DNA of 44,207 nt from Myxococcales bacterium (GTDB lineage: Bacteria > Myxococcota_A > Polyangia > Polyangiales > Polyangiaceae), in contig CANJCO010000041.1 of assembly GCA_947473045.1 (NCBI GenBank), positions 1 through 44,207 on the forward strand. The letters run 5' to 3'. The first letter of the stretch is position 1; each line of letters opens with the position of its first letter. Positions 1 through 44,207 of this stretch are shown one piece after another. Below the pieces are notes generated by a model. That model made no database searches. It was not told the origin of the DNA and saw only the letters and a list, made by a program, of their open reading frames with translations. Made by a program: the position numbers and the translations under genes.

Positions 1-251
1 CCTCTGCTGAACGCTCGCCGCAACGCGGCTCGTCAGCCATCGAGACGTCATCTGGCGTTGCTGTACTGCGCGAGGCCTCCGTACAGCATCCCTGCCAGGT
101 CGGGCAAGCGCGTTCTGGCGCCAGAACGCTCGCTTGATCGACCCTGCCTCGCGGCTGCGTAACTCAAGGGTCACGCCGCCGCTGGCGTTTTGTGGGGCTC
201 GCCTCGAAGGTCGCGAAAGCGCTCGCGCCGGCTGATGGGCGAAGCGGTCGC
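1..251. other. Non-coding stretch at window edge
   Basis: No convincing gene is seen here. The open frames that cross it are short, arginine-rich and look like by-products of high GC. It does hold two inverted repeats. One is a perfect 20-bp palindrome at 110-129 (arm GCGTTCTGGC). The other has 8-bp arms at 59-66 and 81-88 (TGCTGTAC/GTACAGCA). Either could be a protein-binding site or part of a structured transcript end. The stretch lies downstream of the minus-strand gene that ends at 252, so a role in ending that transcript is possible, but there is no T-run. Confidence 0.4.
110..129. repeat. Perfect 20-bp palindrome
   Basis: The arms GCGTTCTGGC and GCCAGAACGC are exact reverse complements with no loop. 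A palindrome of this length without a spacer is more typical of an operator for a dimeric regulator, or a cruciform-prone site, than of a terminator. No adjacent regulator gene is visible inside the window. Confidence 0.55.
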
Positions 252-893
252 TCAGGGCGTCGTCAGCACGTTCGCGCCATTGTACCAGACGAGCGGCGCG
301 GAGCCGAAGATGCCAAGCGAGCGGTTCGACGCGCTACCCGGCGGAATCGTAACCTTCCACAGCCCGACCGCCGGCGCGGCGAAGCTGACGTCAGTCTCGG
401 TCAGGAGCGTTGAGGGCACGCCATTCGGGTCTGTCACCGTGACGGCTCCGCCTGGCGCGTCGCCGCTCCACGCAACGACGAGCGGGCTGGGGTGCTGCAC
501 TGCGAAGTAGTAGCTGCCGCCGCGCGTGAAGTCGCTCGTGCGAACGTCGACGCCCGCCGGCCGATTCAACGTGACCACGACCGTCGCCGTGGCCACCTCG
601 AGCCGGTAGAGCCCCGCTGCGGCCGAGTTGAAGACAAAGACGCAAGGCTTCGTGCATGTTTTGTGGGTCACCTGTTGGCCCCCGAGCAACGTGCCCTGGG
701 GATCATACCACTTCAGATATCCCGCCGCGACCGTGGGCACTACCACGGTCACCGTGATGGCTTCGTTCGCGGCCGCGGGAACGACGATTTCCGCGAGATC
801 CGAGCCGCTCCAGCCCGCCTGCGAGTCCGAAGCGTTCTTGCCTGCGGCGACGAGCGCCGCGCTCGCAGGGTCGATGAGCGGCTGAACATGCAA
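252..893 (-). CDS. Beta-rich hypothetical protein, probably missing its 5' end
   Basis: This 213-aa frame has good codon bias and reads as a beta-rich extracellular-type protein: alternating V/T/I strands, a KTCTKPC pair of cysteines near residues 79-83, and motifs such as AGLYRLEV and VGLWKVTIPP that resemble pre-peptidase C-terminal or Ig-like domains. It has no signal peptide, and the only start is a TTG with no Shine-Dalgarno. The frame stays open upstream to a stop at 1008-1010, and the peptide just before the TTG (ALIAPAPTELL) still looks like protein. That open stretch contains a palindromic repeat unit (945-966). I infer a gene whose N-terminal part, presumably with an export signal, was lost or separated. 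It could instead be an intact gene using CTG/TTG. Function unknown. Confidence 0.5.
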   Translation of the reverse strand: MHVQPLIDPASAALVAAGKNASDSQAGWSGSDLAEIVVPAAANEAITVTVVVPTVAAGYLKWYDPQGTLLGGQQVTHKTCTKPCVFVFNSAAAGLYRLEVATATVVVTLNRPAGVDVRTSDFTRGGSYYFAVQHPSPLVVAWSGDAPGGAVTVTDPNGVPSTLLTETDVSFAAPAVGLWKVTIPPGSASNRSLGIFGSAPLVWYNGANVLTTP

Positions 894-944
894 CAGTTCT
901 GTTGGGGCTGGGGCGATGAGGGCGACCGCCGAATTTGAGGCGCG

Positions 945-966
945 GCGCCAAAATTCGGATCTCCGA
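945..966 (+). repeat. Copy of a 22-bp repeat shared with 3987-4008
   Basis: Twenty-two bases beginning GCGCCAAAATTCGGATCTCC are identical to 3987-4008. Here the right arm of the palindrome is missing, but an upstream CCGAATTT (929-936) can pair with AAATTCGG (951-958) across the GC-rich spacer, so a stem is still possible. The repeat is AT-rich in a GC-rich genome. It lies between the open 5' end of the minus-strand gene ending at 252 and the plus-strand gene at 1093. Confidence 0.7.
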
Positions 967-1092
967 GCTGGTCTCGCCTTGCGGCGTGTGTGGCCGACAA
1001 CGAGGGGCTACACATCGAGTCCGCGCGCTTAGTCCCAAGTAAAAGAAGAACGATGCCTTCACTGATTTGACGGAAATTGGTATTCTCACGCG

Positions 1093-1794
1093 ATGAAGCT
1101 AGGGACATCGTTCGGACTGGGAGTGATGGTCCTTTTGTCGGCGAGCGCGGCGCGCGCCGACTGCTCCAAGGACACCGACTGCAAGCGCGATCGCATCTGT
1201 ACACAGGGAAAGTGCGTCTCTCCTGGCGCGAAACCGGCGCCGGCTGCGCGAGCGCCGGAAGTCACACTCGTTGAGCTTGAGGGACGTAGCGGTGTCGCCA
1301 AGGTGGGAGATAAGCAGTGCGGGACGCCATGCAAGTTGATGCTCGCTCCCGGCACCTACGTCGTCACACTTGACGGCAAGCCAATGCCGTCTGTGCGCGT
1401 TGCTGACGCTGCGCTCCAAGTCGACTTCAGGCCCAGCGGCCTCGGCGAAATCGGTAAAGGTATTGCCTTTCTCTGCGTGGGCGGGCTCGCGATGGCAGTC
1501 GGTGGCGGCTTCGCCGGGATTTATCGACCTTCCATATCGAACCTTGATTTCGACTTGTTTGTGGGGCTGTTCGTAGTGGGATTGGGCGCCGTTATCCTGG
1601 GCAGCGTCGTGACGGTGACCGGCATCATCGACCTGTCGGGGCCAAAGATGGTCGTGAGGCGATCGGCCGACGCTCTGCCGTCGCAGCGGCGGCAGTTCGC
1701 CGTCGTTCCCTGGCTCGCGCCGCTTTCAGCGCCCACTGAGCGTTCCACGCTCGGTCCCGCAGGGGCGATTGCGGGCGTGTCCGTAGGGTTCTAA
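1093..1794 (+). CDS. Secreted/membrane protein with PEGA-like segment and two TM helices
   Basis: This protein of 233 aa starts with a clear Sec signal peptide (MKLGTSFGLGVMVLLSASAARA). A short cysteine module follows, CSKDTDCKRDRICTQGKCV (about residues 24-42), of the kind seen in myxobacterial secreted proteins. A PEGA-like beta segment comes next (around GTPCKLMLAPGTYVVTLDG, about 78-96), then two hydrophobic helices at about 119-145 and 155-178. The order PEGA-like domain plus paired C-terminal helices matches the protein at 22294-23247, so the two may be distant relatives. I infer an envelope protein with its domain outside the inner membrane. The gene stands alone. The ATG is preceded only by a weak GGA. 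No function can be assigned. Confidence 0.8.
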   Translation: MKLGTSFGLGVMVLLSASAARADCSKDTDCKRDRICTQGKCVSPGAKPAPAARAPEVTLVELEGRSGVAKVGDKQCGTPCKLMLAPGTYVVTLDGKPMPSVRVADAALQVDFRPSGLGEIGKGIAFLCVGGLAMAVGGGFAGIYRPSISNLDFDLFVGLFVVGLGAVILGSVVTVTGIIDLSGPKMVVRRSADALPSQRRQFAVVPWLAPLSAPTERSTLGPAGAIAGVSVGF

Positions 1795-1879
1795 GCCAGC
1801 TTGGACGGGGCCTCGGCCGAACTCGTGGGTATCCGCTTTCCTGAAGCCGAGGCTGTGACGCGCGGCAGGTTCGCGCGCC

Positions 1880-1918
1880 GCCGCGTCGGCCCCGGTCGAC
1901 GACGTGCTCGCGCACTGA
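1880..1918 (+). pseudogene. Possible decayed 3' tail of a gene like the one at 2068
   Basis: Bases 1893-1910 are identical to 2945-2962, which encode SVDDVL near the end of the next gene. In both places a TGA follows exactly six bases after the shared block. The preceding 30 bases also align loosely but with length differences, so no continuous frame remains. I read this as the remnant tail of a lost tandem copy. The shared block is short, so chance or a conserved DNA site is not excluded. The rest of 1795-2067 holds nothing recognisable. Confidence 0.35.
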
Positions 1919-2067
1919 AGCGGCAGGGCGACGGCCCCGCGTCGTCGCGCCGCCGCGAATTGGCCCTCCGACGGCCCCGCGCTGGCCGGGACACCCTCCC
2001 CAATCGCGGTCTCCCTGAAATCAGACCGATCGCAGATGGCACGTGAGCTGCTCAGGCTCCGAGCGCC

Positions 2068-2970
2068 ATGCCGAGTCTCGACCACGAAGTGCTCATCGAG
2101 CTGCTCCGCAGCGATCCGTCGCTGCTTCGCAGCTTGCTTGCGCCGCTCGGAGTCGAGATTGCCAGCGGAGACGCGGAGGTCTGCGATTCCACGCTGACCG
2201 CGCCCGAGCTTCGCGCCGATCTCGTGGTCGCCTTTGGCGATCAGCAGTCTCCCGACGTGGTGCTGATTGCCGAGATTCAGCTCCGCGAAGACGCCGACAA
2301 ACGCTATTCGATGCCGTTTTACGCGATGTCGGCGCGCAGTCGGTATCGGTGTCCCGCCATCGTCGTGGTCATCGCCGTCGACGACGCCGTGGCAGCGTGG
2401 GCGCGCACCCCCGTGGTGCTTGACCCGTATAACGAGTGGAGGCCGCTCGTGATAGGGCCCTCGGAGGTGCCGCGCGTAACGAATGTGGCCGAGGCGCTGG
2501 CGCGTCCGCACCTCGCCGTGTTGTCAGCGCGCGTGCATGCGAAAGGGCCCGACGGACTCGCGATCGCTCGGGCTGCGCTTCAGGTGCTCGCCGCCCTGCC
2601 AGATGACCGCGACGTGGTATATCTTGACGTGATCTGGTCTGCTCTCGACGCTGCGGCGCGTCTCGTTTTGGAGGCTGAAGTGAACTTCGAAAATTACGTC
2701 CCGACCAACCCATTTTACCACTGGGCGCTCGAAAAAGGCGTCATTCAGGGCCGCGAGGAGGGGTTGGAGCGTGGACTCGAGAAGGGCCGCGAAGCCGGCC
2801 GCGGCGAAGGCGAACGCGATGCACTTCGGGTGATTCTTCGCACGCGTGGCCTCACGCCGAGTGCCGATAACGAGGCGCGCATCGACGCGTGCGGCGACGT
2901 CGCGGTGCTCCGGGAGTGGGTCGCGCGCGCGGTCACCGCGACTTCGGTCGACGACGTGCTCGTGGACTGA
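2068..2970 (+). CDS. PD-(D/E)XK-like nuclease-family protein (Rpn-like, 'MPS-HEVLIELLR' family)
   Basis: This 300-aa protein opens with MPSLDHEVLIELLRSDPSLL, the hallmark start of a large family found in actinomycetes and myxobacteria. The core at about residues 45-90 has RADLVVAFG followed by VVLIAEIQL. The Asp and the E-I-Q fit the D...ExQ/K pattern of PD-(D/E)XK nuclease folds such as Rpn proteins. DKRYSMPFYAMSARSRYRCP follows, as usual in the family. Towards the C-terminus is a charged Gly-Arg-Glu segment (REEGLERGLEKGREAGRGEGE), and the protein ends with a helical EARIDACGDVAVLREWV region. Biochemical activity is not established for this family as far as I know. A recombination or mobile-element role is inferred from the fold only. 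The gene stands alone and the start has no strong Shine-Dalgarno. Confidence 0.75.
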   Translation: MPSLDHEVLIELLRSDPSLLRSLLAPLGVEIASGDAEVCDSTLTAPELRADLVVAFGDQQSPDVVLIAEIQLREDADKRYSMPFYAMSARSRYRCPAIVVVIAVDDAVAAWARTPVVLDPYNEWRPLVIGPSEVPRVTNVAEALARPHLAVLSARVHAKGPDGLAIARAALQVLAALPDDRDVVYLDVIWSALDAAARLVLEAEVNFENYVPTNPFYHWALEKGVIQGREEGLERGLEKGREAGRGEGERDALRVILRTRGLTPSADNEARIDACGDVAVLREWVARAVTATSVDDVLVD

Positions 2971-3233
2971 ATTGGGAGGCCTCGACAACGCCTAATCGCG
3001 GTCGCCCCGCAGCGACCAGCAGCCGCCGAACACGTTGGCGATAACCCATTTGCGCGAGCGGAGCGATTGACCGCCCTGTGGCCCGCGGGCTGCCTCGCCC
3101 GATGGCGGCTCTTTTGATTTGAGCCGCACACTCGCGGCGATCGATGCCATGCGTGAGCGCCGCCCATGTCACTTGTCTCGGGGACACGGCGAGACGTCGA
3201 CCCGATCACTGCCCGCGCCGCCACACAGGAGGC

Positions 3234-3752
3234 CTACGGCCTCACCTTCTCCGTCCACACGCCCCTGGGACCCACCAGTTCGAGGAAGCTCACACCGAAC
3301 GGCCATGCGAGCTGCACGAACACGTGATCGAGGCGCACGGAGCCGGCCCCGACAGTCACCGTCGCCGACGCCGTGCACACACCTTCTCCCTTGCCCGCCG
3401 ACAGGACGATCACGCGATCGGGCAACGCTTGCAGCGTCATCTGCACCGTGCCGTTCGACACGATCTGCGCGGCGATGCCGTACGCCCGCTCCTCGCGCGG
3501 CAACAAGTCCTCCGCTCGCGGGAGCTTCGACTCCTTCATCTGCCAGTACGCGAAGACGGGGTGCGCGCCGACGAACGCGCACTGCGCATCCATTCGGGCG
3601 GCGTAGTGCACCTCGTTGCGGTTTTCGCTTTTGCGGATGAAGAACGCGCTCGTCGCATCCCAGCGTCCGAAGCGCGGGTCCGCGCCCGCGGGAGCGCTGA
3701 TCAGGGCGACCGAAGAAGTCAACGCGAGGGCGGCCAGCGTGGTGTTTCGCAT
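3234..3752 (-). CDS. DUF4833 family exported protein
   Basis: I chose the ATG at 3752 because it gives a clean signal peptide (MRNTTLAALALTSSVALISAPAGA) and a mature domain directly after it. The longer frame to 3851 adds an arginine-rich, unlikely N-terminus. The 172-aa product has the features I recall for DUF4833: AFFIRKSENRNEVHYAARMD early on, a conserved cysteine, and PVFAYWQMKE in the middle, followed by a beta-rich C-terminal half. Function is unknown for the family. It is likely periplasmic. It stands alone, with non-coding DNA on both sides (2971-3233 holds no gene that I can support). Confidence 0.7.
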   Translation of the reverse strand: MRNTTLAALALTSSVALISAPAGADPRFGRWDATSAFFIRKSENRNEVHYAARMDAQCAFVGAHPVFAYWQMKESKLPRAEDLLPREERAYGIAAQIVSNGTVQMTLQALPDRVIVLSAGKGEGVCTASATVTVGAGSVRLDHVFVQLAWPFGVSFLELVGPRGVWTEKVRP

Positions 3753-4058
3753 GGAGTGAATGCGACGCCCGAGGACCCGCCCCGAACGTCTGACGATGGT
3801 TGTAGACCGCGAGAAAGTCCACGCCGTGACACGACAGTGCATTCGCACCAAAGAGCGCGTGCCGCAGGGGTGTCGGCGCAGAACCGTAGACGTGGCCGCG
3901 CCCCGATCCGTACGCTTGCTCGAGGAAGCAGGCCGCGGCCGCGCCGACGAAAAAGACGCGGTGAGCGGGTTCGGTGACTCTTCGTTGCGCCAAAATTCGG
4001 ATCTCCGAATTTTGCTTCTGCACGCGCCGAAACCGTCAGGAGGCGTCGCCGGTTCGAT
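3753..4058. other. Intergenic region containing a palindromic repeat
   Basis: About 300 bp between the start of the DUF4833 gene and the stop of the metallophosphoesterase gene. No coding frame here looks real. It holds the AT-rich palindrome at 3991-4014. The promoter of the DUF4833 gene is expected in this stretch, but I see no convincing -35/-10 pair. Confidence 0.5.
3987..4014. repeat. AT-rich palindromic repeat (stem 10 bp, loop 4)
   Basis: The arms CAAAATTCGG (3991-4000) and CCGAATTTTG (4005-4014) are perfect reverse complements around ATCT. Bases 3987-4008 are identical to 945-966. It sits about 45 bp past the stop of the minus-strand metallophosphoesterase gene, so it may mark or stabilise that transcript end. 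The stem is too AT-rich for a classical intrinsic terminator. The shared sequence at two intergenic places suggests a dispersed repeat or a binding site. Confidence 0.7.
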
Positions 4059-4856
4059 TCACGCGAATCCTGCCGCCTCAACGACGCCGCACCGCACCTC
4101 ATAGAGCCTCACGCGCGGACCGTCAGTGTCGTCGACGACGGCAGGCGCGCCGAAGATGCGAACGTCCTGTTCGGTGCGCAGCGCCCGATCGCCGGCAGAG
4201 TGCAAGTGCCCATGCATCAAGAACGCGTGGGCGTGCAGAAGCAGGAGCCGAAACACCCGCGCCGAGTCGCGCAGCCCGTCGAACCACTGGTGAACGGCGT
4301 TGCTGTGCGCGTACGGCGGGTGATGCTGCACCAAGAGCAGCGGCGTCTTCGCGAGCCCCGGATCGGCGAGGCGGCGAGCCAGCCCATCGGCGACTTCGGT
4401 CGACACTGCGCCGATCGAGCGCGTGACCTTCTGATGCACCGTCACGTCCATCGGCGCGATGCGGACCGCACCCAGATCGACGATCTTGCCCGGCCCCTCC
4501 GCGGCGCCGCGGCGATAGCTGCGAAGCGGGCCGTCGAGCGCTTCGCGCCAGGCGTTTTCGCGCGCGTACAGGTCGTGGTTGCCCGGCACGAGCGTGATGC
4601 GATCCGGATCGATCCGCGCCTCGGCGAGGATGTCGGCAAAGACCTCATACTGCGCCTCCGTGCCTGTCTCGGTGAGATCGCCGCTCACGACGAAGTGGCT
4701 CACGCTTGCGGCCTTGGCGCGCTCGAACGCGCGAAGCACTTTCTTTCGCCGCTCGCCCGCGTCGATGGGTCGGCCGAGGCTCACAAAGCGTACGCCGAGG
4801 CCTTGGTCACTACGCGGGTCGAGGACGTGCAGATCCGACAGATGAGCGATGCGCAT
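4059..4856 (-). CDS. Calcineurin-like metallophosphoesterase
   Basis: This 265-aa hydrolase has a complete set of dinuclear-metal motifs in order: D8-L-H10 (SDLH), SGD60LTE, GNHD (92-95), H178 in QHHPPY, and GHLH (216-219). These are the ligands of class III-type calcineurin-fold phosphoesterases (CpdA/Icc-like). The substrate cannot be told from sequence; cyclic nucleotides or lipid or nucleotide phosphodiesters are all possible. The start at 4856 puts the first motif right at the N-terminus, as is usual; the longer frame to 4916 only adds basic residues. It overlaps the 3' end of the flippase-like gene by 47 bp, so the two are co-transcribed and probably translationally coupled. No signal peptide, so cytoplasmic. 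Confidence 0.88.
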   Translation of the reverse strand: MRIAHLSDLHVLDPRSDQGLGVRFVSLGRPIDAGERRKKVLRAFERAKAASVSHFVVSGDLTETGTEAQYEVFADILAEARIDPDRITLVPGNHDLYARENAWREALDGPLRSYRRGAAEGPGKIVDLGAVRIAPMDVTVHQKVTRSIGAVSTEVADGLARRLADPGLAKTPLLLVQHHPPYAHSNAVHQWFDGLRDSARVFRLLLLHAHAFLMHGHLHSAGDRALRTEQDVRIFGAPAVVDDTDGPRVRLYEVRCGVVEAAGFA

Positions 4857-5973
4857 GCACAACAGCGTGCGCCTCGCTTTCCTCGCGGTGGCCACGGGAA
4901 TGGGACGGTTGCGCAAACTTGCACTCTGCAGGTTCTCGCGCGGGCCGCCCGCTCACGAGCAGCGCATAACCCACCGCCACCCAGAGCGTCTCCTTGCACC
5001 GTTTGAGGAGCACGAAGCCGAGGGCAGCCGCGGTCGCGTCGGGCACGCCGAGCGACGCAAGCGCCGTCGCGTAGCCGAGGTCCTGGATGCCGAGGCCCGC
5101 CGGAGTGAAGAAGGCAACGCTTCGCAGCAGCCCCAAAGGAACCTCGAGGCAGAAGGCGGCGCCGAGGCCGAGGTCGACCCCCACGAGACGGAGCAGAAAC
5201 CAGGTCTCGAGCGACTCGGCGCACCACGCGAGCAGAAATGGCGCCGCGCTTCGGCAGCGCTCGCCGAGCGACCGTCGGAAGTAGCGCGCGGCCGCGACGT
5301 CGGCCTCGGTGAACTCCTCATGGTGGCGTGCGGCGAACGAGCCCACGAGCGGCAGTCGCGCGAGCAGGCCGCGCACGCGCTCTGCGATGGCCCCGCCCCC
5401 CAGCGCGCGTCGCGAGGCGCTGGCGCTGAGCGCGAGGACGATGGCGCCGGCCGCAACGATCACGCGCAGCGTCGCAGGTCCGCCGGGAAGCCGCGCTCCC
5501 AGGCGGTCGATGGCGGGCCCGCCGAACAGCGCGATCGCCGCGAGGAGCAACGCCTGCGTCACGACGAGCGAATACTTGCGCGCCGCTACACTCGCCGCGC
5601 CGGTCGGAATGGCGACACCCGTCCGCGTGCGGAGCAGCAGCGGCTTCGATCCCTCGGCGAAGAGCACGCCGAGTGGAATCGACTGCGACAGCGCCTCGCT
5701 CACGATGCGCACCCGCAGCACAGCGCGGAAGCTCACGCGCGCTCCGAGCGATGCGAGGATGCCGCGCCACCCGAAGGCCTCGAGGCAGAAGCCGATCCCC
5801 TGCAGCACGGGGACCGCGAGCAGCGCCATCCCGAAGTCGATTCGCCCGAGTCCGCGCTCGAGGCTGATCCCCCGGAATGTCAGCGCCATCATCGTGAGTC
5901 CGAAGGCGCCAAGCGCCGCGCGGAGCCAGGGCGAGCGCGTCAGCGGAGCGCGATCAGGCTTCACCGATGTCAC
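4810..5973 (-). CDS. Flippase-like (LPG-synthase TM / UPF0104) membrane protein
   Basis: This is a 387-aa polytopic protein with about seven or eight hydrophobic helices in residues 18-340. The profile fits the lysylphosphatidylglycerol synthase transmembrane/flippase-like family: a conserved early segment (EALSQSIPLGVLFAEGSKP), long helices, then LEVPLGLLRSVAFFTPAGLGIQDLGY near the end. Members move or modify lipids and glycolipids in the inner membrane. The GTG start at 5973 shares GTGA with the stop of the upstream gene. The last roughly 50 residues after SGRPAREP are hydrophilic, overlap the metallophosphoesterase gene and are probably not part of the fold, which hints at loss of an earlier stop codon. 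Substrate unknown. Confidence 0.8.
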   Translation of the reverse strand: MTSVKPDRAPLTRSPWLRAALGAFGLTMMALTFRGISLERGLGRIDFGMALLAVPVLQGIGFCLEAFGWRGILASLGARVSFRAVLRVRIVSEALSQSIPLGVLFAEGSKPLLLRTRTGVAIPTGAASVAARKYSLVVTQALLLAAIALFGGPAIDRLGARLPGGPATLRVIVAAGAIVLALSASASRRALGGGAIAERVRGLLARLPLVGSFAARHHEEFTEADVAAARYFRRSLGERCRSAAPFLLAWCAESLETWFLLRLVGVDLGLGAAFCLEVPLGLLRSVAFFTPAGLGIQDLGYATALASLGVPDATAAALGFVLLKRCKETLWVAVGYALLVSGRPAREPAECKFAQPSHSRGHREESEAHAVVHAHRSSVGSARPRPA

Positions 5974-6791
5974 CCTGCGACCATCACGTCGTGCGCGACG
6001 GCGCGCGGAGGTGGCAGTACGCCGATCGCGTTCGCGAGCCCACTCCAGCGCTCGATCGCGCGGAAGTGGCGCTCGGGGACGCGCTGAAAGCTTCGCGCGC
6101 CCGTGACTCTCGCCAAGGGGCCGCCTTCGTCGAAAACGGAGCCGATGAGCGCGCGGCCAAGCGCCGGTTCTACGCTCTCGCGCGCGAGCACCAGGTCGCC
6201 CGGAATGGGTCCCGCCGTCATGACTATGCGCGCCTCGCGTGCGTGCGTGAGGCGAACCAACCCGTGGCGACCGATGTGGGCGTACGTAGCGGCGACGTCG
6301 GCATCGCCGAGCTCGAGGGCCCGGAGCGCGCGCTCATGCGTGAAGTAAAACTGCTGACTGCCGAAGTACGTATCAGGCTCGTAGCCCAGCGCGCGAAGCT
6401 GGAGACAGGGCACGACATACCCCGCAGCGCTCCGCGGAGAAACCCACGCAACCCGCTTGCCGCGCAGCTCGTGCAGCCCTGGAGCGCGTCCGCGGCTGTC
6501 AGCGCCGACGACGAGCGCCGAGTAATAAAACGCGCCGCCCTCGCGTGCCACGACCGCGACTGGCGTTCGCATGTCCGTGAAGCGCAGCTCCTGTGCGACG
6601 AGTGGCGGCGCCCACACGGCGTCGCACAACCCCGCGCTGCAACCTGCCAGCAGGCCCGCATAGGTCGAGAAAAACACGGGATCGATGATGGGGCCGCGCG
6701 CACGCAGGAGGCCCGCGGCGAGCTCGACGAGCGCCTCAGCGGCGCGCGGGCCGTCTCCGACGATGCCGAACCGAATAGTCATGGACTGCAT
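5970..6791 (-). CDS. PhnD-like substrate-binding-fold protein (no signal peptide)
   Basis: This 273-aa protein matches the periplasmic-binding type II fold of phosphate/phosphonate (PhnD/SsuA) binding proteins. It has an N-terminal beta-alpha unit (IRFGIVGDGP), GLCDAVWAPPLVAQEL as the first ligand-side loop, LRGKRVAWVSPRSAAGY as the typical domain-crossing motif, and FTHERALRALELGDADVAATY. It lacks a signal peptide, and ABC permease or ATPase genes are absent nearby. A cytoplasmic sensing role is therefore more likely than import, but that is inference. It leads a three-gene unit and overlaps the flippase-like gene by GTGA. A second ATG at 6782 (MTIRFG) is an equally good start. Confidence 0.72.
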   Translation of the reverse strand: MQSMTIRFGIVGDGPRAAEALVELAAGLLRARGPIIDPVFFSTYAGLLAGCSAGLCDAVWAPPLVAQELRFTDMRTPVAVVAREGGAFYYSALVVGADSRGRAPGLHELRGKRVAWVSPRSAAGYVVPCLQLRALGYEPDTYFGSQQFYFTHERALRALELGDADVAATYAHIGRHGLVRLTHAREARIVMTAGPIPGDLVLARESVEPALGRALIGSVFDEGGPLARVTGARSFQRVPERHFRAIERWSGLANAIGVLPPPRAVAHDVMVAG

Positions 6792-6872
6792 GCGGGCGAC
6801 CCTAGCGCCCGAGCTTTCCAGGGCCGCCCCAGTACGGTGAACTCTCCGCGTCAGCCCCGCGTCAGCCCCGCG

Positions 6873-7994
6873 TCACGCGCGCGCCGGCGGCAGCTCAGGC
6901 TCCGGCACGAGCGGTTGCGTCCACGAAGGCTGCTCCGCGAGCGCGCGCAGCGACTCGAACTCCTCGGTGAACTTCTTCTGCGCATTTGGGATTACTTTTG
7001 CGAGGAAAGCAGCGTCTTTGGGCTTCGCCCTCGCGACCCGCAGCTCGAGGTGGGTGGCGCCGTTTGGGAGATCGGTCAGGCAGAACGTCATCAGAATTTT
7101 CACCGCGCCGGCGATTGGCAGCAGCGTCGTGAGCGTCACGTAGTCGACGGGGCGCCAGTCGATCACTTCTTCGATGACGGCTTCCTTGCCGTGCATGCAG
7201 TGGTTGGTCGTGCCGGCGCCGCGCCTGCCGCTGGCGGGAGCTTCGATGACTCCATCTGTGTGCTGAAAACGCGGGCGCAGTCCGGGAACTGTGAGGTACT
7301 CCCATATGGCTCCGCGCGGCGCAGGGAGATCACACTCCACGAGGAGCGCAGCATCGTCGCGCGCGACGCAAGTGCGCTTCGACTCAGTCTCGGCCCGCCA
7401 CGCCTCGTGCAGGTCCGAAACCCAGCACGTCACTTCGCCGACGATGTCGACCTTTTCGGTGTGCGCAAGCAGCCCCTGCGCTGCGTAATCGAGGCTCATC
7501 GCGACGGCGCACGCGTTCGAGTACAGGGCGTACGCCCGACGGCCCAGGCGCTCGCTCACGTCGTTCTTGAGCAAGCGGTGCACGACGATCACATCCGTGC
7601 CCGCGAGCTCTTTGCGACCCGCCATTACGTGCTCGACGACCACGCCGTGGTGACACACGAACTTCACGTCGAGGGCGGTCATATGCTTGCACGCCTCGCA
7701 TTCGCACGTGGTCGCCAAAGCGATGTCGCGCAAGCGCCTGCGAAACGCGAAGTAAGCGGATTCGATCGCGTCCTGCAACACGGCGCCGTCGATCTTTTCG
7801 GCCACGGCGTAGAGAAAAGCTGCGTCTCCCTCGAACTTCGCGAGGCGCAGCGGAGGGCGCATCGCGCTCACGAGCGTGGTCATCAGATCGCCGATGATGT
7901 CGTGCGCGTGGTCGAGCTCGACGCGCGACAAGAAGCGCGTGTAGCCCGAGATATCGGCAATAACGAAGTAGGCAGTTTGTGTTGCGGCCATCAT
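6873..7994 (-). CDS. DUF2652 (cyclase-like) plus SRPBCC two-domain protein
   Basis: With the ATG at 7994 the product has 373 aa. Residues 8-200 (FVIADISGYTRFLSRVELDHA..., DLMTTLV, KFEGDAAFLYA) match DUF2652, a domain related to the class III nucleotidyl cyclase fold. A CECEACKH cysteine cluster interrupts it. Residues from about 225 on (VECDLPAPRGAIWEYLTVPG...) form an SRPBCC/START-like hydrophobic-ligand domain. I see no clear evidence that the cyclase-like part is catalytic. The longer frame to 8129 adds a basic, cysteine-containing leader and is less likely. Just before its stop lies a short direct repeat (CGCGTCAGCCCC twice, 6847-6870). The gene is separated by 80 bp from the next gene. 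Confidence 0.78.
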   Translation of the reverse strand: MMAATQTAYFVIADISGYTRFLSRVELDHAHDIIGDLMTTLVSAMRPPLRLAKFEGDAAFLYAVAEKIDGAVLQDAIESAYFAFRRRLRDIALATTCECEACKHMTALDVKFVCHHGVVVEHVMAGRKELAGTDVIVVHRLLKNDVSERLGRRAYALYSNACAVAMSLDYAAQGLLAHTEKVDIVGEVTCWVSDLHEAWRAETESKRTCVARDDAALLVECDLPAPRGAIWEYLTVPGLRPRFQHTDGVIEAPASGRRGAGTTNHCMHGKEAVIEEVIDWRPVDYVTLTTLLPIAGAVKILMTFCLTDLPNGATHLELRVARAKPKDAAFLAKVIPNAQKKFTEEFESLRALAEQPSWTQPLVPEPELPPARA

Positions 7995-8097
7995 GATTGG
8001 AGTTCGCGCTGCGTAGCATACGCAACTTGTCGTCGCCTCAGTGAGGTCGCGTGCCGTCGCGGCAGCTCGGCTCGCGCAAACGCGTCTCGCTCGCAGG

Positions 8098-8772
8098 TTA
8101 TGGCCCGGGTGCGGCCTGGGCGTCGTCATCGCCGAGCGACAACCACACTTCGTTGTGGCGGAGGAACCACGGTTTGAACGGGGGATCGTAACGGTTGACC
8201 TCGGCCTCGCCGACGACAGTGAGGTGCCGGTCGCTCGTCCAGCGGCGCAGCTCGGCCTCGCGGGCTTTCATGTTGGCGTCTGTCCACCGGCCGCTGAAGC
8301 GCACGACGGCTACGCGCGAAGCGGCGCGCTCGCGAAGAACCACCCGCGCATCGTCAGGCTCGGGGAGCGTGGCGAGCGTCTCGCCTTCGGGCATCGCGAA
8401 GGCGACGGTCCATGCGTCATTTTCCCGGTACTGCGCGACGGGCGCGGTCATCGCGAGCTTGACGCTCTCGCCTGCGTTCTGCGGCGTCTGGGCCACCGGC
8501 GCGGTCATCGCGAGCTTTGCCCTGCGACGGTTTTTGCCGAAGATGTAGCCGGCGAGCCTGCGGAAGCCTTCGCTGCCCGCGTCGGTCCATTCGCCGCTGA
8601 TGGTAGTCTCGGCCACGATCCGGGCCCCATATTGGCGGACTTCAAAGTCGCCTTCGCGAACCTGCGTGACGTACTGCGGCTGCTGAATTTTTCCCACGCT
8701 GCACCCCGCGATGAATATGGCACCAACGCCAGCGGCCGCGAAGCGTAACCCAAGCGATGCTGCGAACTTCAT
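8098..8772 (-). CDS. SOUL-family heme-binding lipoprotein
   Basis: Starting at 8772 gives a 224-aa lipoprotein with signal sequence and lipobox (IAGC24). Three features mark the SOUL/HBP family: QVREGDFEVRQY at about residues 37-48, two AMTAPVAQ motifs (about 88-95 and 107-114), and a C-terminal RYDPPFKPWFLRHNEVWL. Related proteins bind heme or porphyrin, or act as membrane-associated lipid-binding proteins. The ligand here is unknown. It is predicted to be anchored in the envelope. The long frame to 9126 is arginine/cysteine-rich upstream and lacks an export signal at its own start, so the shorter start is strongly preferred. Confidence 0.88.
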   Translation of the reverse strand: MKFAASLGLRFAAAGVGAIFIAGCSVGKIQQPQYVTQVREGDFEVRQYGARIVAETTISGEWTDAGSEGFRRLAGYIFGKNRRRAKLAMTAPVAQTPQNAGESVKLAMTAPVAQYRENDAWTVAFAMPEGETLATLPEPDDARVVLRERAASRVAVVRFSGRWTDANMKAREAELRRWTSDRHLTVVGEAEVNRYDPPFKPWFLRHNEVWLSLGDDDAQAAPGP

Positions 8773-9152
8773 GATCCCGCAGCGTGCGCTCGACGGGGCC
8801 GCGCCGCAAGCGCGCGAACAAGCGCCGCTCTGCCGGACAGGCGCGGCGATCGCGCAGGCTGCCACGCGCGCGGCGCGCCACTTCCGCGGATGAGGCGCGG
8901 GCGTCATGACGTCGCGTCTGCGCGGGAGCGGGCAAGGCGCGGCAGCATGAATGGCAACTTCACACACTCCGAAGCGCGGCGATGGAAGGCGGCCTTTACC
9001 CCATTTTCGATCGGCGACATGGCGCTCGCGCAGCGCCCCGCGGCACGACGTTTGCGCCGCTGGGGATTTCCAGTTTCTAAACCACCGGTCGCGTGCTCCA
9101 GTGGAACCTGCGCGAAGACGTGGCACTCCACGGGCCCGGCGCGGAGGCTTCG
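8773..9152. other. Divergent intergenic region, no gene seen
   Basis: This 380-bp space lies between the divergent SOUL and methyltransferase genes and must hold both promoters. The frames in it are basic and cysteine-rich with no start context, so I read them as shadows. A slightly AT-richer patch (8951-9085) surrounds possible promoter DNA, but no clear -35/-10 boxes can be named. Confidence 0.45.
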
Positions 9153-10055
9153 ATGAACCCTGACAGCGAGCGAGGCGACGACGATCCGGAGCGCGAGCTC
9201 GGTCAGTTCATCCCGCTGCACTATCACGGGCAAATGCTCGCGAGCCCCGCGCGAATGCTGGGTTTTCGCGACGCGATCGCGCACGCGGTTCCTGCGGGCG
9301 GCGTGGTGCTCGAGCTCGGCGCCGGCACGGGGGTGCTCTCCTTCTTCGCAGCCCAACGCGCGTCGAGGGTCTACGCCGTCGAGCGCCTCGCTGACAACGC
9401 GGCGGCAGCGCGCGCCCTGCTCGCGCGAAACGGCGTCGCGGACAGGGTCACGGTCATCCACGCCGACGCGCGCGACTACCTCCCACCGACGCGGGTCGAC
9501 GTGGTCATCTGCGAGCTGCTCCACGCGTGCCTTTTGCGTGAGCAGCAAGCCGCCGTCATCGCCGACTTCAAGACGCGCTACCTGGAACGGTTCGGCCCGC
9601 CGCTTCCGCTTTTCGTACCCGAGGCCATCTTCCTCGCAGTGCAGCCGCTGGAGCAGCAGTTCAACTTCTACGGGTTCGAGGCCCCCGTGCCGCTGTTCGT
9701 CGACCGGACTTCGCCCCCGCTGCCGGGCAACGAGGTCCGCGAGCTCGCACCGCCCCAACTCTATGCCCACTTCGAGTACGCCGAGCCCTACCCGATGCGC
9801 TTCGCCTGGTCCGGCTCATTCACGGCGACTGAAGACGGCGAGCTGACGGCGCTTCGCTTCATCACCAAGAACATCCTGACCGTCGTGCTCGAGGAGCAGC
9901 GAACGGCTGACTGGGTCATGTCCGAACTCGTCATGCCCGTGCCGGCCCCAGTCGCGCTGCGCGCCGGGCAAGTAGTGACCGTCTCGTTCGACTATGAGGC
10001 GGGCGCGTCCATCCCCGACCTGTCCCGCTCCATCGTCGTGACCGCCGGGGCGTGA
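9153..10055 (+). CDS. PRMT-like SAM-dependent methyltransferase
   Basis: The ATG at 9153 has a good GGAGG five bases upstream, so I prefer it to the GTG at 9093. The 300-aa protein has the SAM-binding motif LELGAGTG (53-60) and YAVE as the acidic ribose-binding loop. It also has a 'double-E' pair, E121 and E130 (CELLHACLLRE), spaced as in protein arginine methyltransferases. The preceding HYHGQMLASPARMLGFRDAI matches the helix that leads into the PRMT core. The C-terminal half is beta-rich, like the PRMT barrel. No THW loop is obvious, so the substrate may differ from arginine. It stands alone, divergent from the SOUL gene. Confidence 0.8.
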   Translation: MNPDSERGDDDPERELGQFIPLHYHGQMLASPARMLGFRDAIAHAVPAGGVVLELGAGTGVLSFFAAQRASRVYAVERLADNAAAARALLARNGVADRVTVIHADARDYLPPTRVDVVICELLHACLLREQQAAVIADFKTRYLERFGPPLPLFVPEAIFLAVQPLEQQFNFYGFEAPVPLFVDRTSPPLPGNEVRELAPPQLYAHFEYAEPYPMRFAWSGSFTATEDGELTALRFITKNILTVVLEEQRTADWVMSELVMPVPAPVALRAGQVVTVSFDYEAGASIPDLSRSIVVTAGA

Positions 10056-10131
10056 GCAGCGTCACCGGACGGCAGCCTGCAGGTGTGCGGCCCCCGTCAC
10101 GGTGAGTCGGTACTACCTTGTTGGCGCTAGA

Positions 10132-10161
10132 CGCGAAAAAACCTATTTGCCTTTTTTCGCG
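10132..10161 (-). terminator. Hairpin overlapping the end of the 43-aa gene
   Basis: The arms CGCGAAAAAA (10132-10141) and TTTTTTCGCG (10152-10161) are perfect reverse complements with a 10-base loop that carries the stop codon of the small minus-strand gene. Read on the minus strand, the second arm gives GGTTTTTTCGCG, so a T-run follows directly. It would work as a compact terminator built into the coding end. Confidence 0.6.
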
Positions 10162-10274
10162 GCCCCTGCGGAGCTTTGATTGGCCTTTACGGTCGCGGCC
10201 GCTTTCTTCTGATCCTTGCCCGCGGTGTCCTGCTTCTTGGCCTTGTCTTTGGCCTTCGGAGATTTGTCGCCCAT
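10143..10274 (-). CDS. Small lysine-rich protein, MGDKSPK family (43 aa)
   Basis: The minus strand encodes a 43-residue, highly basic protein beginning MGDKSPKAKDKAKKQ and ending AGAAKKGK. The start is a hallmark of very short Lys/Ala/Gln-rich proteins that recur in many proteobacteria and myxobacteria and have, as far as I know, no assigned function. It lacks cysteine, signal peptide and membrane segment, and is likely intrinsically disordered. Nucleic-acid or ribosome association is only a guess from charge. A GAGG lies about 10 bases upstream of the ATG. The stop codon lies in the loop of a terminator-like hairpin. It is flanked by plus-strand genes on both sides, so it is its own transcription unit. 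Confidence 0.85.
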   Translation of the reverse strand: MGDKSPKAKDKAKKQDTAGKDQKKAAATVKANQSSAGAAKKGK

Positions 10275-10397
10275 AGAGATCACCCTCGTGGTTGTCGGTT
10301 ACAGATCAGCTTTCATGCTCCGCCTTCCGCCCGGCGATGTCTACCGGAACGTGGCGGCGCCCGCCCCGCGCGGGAGGCTCAGTGGTAGGCTGCCGCG

Positions 10398-11105
10398 ATG
10401 CTCGTCACCTGCCCGGCCTGCCAGCGCCCCATCTCAGGGCCGAAATCGAGGCTCGGAACGCGGATCGCGTGCCCCGACTGCGCGCACGCGTTCTTCTGGT
10501 CGGACGTGCACCACGCCGCGCAGGCCTTCGTGATTTACGATCTCGAGACCACCGGACTCGACCCTGCGGTCGAAGAGATCATTCAAATTGCCGCTATGCG
10601 ATTTACCGGGGGCGCGCTCCGGAGCGCCGAGACGTTTTCGAGCTTTGCCAGACCGCGTCGGCCGATATCGGCCTTCATCGAGCAGTATACCGGCATTGGC
10701 AATCAGCACGTGGCGGGAGCGCCGAGACCAGAAGAAGCTCTTCGCGCCTTTGCGCGGTGGTCGGGCAGCGCCACCTTGATCGCGCACAACGGCCTGCGGT
10801 TCGACAGCAAGTTTCTTACGGCCACGTGCCGCCGGCACGGGCTCGCGGCGCGCGAGGCCCAGGGCATCGACTCGATTCACATCTCAAAAATGCTCTTCGG
10901 GCGCGTGCGCGGAACGGGTCACTCACTCGATCATCTGGTGTCGCGACTGGGCGTCGATACGGCGGGCGTGCGGCGACACGATGCGCGCGGCGACGTTGAA
11001 ATCCTCGGGCGCGTCGTGGCCGGCATGTGGGGCCGCCTCGGACTCGACCACGCCTTCAACGGGGTGCCGCGGCACAGCGCGATGCTTCCCGTCGACGACG
11101 CGTAG
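10398..11105 (+). CDS. DEDDh 3'-5' exonuclease with N-terminal zinc ribbon
   Basis: This 235-aa protein begins with a small zinc-ribbon-like module: C5-P-A-C8 and C25-P-D-C28. An exonuclease domain of the DnaQ/epsilon type follows. Visible motifs are Exo I D48-L-E50-T-T-G, Exo II AHNGLRFDSKFL, and Exo III H-D-A-R-G-D near the C-terminus. All DEDDh acidic residues and the general-base histidine appear present, so it should be active in trimming DNA or RNA. The zinc ribbon may help bind substrate. It is a lone gene, so it is more likely a free exonuclease than a polymerase proofreading subunit. It ends 48 bp before a convergent gene. Confidence 0.85.
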   Translation: MLVTCPACQRPISGPKSRLGTRIACPDCAHAFFWSDVHHAAQAFVIYDLETTGLDPAVEEIIQIAAMRFTGGALRSAETFSSFARPRRPISAFIEQYTGIGNQHVAGAPRPEEALRAFARWSGSATLIAHNGLRFDSKFLTATCRRHGLAAREAQGIDSIHISKMLFGRVRGTGHSLDHLVSRLGVDTAGVRRHDARGDVEILGRVVAGMWGRLGLDHAFNGVPRHSAMLPVDDA

Positions 11106-11153
11106 AGCAAGGCTCCGCAACGCGAAGTGCGTTCTCCCTGCGGGCCGGCGTCG

Positions 11154-12539
11154 TTACGGCAGGCAGAGGTAGATGTGATAGCGAAGCGACGCCGTGTCAC
11201 CGCCGCGGCAGAAGGCATAGCCGGAGCCTGCGGGAGAGCCGAGCGACTGAAGCGAGCCCGCTTCGGCGTACCAGGCCCAGCAGCCCGACGACTGCGAATC
11301 CTGCTGAATCAGCACTTCGGTATAAGCCGTATTGGGAAATACCTTGTGCAGGTAGTTATCCCAGTAGTCTTTCGAGTCCGCGTAGACCTTGTATTGACTC
11401 AGCGAATACGTCTGGCCCGTATTTTTCCACGAGCCAACATATTTGGTCTTACCGAAGAGCGCGCACGAGTTGTCCCAGTCGGTCGTGGTGCCGACCGTGG
11501 GCGACAAGGCGTCGCGCACGACGATGTTCATGTTGGCGCCCCACTCGCCCCAGTTGTGGACCACCCGGTAAACGGTGTGCCCCCCCGCGGCCATGTCGCA
11601 GTACACCTGCGCGGAGGGCAGCGGGCCGCCGCCGTCGGGGTCGATGACGTAAAGCCCGTTCGGCGCGTTCGGGTTGGCCTGCTTGATGGCGAAGCAGCTG
11701 GGATTCGACAGCGAACACTGGCCTGACGAGCAGGGATAGCCCGGCGGGCAGACTTTGCCGCATGCGCCGCAGTTCGCGGTGTCGCTCAGCAACGCAGCGC
11801 AGAACGGAGCGCCGCCGTCGGTCACGCACAGCGACTGCGACTCGCTGCACTGGGAGGTACACACTCCGGCCTCGCAGGCCTCGAGCACGCCGCAGGTGGC
11901 GCCGCAGCCGCCACAGTTGGCGTTGTCGGTGGTGAGGTTGGCGCAGTAGGGCGCGCCTCCGTCGCCGCCGCACTTCGTCTGATCGGGTGTGCACGAAGCC
12001 TTGCAGGCGCCGCTGACGCAGAGCAGATCAGCCGCGCACGTCTTTCCGCACGCGCCGCAGTTGGCGTTGTCGTTCTTCAAGTTCGCGCAGTAGGGACTGC
12101 CGCCGTCGGCGACGCACGTGGTCTGACCTTGCTGCGCGCCTCCGCAGGTGCCCGTGCAGCCGCCACCGAAGCAGATTTCGCCCTGTTTGCAGGTCTTTCC
12201 GCAGGCGCCGCAGTTGGTGTTGTCGGTCTTGGTGTTGACGCATTTACCGACGCGGCCGCCGTCGCCGGTGGTGCACAGCGCGTCGCCCGAAGGACACTCA
12301 ACGCCGCATGCGCCTTTGACGCACGCCTGCCCCGAAGGGCAGACGCTGCCGCACTTACCGCAATTTTCGCTGTCGGTTTGCACGTTCGCGCAAACGCCGA
12401 CGCACTCGATTTCGTTCGACTGGCAGTTGAGCGGAGGGGGCTGTTCGGCGGCAGTCGCGCAGCTTGCGGCGACCGCGGCAGTCGCCAGCACCGAAAACGA
12501 CAGGGCCGCGACGCGGGCTGAAATCGAGGAGGTTCGCAT
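11154..12539 (-). CDS. Cysteine-repeat lipoprotein with fibrinogen-like C-terminal domain
   Basis: The start at 12539 has AGGA eight bases upstream and gives a lipoprotein signal (MRTSSISAR...VAASC). Residues about 35-310 contain repeating units of about 45-50 aa with the pattern N-C-G-x-C-G-x-x-C, a hydrophobic 'YCANL' step and DN-ANC, six or more times. The C-terminal part (about 310-461) begins SCFAIKQANPNAPNGLYVID and continues VYCDMAAGGH, which matches the start of fibrinogen-like/lectin domains of the YCDM type. The 461-aa protein is probably surface-exposed, disulfide-rich and adhesive or carbohydrate-binding; that role is inferred. It sits directly behind a paralogous repeat protein (stop at 12545) and is likely co-transcribed. 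Confidence 0.83.
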   Translation of the reverse strand: MRTSSISARVAALSFSVLATAAVAASCATAAEQPPPLNCQSNEIECVGVCANVQTDSENCGKCGSVCPSGQACVKGACGVECPSGDALCTTGDGGRVGKCVNTKTDNTNCGACGKTCKQGEICFGGGCTGTCGGAQQGQTTCVADGGSPYCANLKNDNANCGACGKTCAADLLCVSGACKASCTPDQTKCGGDGGAPYCANLTTDNANCGGCGATCGVLEACEAGVCTSQCSESQSLCVTDGGAPFCAALLSDTANCGACGKVCPPGYPCSSGQCSLSNPSCFAIKQANPNAPNGLYVIDPDGGGPLPSAQVYCDMAAGGHTVYRVVHNWGEWGANMNIVVRDALSPTVGTTTDWDNSCALFGKTKYVGSWKNTGQTYSLSQYKVYADSKDYWDNYLHKVFPNTAYTEVLIQQDSQSSGCWAWYAEAGSLQSLGSPAGSGYAFCRGGDTASLRYHIYLCLP

Positions 12540-12544
12540 GGGGA

Positions 12545-13387
12545 TCATCCTGGGCTGACGCAAGTGCCGTTGGCGCATATCGGTTTGGCGCCGCTGCAAA
12601 CGACGCCGCAGCTCCCGCAGTTGGTCGCATCGGTCTTCGTGTCGGCGCAATACGCCGGCGCTTGCCCGCCATCGAGCGTCACTCCGCCGTCAGGCGCGGC
12701 GCACTGGGTCTGCGTCGACAGGCACGCAGTGCCGCACTTTCCGGCAGCGCAGATCTCGAGCGCTTTGCAGACGTTGCCGCACCCGCCGCAGTTGGCGTTG
12801 TCGGTGTCGGTCTTCGCGCAGTAAGGAGCGCCCGCGTCCCCGGCACATACGATTTGTCCCGGCACGCAGGAGCCGACGCAAGCGCCGGAGACGCAAACTT
12901 TTTGCGCGCCGCACGCGTTGAAGCACGCCCCGCAGTTGAGGTTGTCGCTCCCGGTGTTCGCGCAATAGGGGCCGCCGCCGTCGGGCTGGCAGCCAGTCTG
13001 CCCTGCCGAACAGCCGGCGCTGCACTGGCCTTGAACGCAGGACTCAAGCGGCTTGCACGCAACGCCGCAGGCCCCGCAGTTGAGATTGTCGCTCTTCGTG
13101 TTGGTGCAAAAGCCGCCGCCGTCGACCGCGCACGCCTCGTCGACCGACGCGCACACCGAGACGCATGCGCCGTGCGAGCACAAGCTCGCTGGCGCGCATA
13201 CGGCGGCGCAGGCGCCGCAATTGCGCGGATCGCTCAAGGCATTGACACACACGCCGTTGCAGCTCGTTTGGCTCGCCGCGCAGGCCGCGACCTGCGAGTC
13301 GCCGCCGCACGCCGCAGCCACAAGCACCGTAGCGACTGCAGCGGCCGCAACCAGTTGCCCGACCCGTCTCCGCGCGTTCGATTTCAT
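12545..13387 (-). CDS. Cysteine-repeat lipoprotein
   Basis: The start at 13387 gives the lipoprotein signal MKSNARRRVGQLVAAAAVATV...AAAC. The mature part (280 aa in all) consists almost wholly of five to six repeats of the pattern NCGACxxxC...C...C...C, with DN-NCG and YCA-T-TD linkers. It has the same unit as the downstream protein at 11154-12539 but no fibrinogen-like end. Such repeats, with regular cysteines and short Asp/Gly turns, are typical of secreted myxobacterial proteins of unknown role. They should form strings of small disulfide- or metal-bound knots. The alternative TTG at 13396 is less likely. Confidence 0.85.
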   Translation of the reverse strand: MKSNARRRVGQLVAAAAVATVLVAAACGGDSQVAACAASQTSCNGVCVNALSDPRNCGACAAVCAPASLCSHGACVSVCASVDEACAVDGGGFCTNTKSDNLNCGACGVACKPLESCVQGQCSAGCSAGQTGCQPDGGGPYCANTGSDNLNCGACFNACGAQKVCVSGACVGSCVPGQIVCAGDAGAPYCAKTDTDNANCGGCGNVCKALEICAAGKCGTACLSTQTQCAAPDGGVTLDGGQAPAYCADTKTDATNCGSCGVVCSGAKPICANGTCVSPG

Positions 13388-13505
13388 GACTGCCAATCAT
13401 TAGCAGCACGAATTGCGCTGACCGTAAACGGCTAGGCGACAACGCTGTGCCGCCGTTCGCGTCGCAGCGACCCGTGAAGGTGAAGAGCCGGCTCGCCCTG
13501 CGCGC

Positions 13506-15893
13506 TCAGTTCACCACCTGGCAGATCCCTGAAACCTGAGGAGAAACGTCGTTATCGACGCGGCATTGATTGGTCGGCAGCGCCACCGTGACCGTCGCGT
13601 AGACTTTGCTCGTCTGGATATCGGCGGGGGGATTCGCGAGCGGTAGCTTGATCGACTCAGCCTGCGCCGGACCGAGCGCAATCGAGGTGGTCGCCTGCCC
13701 CAGCGGAGTGCCCGACGGCGACGCTCCCTCGAAGAACGACACGAGCTGGCCCGCAGGCAACGTGGCCTCGCCGACGTTGCGTACGCTGGCGACGAGCGCG
13801 TACCCGTTCGAGCAGTCGACCTGCAGCGAAATGATGGCGTCGGGCGCTGCGAACTCGGAGCCAGGCTGCTTGTTCTGCCTGTAGTTGTTGAGCGTCGACT
13901 GCGACCAGTTGGCGGTCTCGACGGCGGGCACTTTGCCGTCTTCGCTCACGTTGGTCACGTGATACGTGTGCTCGTTCCACACGCGGCGCGACCGGACCCA
14001 CGACTTCGACGCGCTCTGGAAGATGCGGATGCCGCTCTGCTTCGACGCGTTGTCGGGGCACGTCACGCCGTAGCCGTTGGATGCCACGACGATGTCGGCC
14101 TGACCGTCGTTGTCGACGTCGGCCACGAGCGGGTACTCCCAAAGTGTGCCCGTGGTGTTGCAAGTAGACGGAATGAGGTTATTGCCGGTCTTGCCGTCGT
14201 ACATCCAAAGGTGAAACTCATCTGAATAGATGACCTCGGCCTGACCGTCGCCGTTGAAGTCGAACACCGAGCTTCCGGTCACCGCCGACGAGCAGTCGTG
14301 GGTCGGCTTGCTCCACAAGACGGTGCCGGCGTTGGGCGTGGCCGGGTTCATGAGCGCCGCCCCGCTGAGCACCATGTAGCCTACGGCGCCCGCCGCTCCG
14401 ACGTCGGGAAAGCCGTCGCCGTTGAAGTCGGCGATCGTAGGAGGTCCGCCGCCGTACTCATTGCCCACGTTGCAGAACGTCTTCGTCGATACGCCGTTGT
14501 TGATGTCGATGTCGCGCCGAATGACGTCGACGTGGCTCGGGGAGGCTGCGTTGTAGCGAAGCACGAACGCCTTGTGCGGGCCTGCGGACGAGATCACGAC
14601 CACTTCGGGCTTGCCATCTTTGTCGAGGTCGCCCACCGCGTGATAGCCGCGCGTGATCGCGTCGGGGCCGGTACGCAAGTCCCACAGCAGGGTGCCGTCA
14701 CCCCGAAAGGCTCGATCGCCATCGACGATGTCGAGCTTGCCGTCGCCGTCGAGATCGGTGAGCCCGGTGAGGCGCGCGCCCCACGACGTCAGCGGATCGA
14801 GCTCCTTCTTAATGGCGCCGGTTTTTCCGTCGAGAATCGTGAGGCCCACGAGCACTTCAGGAATGCCGTCCTGATCGAGGTCGCCGATGGCGGGAGCTTC
14901 GTAGCCGCAGTGAACTTTCGTGGTGTCGTTTTGCGTCCAGAGCACCGATCCGTCGGCCTTGAAGGCGACTACGCCCGTATTTTGCGCGGTGGCGTTGCAG
15001 CAGTTGCTGCCCACCGGGCCGGGATCGGCGCAGCCGACGATGTCAGAGACGCCGTCGCCGTCGAGGTCCGCCGCGGCGAGGCCGCCGCCGGGCTGCACCA
15101 CATTGGGAAGGGACCACTTGTCGACGATCTTACCTCCCACAATTGAGATCGCGTGAAGGGTGCCTTGTTTGTAGTAGCCGCCCGCGGTGAAGGTGCTGAA
15201 GATGATCTCGGGGATGTCGTCCGCCGTCACTTTTCCGTCGCAGTTGTCGTCGTCGAGCTGCGCGACGATCGGCGCCATCATGACGTCCGTCGAGAAAGGA
15301 TACTGGGAGGCTCCTCCCCACGCGTATTTGACGACCGGGTCGAAGGCCGACGCGGGCGGGTGGTACTCACAGGCCTCGAGGCAGCTGATCGCGCCGCCGT
15401 CGGGCGCTCCGGCGTCGGGCGCACAAATGGGAGGTCGCGGCAGGCACCGCCCAACAGGGATCGGCTTGCCGCCGTTGCAGCTCGCGTCCGAGGGCGCGCC
15501 CGCGTCGCCGCCCGACAGCGACTGGTCGCAGTAGTCGCCCTTCGCGCAGTCGGTCGAGTCGACGCACGGGCCGCCGGGAGTCACGCACTTCTGAAAGGAG
15601 CAGAGCTGTCCGGCTCCGCAGCAGCTGTCGGCGCACGCGAGCGCGGCGCTGCAGCACGAGCCTCCGGTGCACACGCCGCCGTCGCCGCACGCGCTGCCGG
15701 AGATGCACGTCGCGCCGTCACCAAAGCCAACGGCGCCGTCGCCCGCGTCGTCGAGCGGCTGGCTGCCGTCGGCTGCGTCGCCTGCGTAGAGTGGATCAAC
15801 GTGACTGTCGTCGCCGCAACCCGTGGCCGCCTGAGCCACTGTCGCCGCAGCAACCAACCCGACCGCCGCAGAAAGTAAGCGTTTCTTGTACAT
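13506..15893 (-). CDS. FG-GAP/VCBS repeat lipoprotein with cysteine-rich head and CARDB-like tail
   Basis: This 795-aa protein has a Sec/lipoprotein signal (MYKKRLLSAAVGLVAAATVA, then ATGC) and a good GGGGAG ribosome site. After an Asp/Gly-rich linker comes a cysteine-dense segment (about residues 60-150). From about 175 to 640 there are seven or so FG-GAP/VCBS repeats, each with a calcium-type loop: DLDGDGVSD, DLDQDGIPE, DLDGDGKLD, DLDKDGKPE, DFNGDGFPD, DFNGDGQAE, DVDNDGQAD. These make a calcium-bound beta-propeller as in integrin alpha heads. The last 110 residues look like a CARDB/Ig-type adhesion domain. Inferred role: surface adhesion or ligand binding. No catalytic site is visible. Confidence 0.88.
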   Translation of the reverse strand: MYKKRLLSAAVGLVAAATVAQAATGCGDDSHVDPLYAGDAADGSQPLDDAGDGAVGFGDGATCISGSACGDGGVCTGGSCCSAALACADSCCGAGQLCSFQKCVTPGGPCVDSTDCAKGDYCDQSLSGGDAGAPSDASCNGGKPIPVGRCLPRPPICAPDAGAPDGGAISCLEACEYHPPASAFDPVVKYAWGGASQYPFSTDVMMAPIVAQLDDDNCDGKVTADDIPEIIFSTFTAGGYYKQGTLHAISIVGGKIVDKWSLPNVVQPGGGLAAADLDGDGVSDIVGCADPGPVGSNCCNATAQNTGVVAFKADGSVLWTQNDTTKVHCGYEAPAIGDLDQDGIPEVLVGLTILDGKTGAIKKELDPLTSWGARLTGLTDLDGDGKLDIVDGDRAFRGDGTLLWDLRTGPDAITRGYHAVGDLDKDGKPEVVVISSAGPHKAFVLRYNAASPSHVDVIRRDIDINNGVSTKTFCNVGNEYGGGPPTIADFNGDGFPDVGAAGAVGYMVLSGAALMNPATPNAGTVLWSKPTHDCSSAVTGSSVFDFNGDGQAEVIYSDEFHLWMYDGKTGNNLIPSTCNTTGTLWEYPLVADVDNDGQADIVVASNGYGVTCPDNASKQSGIRIFQSASKSWVRSRRVWNEHTYHVTNVSEDGKVPAVETANWSQSTLNNYRQNKQPGSEFAAPDAIISLQVDCSNGYALVASVRNVGEATLPAGQLVSFFEGASPSGTPLGQATTSIALGPAQAESIKLPLANPPADIQTSKVYATVTVALPTNQCRVDNDVSPQVSGICQVVN

Positions 15894-15945
15894 CGAAGTC
15901 TCCCCGGTGGGAGCCTACGCGAACAGGCGGTCGCGCGGGCAGACT

Positions 15946-16932
15946 TCAGCGGCAGCACACGGTGCGGACGTTCGGAAGGTCGAGCGACGCGGTTGGCGTT
16001 GCAGTCGCAGTGCACCCGGAAAAATTCGCCTTCGCCGTGTACGTCACGCCGTGGAGCTGCGCGTTCGCCTTGCCGGTGGGCGCGCACGAGCCGTCCGCGG
16101 GGATGGTGGCGATGAGCTGCGCGCAAGCGCTGTCGTAGAAGAAAGAGAGCTTCGGCTGGTCGCACTTGCCCTGAAACGTGCAGGCTTGGCCGCAGCCCGC
16201 GCACGCGACGTGTGCCTGCTTGGAAGCGGTGTGCTTAGCCGAGAAAGGCGAGCCCGCCGGGCAGGCCACATCGCCGTCGCTGACGATGCACGATTTGAAG
16301 CCCGCGGGAGCATATCCGCCGCATGCTGCAGGCTGGCAGGTGGCGCTGACGGCGCAGAAACGCGCCGCATCGGCCTTGATCGCGGCGTCGTTGGGGACTG
16401 CTTGTATATTGCACACGCCGCCCGACGGGGCGATCGTTGTGGCTTTGTCGAAGTCATCGACTGTGCCCCCGAGCGCGGCGCACTTGCCTGCCGAAAAGTT
16501 GTAGGTGCCAGCGTTGACGTTGCAGCTCTGCCCGACCCCGCTGAGCACCGACGGCCCCGTCTGGCAGTCGGGATCCTGCGCCTTGTTGCACGAGCACGAG
16601 CACGCCTGCTGGCCGACAGTCGCGTCGGCGACCACGTCTTCTGCCGCGCCGAAATCAGCAGGACACGCGGGCTGCCCGCTGCGCGCATAGGCCACGAGCG
16701 ACCACCCCTGCGGAACGTCACCGGCTTTGCACGCGCCACCTGAGCCAGGACAGTTGGCAGCGCCCGCGTCCGTGCGCGCGTCGGTCGTCGCGTCGACTAC
16801 GGCAGCGTCGGTGCGGGGCGAGGAGGCATCGAGCGCAGCAGACGGCGGCGCCGCGAAGAGGTCGGCGTCGGTCGAATCACCGCACCCAAGCAGCGGCAGG
16901 AGGCAAACAGTCAGCAGGAATTTCGAGCGCAT
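15946..16932 (-). CDS. Cysteine-rich secreted lipoprotein, unknown
   Basis: The start at 16932 gives a short signal and lipobox (MRSKFLLTVCLLPLLGC). An Ala/Asp-rich linker (about 20-65) follows, then a domain with more than 20 cysteines spread to the last residues (RTVCCR). Patterns such as CSCSCNKAQDPDC and CAGCGQACTF differ from the NCGxCG repeats next door. It is therefore a separate type of disulfide-rich protein, 328 aa long. No family is recognised. It is 52 bp upstream of the VCBS gene on the same strand, so a shared surface function or transcript is possible. Confidence 0.75.
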   Translation of the reverse strand: MRSKFLLTVCLLPLLGCGDSTDADLFAAPPSAALDASSPRTDAAVVDATTDARTDAGAANCPGSGGACKAGDVPQGWSLVAYARSGQPACPADFGAAEDVVADATVGQQACSCSCNKAQDPDCQTGPSVLSGVGQSCNVNAGTYNFSAGKCAALGGTVDDFDKATTIAPSGGVCNIQAVPNDAAIKADAARFCAVSATCQPAACGGYAPAGFKSCIVSDGDVACPAGSPFSAKHTASKQAHVACAGCGQACTFQGKCDQPKLSFFYDSACAQLIATIPADGSCAPTGKANAQLHGVTYTAKANFSGCTATATPTASLDLPNVRTVCCR

Positions 16933-17025
16933 GCCGGTGCGTATAGCATCGCCGACCGACAGCACTGCGGCTCGCGCAACAATCGACCCGCGGACGTGCG
17001 CGGCGAGCGGAAGCGTTCCGAGCCG

Positions 17026-18063
17026 TCAGGCGTCGAGCGCGTTGCGATGGGCGGCCTGCTGTCGCTCGAGTGCCTCCAACCGGGAGAGCTCGGCTCGCAA
17101 CGCGGGGTCTTGTCCCGACGCGAGGAGACCTTCGACGATCTTGCGCGCGGCCGCATATTCGCCCGCCGCTTCGAGCACGAACACGAGCACCGACGGACCG
17201 GCCACGTACCCCTCGGGCATCGCGCCGAGCGTGGCGAGGCCCGATCGCGGATCGCCCTCGAGCGCCTGCCCCATCGCGGACACCTCCGTCGCGAACGCCT
17301 GCAACCGCGCCGTCTTTGCGGCCGCGCGCGCGTGCGACGCAGCGCGCAGCATCGAGGCGCCGTCGCCCGAGGCGAGCCATGCGGGATAGCGCGTCTGCAG
17401 GTCCGCGAGCAGCGCCTCATCGCCGCGGGTTGCGAGCCGGTCGCGTATCCCTTTGATGTTCTGCATGGTGTACATCGCGATGAGCAGCACCGGCCACAGC
17501 GCTCCCGCCGAAAGCGCGAACACGCCGACTCCAAGGCCGACCGCGATCGACACCCCGCGGGCCAGCAACTCGGCGTCGCCCAGCTTGATGAGGCCGAGCA
17601 CCGCGCGCATCGCGTTGCCGCCATCGAGGGGCATCATGGGTACGAGGTTGAGCAGTCCCCAGCCGAGGTTCACCCATACTACGTCCCAGGCCGCCTCGGC
17701 CGCGAGCGGAGAGGCGGAGTGGCGGAGGGCGCCCAGCAAGAGCGCTCCGCCCCCGATCGAAATGCCTACAGCAGGCCCCGCGAGGCTGATCAGCAGCGAG
17801 CGCCCCGGGCCGACGTTGCGCCCGCCCTCCCAACTGGTGAGCCCTCCCATACCTACCAGTTGCACGGTTGGCTGAAGCCCGAACGCCCTGCCCATGAACG
17901 CATGCCCGAACTCGTGGGCGAGCACGGAGACGAAGACGATGGCTACCCAGAGCGCGATCGACTGAGGAGTCGCTCCCTTCGTGGCACCGAGCATGACGGT
18001 AACCACGAAGAAAGACGCGCGCACGTAGACCGGTATCCCGGCGAGGGTGAAGTGGGGACGCAT
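17026..18063 (-). CDS. Site-2 protease family (M50) membrane metallopeptidase
   Basis: This 345-aa protein shows the zinc site H50-E-F-G-H54 in a membrane helix and the third ligand region MPLDGGNAMR (144-152, D147). Both are diagnostic of intramembrane metalloproteases of the S2P/SpoIVFB-like type. Five to six hydrophobic helices fill residues 10-220. The C-terminal 120 residues are helical and soluble, perhaps TPR-like, and may select substrates. Members cut membrane-bound regulators such as anti-sigma factors; no such partner is adjacent. The ATG is 20 bp from the left end of the structured repeat at 18083, so its promoter must lie in or beyond that repeat. Confidence 0.88.
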   Translation of the reverse strand: MRPHFTLAGIPVYVRASFFVVTVMLGATKGATPQSIALWVAIVFVSVLAHEFGHAFMGRAFGLQPTVQLVGMGGLTSWEGGRNVGPGRSLLISLAGPAVGISIGGGALLLGALRHSASPLAAEAAWDVVWVNLGWGLLNLVPMMPLDGGNAMRAVLGLIKLGDAELLARGVSIAVGLGVGVFALSAGALWPVLLIAMYTMQNIKGIRDRLATRGDEALLADLQTRYPAWLASGDGASMLRAASHARAAAKTARLQAFATEVSAMGQALEGDPRSGLATLGAMPEGYVAGPSVLVFVLEAAGEYAAARKIVEGLLASGQDPALRAELSRLEALERQQAAHRNALDA

Positions 18064-18082
18064 GATGGCCGCGGAGACCCCT

Positions 18083-18234
18083 TAGCAGGGTGTTCGAAAA
18101 ACACCCTGCTAGGAATTGGCGAAGCCAATTGCGTGGGGTGGGGACCGGCGAAAAACCGCGTTTTTCGGGGCGGGGAGGTGCATACCTCCCCGAGATGAAA
18201 AGCTAGCAGGCGGCTGCTTCAACACCCTGTTAGC
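18083..18234. repeat. Five-hairpin structured repeat, copy 1
   Basis: A 152-bp intergenic element made of consecutive inverted repeats: stem 1 18083-18094/18100-18111 (12 bp, TAGCAGGGTGTT); stem 2 18114-18120/18124-18130 (AATTGGC); stem 3 18149-18156/18160-18167 (CGAAAAAC); stem 4 18171-18179/18184-18192 (CGGGGAGGT); stem 5 18202-18210/18226-18234 (one G-U). Its two ends also pair with each other (18083-18094 with 18221-18232, 11 of 12). About 113 bp of it match 38993-39105 with only about four differences. It lies between the stop of the lipoprotein gene at 18268 and the start of the M50 gene. Likely a MITE/REP-type element that can act as a transcript-end structure. Confidence 0.85.
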
Positions 18235-18267
18235 GCGCCGACTGTGCGCGCGCTGCGGGGCGACGCC

Positions 18268-18741
18268 TCAGTGCTGCGCAGCGCCTTGCGGGATCGAGGG
18301 CAGACACGCGCCCATCACGCACTGGGCGCCCTGAATGCAGTCGACAGCGGCATTTTGGCAGGGAAAGACGCATTTCCCGACCTGGGTGTTGCAGCGCGCG
18401 AGGCCGCACGTGGCGTCACTCGTGCAGGGCAGAATTCCGGCGGAGCCCATCGGGGCTGCAGGCGGCTGGGCTGTCGGTTGCGCCATCGGTTGCCCGGTGG
18501 GCTGCGGCATCGGCTGCCCGGTGGGCTGCGCGGTCGGCTGCGGATAACCCTGCGGATAGCCAGGCTGCTGCGGATAGCCAGGCTGCTGCGGATAGCCAGG
18601 CTGCTGCGGGTAGCCAGGCTGCTGCGGGTACGCAGTCGTCGCGGTCGGCGCGGCGGGCGTAGGCGCCTGGTCGTCTTTGCGACAAGCCGCGGCGAAGACG
18701 AAAATGGAGCCGACAGCAAAGATAGGAACGAATCGATTCAT
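18268..18741 (-). CDS. Lipoprotein with PQQPGY tandem repeats and cysteine tail
   Basis: The ATG at 18741 has a strong GGAGGA six bases upstream and gives a lipoprotein signal (MNRFVPIFAVGSIFVFAAAC). The product is 157 aa. Residues about 35-65 are tandem PGYPQQ units, followed by Gln/Pro/Thr repeats (QPTGQPM). The last 55 residues carry eight cysteines in the pattern C-x5-C-x3-C-x5-C, as in other secreted proteins here. The Pro/Gln section is probably an extended, disordered stalk placing the small cysteine knot away from the membrane. Function unknown. Divergent from the lipoprotein at 18803. Confidence 0.82.
   Translation of the reverse strand: MNRFVPIFAVGSIFVFAAACRKDDQAPTPAAPTATTAYPQQPGYPQQPGYPQQPGYPQQPGYPQGYPQPTAQPTGQPMPQPTGQPMAQPTAQPPAAPMGSAGILPCTSDATCGLARCNTQVGKCVFPCQNAAVDCIQGAQCVMGACLPSIPQGAAQH
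18554..18625 (-). repeat. Four tandem 18-bp coding repeats
   Basis: The unit GGATAGCCAGGCTGCTGC occurs four times in a row on the plus strand (the fourth with one change) and encodes QQPGYP on the minus strand. The near-identity at DNA level points to recent expansion by slippage or unequal crossover, so copy number may vary between strains. Confidence 0.9.
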
Positions 18742-18802
18742 GGGAGTCCTCCGAGACCGGTCTTTCGTCTCGCAACGTTGGACGTTAGAGCTATCGGCCA
18801 CG

Positions 18803-19453
18803 ATGCACTTCGTCAACGTCCGTACGCAAATCTTGCTGGTGACTCTGCTCGCAGGGTGCGCGCGCGGAGAGCCGCCCACGTGGAGCGCGCCCGGCGTCAG
18901 CGCCTCGGTTTCGCCGATTCCCCTGCCCGATCACGACGCGCAAAGCGCGGCCGTCTCAGCCGAGGCGGCGGCAGCGGAGCCCGCGCGCGAGGACGCCGGC
19001 GCATTGCCGCAAACGCACGATCGCCCCAAGCCCGAGGGCCCACGCTTCGAGGCCGGCGCGAGAGCGCTGTTCGACGCGATCGTGAGCGACGATCCGGCGA
19101 GAGCCGAGGACTTCTTTTTCCCCGCTGCGGCCTACGCCCAGGTCAAGGCGATCGCGAGCCCGTACGCAGACCACAAGCGAAGGCTCGTCGCCAACTTCGA
19201 ACGCGACGTTCACGCGGCGCACGCCAAGCTCGGCCGTTCGGCCACGCGGGCGACATTCAAGGCGCTCGATGTGCCGACAGACCGCGCGCGATGGGTCGAG
19301 CCGGGCGAGGAGGGCAACAAGCTCGGCTACTTCCGCGTTTACGGCAGCAAGTTGCGCTATGAGGTCGATGCAAAACCGCTCTCGCTCGACGTCACCTCGC
19401 TCATCTCGTGGCGCGGCGAGTGGTACGTCGTGCACCTCAGCGGCTTCAAGTAG
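18803..19453 (+). CDS. Hypothetical lipoprotein
   Basis: Starting at 18803 gives the lipobox signal MHFVNVRTQILLVTLLAGC; the longer frame to 18677 overlaps the divergent gene and lacks a signal at its start. The mature protein (216 aa in all) has a Pro/Ala-rich linker to about residue 80. A compact alpha/beta domain follows, with FDAIVSDDPARAEDFFFP, KRRLVANFERDV and a C-terminal beta part (LRYEVDAKPLSLDVTSLISW) ending in EWYVVHLSGFK. The fold recalls SnoaL/NTF2-like or DUF-type lipoproteins, but no family is firmly recognised. Confidence 0.75.
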   Translation: MHFVNVRTQILLVTLLAGCARGEPPTWSAPGVSASVSPIPLPDHDAQSAAVSAEAAAAEPAREDAGALPQTHDRPKPEGPRFEAGARALFDAIVSDDPARAEDFFFPAAAYAQVKAIASPYADHKRRLVANFERDVHAAHAKLGRSATRATFKALDVPTDRARWVEPGEEGNKLGYFRVYGSKLRYEVDAKPLSLDVTSLISWRGEWYVVHLSGFK

Positions 19454-19550
19454 CTTTTCTCGTAAAAGAGGCGGTGCACGAAGCTCGCGAGCCGTGATAG
19501 GAAGTCGGCTCGCAGGCGTTGGAAGTCGCGGCGCAGGCAGCTACGTACGG

Positions 19551-19556
19551 TATATT
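19551..19556 (+). promoter_or_regulatory. Candidate -10 element of the tRNA gene
   Basis: TATATT lies 12 bases before the 5' end of tRNA-Lys in otherwise GC-rich DNA, where a -10 box is expected. No good -35 match is seen at 16-18 bases spacing, so this is a weak call. Confidence 0.35.
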
Positions 19557-19567
19557 GCTTCGAAAAT

Positions 19568-19643
19568 GGGCTGATAGCTCAGTCGGTAGAGCTGCGGACT
19601 TTTAATCCGTAGGTCGCGGGTTCGAGTCCCGCTCGGCCCACCA
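19568..19643 (+). tRNA. tRNA-Lys (anticodon UUU)
   Basis: The 76-base cloverleaf has acceptor arms GGGCTGA and TCGGCCC (one U-G pair), D-arm GCTC...GAGC, anticodon stem CGGAC/ATCCG-type pairing around the loop CTTTTAA with TTT as anticodon, and T-arm GCGGGTTCGAGTCCCGC. The CCA end is encoded (19641-19643). It decodes AAA and, by wobble, AAG. It is a single gene with no neighbouring tRNA. No integrated element follows it, although tRNA 3' ends are common attachment sites. Confidence 0.97.
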
Positions 19644-19755
19644 TTTTCTCCCGGTCGCGCTGCCCGCCCGTCCCGGACGCAGAGGCTTGACTGACCGCGG
19701 CCGCTGCGGTCTGATCGCGGCAACTGCAAAAATGCGGGATTTGTAGGAGAAACGT

Positions 19756-20328
19756 ATGATCAGGCGAACGGTAATGGCAGCGCTCACTTGCTACTCGCTC
19801 GTCGCATGTGTCGGAGAAGGGCACGTGCGGGTCTACGATGGCGCGCCTCCCGGAGCCGCGCGTGGTGGGCCGCCCGCCGCCGCGAACGGCGAGCCAATCG
19901 TCGCGCAGCAGGCCCCTGCCGCCGCTGCCCCTGCCCCCATCGGCGGCCCGGTAGACGTCCGCGGAGGCGAACGCCGTGACGACGCTCGAGACAAGAAGGT
20001 CGAAGCCGCCACCGGGTGGGAGAAGCTCGGCGAGCGGACGGTCGACGGCAAAATGGACCACGACACGATTCACGTCGGGCGCGCAGAGGGACGATTTTCC
20101 GCGATTCAGCTCAAAGTCGAGCACAGCGCGCTCGAGCTGTTCGACGTCGTGGTCACCTTCGGCGACAACACGAGTTTCTCGCCCACAACGCGCCTGGTGT
20201 TCGCCAACGGCCAAACGTCCCGCGTCATCGACCTCCCCGGCGACAAGCGCGTGATCCGCAAGGTCGATTTCAAGTACGGCAACCTGCCCGGCGGCGGGCG
20301 CGCCCAGCTCGAGCTTTGGGGGCATTGA
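19756..20328 (+). CDS. Hypothetical lipoprotein with conserved beta domain
   Basis: This 190-aa protein has a strong AGGAG site six bases before the ATG and a lipoprotein signal (MIRRTVMAALTCYSLVAC). An Ala/Pro/Gly linker runs to about residue 80. The C-terminal 105 residues form a beta-rich domain: WEKLGERTVDGKMDHD, GRFSAIQLKVEHSALELFDV, then SRVIDLPGDKRVIRKVDFKY. I recognise this pattern (LGER-V-HD-I-VG...A-I...RVIDLPG-RVI) from uncharacterised periplasmic proteins of several proteobacteria, but no function is known to me. It lies just downstream of tRNA-Lys. Confidence 0.8.
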   Translation: MIRRTVMAALTCYSLVACVGEGHVRVYDGAPPGAARGGPPAAANGEPIVAQQAPAAAAPAPIGGPVDVRGGERRDDARDKKVEAATGWEKLGERTVDGKMDHDTIHVGRAEGRFSAIQLKVEHSALELFDVVVTFGDNTSFSPTTRLVFANGQTSRVIDLPGDKRVIRKVDFKYGNLPGGGRAQLELWGH

Positions 20329-20376
20329 GCTAGAAACCGCTGCGCTTACCGGACGCGAGCGCGCGAGACGTCACGG

Positions 20377-21891
20377 CTACTCGACCGGAACCGTACGCCC
20401 CTGCGCCCACTCGCGCAGGGCCTCCACGCGTTCGCGCATGGTCACGCTGAGCGGCTGGGTCGAGCAAAGCTCCGTCGCGAGATGCGCAGTCGACAGCGGC
20501 GCGGGCTCGCTTACCGCGGCGTAGAGCGCCGAGAGCACGGCCTGCTCGATCTCAGCGCCCGAAAAGCCTTCCGCGTTCGCTGCGAGCGCGTCGAGGTCGA
20601 AGTCGGCCGGCTTTTGACGGTGACGCGCGAGGTGCAGCGAAAAAATTTCCCGGCGCGTGCTCAGCGTCGGCAAGTCGACAAAAAAGAGCTCATCGAAGCG
20701 CCCCTTGCGAAGCAACTCGGGCGGCAGCGACGTGACATCGTTGGCAGTCGCGAGCACGAACACGAGCTCGCGCTTCTCAGCCAGCCAGGTGAGAAAGTGA
20801 CCGAGCACGCGCCGACTCGTGCCCCCCTCCTCGTCGCCGCCGGTGCTGAAGGCCTTTTCGATTTCGTCGATCCACAGAATGCAGGGCGCGACGCTCTCTG
20901 CGACCGCGAGTGCGCGCCGAAAATTGCGCTCGCTCTCTCCGAAGTATTTTCGGTAAAGCGACGACGGGTCGAGGCGCACGAGCGGGAGCTGAAAACTCGC
21001 CGCCGTCGCGCGCGCCGAGAGGCTCTTGCCGCATCCCTGCACGCCCACGAGCAGCAGCCCCCTGGGAACAGGCAGGCCCAGGCGCGCGGCGCGCGAAGGC
21101 TCAGTGAACGCTACGCGGCGCTTGTCGAGCCATGCGCGCAGGTTGGCGAGCCCCGCCAGGGCGACGGGCCCATCATCGACGGGAATGTATTCGAGGAGGC
21201 CGGAGCGCTCGATCACGCCTTTTTTCTGCCGCGCGATGACGGCGAGATCGTCCCGGTCGAGGCGGCCGTCGTCAACCACCGCCTCCGCAATGAGCTGCCG
21301 GACCTCTGAGAACGGCAGCCCGCGGAGCTGACCGAGCAGCTCGGCGACGCCGGCGGGGTCGAGCGCCACGGTCACGGGACGGGTCTTGCGAATATCGGCG
21401 AGCAGCTCGGCGACGTACACGCGCACCGACTCGACGCTCGGCGCGCGCAAGCGCACGCACGTAAACAGATTGCTCATTTTTTCGGGCAAATCGCCCGCTA
21501 TGCCGCTGAGCACCACGGCGCCGCGGTGCTCGGTGAGCAGCTCATGAAGCTCGTCGATGCGCGAGGCGATCTCGGGATCGTCGAGCGTGCGCGAAAAGTC
21601 GCGCAGATAGACGATCGACTCGGCGTTGGCCGACGCCACGAACGCCAACGCCTGCGCCGCCGTATCGGTTTTGTACACGGTGGCCGAGTCTCCCGCGACT
21701 GCGGGCAAGCGCGCGAGTCCCCGGTGCAGCCGCCACTCGAACAGCGGCATGCCGAGCTCCGCGCCGACCTTGGCGAGCAGCGCGCCGACACGTGCGGCCT
21801 CGGGTTCGATCACAAACAGCAGCGGACAGTGAGCGCGCAGCAACCGCGAGACGTCGCGAACATCATCGGGCTCGATCGGCGGAGCGATCAC
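20377..21891 (-). CDS. Ycf46-like AAA+ ATPase
   Basis: The GTG at 21891 is the first plausible start after the upstream stop at 21911 and gives a 504-aa protein, the usual length of the Ycf46 family. The longer frame runs through the preceding lipoprotein gene and is a shadow. Residues 1-240 form an inactive-looking ATPase-like N-terminal domain. Residues 245-460 are a full AAA+ module: Walker A GVQGCGKS (283-290), Walker B ILWIDE (338-343), sensor TAN (382-384), and an Arg finger in RKGRFD (R398). The family has FtsH/Cdc48-like ATPases of unclear role (in cyanobacteria linked to CO2 use). It is the last gene of a four-gene unit with a Ser/Thr kinase at its head. Confidence 0.85.
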   Translation of the reverse strand: MIAPPIEPDDVRDVSRLLRAHCPLLFVIEPEAARVGALLAKVGAELGMPLFEWRLHRGLARLPAVAGDSATVYKTDTAAQALAFVASANAESIVYLRDFSRTLDDPEIASRIDELHELLTEHRGAVVLSGIAGDLPEKMSNLFTCVRLRAPSVESVRVYVAELLADIRKTRPVTVALDPAGVAELLGQLRGLPFSEVRQLIAEAVVDDGRLDRDDLAVIARQKKGVIERSGLLEYIPVDDGPVALAGLANLRAWLDKRRVAFTEPSRAARLGLPVPRGLLLVGVQGCGKSLSARATAASFQLPLVRLDPSSLYRKYFGESERNFRRALAVAESVAPCILWIDEIEKAFSTGGDEEGGTSRRVLGHFLTWLAEKRELVFVLATANDVTSLPPELLRKGRFDELFFVDLPTLSTRREIFSLHLARHRQKPADFDLDALAANAEGFSGAEIEQAVLSALYAAVSEPAPLSTAHLATELCSTQPLSVTMRERVEALREWAQGRTVPVE

Positions 21892-21910
21892 GGTCAGTCT
21901 CGCGAAGCTG

Positions 21911-22294
21911 TCAATTGGCGTTGCAGGGCCCAGTGCTGCACGACTGCGGCATGCACTGGCGACAGGAATTTTTGCACGTGTCGTTGCAAGCTCCCGACTT
22001 GCTCGAGCACTCACTCTTGCACTGCTGCGGACTGCCGTTGTTGACGCAGTCGGCCAGGCAGCTGGAGAGCGCGGCGGCGCACTGGTCACGGCAGGCGGAA
22101 GCTTGCGAGCCGCAACCGGAGCAGGTCTGACCGGCGTCGCCGAGCGGCGTCTGGCTGTCGCCGGCCCTCGCATCTGCGGGCGCTTGCGCTGCGTCTGCCT
22201 CGACATTCACGTAGCCGTCTACGCCGGTGAACATGCCACAACCCGCCGCCGAGGAGCCAAGCAGGATGACGATCGAGACCGCGCGCGCTTTCAT
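21911..22294 (-). CDS. Small cysteine-rich lipoprotein
   Basis: The 127-aa product has the signal MKARAVSIVILLGSSAAGC. Its last 70 residues hold 18 cysteines in spaced pairs (CSGCGS, CRDQC, CLADC, CKSEC, CNDTC, CRQCMPQSC), suggesting a helical hairpin bundle held by disulfides, with Cys-x3-Cys spacing repeated. The ATG shares one base with the stop of the upstream gene (TGATG), so they are translationally coupled, and GAGG lies nine bases upstream. An ATG six bases earlier is an alternative. Function unknown, but its position between a PEGA-type membrane protein and an AAA+ ATPase suggests a shared envelope role. Confidence 0.8.
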   Translation of the reverse strand: MKARAVSIVILLGSSAAGCGMFTGVDGYVNVEADAAQAPADARAGDSQTPLGDAGQTCSGCGSQASACRDQCAAALSSCLADCVNNGSPQQCKSECSSKSGACNDTCKNSCRQCMPQSCSTGPCNAN

Positions 22295-23247
22295 CACCAT
22301 GCACCTCGAAGGCTGATCGTGCCCGGTCCTACGCTGAGATTCAAGGCCCGGGGCGGCGCAGCAGCGGGCGACGTCGATTTGTCGGACAGGAAACTGAGGA
22401 TGCCGACGCCTGCGCCGACGACCCCGAGCGCGAACGCGATCGTGGACGTCGTGCTCATCGCGTTGGTCAGATTGAGATCGGCATGGGCCGACGGCGGGCA
22501 CTGGCCTCGCGGGCACTCGCTCTTCACCGAGCCCGATTTCACCAGCGCAACGATTCCGGTGACCGTTCCAACCGCGAGCCCCAGCGCGCCGACGCCGAGG
22601 CCGACCCATGTAAGTGTATTGCCCGTGATGCGGTCTTTGACGCTCACGAACGGGGGCGCAGCTTCGGCGACGAGCGGCACGACGAGCGTGCGGGATTCCC
22701 CCGCGGCGAGGTCGACCTCGACGCGCCCTGCCCGTCCCGGCGCCGACACCGCCACCACGTGATGTCCGGGGTCGACGACCCGCGGAGCGTAAGCGGCGGC
22801 GGGCACGAGCTCCACGCCGTCGATCGCGACGGTGGCCGAATCGCCGACAGGAGCCGTGACCCGAATGGACGCGAGCTTCGACTTCGCGGTCTCGGCCAAG
22901 TCGACGGCTTCCGCGCGCGCCTCGCCAGCCTTCTCGGATTCGTCTGGTTTCTTCGGCATGCGGTCGACACCAAGCAGAAGCTCCCGCGCCGCAAGCACGT
23001 GACCCATGGCGAGGTGCGTGCGGGCGAGCTCGAGCGCCGTGATGGGGGTCGGCACGAGCGCGTAGGCGGCGTTGAACCGCGCGAGCGCACCGGCAAGGTC
23101 CTGCTTGTCGCGAAGCTCCTTGCCTTCGCGGTACGCGAGCTTGGCGCTCTCGACGTCGGCCACCGAGGGATCGGCGAACGCAACGGCGGGGGCGAGGAGC
23201 GCGGCGCAGACGAGCGCGAACGCGAGGCTACTGGATTTCATTGTCAT
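22294..23247 (-). CDS. PEGA-type exported membrane protein with TPR-like region
   Basis: The product (about 317 aa; a start at 23241 is equally possible) has a cleavable signal (KSSSLAFALVCAALLAPAVAFA). A helical TPR-like region follows at about residues 30-125 (AYREGKELRDKQDLAGALARFNAAYAL). Then comes a beta-rich PEGA-like domain at about 125-190 (RVTAPVGDSATVAIDGVEL...) and two C-terminal hydrophobic helices (LTWVGLGVGALGLAVG... and IAFALGVVGAGVGILSFL). Such proteins commonly accompany myxobacterial Ser/Thr kinases. The gene overlaps the end of the kinase gene by about 20 bp, so it is made together with it. It may be the kinase's periplasmic partner; that is inference. Confidence 0.82.
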   Translation of the reverse strand: MTMKSSSLAFALVCAALLAPAVAFADPSVADVESAKLAYREGKELRDKQDLAGALARFNAAYALVPTPITALELARTHLAMGHVLAARELLLGVDRMPKKPDESEKAGEARAEAVDLAETAKSKLASIRVTAPVGDSATVAIDGVELVPAAAYAPRVVDPGHHVVAVSAPGRAGRVEVDLAAGESRTLVVPLVAEAAPPFVSVKDRITGNTLTWVGLGVGALGLAVGTVTGIVALVKSGSVKSECPRGQCPPSAHADLNLTNAMSTTSTIAFALGVVGAGVGILSFLSDKSTSPAAAPPRALNLSVGPGTISLRGAW

Positions 23248-25012
23248 CGTGCTTGGGTCGGATCGGAGGACGCACCGCGGAGGCGGGAGGCTTCGCTGCG
23301 GAAGTCGCCGCGGACGGAGGTCGCGGTGACGTGGCCGGGGCAGCGCCGGCGGCCAGCGTCGGCCGGATCGGAGCAGACGCGTCGATCGACAGGGGCACGC
23401 TCGGCTGCACCGGCGCAACGGGCGGCGCGACGTCCGGCGACGCAAGCGCTGGGGAAATCGGCGCAGTGAGGCTCGAGGTCACCGTAGCGGTCCCGACTGA
23501 AAGCGACGCAGTTGCGGAAGGCGGCGCGAGGGCCTGCGTGGGGGCCGCCGCCTGGCGCGGGCGCTGCGCGAAGGCCGCGACCCCGATGACCAGCGCCAAC
23601 GCTGCAAACCCGCCGATCGCGTAGAGGCCGGCCCGCCGACGCGCGGGCGGAGGAGCGCTGCTCTCGCGCGAAAAATCGGAGGCCGGGGGACGCTCGGACG
23701 CAGGTTCGTCGCCCTCGGGAGGCGCATCACGCGCCGGCTCGACTGCGGGATCGGACGCATCACGCGCCGGCTCGACTGCGGGATCGGACGCATCACGCGC
23801 CGGCTCGACTGCGGACTCGGACGCATCACGCGCCGGCAGCGCGGCGGCAGTGGAAATCGCATTGGAAATGACCGAGAGCGCAGACGCCGACATGGTCTCG
23901 ATGCTCGACTCCTCGGGGGAGAAGGCAGGCGCGCTCTTTATGCCACTCGAGCTCTGCTCGCGCGGGTGATACGCGGGCACGCCGTCGAGCAGCTTTCTGA
24001 ACCGCTCGCGTTCGCCGGCGGCGTCGAGCGCCATTTTCACGAGGCTGTGGCGCTCCTCGATTCGTGAGCCCGTCTTTTCGGCGAGAAATTTCGCCACGTC
24101 TTCGCTCGTCGCACGAAGGCGCGCGGCCGTCATCGCGGCCTCGATGCCGTCGCGCAAGTCGGCGCACGTCTGAAACCGGCTGCCGGGATCGCGCGACAGC
24201 GCCCGCAAGATAAAGGCCTGCACAGCGGGAGGCGGCGAGCTCGCCATCTTCGTGATTTCGCCGCCGGTGATCAGCGCGTGAATGCGAGCCATGTCGTTGG
24301 CGCCATCGTAGGGGCCGACGTGTTCGAACATCTCGTAGGCGATGGCCCCAACGGAATAGACGTCGGCGCGACGGTCGATCGCCCTGCCCATCGCCTGCTC
24401 GGGCGCCATGTAGCGCGCTTTGCCCTTCGCAAGGCCGGCGCCGGTCTCTTCAACGAGCCGGTCACGCGCCTTCGCGACACCGAAGTCGATGACCTTCACG
24501 GCACCATTCGTCGCGATCAGCACGTTTGGCGGCGATACGTCACGGTGAACTACGCCGAGATGGACGCCGTCGCTGCCGCGCAATTCGTGGGCCGCGTGAA
24601 GCCCGGCGCAAACGTCTGAGAGAATGCGCAGCAAAAGCGGCAGCGGCATCGGCATGCCCATGCGCTCGAGCTGCTTGCGCACGCGCGCGAGCGAGTCTCC
24701 GTCGACGTATTCCATGACCAGGTAAAGCGCGTCGTGGTGCTCTCCCAGATCGAGCGTCTTGGCGACGTTGGGATGATCGATCCCGCTGGCGATGCGTGCC
24801 TCCTCGAGGAACATCGTCTGAAAGTTCGTGTCGAGCGCGTACTCGGGCAAAATCGTTTTGATAGCGACGTGGCGTTCGAAGCCGTGCTTGCCGCGCAACC
24901 TTCCCAGCCAGACGTTCGCCATGCCGCCGCGCGCGATGGCGCACAGCACCTCGTAGCGATCGAGCATGACCCCGGGCTCGAGGTTGGTCAGCGTCGTGGA
25001 GGCTTCGGGCAT
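23228..25012 (-). CDS. Membrane-anchored Ser/Thr protein kinase
   Basis: This 594-aa Hanks-type kinase has the Gly loop ARGGMANVW (27-35), catalytic K52, HRDVSPPN (156-163), DFG (176-178) and APE (203-205). All key residues are present, so it should be active. HRD-V-S rather than HRD-I-K is common in myxobacterial kinases. After the kinase domain comes a low-complexity juxtamembrane stretch that includes an 11-residue unit (ARDASDPAVEP) repeated three times, then one transmembrane helix (about 465-485) and a Pro/Ala/Ser-rich outer tail of about 100 residues. This is the usual layout of a transmembrane receptor kinase with a disordered sensor. It heads the operon with the genes ending at 22294, 21911 and 20377. 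Confidence 0.92.
   Translation of the reverse strand: MPEASTTLTNLEPGVMLDRYEVLCAIARGGMANVWLGRLRGKHGFERHVAIKTILPEYALDTNFQTMFLEEARIASGIDHPNVAKTLDLGEHHDALYLVMEYVDGDSLARVRKQLERMGMPMPLPLLLRILSDVCAGLHAAHELRGSDGVHLGVVHRDVSPPNVLIATNGAVKVIDFGVAKARDRLVEETGAGLAKGKARYMAPEQAMGRAIDRRADVYSVGAIAYEMFEHVGPYDGANDMARIHALITGGEITKMASSPPPAVQAFILRALSRDPGSRFQTCADLRDGIEAAMTAARLRATSEDVAKFLAEKTGSRIEERHSLVKMALDAAGERERFRKLLDGVPAYHPREQSSSGIKSAPAFSPEESSIETMSASALSVISNAISTAAALPARDASESAVEPARDASDPAVEPARDASDPAVEPARDAPPEGDEPASERPPASDFSRESSAPPPARRRAGLYAIGGFAALALVIGVAAFAQRPRQAAAPTQALAPPSATASLSVGTATVTSSLTAPISPALASPDVAPPVAPVQPSVPLSIDASAPIRPTLAAGAAPATSPRPPSAATSAAKPPASAVRPPIRPKHDDNEIQ
23724..23839 (-). repeat. 33-bp tandem coding repeats (three full, one partial)
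   Basis: Three 33-bp units at 23724-23756, 23757-23789 and 23790-23822, plus a partial fourth, are almost identical and encode the repeated ARDASDPAVEP segment of the kinase linker. They keep the reading frame, so copy number can change without breaking the protein. Confidence 0.88.
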
Positions 25013-25148
25013 TCTGAACTAATCTACACTAGCGCAAACCCGGCCGCGATCCGCAATCCGAGTCGCGTTGTGCGAAGTCGAGCGCGAGTGGTGCGAGCAG
25101 ACGGGGGGCTTGCCACGGCGAGCAGGGGCGCGTAGCTCCGTGCCCAAG

Positions 25149-25646
25149 ATGATCGACCGCCTCCGCTCCGCGCTCTTTGCCGCCATGACCACACCAGTAG
25201 GCGATAAGCTCACACCGGTGCGCGCCACGAAAAACGTAGCCCGTCGCATCAACCGAACGCTCGGGTCGCCGCTTGGCAGCGCCGCAGAGCTCGAGAAGCG
25301 CAACGCAGCCAAGGCGAAGCTCACCGCGCTCAGGCGCGCCCCGCAAACCGCGGCAAGCGCACCGACGACGGTCGTGCTGGCTCCTGTGACCGTCTACTTC
25401 GAAGGCGTCCGCAACGCGCGCATGGTGTCGCGGGTGACGGAGCTGCTCGATGCCAAGGCCATTGCGTACAAAAAGCTCGACGTCGCCGAAGACGAGGCGA
25501 CGATGAAATTCGTCCTGCACACCGCCGGCTGCGAGGCCGACGAGCTGCCGATCGTGTTCGTCGGGTCGGCATGCATTGGCGGGTACGAAGCGCTCGTGAC
25601 GGCCGACGTTTCGGGCGAGCTCGCGAGCAAGCTCCGCGGCGCGTGA
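25149..25646 (+). CDS. Glutaredoxin-fold protein lacking active-site cysteines
   Basis: The ATG at 25149 gives a 165-aa protein. The first 75 residues are basic and helical (MIDRLRSALFAAM...). The C-terminal 85 form a thioredoxin/glutaredoxin-like domain: VTVYFEGVRNARMVSRVTEL, then IAYKKLDVAEDEATMKFV, then LPIVFVGSACIGGYEAL with the cis-Pro loop. In true glutaredoxins a CPYC or CxxS motif would stand where GVRNAR is, so redox catalysis is not expected. SH3BGRL-type proteins share this cysteine-less layout. It is divergent from the kinase gene and overlaps the next gene by GTGA. A binding or scaffold role is inferred. Confidence 0.7.
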   Translation: MIDRLRSALFAAMTTPVGDKLTPVRATKNVARRINRTLGSPLGSAAELEKRNAAKAKLTALRRAPQTAASAPTTVVLAPVTVYFEGVRNARMVSRVTELLDAKAIAYKKLDVAEDEATMKFVLHTAGCEADELPIVFVGSACIGGYEALVTADVSGELASKLRGA

Positions 25647-26014
25647 GGCTGCGCAGCTTCAAGTTGCGGCTGCATGAACGTCACGTTCGCGCGCTGCCAC
25701 ATGCCACCTCGGACGGCGCGCCGTTCGCGGGGCCGGGCGTTGACTTGTACGGCGAGACTGCGCGCGAGGCCTTCGCGCACGCAGCGCCGCTGCTGTCGTG
25801 GGTTGCTGAGCGCGAAGCCGGGCTGCCGCTTCGCTCGATGTCAATCGACCTGTTCGCTGCACGCGCACTCATGACGTTCGACGTCGAAGGCGGCAAGCCC
25901 GTGGTCGTGCGCGTGGTGGCACCCGAGAGCACCGACCTGCTCGAACGCGCAAAGCCCGTGGTGGCGTATCTCGAGGCCCGCGCGCAGGAAGTCATCGCGC
26001 GGCGCGGCCGCTGA
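25643..26014 (+). CDS. Hypothetical protein coupled to the glutaredoxin-fold gene
   Basis: The GTG at 25643 overlaps the stop of the preceding gene in the sequence GTGA, so I choose it over the longer frame beginning at 25571. The 123-aa product is alpha/beta with a long C-terminal helix (TDLLERAKPVVAYLEARAQEVI) and a conserved-looking middle (SMSIDLFAARALMTFDVEGGKPVVVRV). No cysteines, signal peptide or membrane segment. Not recognised. The coupling to its neighbour suggests the two products form a pair. Confidence 0.65.
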   Translation: MRLRSFKLRLHERHVRALPHATSDGAPFAGPGVDLYGETAREAFAHAAPLLSWVAEREAGLPLRSMSIDLFAARALMTFDVEGGKPVVVRVVAPESTDLLERAKPVVAYLEARAQEVIARRGR

Positions 26015-26056
26015 ATTGTCTCGACGCGCGCCGTCGCCGGTGAAAACTTTGCAGCG

Positions 26057-27070
26057 ATGAGACTGCTCCTCGGCCCGTGCGTTGCGCTCTTGGTTGCGGC
26101 CTGCGGATCGGACGCGAGCGCCCCGCCCGCGGAAGTCCCCGCCGACGCAGCCGTTCGCGCGGATGCCGCCGTGCTGGTCGACGCGGCCTCCCCACCCGAT
26201 GCGAGCCCGATGCCCGACGCGAGCGCTCCGGTCGATGCCGGCCCGATGCCATGGACGACGATTTTCACGATCGTCCTCGAAAACCACGACTACGCCGAGA
26301 TCGTCGGCTCCGGCGACGCGCCTTACATCAACAAGCTCATTTCGATGGGCGTGCTCGCGACCAGGTATTCCGACTCGGGCACCCACCCGTCGCTGCCGAA
26401 CTACCTCACGCTGATCAGCGGCGACCGGCAATATCCGGGCATCGTCGACGTGGGACCGAACTTCATCGGCTACTTTCCATCGAAGAGCGACAACCTCGGC
26501 AACCAGCTCGAAACCGCGAAAATCAGCTGGCGCTCGTATCAAGAGAGCATGGGAGCGGCGTGCAAGCTTTCTTCGGCCGGCACCTATGCCACCAAGCACG
26601 ATCCGTTTCTGTATTTCGACGACATCCAAAACGGCGCCGCGAGCCTCTGCGCGAGCCGAAACGTCGACTTCTCACAGTTTGCGACCGACCTGGCCGCCGG
26701 CACTTACCGCTACATGTGGATCACACCAAACCTGATCAACGACGGTCACGATCCTTCAAACGATCCGGTCACAGGCCTGAAGCAAAGCGACGCTTGGCTG
26801 TCGAAAGAAGTACCCAAAATTTTGGCGAGCGCGACCTACCTCGCCGGCGGAGCGCTGTTCATTACGTGGGATGAAGCCGAGGGTCGCAACGGCGACTCGA
26901 AAGATCAGGTGCCGATGATCGTGCTGTCGCCGCACCTGATCGCGCCGGGTTCAAAGACGAGCGACGCGCTCAGCCACAAGAGCTATCTCGCCACCGTTGA
27001 AGACCTTCTCAAGCTCCCGCGCCTCGCGACCGTGACGAGCGAGCCGGCGATGACAGCGCTGTTCAAGTAG
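26057..27070 (+). CDS. Phosphoesterase-family (AcpA/PLC-like) lipoprotein
   Basis: This 337-aa protein has a lipoprotein signal (MRLLLGPCVALLVAAC) and an Ala/Asp/Pro linker (about 20-65). A domain of the alkaline-phosphatase superfamily follows, PF04185 type: TIFTIVLENHDYAEIVG (metal-binding E-N-H), APYINKLISMGVLATRYSDSGTHPSLPNYL, then WITPNLINDGHD and FITWDEAEG. Related enzymes are acid phosphatases and phospholipases C. Most metal ligands can be seen (E/N near residue 77, T/S in the GTHPSLPNY region, D and H in NDGHD, D in TWDE). It is likely an envelope or surface phosphatase. It ends 8 bp inside the convergent YkgJ gene. Confidence 0.85.
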   Translation: MRLLLGPCVALLVAACGSDASAPPAEVPADAAVRADAAVLVDAASPPDASPMPDASAPVDAGPMPWTTIFTIVLENHDYAEIVGSGDAPYINKLISMGVLATRYSDSGTHPSLPNYLTLISGDRQYPGIVDVGPNFIGYFPSKSDNLGNQLETAKISWRSYQESMGAACKLSSAGTYATKHDPFLYFDDIQNGAASLCASRNVDFSQFATDLAAGTYRYMWITPNLINDGHDPSNDPVTGLKQSDAWLSKEVPKILASATYLAGGALFITWDEAEGRNGDSKDQVPMIVLSPHLIAPGSKTSDALSHKSYLATVEDLLKLPRLATVTSEPAMTALFK

Positions 27071-27461
27071 CCGCCGCGCGATCGCTCCGCAAAAAGAGCA
27101 CGCTGTCGCCGAGGTGGCCTTTTTCTCGGGCTTCCATACAGCAGGGCGAGCCGGGCTCGACGGTTCGGCAGCCTTGCGGGCGCACCTCGTAGATCGCGCA
27201 CGGGTAGTGATCCGGACGCGAGACGTCGAGGGCGCCGCACGCGTGCCCGTTGTTTTTCACGAAGCGAAATCCCGGCGGCCGGCGCTCGAGAACCGTGTAT
27301 TGCGCAAGCAAATCGGGCCCCATACGAACCTCGTCGCTCTCGAAGAGCGTGACCGTACTCGGGCCGTGGTGGCAGCAGCGGCCGCAGCCAACGCAGTCGG
27401 CACCTGCAGGATCGGGCTCGCCGGTGATGGCGGGCAGCGCGCTCAGGCGGACAGCGGCCAC
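27063..27461 (-). CDS. YkgJ-family cysteine-cluster (metal-chelating) protein
   Basis: This 132-aa protein shows the family pattern C23-x2-C26-x2-C29-C30 (CVGCGRCC), a middle Cys (ACGAL), CAIYEVRPQGCR, and a later CC. These cysteines likely bind zinc or an iron-sulfur unit. The role is unknown for most members. The GTG start at 27461 lies 19 bp inside the end of the large kinase gene, so it is co-translated with it. Its 3' end overlaps the convergent phosphoesterase gene by 8 bp. The pairing with a kinase may be functional or only compact packing. Confidence 0.82.
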   Translation of the reverse strand: MAAVRLSALPAITGEPDPAGADCVGCGRCCHHGPSTVTLFESDEVRMGPDLLAQYTVLERRPPGFRFVKNNGHACGALDVSRPDHYPCAIYEVRPQGCRTVEPGSPCCMEAREKGHLGDSVLFLRSDRAAAT

Positions 27462-30400
27462 GGTGCCTTCATCAGCGGAGGAGCTACGCGACGCAGCTCC
27501 GCGCGCACTCGCGCGGCGGCGGGACGATGGAGCGGATCGCGCCGAAGCGCCGCGAACAAAATCTCCGACAGCGGGGCGAGCATGGGCTGCCTTGCGAGCA
27601 GACGCAGCGGGTCGGGAAAACCGTCGTGCGCGAGGTGACGCGAGACTAGCTCGAGCTCGCTCGTGCCGGTAAAGAGCTCGGCCCCCGTAAGCACCTCAAA
27701 CGCGAGGCACGCAAAGGCGTAAATGTCGGCCTTGGTCGCGTCGACGACGCCGCTCGCAGGCGTTACGCCCCACACTTCGGGCGCGCCGTAAGGTCCGCTC
27801 GCGCAGCCTGCGCGGATCTTGCGTCCGGCGAGGCCGAAATCGACGAGCACCGCCCCGCTCCCCTCGCGAAGCACCACGTTCGAGGGCTTCACGTCGAGGT
27901 GCGCGAGACCGGCGGCGTGCATCACCTCGAGCCCCGCGAGGATGTCGTCGAGCACAGAAAACCAGCGGGCCGTAGGAAGACCGCGCGCGCCGACGACTTG
28001 TTCGAGATTGGGCCCCTCGACCAGCTCCATGACCAGAATCGGCTTGGGCCGCGCGGCGGTGTCGAACGTCACGAAACGAGCGAGGTTCGGATGCTGCGGG
28101 AGCGTGATCAGCGCCGAGGCTTCCTCGCGAAAAATCTGCAAAAATTCGAGCTCGGAGAGCGCCCGCGCCGTGCTGGCCGAATAGTCGGGTACCTTGAGCG
28201 CGAAACGCTCGGCGCGTGGATCGCGGCGGTCTTCGACTCGGTTGACGATGAACACGCTGGAGGCGCCCCCGCTGCCCAGCGGTCGCTGAACGTAGAAGCC
28301 GCCGAGCGTGCGTCGCGCCGGCAGCCACGCCGGGAGCGCAGCGAGCGTCACCACGCTCGAGGGACCGCTGTCTTCGTGGTCGAGCGGCAGCGCGTTGAGC
28401 GGTGCAAGCGCCGCCGTCACGAGTTGGGCGAGCGCTGCGGGAAGCTCGGCGAGCAGCGCGCCAACGAGCGAAGCAGCGGGCGCCTCGAGTGCGTCGGAGG
28501 CTCCCGAAAGCACACGCGACATCGACAGCGAGAGCTGCGAAGCGCGAGGCTCGTATGCCGAGCGTGCGTGTTCGGGAGCGAGGCGGCCCCGCGCGCCGTG
28601 CGCGAGCTGCGCGATCTGATCGAGCGCCGCTTCCAGGTCGACGACGGCCTCGGGCCCGTGCGTGCCGCCACACGCCAGCGAACGCAGCGAAGGCGCGGCC
28701 GCGATGAGCGACAGGCTGTGCTGCGCGCGCAGCAGAGCGATGCGCAGGCTCTCTGCGCGGCTCGATGGATCGAGCACGATTTCCCGGGTCCACTCCGACA
28801 GCGCGTCGAGCGGCTGCGGCGCGAACTCTTCGTCCGCGGCGAGCGCGGCGAGCCACGCTGCAGCGCGCTTGAACGCGTGGCGGAGGTCGTCGTCCATCGA
28901 CGCCTCGGCCAGCACGATGAACGCCGTAGGACTCGTGACCTCGTGAAGCGCCGCGAGCAGCGCATCGACAGGCTCAATCGATTCGGTGCGCACGAGGGCT
29001 TCGAGCGCGCGCGCGAGCGCAGCGGCGTTGGCGCGCACGAGGCCCGCGGGCAGCGGTGAACAAAACCCACGAAGCAGCATCGAGGCGCTCTGCAATGTCG
29101 CGGCGGTCGAGGCAGCGCCGTCGACCAGGTGCAGCAGCGCGCGAAGGCGCCGCTGGCCGAGCGCTACATCGGCCCCCTCGTCGCGGGACGACTCCCGCGC
29201 CACGATCCAACTGGCGACCCGATCGCGAAGGCGCGCGAGCTCGGTGACGTTCGCCTCGATGGCTTCGGCGCCCGGGCCGAGGCGAAGCAGGTCGCCCAGC
29301 GCGTCACCTTCGAACAGCCCCACATCGACGTCGCGAAGCGCTGCGAGAATTCCGGCGCGCGCGGCCCTGCCCGCCTGGCCGTCGTAAGCCTCTTCGTCAC
29401 CGAGCGACTCGAGCGTCTCGGCGACGGCCTTCGCTGTGCCGAAGATGTTCTTCGCGGTCTCGTAGGCGGCCTTGGGCCCGTGCGTCGCATACGCGTCGAG
29501 CGCGCGAGCGACCTGAACGCGCAGCGGCGAGTCGCGCAGGGCCGCCTCGCTTTCGACGCGACCCTGACCGCGCCGCACCTCGGGAGTCGCGTCCAGATCG
29601 ATCGCGAGATCGCGAGGGGCATCGAGGCGGGAGAGCGACTCGCGCACTTTGTGGAGCGGCTGCTGCAGGCACGCCGGCGCGCCTACCTCGCCGATCAGCT
29701 CGGCCATCGCTTCTGCGATCAGCGCGCTGGGCCACTCGACGACGTCCTGCGCGAGATCGCCGGCCTCCTCGGGCTCGGCCTCGACCGCGCGCGGCAGGCC
29801 CCAAAGCACAGCGGCAGGAATGCCCGAGTCGCGCTCGCGAAGCCGCAGCAGGGCGCGCGCAGCACGACCGCGGTCATCCGGAGCGACGGCCACGAGCGCC
29901 GCGGCGCTGGCCGCCGCGCGACGCCACTCGGTCGGCGACAGCGACGGCGACGCTCCGGCGGCTATCGCCTTCGCGTAGGCCGGAATCCACGGGGCAAGCA
30001 GGCCGCGGGCGGATGCCACGTGCTTCCAGACGAGCGACTCCCGATCGGCGAGCAGACGCTCAAACGCCCCCGAGACGGCGTCGCCGGCAAACGCGCGCAC
30101 GGCGTGATCGTCGCCCTGCTGAGCGCGGCGCGCGGCCTCGCGGGCTGCGCGTTCGATGAGCTTGGCCGCCATACGTCGATCGACGAGCGATCCCGAAGCC
30201 GGCTGGACAATCCACTCGCGGGCGAGCTTCTGGCGCGACACGAGCGCGAGCGCGAGCGGGCCGTCGGCGACGCCATGCGCGAGGGGCAAGTCGACCACGA
30301 GCGAGATCCGCGCGCGCACAGCAGGCGTCGCGAGTCCCTTACCGGAGCCGAGCGCCATGCGCTTGGCCACAACCACGAATGTACGGGCATCGGCTGCGAG

Positions 30401-30718
30401 GAGCGCACCGAGCACGCGGCGACCGAGCTCCCGCTGCTCGAGCCCGGGAGGCAGCGCCGACGCCAACTCATAGAGCGCAGCGCCCGCTGCTTCGGGTGCG
30501 AGCCAGTCGAGGGCGTCGACCAGGTTCGCGTCGAGCGCGGCGCGCACGCCCTTGGCGAGCGCCGTCGGGCTCAGGCCGTCGAGCAGATTGGGACCGTCTC
30601 CGGTGCCGGCCTGCGCAAGCGCCGTCATGGCCTGGCGAAACACCACGCGCCGCTCTTCAGCGTTGCCGAGGTTCGCCAGCTCGATGAGACCTCCAGCGTA
30701 AGGACCGCGCTCGCGCAT
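27443..30718 (-). CDS. Large protein with C-terminal non-RD Ser/Thr kinase domain
   Basis: This protein has 1091 aa. Residues 1-800 are alpha-helical and Ala/Leu/Arg-rich, resembling HEAT/ARM-type repeats, with no signal peptide or membrane helix. The kinase domain occupies 805-1085: Gly loop PLGSGGASSV (813-822), catalytic K842, H-L-D942-V-K-P-S-N, DFG (960-962), a GAPEVWG activation-loop end and a D in KADIYAF. The residue before the catalytic Asp is Leu rather than Arg, making it a non-RD kinase, which often does not need loop phosphorylation. Inferred role: a cytoplasmic kinase with a long scaffold. It reads into the YkgJ gene with a 19-bp overlap. Start at 30718 is the only good one, but no strong ribosome site is seen. 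Confidence 0.85.
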   Translation of the reverse strand: MRERGPYAGGLIELANLGNAEERRVVFRQAMTALAQAGTGDGPNLLDGLSPTALAKGVRAALDANLVDALDWLAPEAAGAALYELASALPPGLEQRELGRRVLGALLAADARTFVVVAKRMALGSGKGLATPAVRARISLVVDLPLAHGVADGPLALALVSRQKLAREWIVQPASGSLVDRRMAAKLIERAAREAARRAQQGDDHAVRAFAGDAVSGAFERLLADRESLVWKHVASARGLLAPWIPAYAKAIAAGASPSLSPTEWRRAAASAAALVAVAPDDRGRAARALLRLRERDSGIPAAVLWGLPRAVEAEPEEAGDLAQDVVEWPSALIAEAMAELIGEVGAPACLQQPLHKVRESLSRLDAPRDLAIDLDATPEVRRGQGRVESEAALRDSPLRVQVARALDAYATHGPKAAYETAKNIFGTAKAVAETLESLGDEEAYDGQAGRAARAGILAALRDVDVGLFEGDALGDLLRLGPGAEAIEANVTELARLRDRVASWIVARESSRDEGADVALGQRRLRALLHLVDGAASTAATLQSASMLLRGFCSPLPAGLVRANAAALARALEALVRTESIEPVDALLAALHEVTSPTAFIVLAEASMDDDLRHAFKRAAAWLAALAADEEFAPQPLDALSEWTREIVLDPSSRAESLRIALLRAQHSLSLIAAAPSLRSLACGGTHGPEAVVDLEAALDQIAQLAHGARGRLAPEHARSAYEPRASQLSLSMSRVLSGASDALEAPAASLVGALLAELPAALAQLVTAALAPLNALPLDHEDSGPSSVVTLAALPAWLPARRTLGGFYVQRPLGSGGASSVFIVNRVEDRRDPRAERFALKVPDYSASTARALSELEFLQIFREEASALITLPQHPNLARFVTFDTAARPKPILVMELVEGPNLEQVVGARGLPTARWFSVLDDILAGLEVMHAAGLAHLDVKPSNVVLREGSGAVLVDFGLAGRKIRAGCASGPYGAPEVWGVTPASGVVDATKADIYAFACLAFEVLTGAELFTGTSELELVSRHLAHDGFPDPLRLLARQPMLAPLSEILFAALRRDPLHRPAAARVRAELRRVAPPLMKAPWPLSA

Positions 30719-30850
30719 CTGCGAACATCATAGGCCGGTTGGGCTGGCATATCCATTGGGCGCAGGCAGTCTCTCCATGCTAAGTGCCGCGTCGCTCCAG
30801 CGCCTTCGCCAAACTCGGCGGGCGCGGCGGGCGCAACGCGGGAAATAGCT

Positions 30851-32551
30851 GTGATCCTCCTCGACAACGTCACCAAGCGATTCGGTCCGAAGATTCTCTT
30901 CGAGAACGTCTTCATGCAGTTCGACCCGGGCAAGCGCTACGGCCTGGTCGGAGCCAACGGCGCGGGGAAATCTACGCTGATCAAAATGCTCGGCGGCGCC
31001 GAAGACACCGACACGGGGTCGATCGAAATACCGCAGGCCTGCCGCCTCGGCGTGCTCAAGCAAAACCACTTCGAGTACGACAAGGAGCGCATCCTCGACG
31101 CCGTGCTCATGGGCAACAAGGCCCTGTGGGAAGCCATGCACGAGAAGGAAATCCTCCTCGCGGGCGACATCACCGACGAGATCGGCCTGCGTCTCGGCGA
31201 GCTCGAGGGAGTCATCGCTGAAGAAGACGGCTACATGGCAGAGAGCGAGGCGGCCGAGCTGCTCGAGGGCCTTGGCATCCTCGCGGCGACCCACGCCGAC
31301 ACCATGAGCAGCCTGCCGGCGGGCTACAAGCTGCGGGTGCTCATCGCTCAGGTGCTCTTCGGAAAGCCCGATGTGCTGCTGCTCGACGAGCCCACCAACC
31401 ATCTCGATCTCGACTCGATTCGCTGGCTCGAGAAGTTCCTCATCGACGAGTACAAAGGCACGCTCGTGGTCATCTCGCACGACCGCCACTTTCTCAACGC
31501 CGTGTGCACCCACGTCGCCGACGTCGACTACCAGACGATCACCGAATACACGGGCAATTATCAGGACTTCATCGAGCAGAAGTACGAAAACAAGCAGCGC
31601 GCTGAAGCTCAAAATGCGGCCGCAAAAAAGAAGATTGTCGAGCTGCAGGGCTTCGTTCAACGCTTCGGAGCGCACGCCAGCAAGTCGAGCCAGGCGCAGA
31701 GCCGACTCAAGCAAATCGACAAGCTCAAGGGCGAGATGCAGGGGCGCGGCGGCAAGCGCTCGAGCCTCGTGCGCCCGTTCATTCGCTTCGATTTCGAAAA
31801 GCCCAGCGGCCGCGACGTGCTCCGCATGGAAGACGTCTACAAGTCGTTCGAGCTCGAAAAGGGCGGCGACCGGCGCATCTTCGACGGCATCAGTCTGAGC
31901 CTCGCGCGCGGCGACAAGCTCGCCGTGATCGGACCGAACGGCATCGGCAAGTCAACGCTCCTCAAGCTCATGGTAGGCGCGTACAGCGACCTCGACGCCG
32001 ACACCAAAAAAGACGTCGTGAGCCCGGGCGCCGGTGAAATTCGCTGGGGCCACGACGTATCGGTCGGGTACTTCGCGCAAGACCACCACGAAGCCCTCGG
32101 GCACGCGAGCAAGGGCGTCACGGCGTTCGAGTGGCTCTACCAGTGGGACCAGAACGCGCCGCAAGAGCACATCCGCAGCATCATGGGTCGCCTGCTCTTC
32201 GCCGGAGAGGCCGCGCTCAAGCCCGTCGAGGCGCTTTCAGGAGGCGAGGCCGCGCGCCTGCTGATGTGCAAGCTGCTGCTGCAAAAGCACAATGTGCTGG
32301 TGCTCGACGAGCCGACCAACCACCTCGACATCGAGTCGATCGAGGGCCTGCTCGACGGCCTCAAGGGGTTCAAGGGCACGATCGTGGTCGTCAGCCACGA
32401 CCGTCACTTCGTGGGCGATTTGTGCACGCGCGTGGTCGAGCTGAAGCAGGGCACGTCGAAGAACGGCGAGCCGTGCTCGCTCGTCGACGACTTCAGCGGC
32501 TCCTACGAGGAGTTCCTCGACAAAGCCGGCCGCGACTACATGCGCAAGTAG
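30851..32551 (+). CDS. ybiT: ABC-F family ATPase, YbiT-type
   Basis: This 566-aa protein has two ABC modules and no membrane segment. Domain 1: Walker A GANGAGKST (34-42), a degenerate signature LPAGYKLRV, Walker B LLLDEPTNHLD, and ISHDRHFL. A linker of about 90 aa follows with the YbiT-type QGFVQRFGAHASKSSQAQSR. Domain 2: GPNGIGKST, LSGGEAARL and LVLDEPTNHLD. The sequence and spacing follow E. coli YbiT closely along the full length. ABC-F proteins bind the ribosomal E site and adjust translation. The start is GTG. It is divergent from the 1091-aa kinase and convergent with enolase, with a shared terminator between them. Confidence 0.93.
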   Translation: MILLDNVTKRFGPKILFENVFMQFDPGKRYGLVGANGAGKSTLIKMLGGAEDTDTGSIEIPQACRLGVLKQNHFEYDKERILDAVLMGNKALWEAMHEKEILLAGDITDEIGLRLGELEGVIAEEDGYMAESEAAELLEGLGILAATHADTMSSLPAGYKLRVLIAQVLFGKPDVLLLDEPTNHLDLDSIRWLEKFLIDEYKGTLVVISHDRHFLNAVCTHVADVDYQTITEYTGNYQDFIEQKYENKQRAEAQNAAAKKKIVELQGFVQRFGAHASKSSQAQSRLKQIDKLKGEMQGRGGKRSSLVRPFIRFDFEKPSGRDVLRMEDVYKSFELEKGGDRRIFDGISLSLARGDKLAVIGPNGIGKSTLLKLMVGAYSDLDADTKKDVVSPGAGEIRWGHDVSVGYFAQDHHEALGHASKGVTAFEWLYQWDQNAPQEHIRSIMGRLLFAGEAALKPVEALSGGEAARLLMCKLLLQKHNVLVLDEPTNHLDIESIEGLLDGLKGFKGTIVVVSHDRHFVGDLCTRVVELKQGTSKNGEPCSLVDDFSGSYEEFLDKAGRDYMRK

Positions 32552-32570
32552 CGCGGGCGGTCGCTGCGAA

Positions 32571-32616
32571 CGAAGGGCGCTGCGGGCAATCGAGCCTGCC
32601 GCGCCCTTCGCGTTTT
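32571..32616. terminator. Intrinsic terminator, likely bidirectional
   Basis: The arms CGAAGGGCGC (32571-32580) and GCGCCCTTCG (32601-32610) pair perfectly around a 20-base loop that can pair further (GCGGGCA with TGCCGC, with a bulge), and CGTTTTG follows. It sits 20 bp after the ABC-F stop and 6-12 bp past the enolase stop on the other strand, so it can end both convergent transcripts. Confidence 0.8.
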
Positions 32617-32621
32617 GTGCC

Positions 32622-36015
<3,394 letters not shown>

Positions 36016-36108
36016 CGAAACAGCCTTAGCCCAGCGCCTGCTGCGGTCCAAGCGGCAGGGGCATCCCAAGATTGGGCCGGGGCCGCGCGCATTTGCTACC
36101 CTCAAGAT

Positions 36109-38337
36109 GTGAGCCAGCCGCCGACGATTGCGAGAAAGCGCCGCGCGCCGAGCGACCGGCCTCCTCGGGAGCGGCTGCCGGTAGAGCTTCAGCTTGCCAT
36201 CGGGCCAACGGGCGTTGGTGTCGAGCTGGCGCATGCCGCAGAGCTCGAGCCGCTGCTCATCACCGAGCTGGCCGTGAGCTTGCCATCGGCGAAGTTCCCG
36301 ATCGACGTTTCGGGCGGCGTCAGCCGGTTTCGTCATACGCGCGGCGTTCTCGAGCGGCTGACGATCGAGCTCACGCTGGCGCAACTGGCGCGATGGGCCG
36401 CGCCGAAGCTTCGCGGGCTGCTCGGAACGACCGCGCCGCAGGTATTCATCGGCGTACGCAGCGGCGGCGCCACGTTCGGCGTCTACGACGAGCCGTCGGG
36501 CCGCGCGCTGGGGTTCGATTTGCTCGCGCTCGCGATCGGAGACGACCTGCACCTGTGCGCCGTCAACGCGCGCGGCCTCGCGCTGCACGAGCCCGCGGTG
36601 ACCCTCGCGATGCGCGCGTCACGCTCGCTCGTCGGAGGCGTCGCCGAAGCGAACGGCTCCGCGCTCGTGATCGCAGGGCTCGCGGGACGCATCGCCCGCA
36701 CGCTGCTGCCCGAAGCCGGCGCGCGTGCGCCCGAAGCCGGCGAGGTCCGGATCGCGTCGTTCGTCGGGGCAACCGATGTATGGATTCTGCACGCATCGCG
36801 CAAGGCCAGTCCCGGCGACGCCAATCCGGACGCCGTTCGCGCTCGGGAGGCTTGCGAACTCACCGCTGCCGCCGATGAAGCCCGCCATCTTGGGCAGCTC
36901 GAACGCGCCCGCGCACTCGACCTGCGCGCACTCGAACAGGCGCCGAGGCACGCAGAGATTTGCCGCCGCATCGCCGACCTCGACCGGCTGGCCGGCGGGC
37001 GCGCCGAGGCGGCGCAGGCGACGCTTGCCGAAGCGCATGGCCAAGCCCACTGCGGACTCCTGTCGGGCGAGCTCGCCGTCGAGGCCCTCGACGCGGCGCG
37101 CGCGATCGCGTCGCTCTCACGCGCGGCCGAGGCCGAGGTCATTCCGCAGCTCGCCGCGTGCGCCTTCGCTCGCGCCGCGGAGCTGACTCCCGGACACCAC
37201 GACGCGCTCGCGCTGCTCGACCGCGCCATCGCGCGCGCCCCGGCCTCCCCGCGCATGCGCCTCTCGCGACTGACGCGAAGACTCGCCGCCGGGCGCACCA
37301 AGGACGCAATGGCCGACGCCGAAGAGCTTGAGGCCATGGCGCGCGGCGCGCGGGCGAAGCACGAGGTCTGGCGAACGGTCGGCGAGCGATGGCACGCGGC
37401 GGGCCTCGCGTCAGAGGCTGGCGCGCTCTTCGAGCGGTCACTGCGCTACGTGCCCGACGATCCCGACGCCAGCGCCGGACTCGGCGCGACGCTGGTCGCC
37501 CAGGGAAAAGTGGCGCGCGGAGTCGCGCTCCTGACGCACGCAATTGAGTCGGCGTCCGGCGCGCGAGGGCACAGAGCGTCCGTCGCGGCGCGCTGGGTGG
37601 TCGATCTCGCCAAGGCGCTCGCCGACGCGCTCGCCGACAAGCCCGCCGCGATCGCGCGCGTGCGGTCGATCTCCGACGACGAGCCCGAAGCCATGGTCGC
37701 GCGCGGCCTCGAAGGGCGATGGCGGGCGGCGCTGGGAGATTTCGCCGGCGCACAAATCGCGTTCGCCGCAGCGCGGGATCTGGCCGCGTCGCGCCTCGAG
37801 GGCGATCCGTCGGCGAGCGCTGAAGAGCTCAAGCTGCTGCTGCTCGAAGGGGCTCGCTTCGAGCGCGACGTGCGCGGCGATCTCGCGTCGGCGCAGGCCC
37901 ATTTGCAGGTCGCCCTTCGCTTGCGCCCGCATGACGACGACGTGGCGACGGCCTACCGGGCCATCTGCGCCGAGCTCGCCCCTCCGATGGCGCGCGACGA
38001 TCACCACGCCACCACGCCTCCGCCCCCTGCCCCGCCCCAGGACGACGAATCGCGGGCCGAGTCGCTCATTCTCGCGCTTCGCGCCAATCCCGATGATGAC
38101 CGCGTGGTCGACGAACTCGTCGAGCTGCTGTCGCGACTCGGGCGCGGGTTCGAGCTCCTCGCCTTGTTGTCGGCGCGCATGGAAGAAGCCTCCCCCGCGC
38201 GCCGGATCAAGTTGATCCCGGCTCAACGCAGCGCGCTCAGCCGCATGCGTGAGGTCGCCATCGAGGAGGGGCGCGAGTTGGAGGCACAGCTGTTCGGCGA
38301 CGCCCTCGCCGCTCTGGACGACGAAGCGGCGCGCTAA
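36109..38337 (+). CDS. TPR-rich hypothetical protein
   Basis: The GTG at 36109 is the first start after the divergent helicase start (36015), so I use it over the long upstream frame, giving 742 aa. Residues 1-240 form a globular alpha/beta domain (LPVELQLAIGPTGVGVELA, VFIGVRSGGATFGVYDE). From about 245 to 740 the chain is helical with TPR-like pairs, for example AARHLGQLERARALDLRALEQAP and AGLASEAGALFERSLRYVPDDPDASAGLG. A Pro-rich hinge (TTPPPPAPPQ) splits off the last 110 residues. No signal peptide. Probably a cytoplasmic scaffold. Its TPR part resembles the gene at 41624. Function unknown. Confidence 0.72.
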   Translation: MSQPPTIARKRRAPSDRPPRERLPVELQLAIGPTGVGVELAHAAELEPLLITELAVSLPSAKFPIDVSGGVSRFRHTRGVLERLTIELTLAQLARWAAPKLRGLLGTTAPQVFIGVRSGGATFGVYDEPSGRALGFDLLALAIGDDLHLCAVNARGLALHEPAVTLAMRASRSLVGGVAEANGSALVIAGLAGRIARTLLPEAGARAPEAGEVRIASFVGATDVWILHASRKASPGDANPDAVRAREACELTAAADEARHLGQLERARALDLRALEQAPRHAEICRRIADLDRLAGGRAEAAQATLAEAHGQAHCGLLSGELAVEALDAARAIASLSRAAEAEVIPQLAACAFARAAELTPGHHDALALLDRAIARAPASPRMRLSRLTRRLAAGRTKDAMADAEELEAMARGARAKHEVWRTVGERWHAAGLASEAGALFERSLRYVPDDPDASAGLGATLVAQGKVARGVALLTHAIESASGARGHRASVAARWVVDLAKALADALADKPAAIARVRSISDDEPEAMVARGLEGRWRAALGDFAGAQIAFAAARDLAASRLEGDPSASAEELKLLLLEGARFERDVRGDLASAQAHLQVALRLRPHDDDVATAYRAICAELAPPMARDDHHATTPPPPAPPQDDESRAESLILALRANPDDDRVVDELVELLSRLGRGFELLALLSARMEEASPARRIKLIPAQRSALSRMREVAIEEGRELEAQLFGDALAALDDEAAR

Positions 38338-38338
38338 G

Positions 38339-38908
38339 TCACCCCGCAGCGAGCGCCGCGTGTACGGCCGCGATCGCGACGTCGACTTCGGCATCGGCGA
38401 GCCCGGAAGCCGCCGCGATCTTGCCAAGCACCACGCGTTCCTCGGGCCCGACTCCGCCGCTCGTCTCGGCAAGCAGCGCAGCGATCCGCACAATCTCGCG
38501 CGCGTGCTCCGGCTTCTTGCCGGCCATCGAGGCAACTGCTGAAACCCGCGCGTCGACGCCATCTTCGCTGAGCTGGTCGGCGAGATCGGCGACGAGCGCT
38601 GCGATTTGACCGCCGGCGACGACTCCGCTGCAGGCCTCGACGACGACCTTCTCGAACACGGCGCGCTCCGCCGGGTCAACGACCCCATCGGCGGCCGCCA
38701 CGAGGTAGGCGCCTTCGACGATCGCCTCGAACAAGGCCATCGCGCTCGGATCGAACCCCGTTGGCACCGTCGCCTCGGAAGCAGGACGCAGCCCGTACGA
38801 GGCTGCCGCGAGCGTGAGGATGCTCACATTGGCCTCGCCCGCGTGAGCCGCGCGCGTCGACCGCGCGACCTTCGCGAGGAGCCCGACCTGCTTGTCATTG
38901 ATCTGCAT
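38339..38908 (-). CDS. TerB-like (tellurite-resistance fold) protein
   Basis: The 189-aa product is all-helical, with paired acidic EF-like stretches typical of TerB domains: AYLVAAADGVVDPAERAVFEKVV in the middle and LAETSGGVGPEERVVLGKIAAA near the end. TerB-fold proteins bind metal through these acidic loops. Here there is no other ter gene, so tellurite resistance is not implied. The gene is convergent with the TPR gene, the two stops being one base apart. Its start lies 57 bp from the left end of the second structured repeat. Confidence 0.8.
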   Translation of the reverse strand: MQINDKQVGLLAKVARSTRAAHAGEANVSILTLAAASYGLRPASEATVPTGFDPSAMALFEAIVEGAYLVAAADGVVDPAERAVFEKVVVEACSGVVAGGQIAALVADLADQLSEDGVDARVSAVASMAGKKPEHAREIVRIAALLAETSGGVGPEERVVLGKIAAASGLADAEVDVAIAAVHAALAAG

Positions 38909-38965
38909 TTGGATTGCCCAACGCTACAACGGGTGGGCGACTGCTGGCGAACAATCGCGGCCTGC

Positions 38966-39116
38966 TATCAGGGTGTTTGAAAAACACCCTGCCAGGAATT
39001 GGCGAAGCCAATTGCGTGGGGTGGGGACCGGCGAAAAAACGCGTTTTTCGGGGCGGGGAGGTGCATACCTCCCCGAGCTGAAAGGCTAGCAGGCCGCTGC
39101 TTCAACGGCCTGCTAG
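38966..39116. repeat. Five-hairpin structured repeat, copy 2
   Basis: A 151-bp copy in the same orientation as 18083-18234, with about four differences over the shared 113-bp core. Stem 1 is CAGGGTGTTT/AAACACCCTG (38969-38978/38982-38991). Stems 2-4 are conserved. Stem 5 is now perfect over 11 bp (CTAGCAGGCCG, 39086-39096, with 39106-39116), where copy 1 had a weaker version. The 10-base CGGCCTGCTA occurs at 38958-38967 and 39106-39115, flanking the core as a direct repeat. The TAG stop of the gene at 39113 lies in the right arm of stem 5. Confidence 0.85.
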
Positions 39117-41059
39117 TGGCACGATCCGCCTGCGTTCGACCCGGTCGCGCAAAGCTGGGGCGGTAAGTACAGCTGAAATCGGCCCGCGCCGTCGGTCAGA
39201 GCCCGACCCACGAGGCGCGACGCCAGCAGCGCGCCGTCAGCCTCGCGGGCGGGCGCTTGCGCGGCGTCACGCGGCAACATGTACGCGCTGACGATCGCCC
39301 GCGGGATCGGATTGTTCGAATCGTCCGTAAGGCGCCACGGAACAGCCAGCGGTGGCGCGACGATCAGGTCAGGCAAGTCGATGTCCGTTTGTACGACGGG
39401 ATGCTTGAGGCTCACCTGCCACGGAAAACGACTGCCCTCGGCAGGGCGCACCGTGATGTCGACTTCACCCGGATCGACGGCCAGATCGAAGCGCCCCTGC
39501 TCGTCGATTGCAGATGCGGTCTCGCGCGGCCACGACAGCGAGGCCGTCTCGACATCGCGAGCGATGAGATCGACGTAGCGATCCGCAGACGGGGTCGCGA
39601 CGACGATCCCCCCCGCAACAGGCCGGCCGTCGAAGGTCACGGCGCGACCGCGCACGTGCGCACGAACGCCGACGGCGAGCGAGCGACCACGCTGCACCGC
39701 GGGGGTCGAAGCGACGGACGTCGCCTTGCGCGTTCGCGCGAGTGCCGGATCGCGCGGCGTAATCCAAACCGTGTAGTTTCGACCCGGCGGCAACAGCACG
39801 GAGTAGGCGCCACCTTCGTCGGTCTGCGCGAAGACGCGGTAGGTCAGGTCGTTGGCAAACGGGTCGGCTTCGCCTTCGGCTTCTACGTTGCTGTCGACAT
39901 CGAGACCGACGTCGAACACCAGCGCGGCCGGCGTCGGTACGCCCTGCGCGACGACCAGACCCTCCACGCGAACGGGCGCGGGCACCTTCGGATAAACGGG
40001 ATCCTGAACGTCGCCTCCGACGTAACCTACGACGAGACTCGGAAGCGCCACGGCGTCATCGGGCGGCGTCAGCAACAGCGACAGCTGAGTCTCTTCGGGA
40101 TCCTTCGCGCTGCGGGCAACATAGGGCGCGAAGGTCTCGCCGCTCGCCCCGGCCAGCGTCATCACATTCGAGATGCGATGTCCGCCCGGCCACGAGACGA
40201 CCTGCGCCCGAAAACCAGCCAGCGAAGGCGCCCCGGGCCTGGCGCCGAAGGTGACCTTTCGGGAGCTGACGGAGGATAGCGCGGTGTCGAGCCGCGCAGT
40301 GTCCGGGAGCGGACGCCGCAAGTCGGCGACGGTCTCGGCCGCGCCGCTGACGCTCGGGCTGGCGACGAACGGCGGGAACGCGCTGTCGAAAGGAGCAAGC
40401 GGTCGCAGCGAAAACCGGTAGTCGACGAGCCCGTCCTGCGCGCTCGTTCCCTGCAAAAAAACCTCGTAGCCGATCGCCGCGCCGCCGCCCGGCCCCGGCG
40501 CCCCGCCAACAGGGGTGGACGTCGCTTCGGTCGGTGCGATTGGAATGCCCCGAAACAGCGCTGGCAGCGCCACGGCATCGCTCACGGCGTCCCGCCACCG
40601 GGGTTCGAACTGAGCGACCACCGGAAGCGTGGTGGCTCCGGCGCAGCTGGCCGGATCGCATAATCCCGACGGTGGCCAAAGTTGCGTTGCCGCAGCATCG
40701 CCCACCTGCAGAACTCCGCGGGCACCCGACCGCGAAGGCATGGGCAGGCACGTTCCGGCGCACGACGCCGGCGCCCTGCTGTGCAGCGACGTCACTTGCG
40801 AGGGAGAGAGCGCGAAGATCATCCCCGGCGCGCGGAAGTTCCCAACCGGGATTTGCACGACGAGCGAAAAGTTGGTCGGCGCGACATCGGTGACGCACGC
40901 TCCCGAAATGCAGCGGGCGGGCGCCAGCGAACCCGGCTCCGCGAGCGGGCAGGAATCAGCGCACACGTTGACAGGCGCCGATATTCCGCCCGTAGCGGGC
41001 GCCGCTTCGCAGGCGAGCACAACTACTGCGACGCCGGCCAGGCCCCTGACGAGCCTCAC
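39113..41059 (-). CDS. Large lipoprotein with carboxypeptidase-regulatory-like domains
   Basis: The GTG at 41059 overlaps the stop of the upstream gene as GTGA and gives a lipoprotein signal (MRLVRGLAGVAVVVLAC); the longer frame has no signal at its start. The product is 648 aa. The first part has cysteines in CADSCPLAEPG and CISGACVTD. From about 370 on there are beta domains of the carboxypeptidase-regulatory type: VRVEGLVVAQGVPTPAALVF, GGAYSVLLPPGRNYTVWI, VRGRAVTFDGRPVAGGIV. It ends with a further such unit and a cysteine pair. Probably exposed on the cell surface. The coding end lies in the structured repeat. Confidence 0.78.
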   Translation of the reverse strand: MRLVRGLAGVAVVVLACEAAPATGGISAPVNVCADSCPLAEPGSLAPARCISGACVTDVAPTNFSLVVQIPVGNFRAPGMIFALSPSQVTSLHSRAPASCAGTCLPMPSRSGARGVLQVGDAAATQLWPPSGLCDPASCAGATTLPVVAQFEPRWRDAVSDAVALPALFRGIPIAPTEATSTPVGGAPGPGGGAAIGYEVFLQGTSAQDGLVDYRFSLRPLAPFDSAFPPFVASPSVSGAAETVADLRRPLPDTARLDTALSSVSSRKVTFGARPGAPSLAGFRAQVVSWPGGHRISNVMTLAGASGETFAPYVARSAKDPEETQLSLLLTPPDDAVALPSLVVGYVGGDVQDPVYPKVPAPVRVEGLVVAQGVPTPAALVFDVGLDVDSNVEAEGEADPFANDLTYRVFAQTDEGGAYSVLLPPGRNYTVWITPRDPALARTRKATSVASTPAVQRGRSLAVGVRAHVRGRAVTFDGRPVAGGIVVATPSADRYVDLIARDVETASLSWPRETASAIDEQGRFDLAVDPGEVDITVRPAEGSRFPWQVSLKHPVVQTDIDLPDLIVAPPLAVPWRLTDDSNNPIPRAIVSAYMLPRDAAQAPAREADGALLASRLVGRALTDGAGRFQLYLPPQLCATGSNAGGSCH

Positions 41060-41619
41060 TCGATGGCTCCGTCGAGCGAAGACGCGGCATCGATGAATGC
41101 GGCGGCGTCGGGCGCGCCTCCCTCGAATCCGGGGCAGCCCGCGTAGGCGCCGCGCGGCTGGTAGAACCACGTCTCGACATCGCCGTCGTTGGCTTTCGGC
41201 GTCTGATTGACCTCGAATTCATAGGCTACGAACAGCGTGACGGTGTGGCACGCACGCGGATCTCCGAGGAGCGTGTTCGATAGCGAAAAATCAACGAACC
41301 GTCGCGTCGACGTGCCCGCTATCGGAGGGAGATCCGTGTCGGGACGGCCCGCGATCAGAGCCTGATCGTGGCCGTAGTCGACGAACACCCGCCACCGAAG
41401 CGTCTCATCCGCCTCCGCCTCGACCGGCACCACAAAGCTCGTCGACTCCGCGAGATCTGTTAGGACGACGCTCGACGGCGGCGAAACCGATGCGGCGACA
41501 ATGGACGGGCGCCGCGGCGGCGGCACGGGCAGCTCGGGCAGCGGCTCAACGAGCACGCACGCGGCCATCGCGGCAAGCGCAGAGCCAAGGCACACCGCGG
41601 CGACGAGACGTCGATGCAT
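41056..41619 (-). CDS. Hypothetical lipoprotein
   Basis: Starting at 41619 gives the lipoprotein signal MHRRLVAAVCLGSALAAMAAC and a 187-aa product; an ATG at 41637 is possible. The mature protein is beta-rich with a Pro-rich start (LPELPVPPPRRP), an Ig-like core (LRWRVFVDYGHD, FVDFSLSNTLLG, TVTLFVAYEFEV) and an acidic Ala/Asp tail. It lies four bases after the upstream TPR gene and overlaps the next lipoprotein by four bases, so three genes share a transcript. No family is recognised. Confidence 0.75.
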   Translation of the reverse strand: MHRRLVAAVCLGSALAAMAACVLVEPLPELPVPPPRRPSIVAASVSPPSSVVLTDLAESTSFVVPVEAEADETLRWRVFVDYGHDQALIAGRPDTDLPPIAGTSTRRFVDFSLSNTLLGDPRACHTVTLFVAYEFEVNQTPKANDGDVETWFYQPRGAYAGCPGFEGGAPDAAAFIDAASSLDGAIE

Positions 41620-41623
41620 GTCG

Positions 41624-44207
41624 CTACCCGCCCTCATTCGGGTCGCTTTGAAAGCGCGCAACCGCGTACGGCTCGGAGGCTGCGAGCCTCACCAGATCGG
41701 CGACCGCGGGGCTACGGGCGCACAATTCGTCGAGTCGTCCGGAGACGAGGTCGTCCCCCGCGAGGTCGACGTCGGCCGCGAGCGCGTGCAGGGAAAGTGC
41801 AAAGTCCCCCGACAAGAATAACCCCCCGCGACGAGCGATCTGCCGAGCGCGTTCTCGGACCGCGGCGAACGACGTAACCTCGCTCGCGAGAACGTCGCGC
41901 AGGCGCCGTTGGGCGCGCGATGGCACGGCGTTCCACAGGGCTTCGACCATTCTCGTGTCGGTGTCTTCGAGAGTCCGCCGCATGTCGCCAGGACCGAACG
42001 CGGCCAAAATCGAATTCCACGCGAGGCGCGCGTCCGTCTCGTGCGAGCCAAGAATGAGCACGCTGCGCGGCAGCGCCGCGACGATCCCGTAGCCGACGGC
42101 GTAATTAAGCGATGGCCCGTCGCTCTCGAGATCCCCCGAAACCAACGCCGATGGTAGCTGCGCGAGGAGCGGCTCGCCACGAGCCGAGCGTGGCGCACTT
42201 CCGCCCGCCGGGGCGCCCGAAGCGAGCGACGTCGACGAGGCGGCCAGCAGCAACACGTCAACGCCAAGAAGGCGAAGCGCGTCGCGATACGCGCGCGCCA
42301 CAGCGGTGTCGCTTCCAGGGGCGACGCGCTGCAAATTGGGCTCGCTGGAGCCCGCGAGCATGCGCGCGAAGGCCGGCTTCGCGGCCTCCCACACCAGCGC
42401 GAGGGCATCGCAGACGGGATCAACTCCCGGGCGTACCAACATCGCGGCAGTGTCGGCGCGAACAACCTGCCATTGAAGGCTCGGCGGAGCAGGCGCGCTC
42501 ACCGACGCATCGCATGCCGCGACGATTTGTTCAGCCGCGCGCGCGCGCGACGTTGCGCCCGCGGCGGTGGCCGCGGCGCCGAGTTCCTTCAACAGCCGAA
42601 CGTCTCCGGGGCGGGCGTCGACTTGAATTTGCCGAATGCCAAGGAGCGTCGAGGCTGCGGCCGAATCGCCGCCAAGCAACGCGGCGAGGTCATCGCCAAT
42701 CTCGACGCGCGCCCCCGCATCGCAGCTCGCAAATAGCCGCGCGACCGACTCGCTGTCGCCATTTTCGCGAGCGCGACGGCTGAGGGTGAGCCAGCCTTCA
42801 ACCGAATTCGGAGCTGCAACCTCGGCGACGACCGAAGCGATCGGCGGCGGCCGAGGCGACGCGACCGAAGCGCCGGCGCGATCGAGTTCGCCCACGAGCC
42901 TGCGCGCGCGATTGACATCCCCTGTTCGCTCGCAGAGATCCGCGATCCGCCGACGTGCGCGCTCGCGAAGCGCGGGGTCCTCCGCCGCCATTTCGAGCAG
43001 CGAAAGCGCTCGCGCGAAATCGCCCTGCTCGACTGCGATAGCAGCCGCGGACTGCGCGACAACGCTGCGGGCTCTCATCCCGAGCAGCGGGCCGTCCAGT
43101 GCGACGGCGTACGCGTCGCGCGCTTGCTCAAGGCGCGACGCGTTTGCATGATGATCCGCAGCGGCGGCTTCAAGGAGCGCATGCGGACCGAGGTCGCGCG
43201 ACGCAAGGGCGAGCGCCTCGATCGCCGCGTCCGCCCCGGAAACGACCGCGATCGCCTCCGAGCACAGGAACGCCTTCAGCGCGGCGTCGTCGCGACCGAG
43301 CGCCCCTTCGATCCCCGCGAGCTCGGCGATTGTCGCGCGCGCGTCGGCGACGGTGCCCGAGCCGCGCATGCGATACTCGAGGCCTCGGGCAAAAAGCTGA
43401 GCCGAAGCATCGAACGGCGTCAGCTTCGCTGCCCGAAGCGCGTGGTTGAGCGCGGAGGCACCGTCTCCCGCGCGCACCGCCGCTTGCGAGGCCTCGAGGA
43501 GCAACGCTCCGGCGCGCCCGGGTTCGAGAGATTCGGCGTCGGCGAGGAACGACAGCGCGCGCGCGAGGCTGCGGTCGTCATGCCGCTCACGTGCGATCTC
43601 TGCGATCAACTCGAAGGCCTCGCGCCGCGTGTCGGGCGCGAGGGTCGCCGATTGGGCGAGGCCGTGAGCGGTGACGACATCGCGTGCAGCGCGCGCTGCA
43701 CGCGCCGCCCGAAGCAAGAAGGTAGCCTTCGCGCTGTCGGATACCGCAACGCCTGCGAGCCTTCGGTAACACGCCACCGCCCTCGCCGGCCGGTCCGCCC
43801 GTTCGCAAAGGTCGGCCAGGTAGCGCAGCACGCTCTCGTTGTTCGGCCACTCGATCGCGATTCGCTCCACTTCGTCGCACGCCTGCTCGATCAGTCCCAG
43901 CCGCTGCTCGAGGATCGCCGCGCGCCGCAGTCGCACGAGCCTGACCGTGTCGCGATGCTCCGCGTGGTTCGCCAGTCGATCGGCGCGCCGCTGCAGGTGC
44001 CGCGCGAGTTCGGCAAAGGCCCGACCTTCGGCGTGAAGCGCTTCGAGCGCACGGTCGGCTTCATCGTCATCGGGCACCAGCTCGAGCACCCGGATCCAGG
44101 TGGCGATCGCCGAGGCGCGGTCGCCCGCAAACGCACGCGCTGCGGCGAGCCGCCGGAGCACGTCGGGAAGCGCGACACCTGAGGATCGCAGCTCGATCTC
44201 GCCGAGA
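41624..44207 (-). CDS. TPR-rich protein, 5' end beyond the window
   Basis: The frame stays open to the window edge (LGEIELRSSGVALPDVLRRL before the first internal GTG at 44161), so the gene is probably incomplete here. The visible 860 or so residues are helical TPR-type repeats: AFAGDRASAIATWIRVLELVPDDDEADRALE, ADRPARAVACYRRLAGVA, and QARDAYAVALD. The last 250 residues form a more globular part (VRPGVDPVCDALALVWEAAKPAFA..., SVLILGSHETDARLAWNSIL). No signal is visible. The architecture of TPRs plus a C-terminal domain recalls the gene at 36109. Function unknown. It leads the two lipoprotein genes that follow. Confidence 0.75.
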   Translation of the reverse strand, partial: LGEIELRSSGVALPDVLRRLAAARAFAGDRASAIATWIRVLELVPDDDEADRALEALHAEGRAFAELARHLQRRADRLANHAEHRDTVRLVRLRRAAILEQRLGLIEQACDEVERIAIEWPNNESVLRYLADLCERADRPARAVACYRRLAGVAVSDSAKATFLLRAARAARAARDVVTAHGLAQSATLAPDTRREAFELIAEIARERHDDRSLARALSFLADAESLEPGRAGALLLEASQAAVRAGDGASALNHALRAAKLTPFDASAQLFARGLEYRMRGSGTVADARATIAELAGIEGALGRDDAALKAFLCSEAIAVVSGADAAIEALALASRDLGPHALLEAAAADHHANASRLEQARDAYAVALDGPLLGMRARSVVAQSAAAIAVEQGDFARALSLLEMAAEDPALRERARRRIADLCERTGDVNRARRLVGELDRAGASVASPRPPPIASVVAEVAAPNSVEGWLTLSRRARENGDSESVARLFASCDAGARVEIGDDLAALLGGDSAAASTLLGIRQIQVDARPGDVRLLKELGAAATAAGATSRARAAEQIVAACDASVSAPAPPSLQWQVVRADTAAMLVRPGVDPVCDALALVWEAAKPAFARMLAGSSEPNLQRVAPGSDTAVARAYRDALRLLGVDVLLLAASSTSLASGAPAGGSAPRSARGEPLLAQLPSALVSGDLESDGPSLNYAVGYGIVAALPRSVLILGSHETDARLAWNSILAAFGPGDMRRTLEDTDTRMVEALWNAVPSRAQRRLRDVLASEVTSFAAVRERARQIARRGGLFLSGDFALSLHALAADVDLAGDDLVSGRLDELCARSPAVADLVRLAASEPYAVARFQSDPNEGG

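Follow-up and report, generated by a model that had tools for sequence, protein, structure and literature searches.

A hairpin repeat dispersed through a Polyangiaceae genome behaves as a MITE family, probably moved by IS5-type transposases

The 44,207-nucleotide stretch of Myxococcales DNA analysed here (the window) contains, in two places, a repeat of about 150 nt made of consecutive hairpins, which raises the question of whether these are two genes for a folded RNA or two copies of something that moves. Both copies lie where an earlier note on this DNA had placed them, and they align with each other over 151 nt at 93% identity (Table 1). Each folds far more stably than its dinucleotide shuffles (z of -7.2 for copy 1 and -6.3 for copy 2), and the reading of the repeat as five consecutive hairpins was borne out by the folded consensus of 72 copies from the host genome, which consists of a head, stems A, B and C and a tail. 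The note had further stated that stems 1 and 5 still pair in both copies despite their differences, which is contradicted by the sequences and fold of the copies. In copy 1, stem 5, the tail (CAGGCGG...CACCCTG), lacks its upper part, and this hairpin does not form in the fold; in copy 2 the sequence has lost the base of stem 1, the head (CTAT versus CCAG). The terminal arms of copy 1 (18083-18112 and 18203-18232) are 73% complementary. Both copies do follow minus-strand genes, as had been described: copy 1 ends about 34 nt past the end of a minus-strand gene for a PT-repeat protein, and copy 2 contributes the TAG stop codon to a minus-strand ORF of 685 aa that ends at 39113. A tRNA gene (Rfam) is located at 19568-19640 of the window.

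Table 1. Parts of the two repeat copies and their flanks, in window coordinates.
Feature	Copy	Position	Strand	Basis or remark
Left flank, YTAR site TTAG	1	18082..18085	.	sequence; flank statistics
Element, 144 nt, MITE	1	18086..18229	+	
Head hairpin = left terminal palindrome, CAGGGTGTT..AACACCCTG	1	18086..18108	+	fold; common to IS ends
Stem A, AATTGGC-GAA-GCCAATT	1	18114..18130	+	fold of copy and consensus
Unpaired G-rich linker, GCGTGGGGTGGGGA	1	18131..18144	+	near-invariant in relatives
Stem B	1	18145..18170	+	covaries between lineages
Stem C, CGGGGAGGT-GCAT-ACCTCCCCG	1	18171..18192	+	covaries between lineages
Tail hairpin = right terminal palindrome, upper stem broken	1	18203..18229	+	
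Right flank, YTAR site TTAG	1	18230..18233	.	same as left flank
Left flank, CTAT	2	38965..38968	.	one base off YTAR
Element, 144 nt	2	38969..39112	+	
Right flank, YTAR site CTAG	2	39113..39116	.	TAG stop of minus-strand ORF 39113-41170

The host genome carries far more than these two copies. We searched this Polyangiaceae genome (G000; 5.15 Mb in 138 contigs) with a 34-nt core pattern at up to three mismatches and obtained 143 matches (77 forward and 66 reverse; copies were counted as loci, with double counting possible for those at contig ends), whereas the reversed control pattern gave none. The earlier note had made its case depend on further copies, and these were found both in the whole genome and in related genomes. 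The element is 141-144 nt long, dispersed and without coding capacity. One identical core is present in 32 of the 72 aligned copies, a homogeneous young subfamily that marks a young expansion in this genome. The element is mobile DNA, at about 143 genomic places, and not a pair of RNA genes. Tandem copies have a CTAG junction in common. Because many contigs start or stop within a copy (for example C7, C19, C23, C59, C60, positions 1-147), the element itself fragments the assembly, and the family is a main cause of its fragmentation. The gene pair around copy 2, encoding the 685-aa protein and a TerB-like protein, is retained in two relatives (G047 and G010) with a short spacer and no element; this comparison, which is not site-precise, is consistent with insertion after divergence. 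Solo terminal hairpins without the core, which are REP-like and match the element ends exactly or closely, also occur (L076/L300 in G039, L075 in G031, L304 and L305 in G000), and some copies have internal duplications or short insertions within stem B or the core (L330 at 1068-1306, L341, L318 and L320).

The ends and flanks of the element point to a family of transposases. Its head and tail hairpins are palindromes that start with CAGG and end with CCTG, and the flanks in the host genome are mostly CTAG, TTAG or CTAA, that is, YTAR, a motif at which IS5 insertion is documented (PMC10359306). Left and right tetranucleotides were identical in 17 of 44 host-genome copies compared with 9.2 in shuffles (p = 0.0016), and in 20 of 50 compared with 10.2 expected in a wider set (p = 0.0003), both p values being a test of a YTAR hypothesis fixed in advance. 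Since 4 bp did not stand out when every offset and length was scanned without bias, the duplication stands only as a test of that prior hypothesis; it is also partial, with many left and right flanks that differ. No enrichment was found for an inverted relation between left and right tetranucleotides, and complementarity between the inner and outer tetranucleotides of the terminal hairpins was not significant in the host's own lineage.

The host genome contains an IS flanked by CTAA at left and right, with the end CAGGGTGTTGAAA and an open frame of 385 codons; its transposase matches NF033581 (NCBIfam IS5) at 273 bits against a cut-off of 140. The stretch this IS shares with the element comprises the 12-13 terminal bases only. 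Ends held in common with an autonomous IS, found here for the G000 lineage, are a mark of MITEs, as are shortness, non-coding sequence, many dispersed copies and terminal inverted repeats, all of which the element displays. In the relative G047, the remnant of a deleted IS has both ends near-identical to the two different hairpins of the element, with CTAG on each side, and encloses the C terminus of an IS5-type transposase. Several other Polyangiaceae ISs have CAGG[GC][CT]GTTGAA ends and CTAG flanks. A second IS in the host genome (L243, G000:C54, 144-1537), with ends CACTACTTTGACA and CTAG flanks, is inserted in the CTAG that terminates a copy of the element; here the element end itself serves as a landing site for an IS.

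Other lineages share the interior of the element. Further Polyangiaceae, among them Labilithrix MAGs and the MAG ACE_MYX3, also have the core, GTGGGGTGGGG-stem B-stem C. Of 184 genomes from the order Polyangiales, 37 were matched by a covariance model built on stems B and C (R1), often in multiple copies; when the phylum was sampled evenly, almost every R1 match fell within the same order, those beyond it being weak. The sequences of the terminal hairpins are unrelated from one lineage to another, the head-A-linker-B-C-tail architecture is mostly retained, and the G-rich linker is near-invariant among relatives. TGA-flanked lineages do not fit YTAR, and Labilithrix copies have no left/right flank duplication. 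Among DDE_Tnp_1 matches in the lineages with other ends (Labilithrix, g40, ACE_MYX3 and G157), we found no IS with matching ends; the DDE_Tnp_1 ISs of G014, G053, G054, G059, G075 and G157 were rejected as mobilisers, as none has ends that match the elements of its genome. A separate observation concerns the right ends of Labilithrix-type copies (G053 and G059; loci L306-L310, L067, L068, L085, L086 and L196), at which a tetranucleotide inside the foot of the tail hairpin is complementary to one just outside it. These pairs are copy-specific (CTGA/TCAG, CTAA/TTAG, CTAG/CTAG and CCAA/TTGG; 10 of 11, p = 0.0002) and occur without left/right duplication; they could reflect guide-like pairing or arm-to-arm repair.

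To locate where selection on the fold acts, we compared changes between lineages with changes within the host genome. Across 25 diverse cores, 98.4% of cells were paired and nine pairs had double changes, with 41 doubly changed cells compared with 9.9 in shuffles; sliding the alignment by 1-3 columns reduced the paired cells to 45-62%. Core stems B and C thus covary strongly between lineages, and the covariation among copies that the earlier note had asked for is present at this level. Within the host genome, rare substitutions fell at 0.012 per site in paired and 0.011 per site in unpaired positions, 73 of the rare stem changes broke a pair and 18 kept it, and no compensatory double changes were found among them. 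Selection at individual copies was not supported: rare mutations were as frequent in stems as outside them and mostly broke pairs. The proposal of selection on a folded form is supported between lineages, and not for individual copies, the two sites of the window included. Equal rates at paired and unpaired sites, together with broken pairs, indicate that the fold is upheld in the amplifying lineage and that copies decay after insertion. A fold kept by the lineage while its copies decay is what would be predicted for mobile DNA whose fold has a function, and not for a site-specific RNA gene.

Copies sit on stop codons far more often than chance would give. In the host genome, a stop codon was found at an end of 23 of 40 copies, compared with 9 of 57 (16%) gene-sparing YTAR sites (p = 2e-9), and a looser test based on ORFs only gave 44 of 93 compared with 70 of 251. 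In ACE_MYX3, 26 of 28 copies have, before their left end, a TGA that serves as the stop codon of an upstream ORF of 100 or more codons, compared with 19% of control TGAA sites; among the gene-sparing sites of this genome, stop codons make up 16% for TGA and 20% for CTGA. When ORFs were called by codon usage, the upstream sense gene ended at most one base from the element in most cases, and none of 24 ACE_MYX3 copies lay between divergent genes, compared with 32 of 143 in the background. Other TGA-type lineages had a TGA stop seat in 16 of 18 copies, and the precision in TGA lineages is striking. Orientation relative to genes is mixed in the host genome. Some autonomous ISs are also placed on stop codons, with the G047 remnant on a stop at each side. 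The element is not alone in this tendency, because REPs (GTAG) have been reported as suppliers of TAG stop codons too (PMC3733652). Insertions may survive because a duplicated YTAR or TGA target retains the stop and spares the gene, but gene sparing does not fully account for the rare use of non-stop intergenic sites.

Dispersal, shared ends, agreement of flanks and neutral decay are all observed in this family, and we infer that mobilisation in trans by IS5-family transposases is the best-supported mechanism for this lineage. The element is probably a non-autonomous MITE family with palindromic ends, moved in trans by an IS5-type transposase at YTAR, whose fold is needed by the amplifying copy. 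The transposase, a DDE enzyme of IS5 type working in trans, would recognise the CAGG[GC][CT]GTTGAA ends and would place the element at YTAR, with 4 bp duplicated. As YTAR includes TAG and TAA, the stop would be rebuilt on insertion, leaving the gene intact and allowing the insertion to survive. For the amplifying copy, the fold of the core (stems A-C with the GTGGGGTGGGG linker) may be required at one stage or another; candidate stages are the assembly of a complex on short DNA, a single strand folded at the fork and insulation from neighbouring transcription. At each individual site, the core would have no host function.

An IS5-type transposase offers no reason for a conserved interior, and this counts against the IS5 reading. 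It is possible, although we consider it unlikely, that another enzyme moves the element by recognising the core itself and targets gene ends, the IS5-like ends being secondary. The core is conserved across Polyangiales while the terminal hairpins change completely, stop codons are hit with precision in lineages whose ends are unrelated, and lineages with other ends yielded no matching IS, all of which favour such an enzyme. However, the ends and flanks of the host's lineage fit IS5, and reverse transcriptase (RVT_1) is absent from the host genome, on which ground a derivative of a retroelement or group II intron was rejected. A related and similarly doubtful proposal is that the core (stem A, the GTGGGGTGGGG linker, stems B and C and possibly an alternative G-quadruplex) is an independent module that swaps terminal hairpins between lineages and steers insertion to stop codons; if true, it would be an unrecognised form of gene-end-targeted mobility. 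The alternative G-quadruplex might form from four G4 runs in the core, the GGGGTGGGG/GGGGCGGGG runs are possible candidate stretches, and the two GGGGNGGGG blocks flanking stem B would also suit a quadruplex.

It seems improbable that the element is of REP/REPIN type and that a RAYT (Y1 tyrosine transposase) moves it in a folded, single-stranded DNA form. REPs, BIMEs and REPINs with RAYT (PMC3733652, PMC3116915) do resemble it in their hairpins, their tandem and solo units and their palindromic ends, in lying at the 3' ends of genes, in supplying TAG stops from GTAG (PMC3733652) and in the compensatory changes seen in REPINs (PMC3116915), and the TGA-flanked lineages appear one-sided. Against this, the host genome, which has the highest copy number seen, has no Y1_Tnp candidate, and a RAYT/REPIN origin was rejected on that account. 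In a family search, only about 6 of about 28 element carriers had a Y1_Tnp match compared with 38 of 108 genomes overall, and the Y1_Tnp of G014 is not bordered by element ends. Unlike these repeats, the element lacks the GTAG tag (GTAG occurs in 2 of 44 left flanks), has duplication-like flanks and consists of two different terminal hairpins and a 90-nt structured core. It works like a MITE, and on these tests it is not a REPIN.

We give equally little credence to a structured non-coding RNA or 3'-UTR element that is kept by selection at each site, acting in mRNA stability or in termination between convergent genes. The very stable fold, the seat on stop codons and the absence of ACE_MYX3 copies between divergent genes would agree with such a role, but the stems of individual copies mutate neutrally, the young subfamily is identical at many unrelated sites, orientation to genes in the host genome is mixed and an orthologous gene pair lacks the element. 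Rfam matched only the tRNA in the window and gave chance-level matches only for the element alone; a known RNA family was rejected, as no match to the element reached the gathering score. A plasmid-borne repeat was rejected on finding no match among 72,556 plasmids.

Among known repeats, ERIC (enterobacterial repetitive intergenic consensus) is a palindromic repeat of about 130-150 nt with a conserved interior. The element is like ERIC in size, palindromic form, conserved interior and a copy number of tens to hundreds, a likeness at the level of description; unlike ERIC, it has YTAR flanks and a link to IS5. ERIC has also been reported at the 3' ends of genes (PMC10969869). With IS-derived bacterial MITEs (PMC10969869), the element shares a short, non-coding sequence, terminal inverted repeats, intergenic position, IS-derived ends, stable stem-loops and possibly flank duplications that fade with age. 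It differs from them in being very GC-rich rather than AT-rich, in that each end is itself a hairpin, in combining changing ends with an interior conserved across genera, and in its precise stop-codon seat. IS5-family ISs (YTAR target, PMC10359306) have the same CAGG[GC][CT]GTTGAA ends and YTAR flanks, and some of them are likewise seated on stop codons; the element differs in having no transposase gene, and no likeness to the IS interior was noticed. Changing ends, a covarying interior and a stop-codon seat were not found together in the literature searched, in which few subscription journals were covered.

These findings add a mobile element family that extends across Polyangiales and has no match in Rfam or in the papers searched, and they account for the repeat that fragments the host assembly. 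The family provides a clean case of a MITE whose interior is conserved as structure while single copies decay. Its seat on stop codons turns targeting versus survival into a testable question, and is a way in which mobile DNA can fill a dense genome with its genes unbroken.
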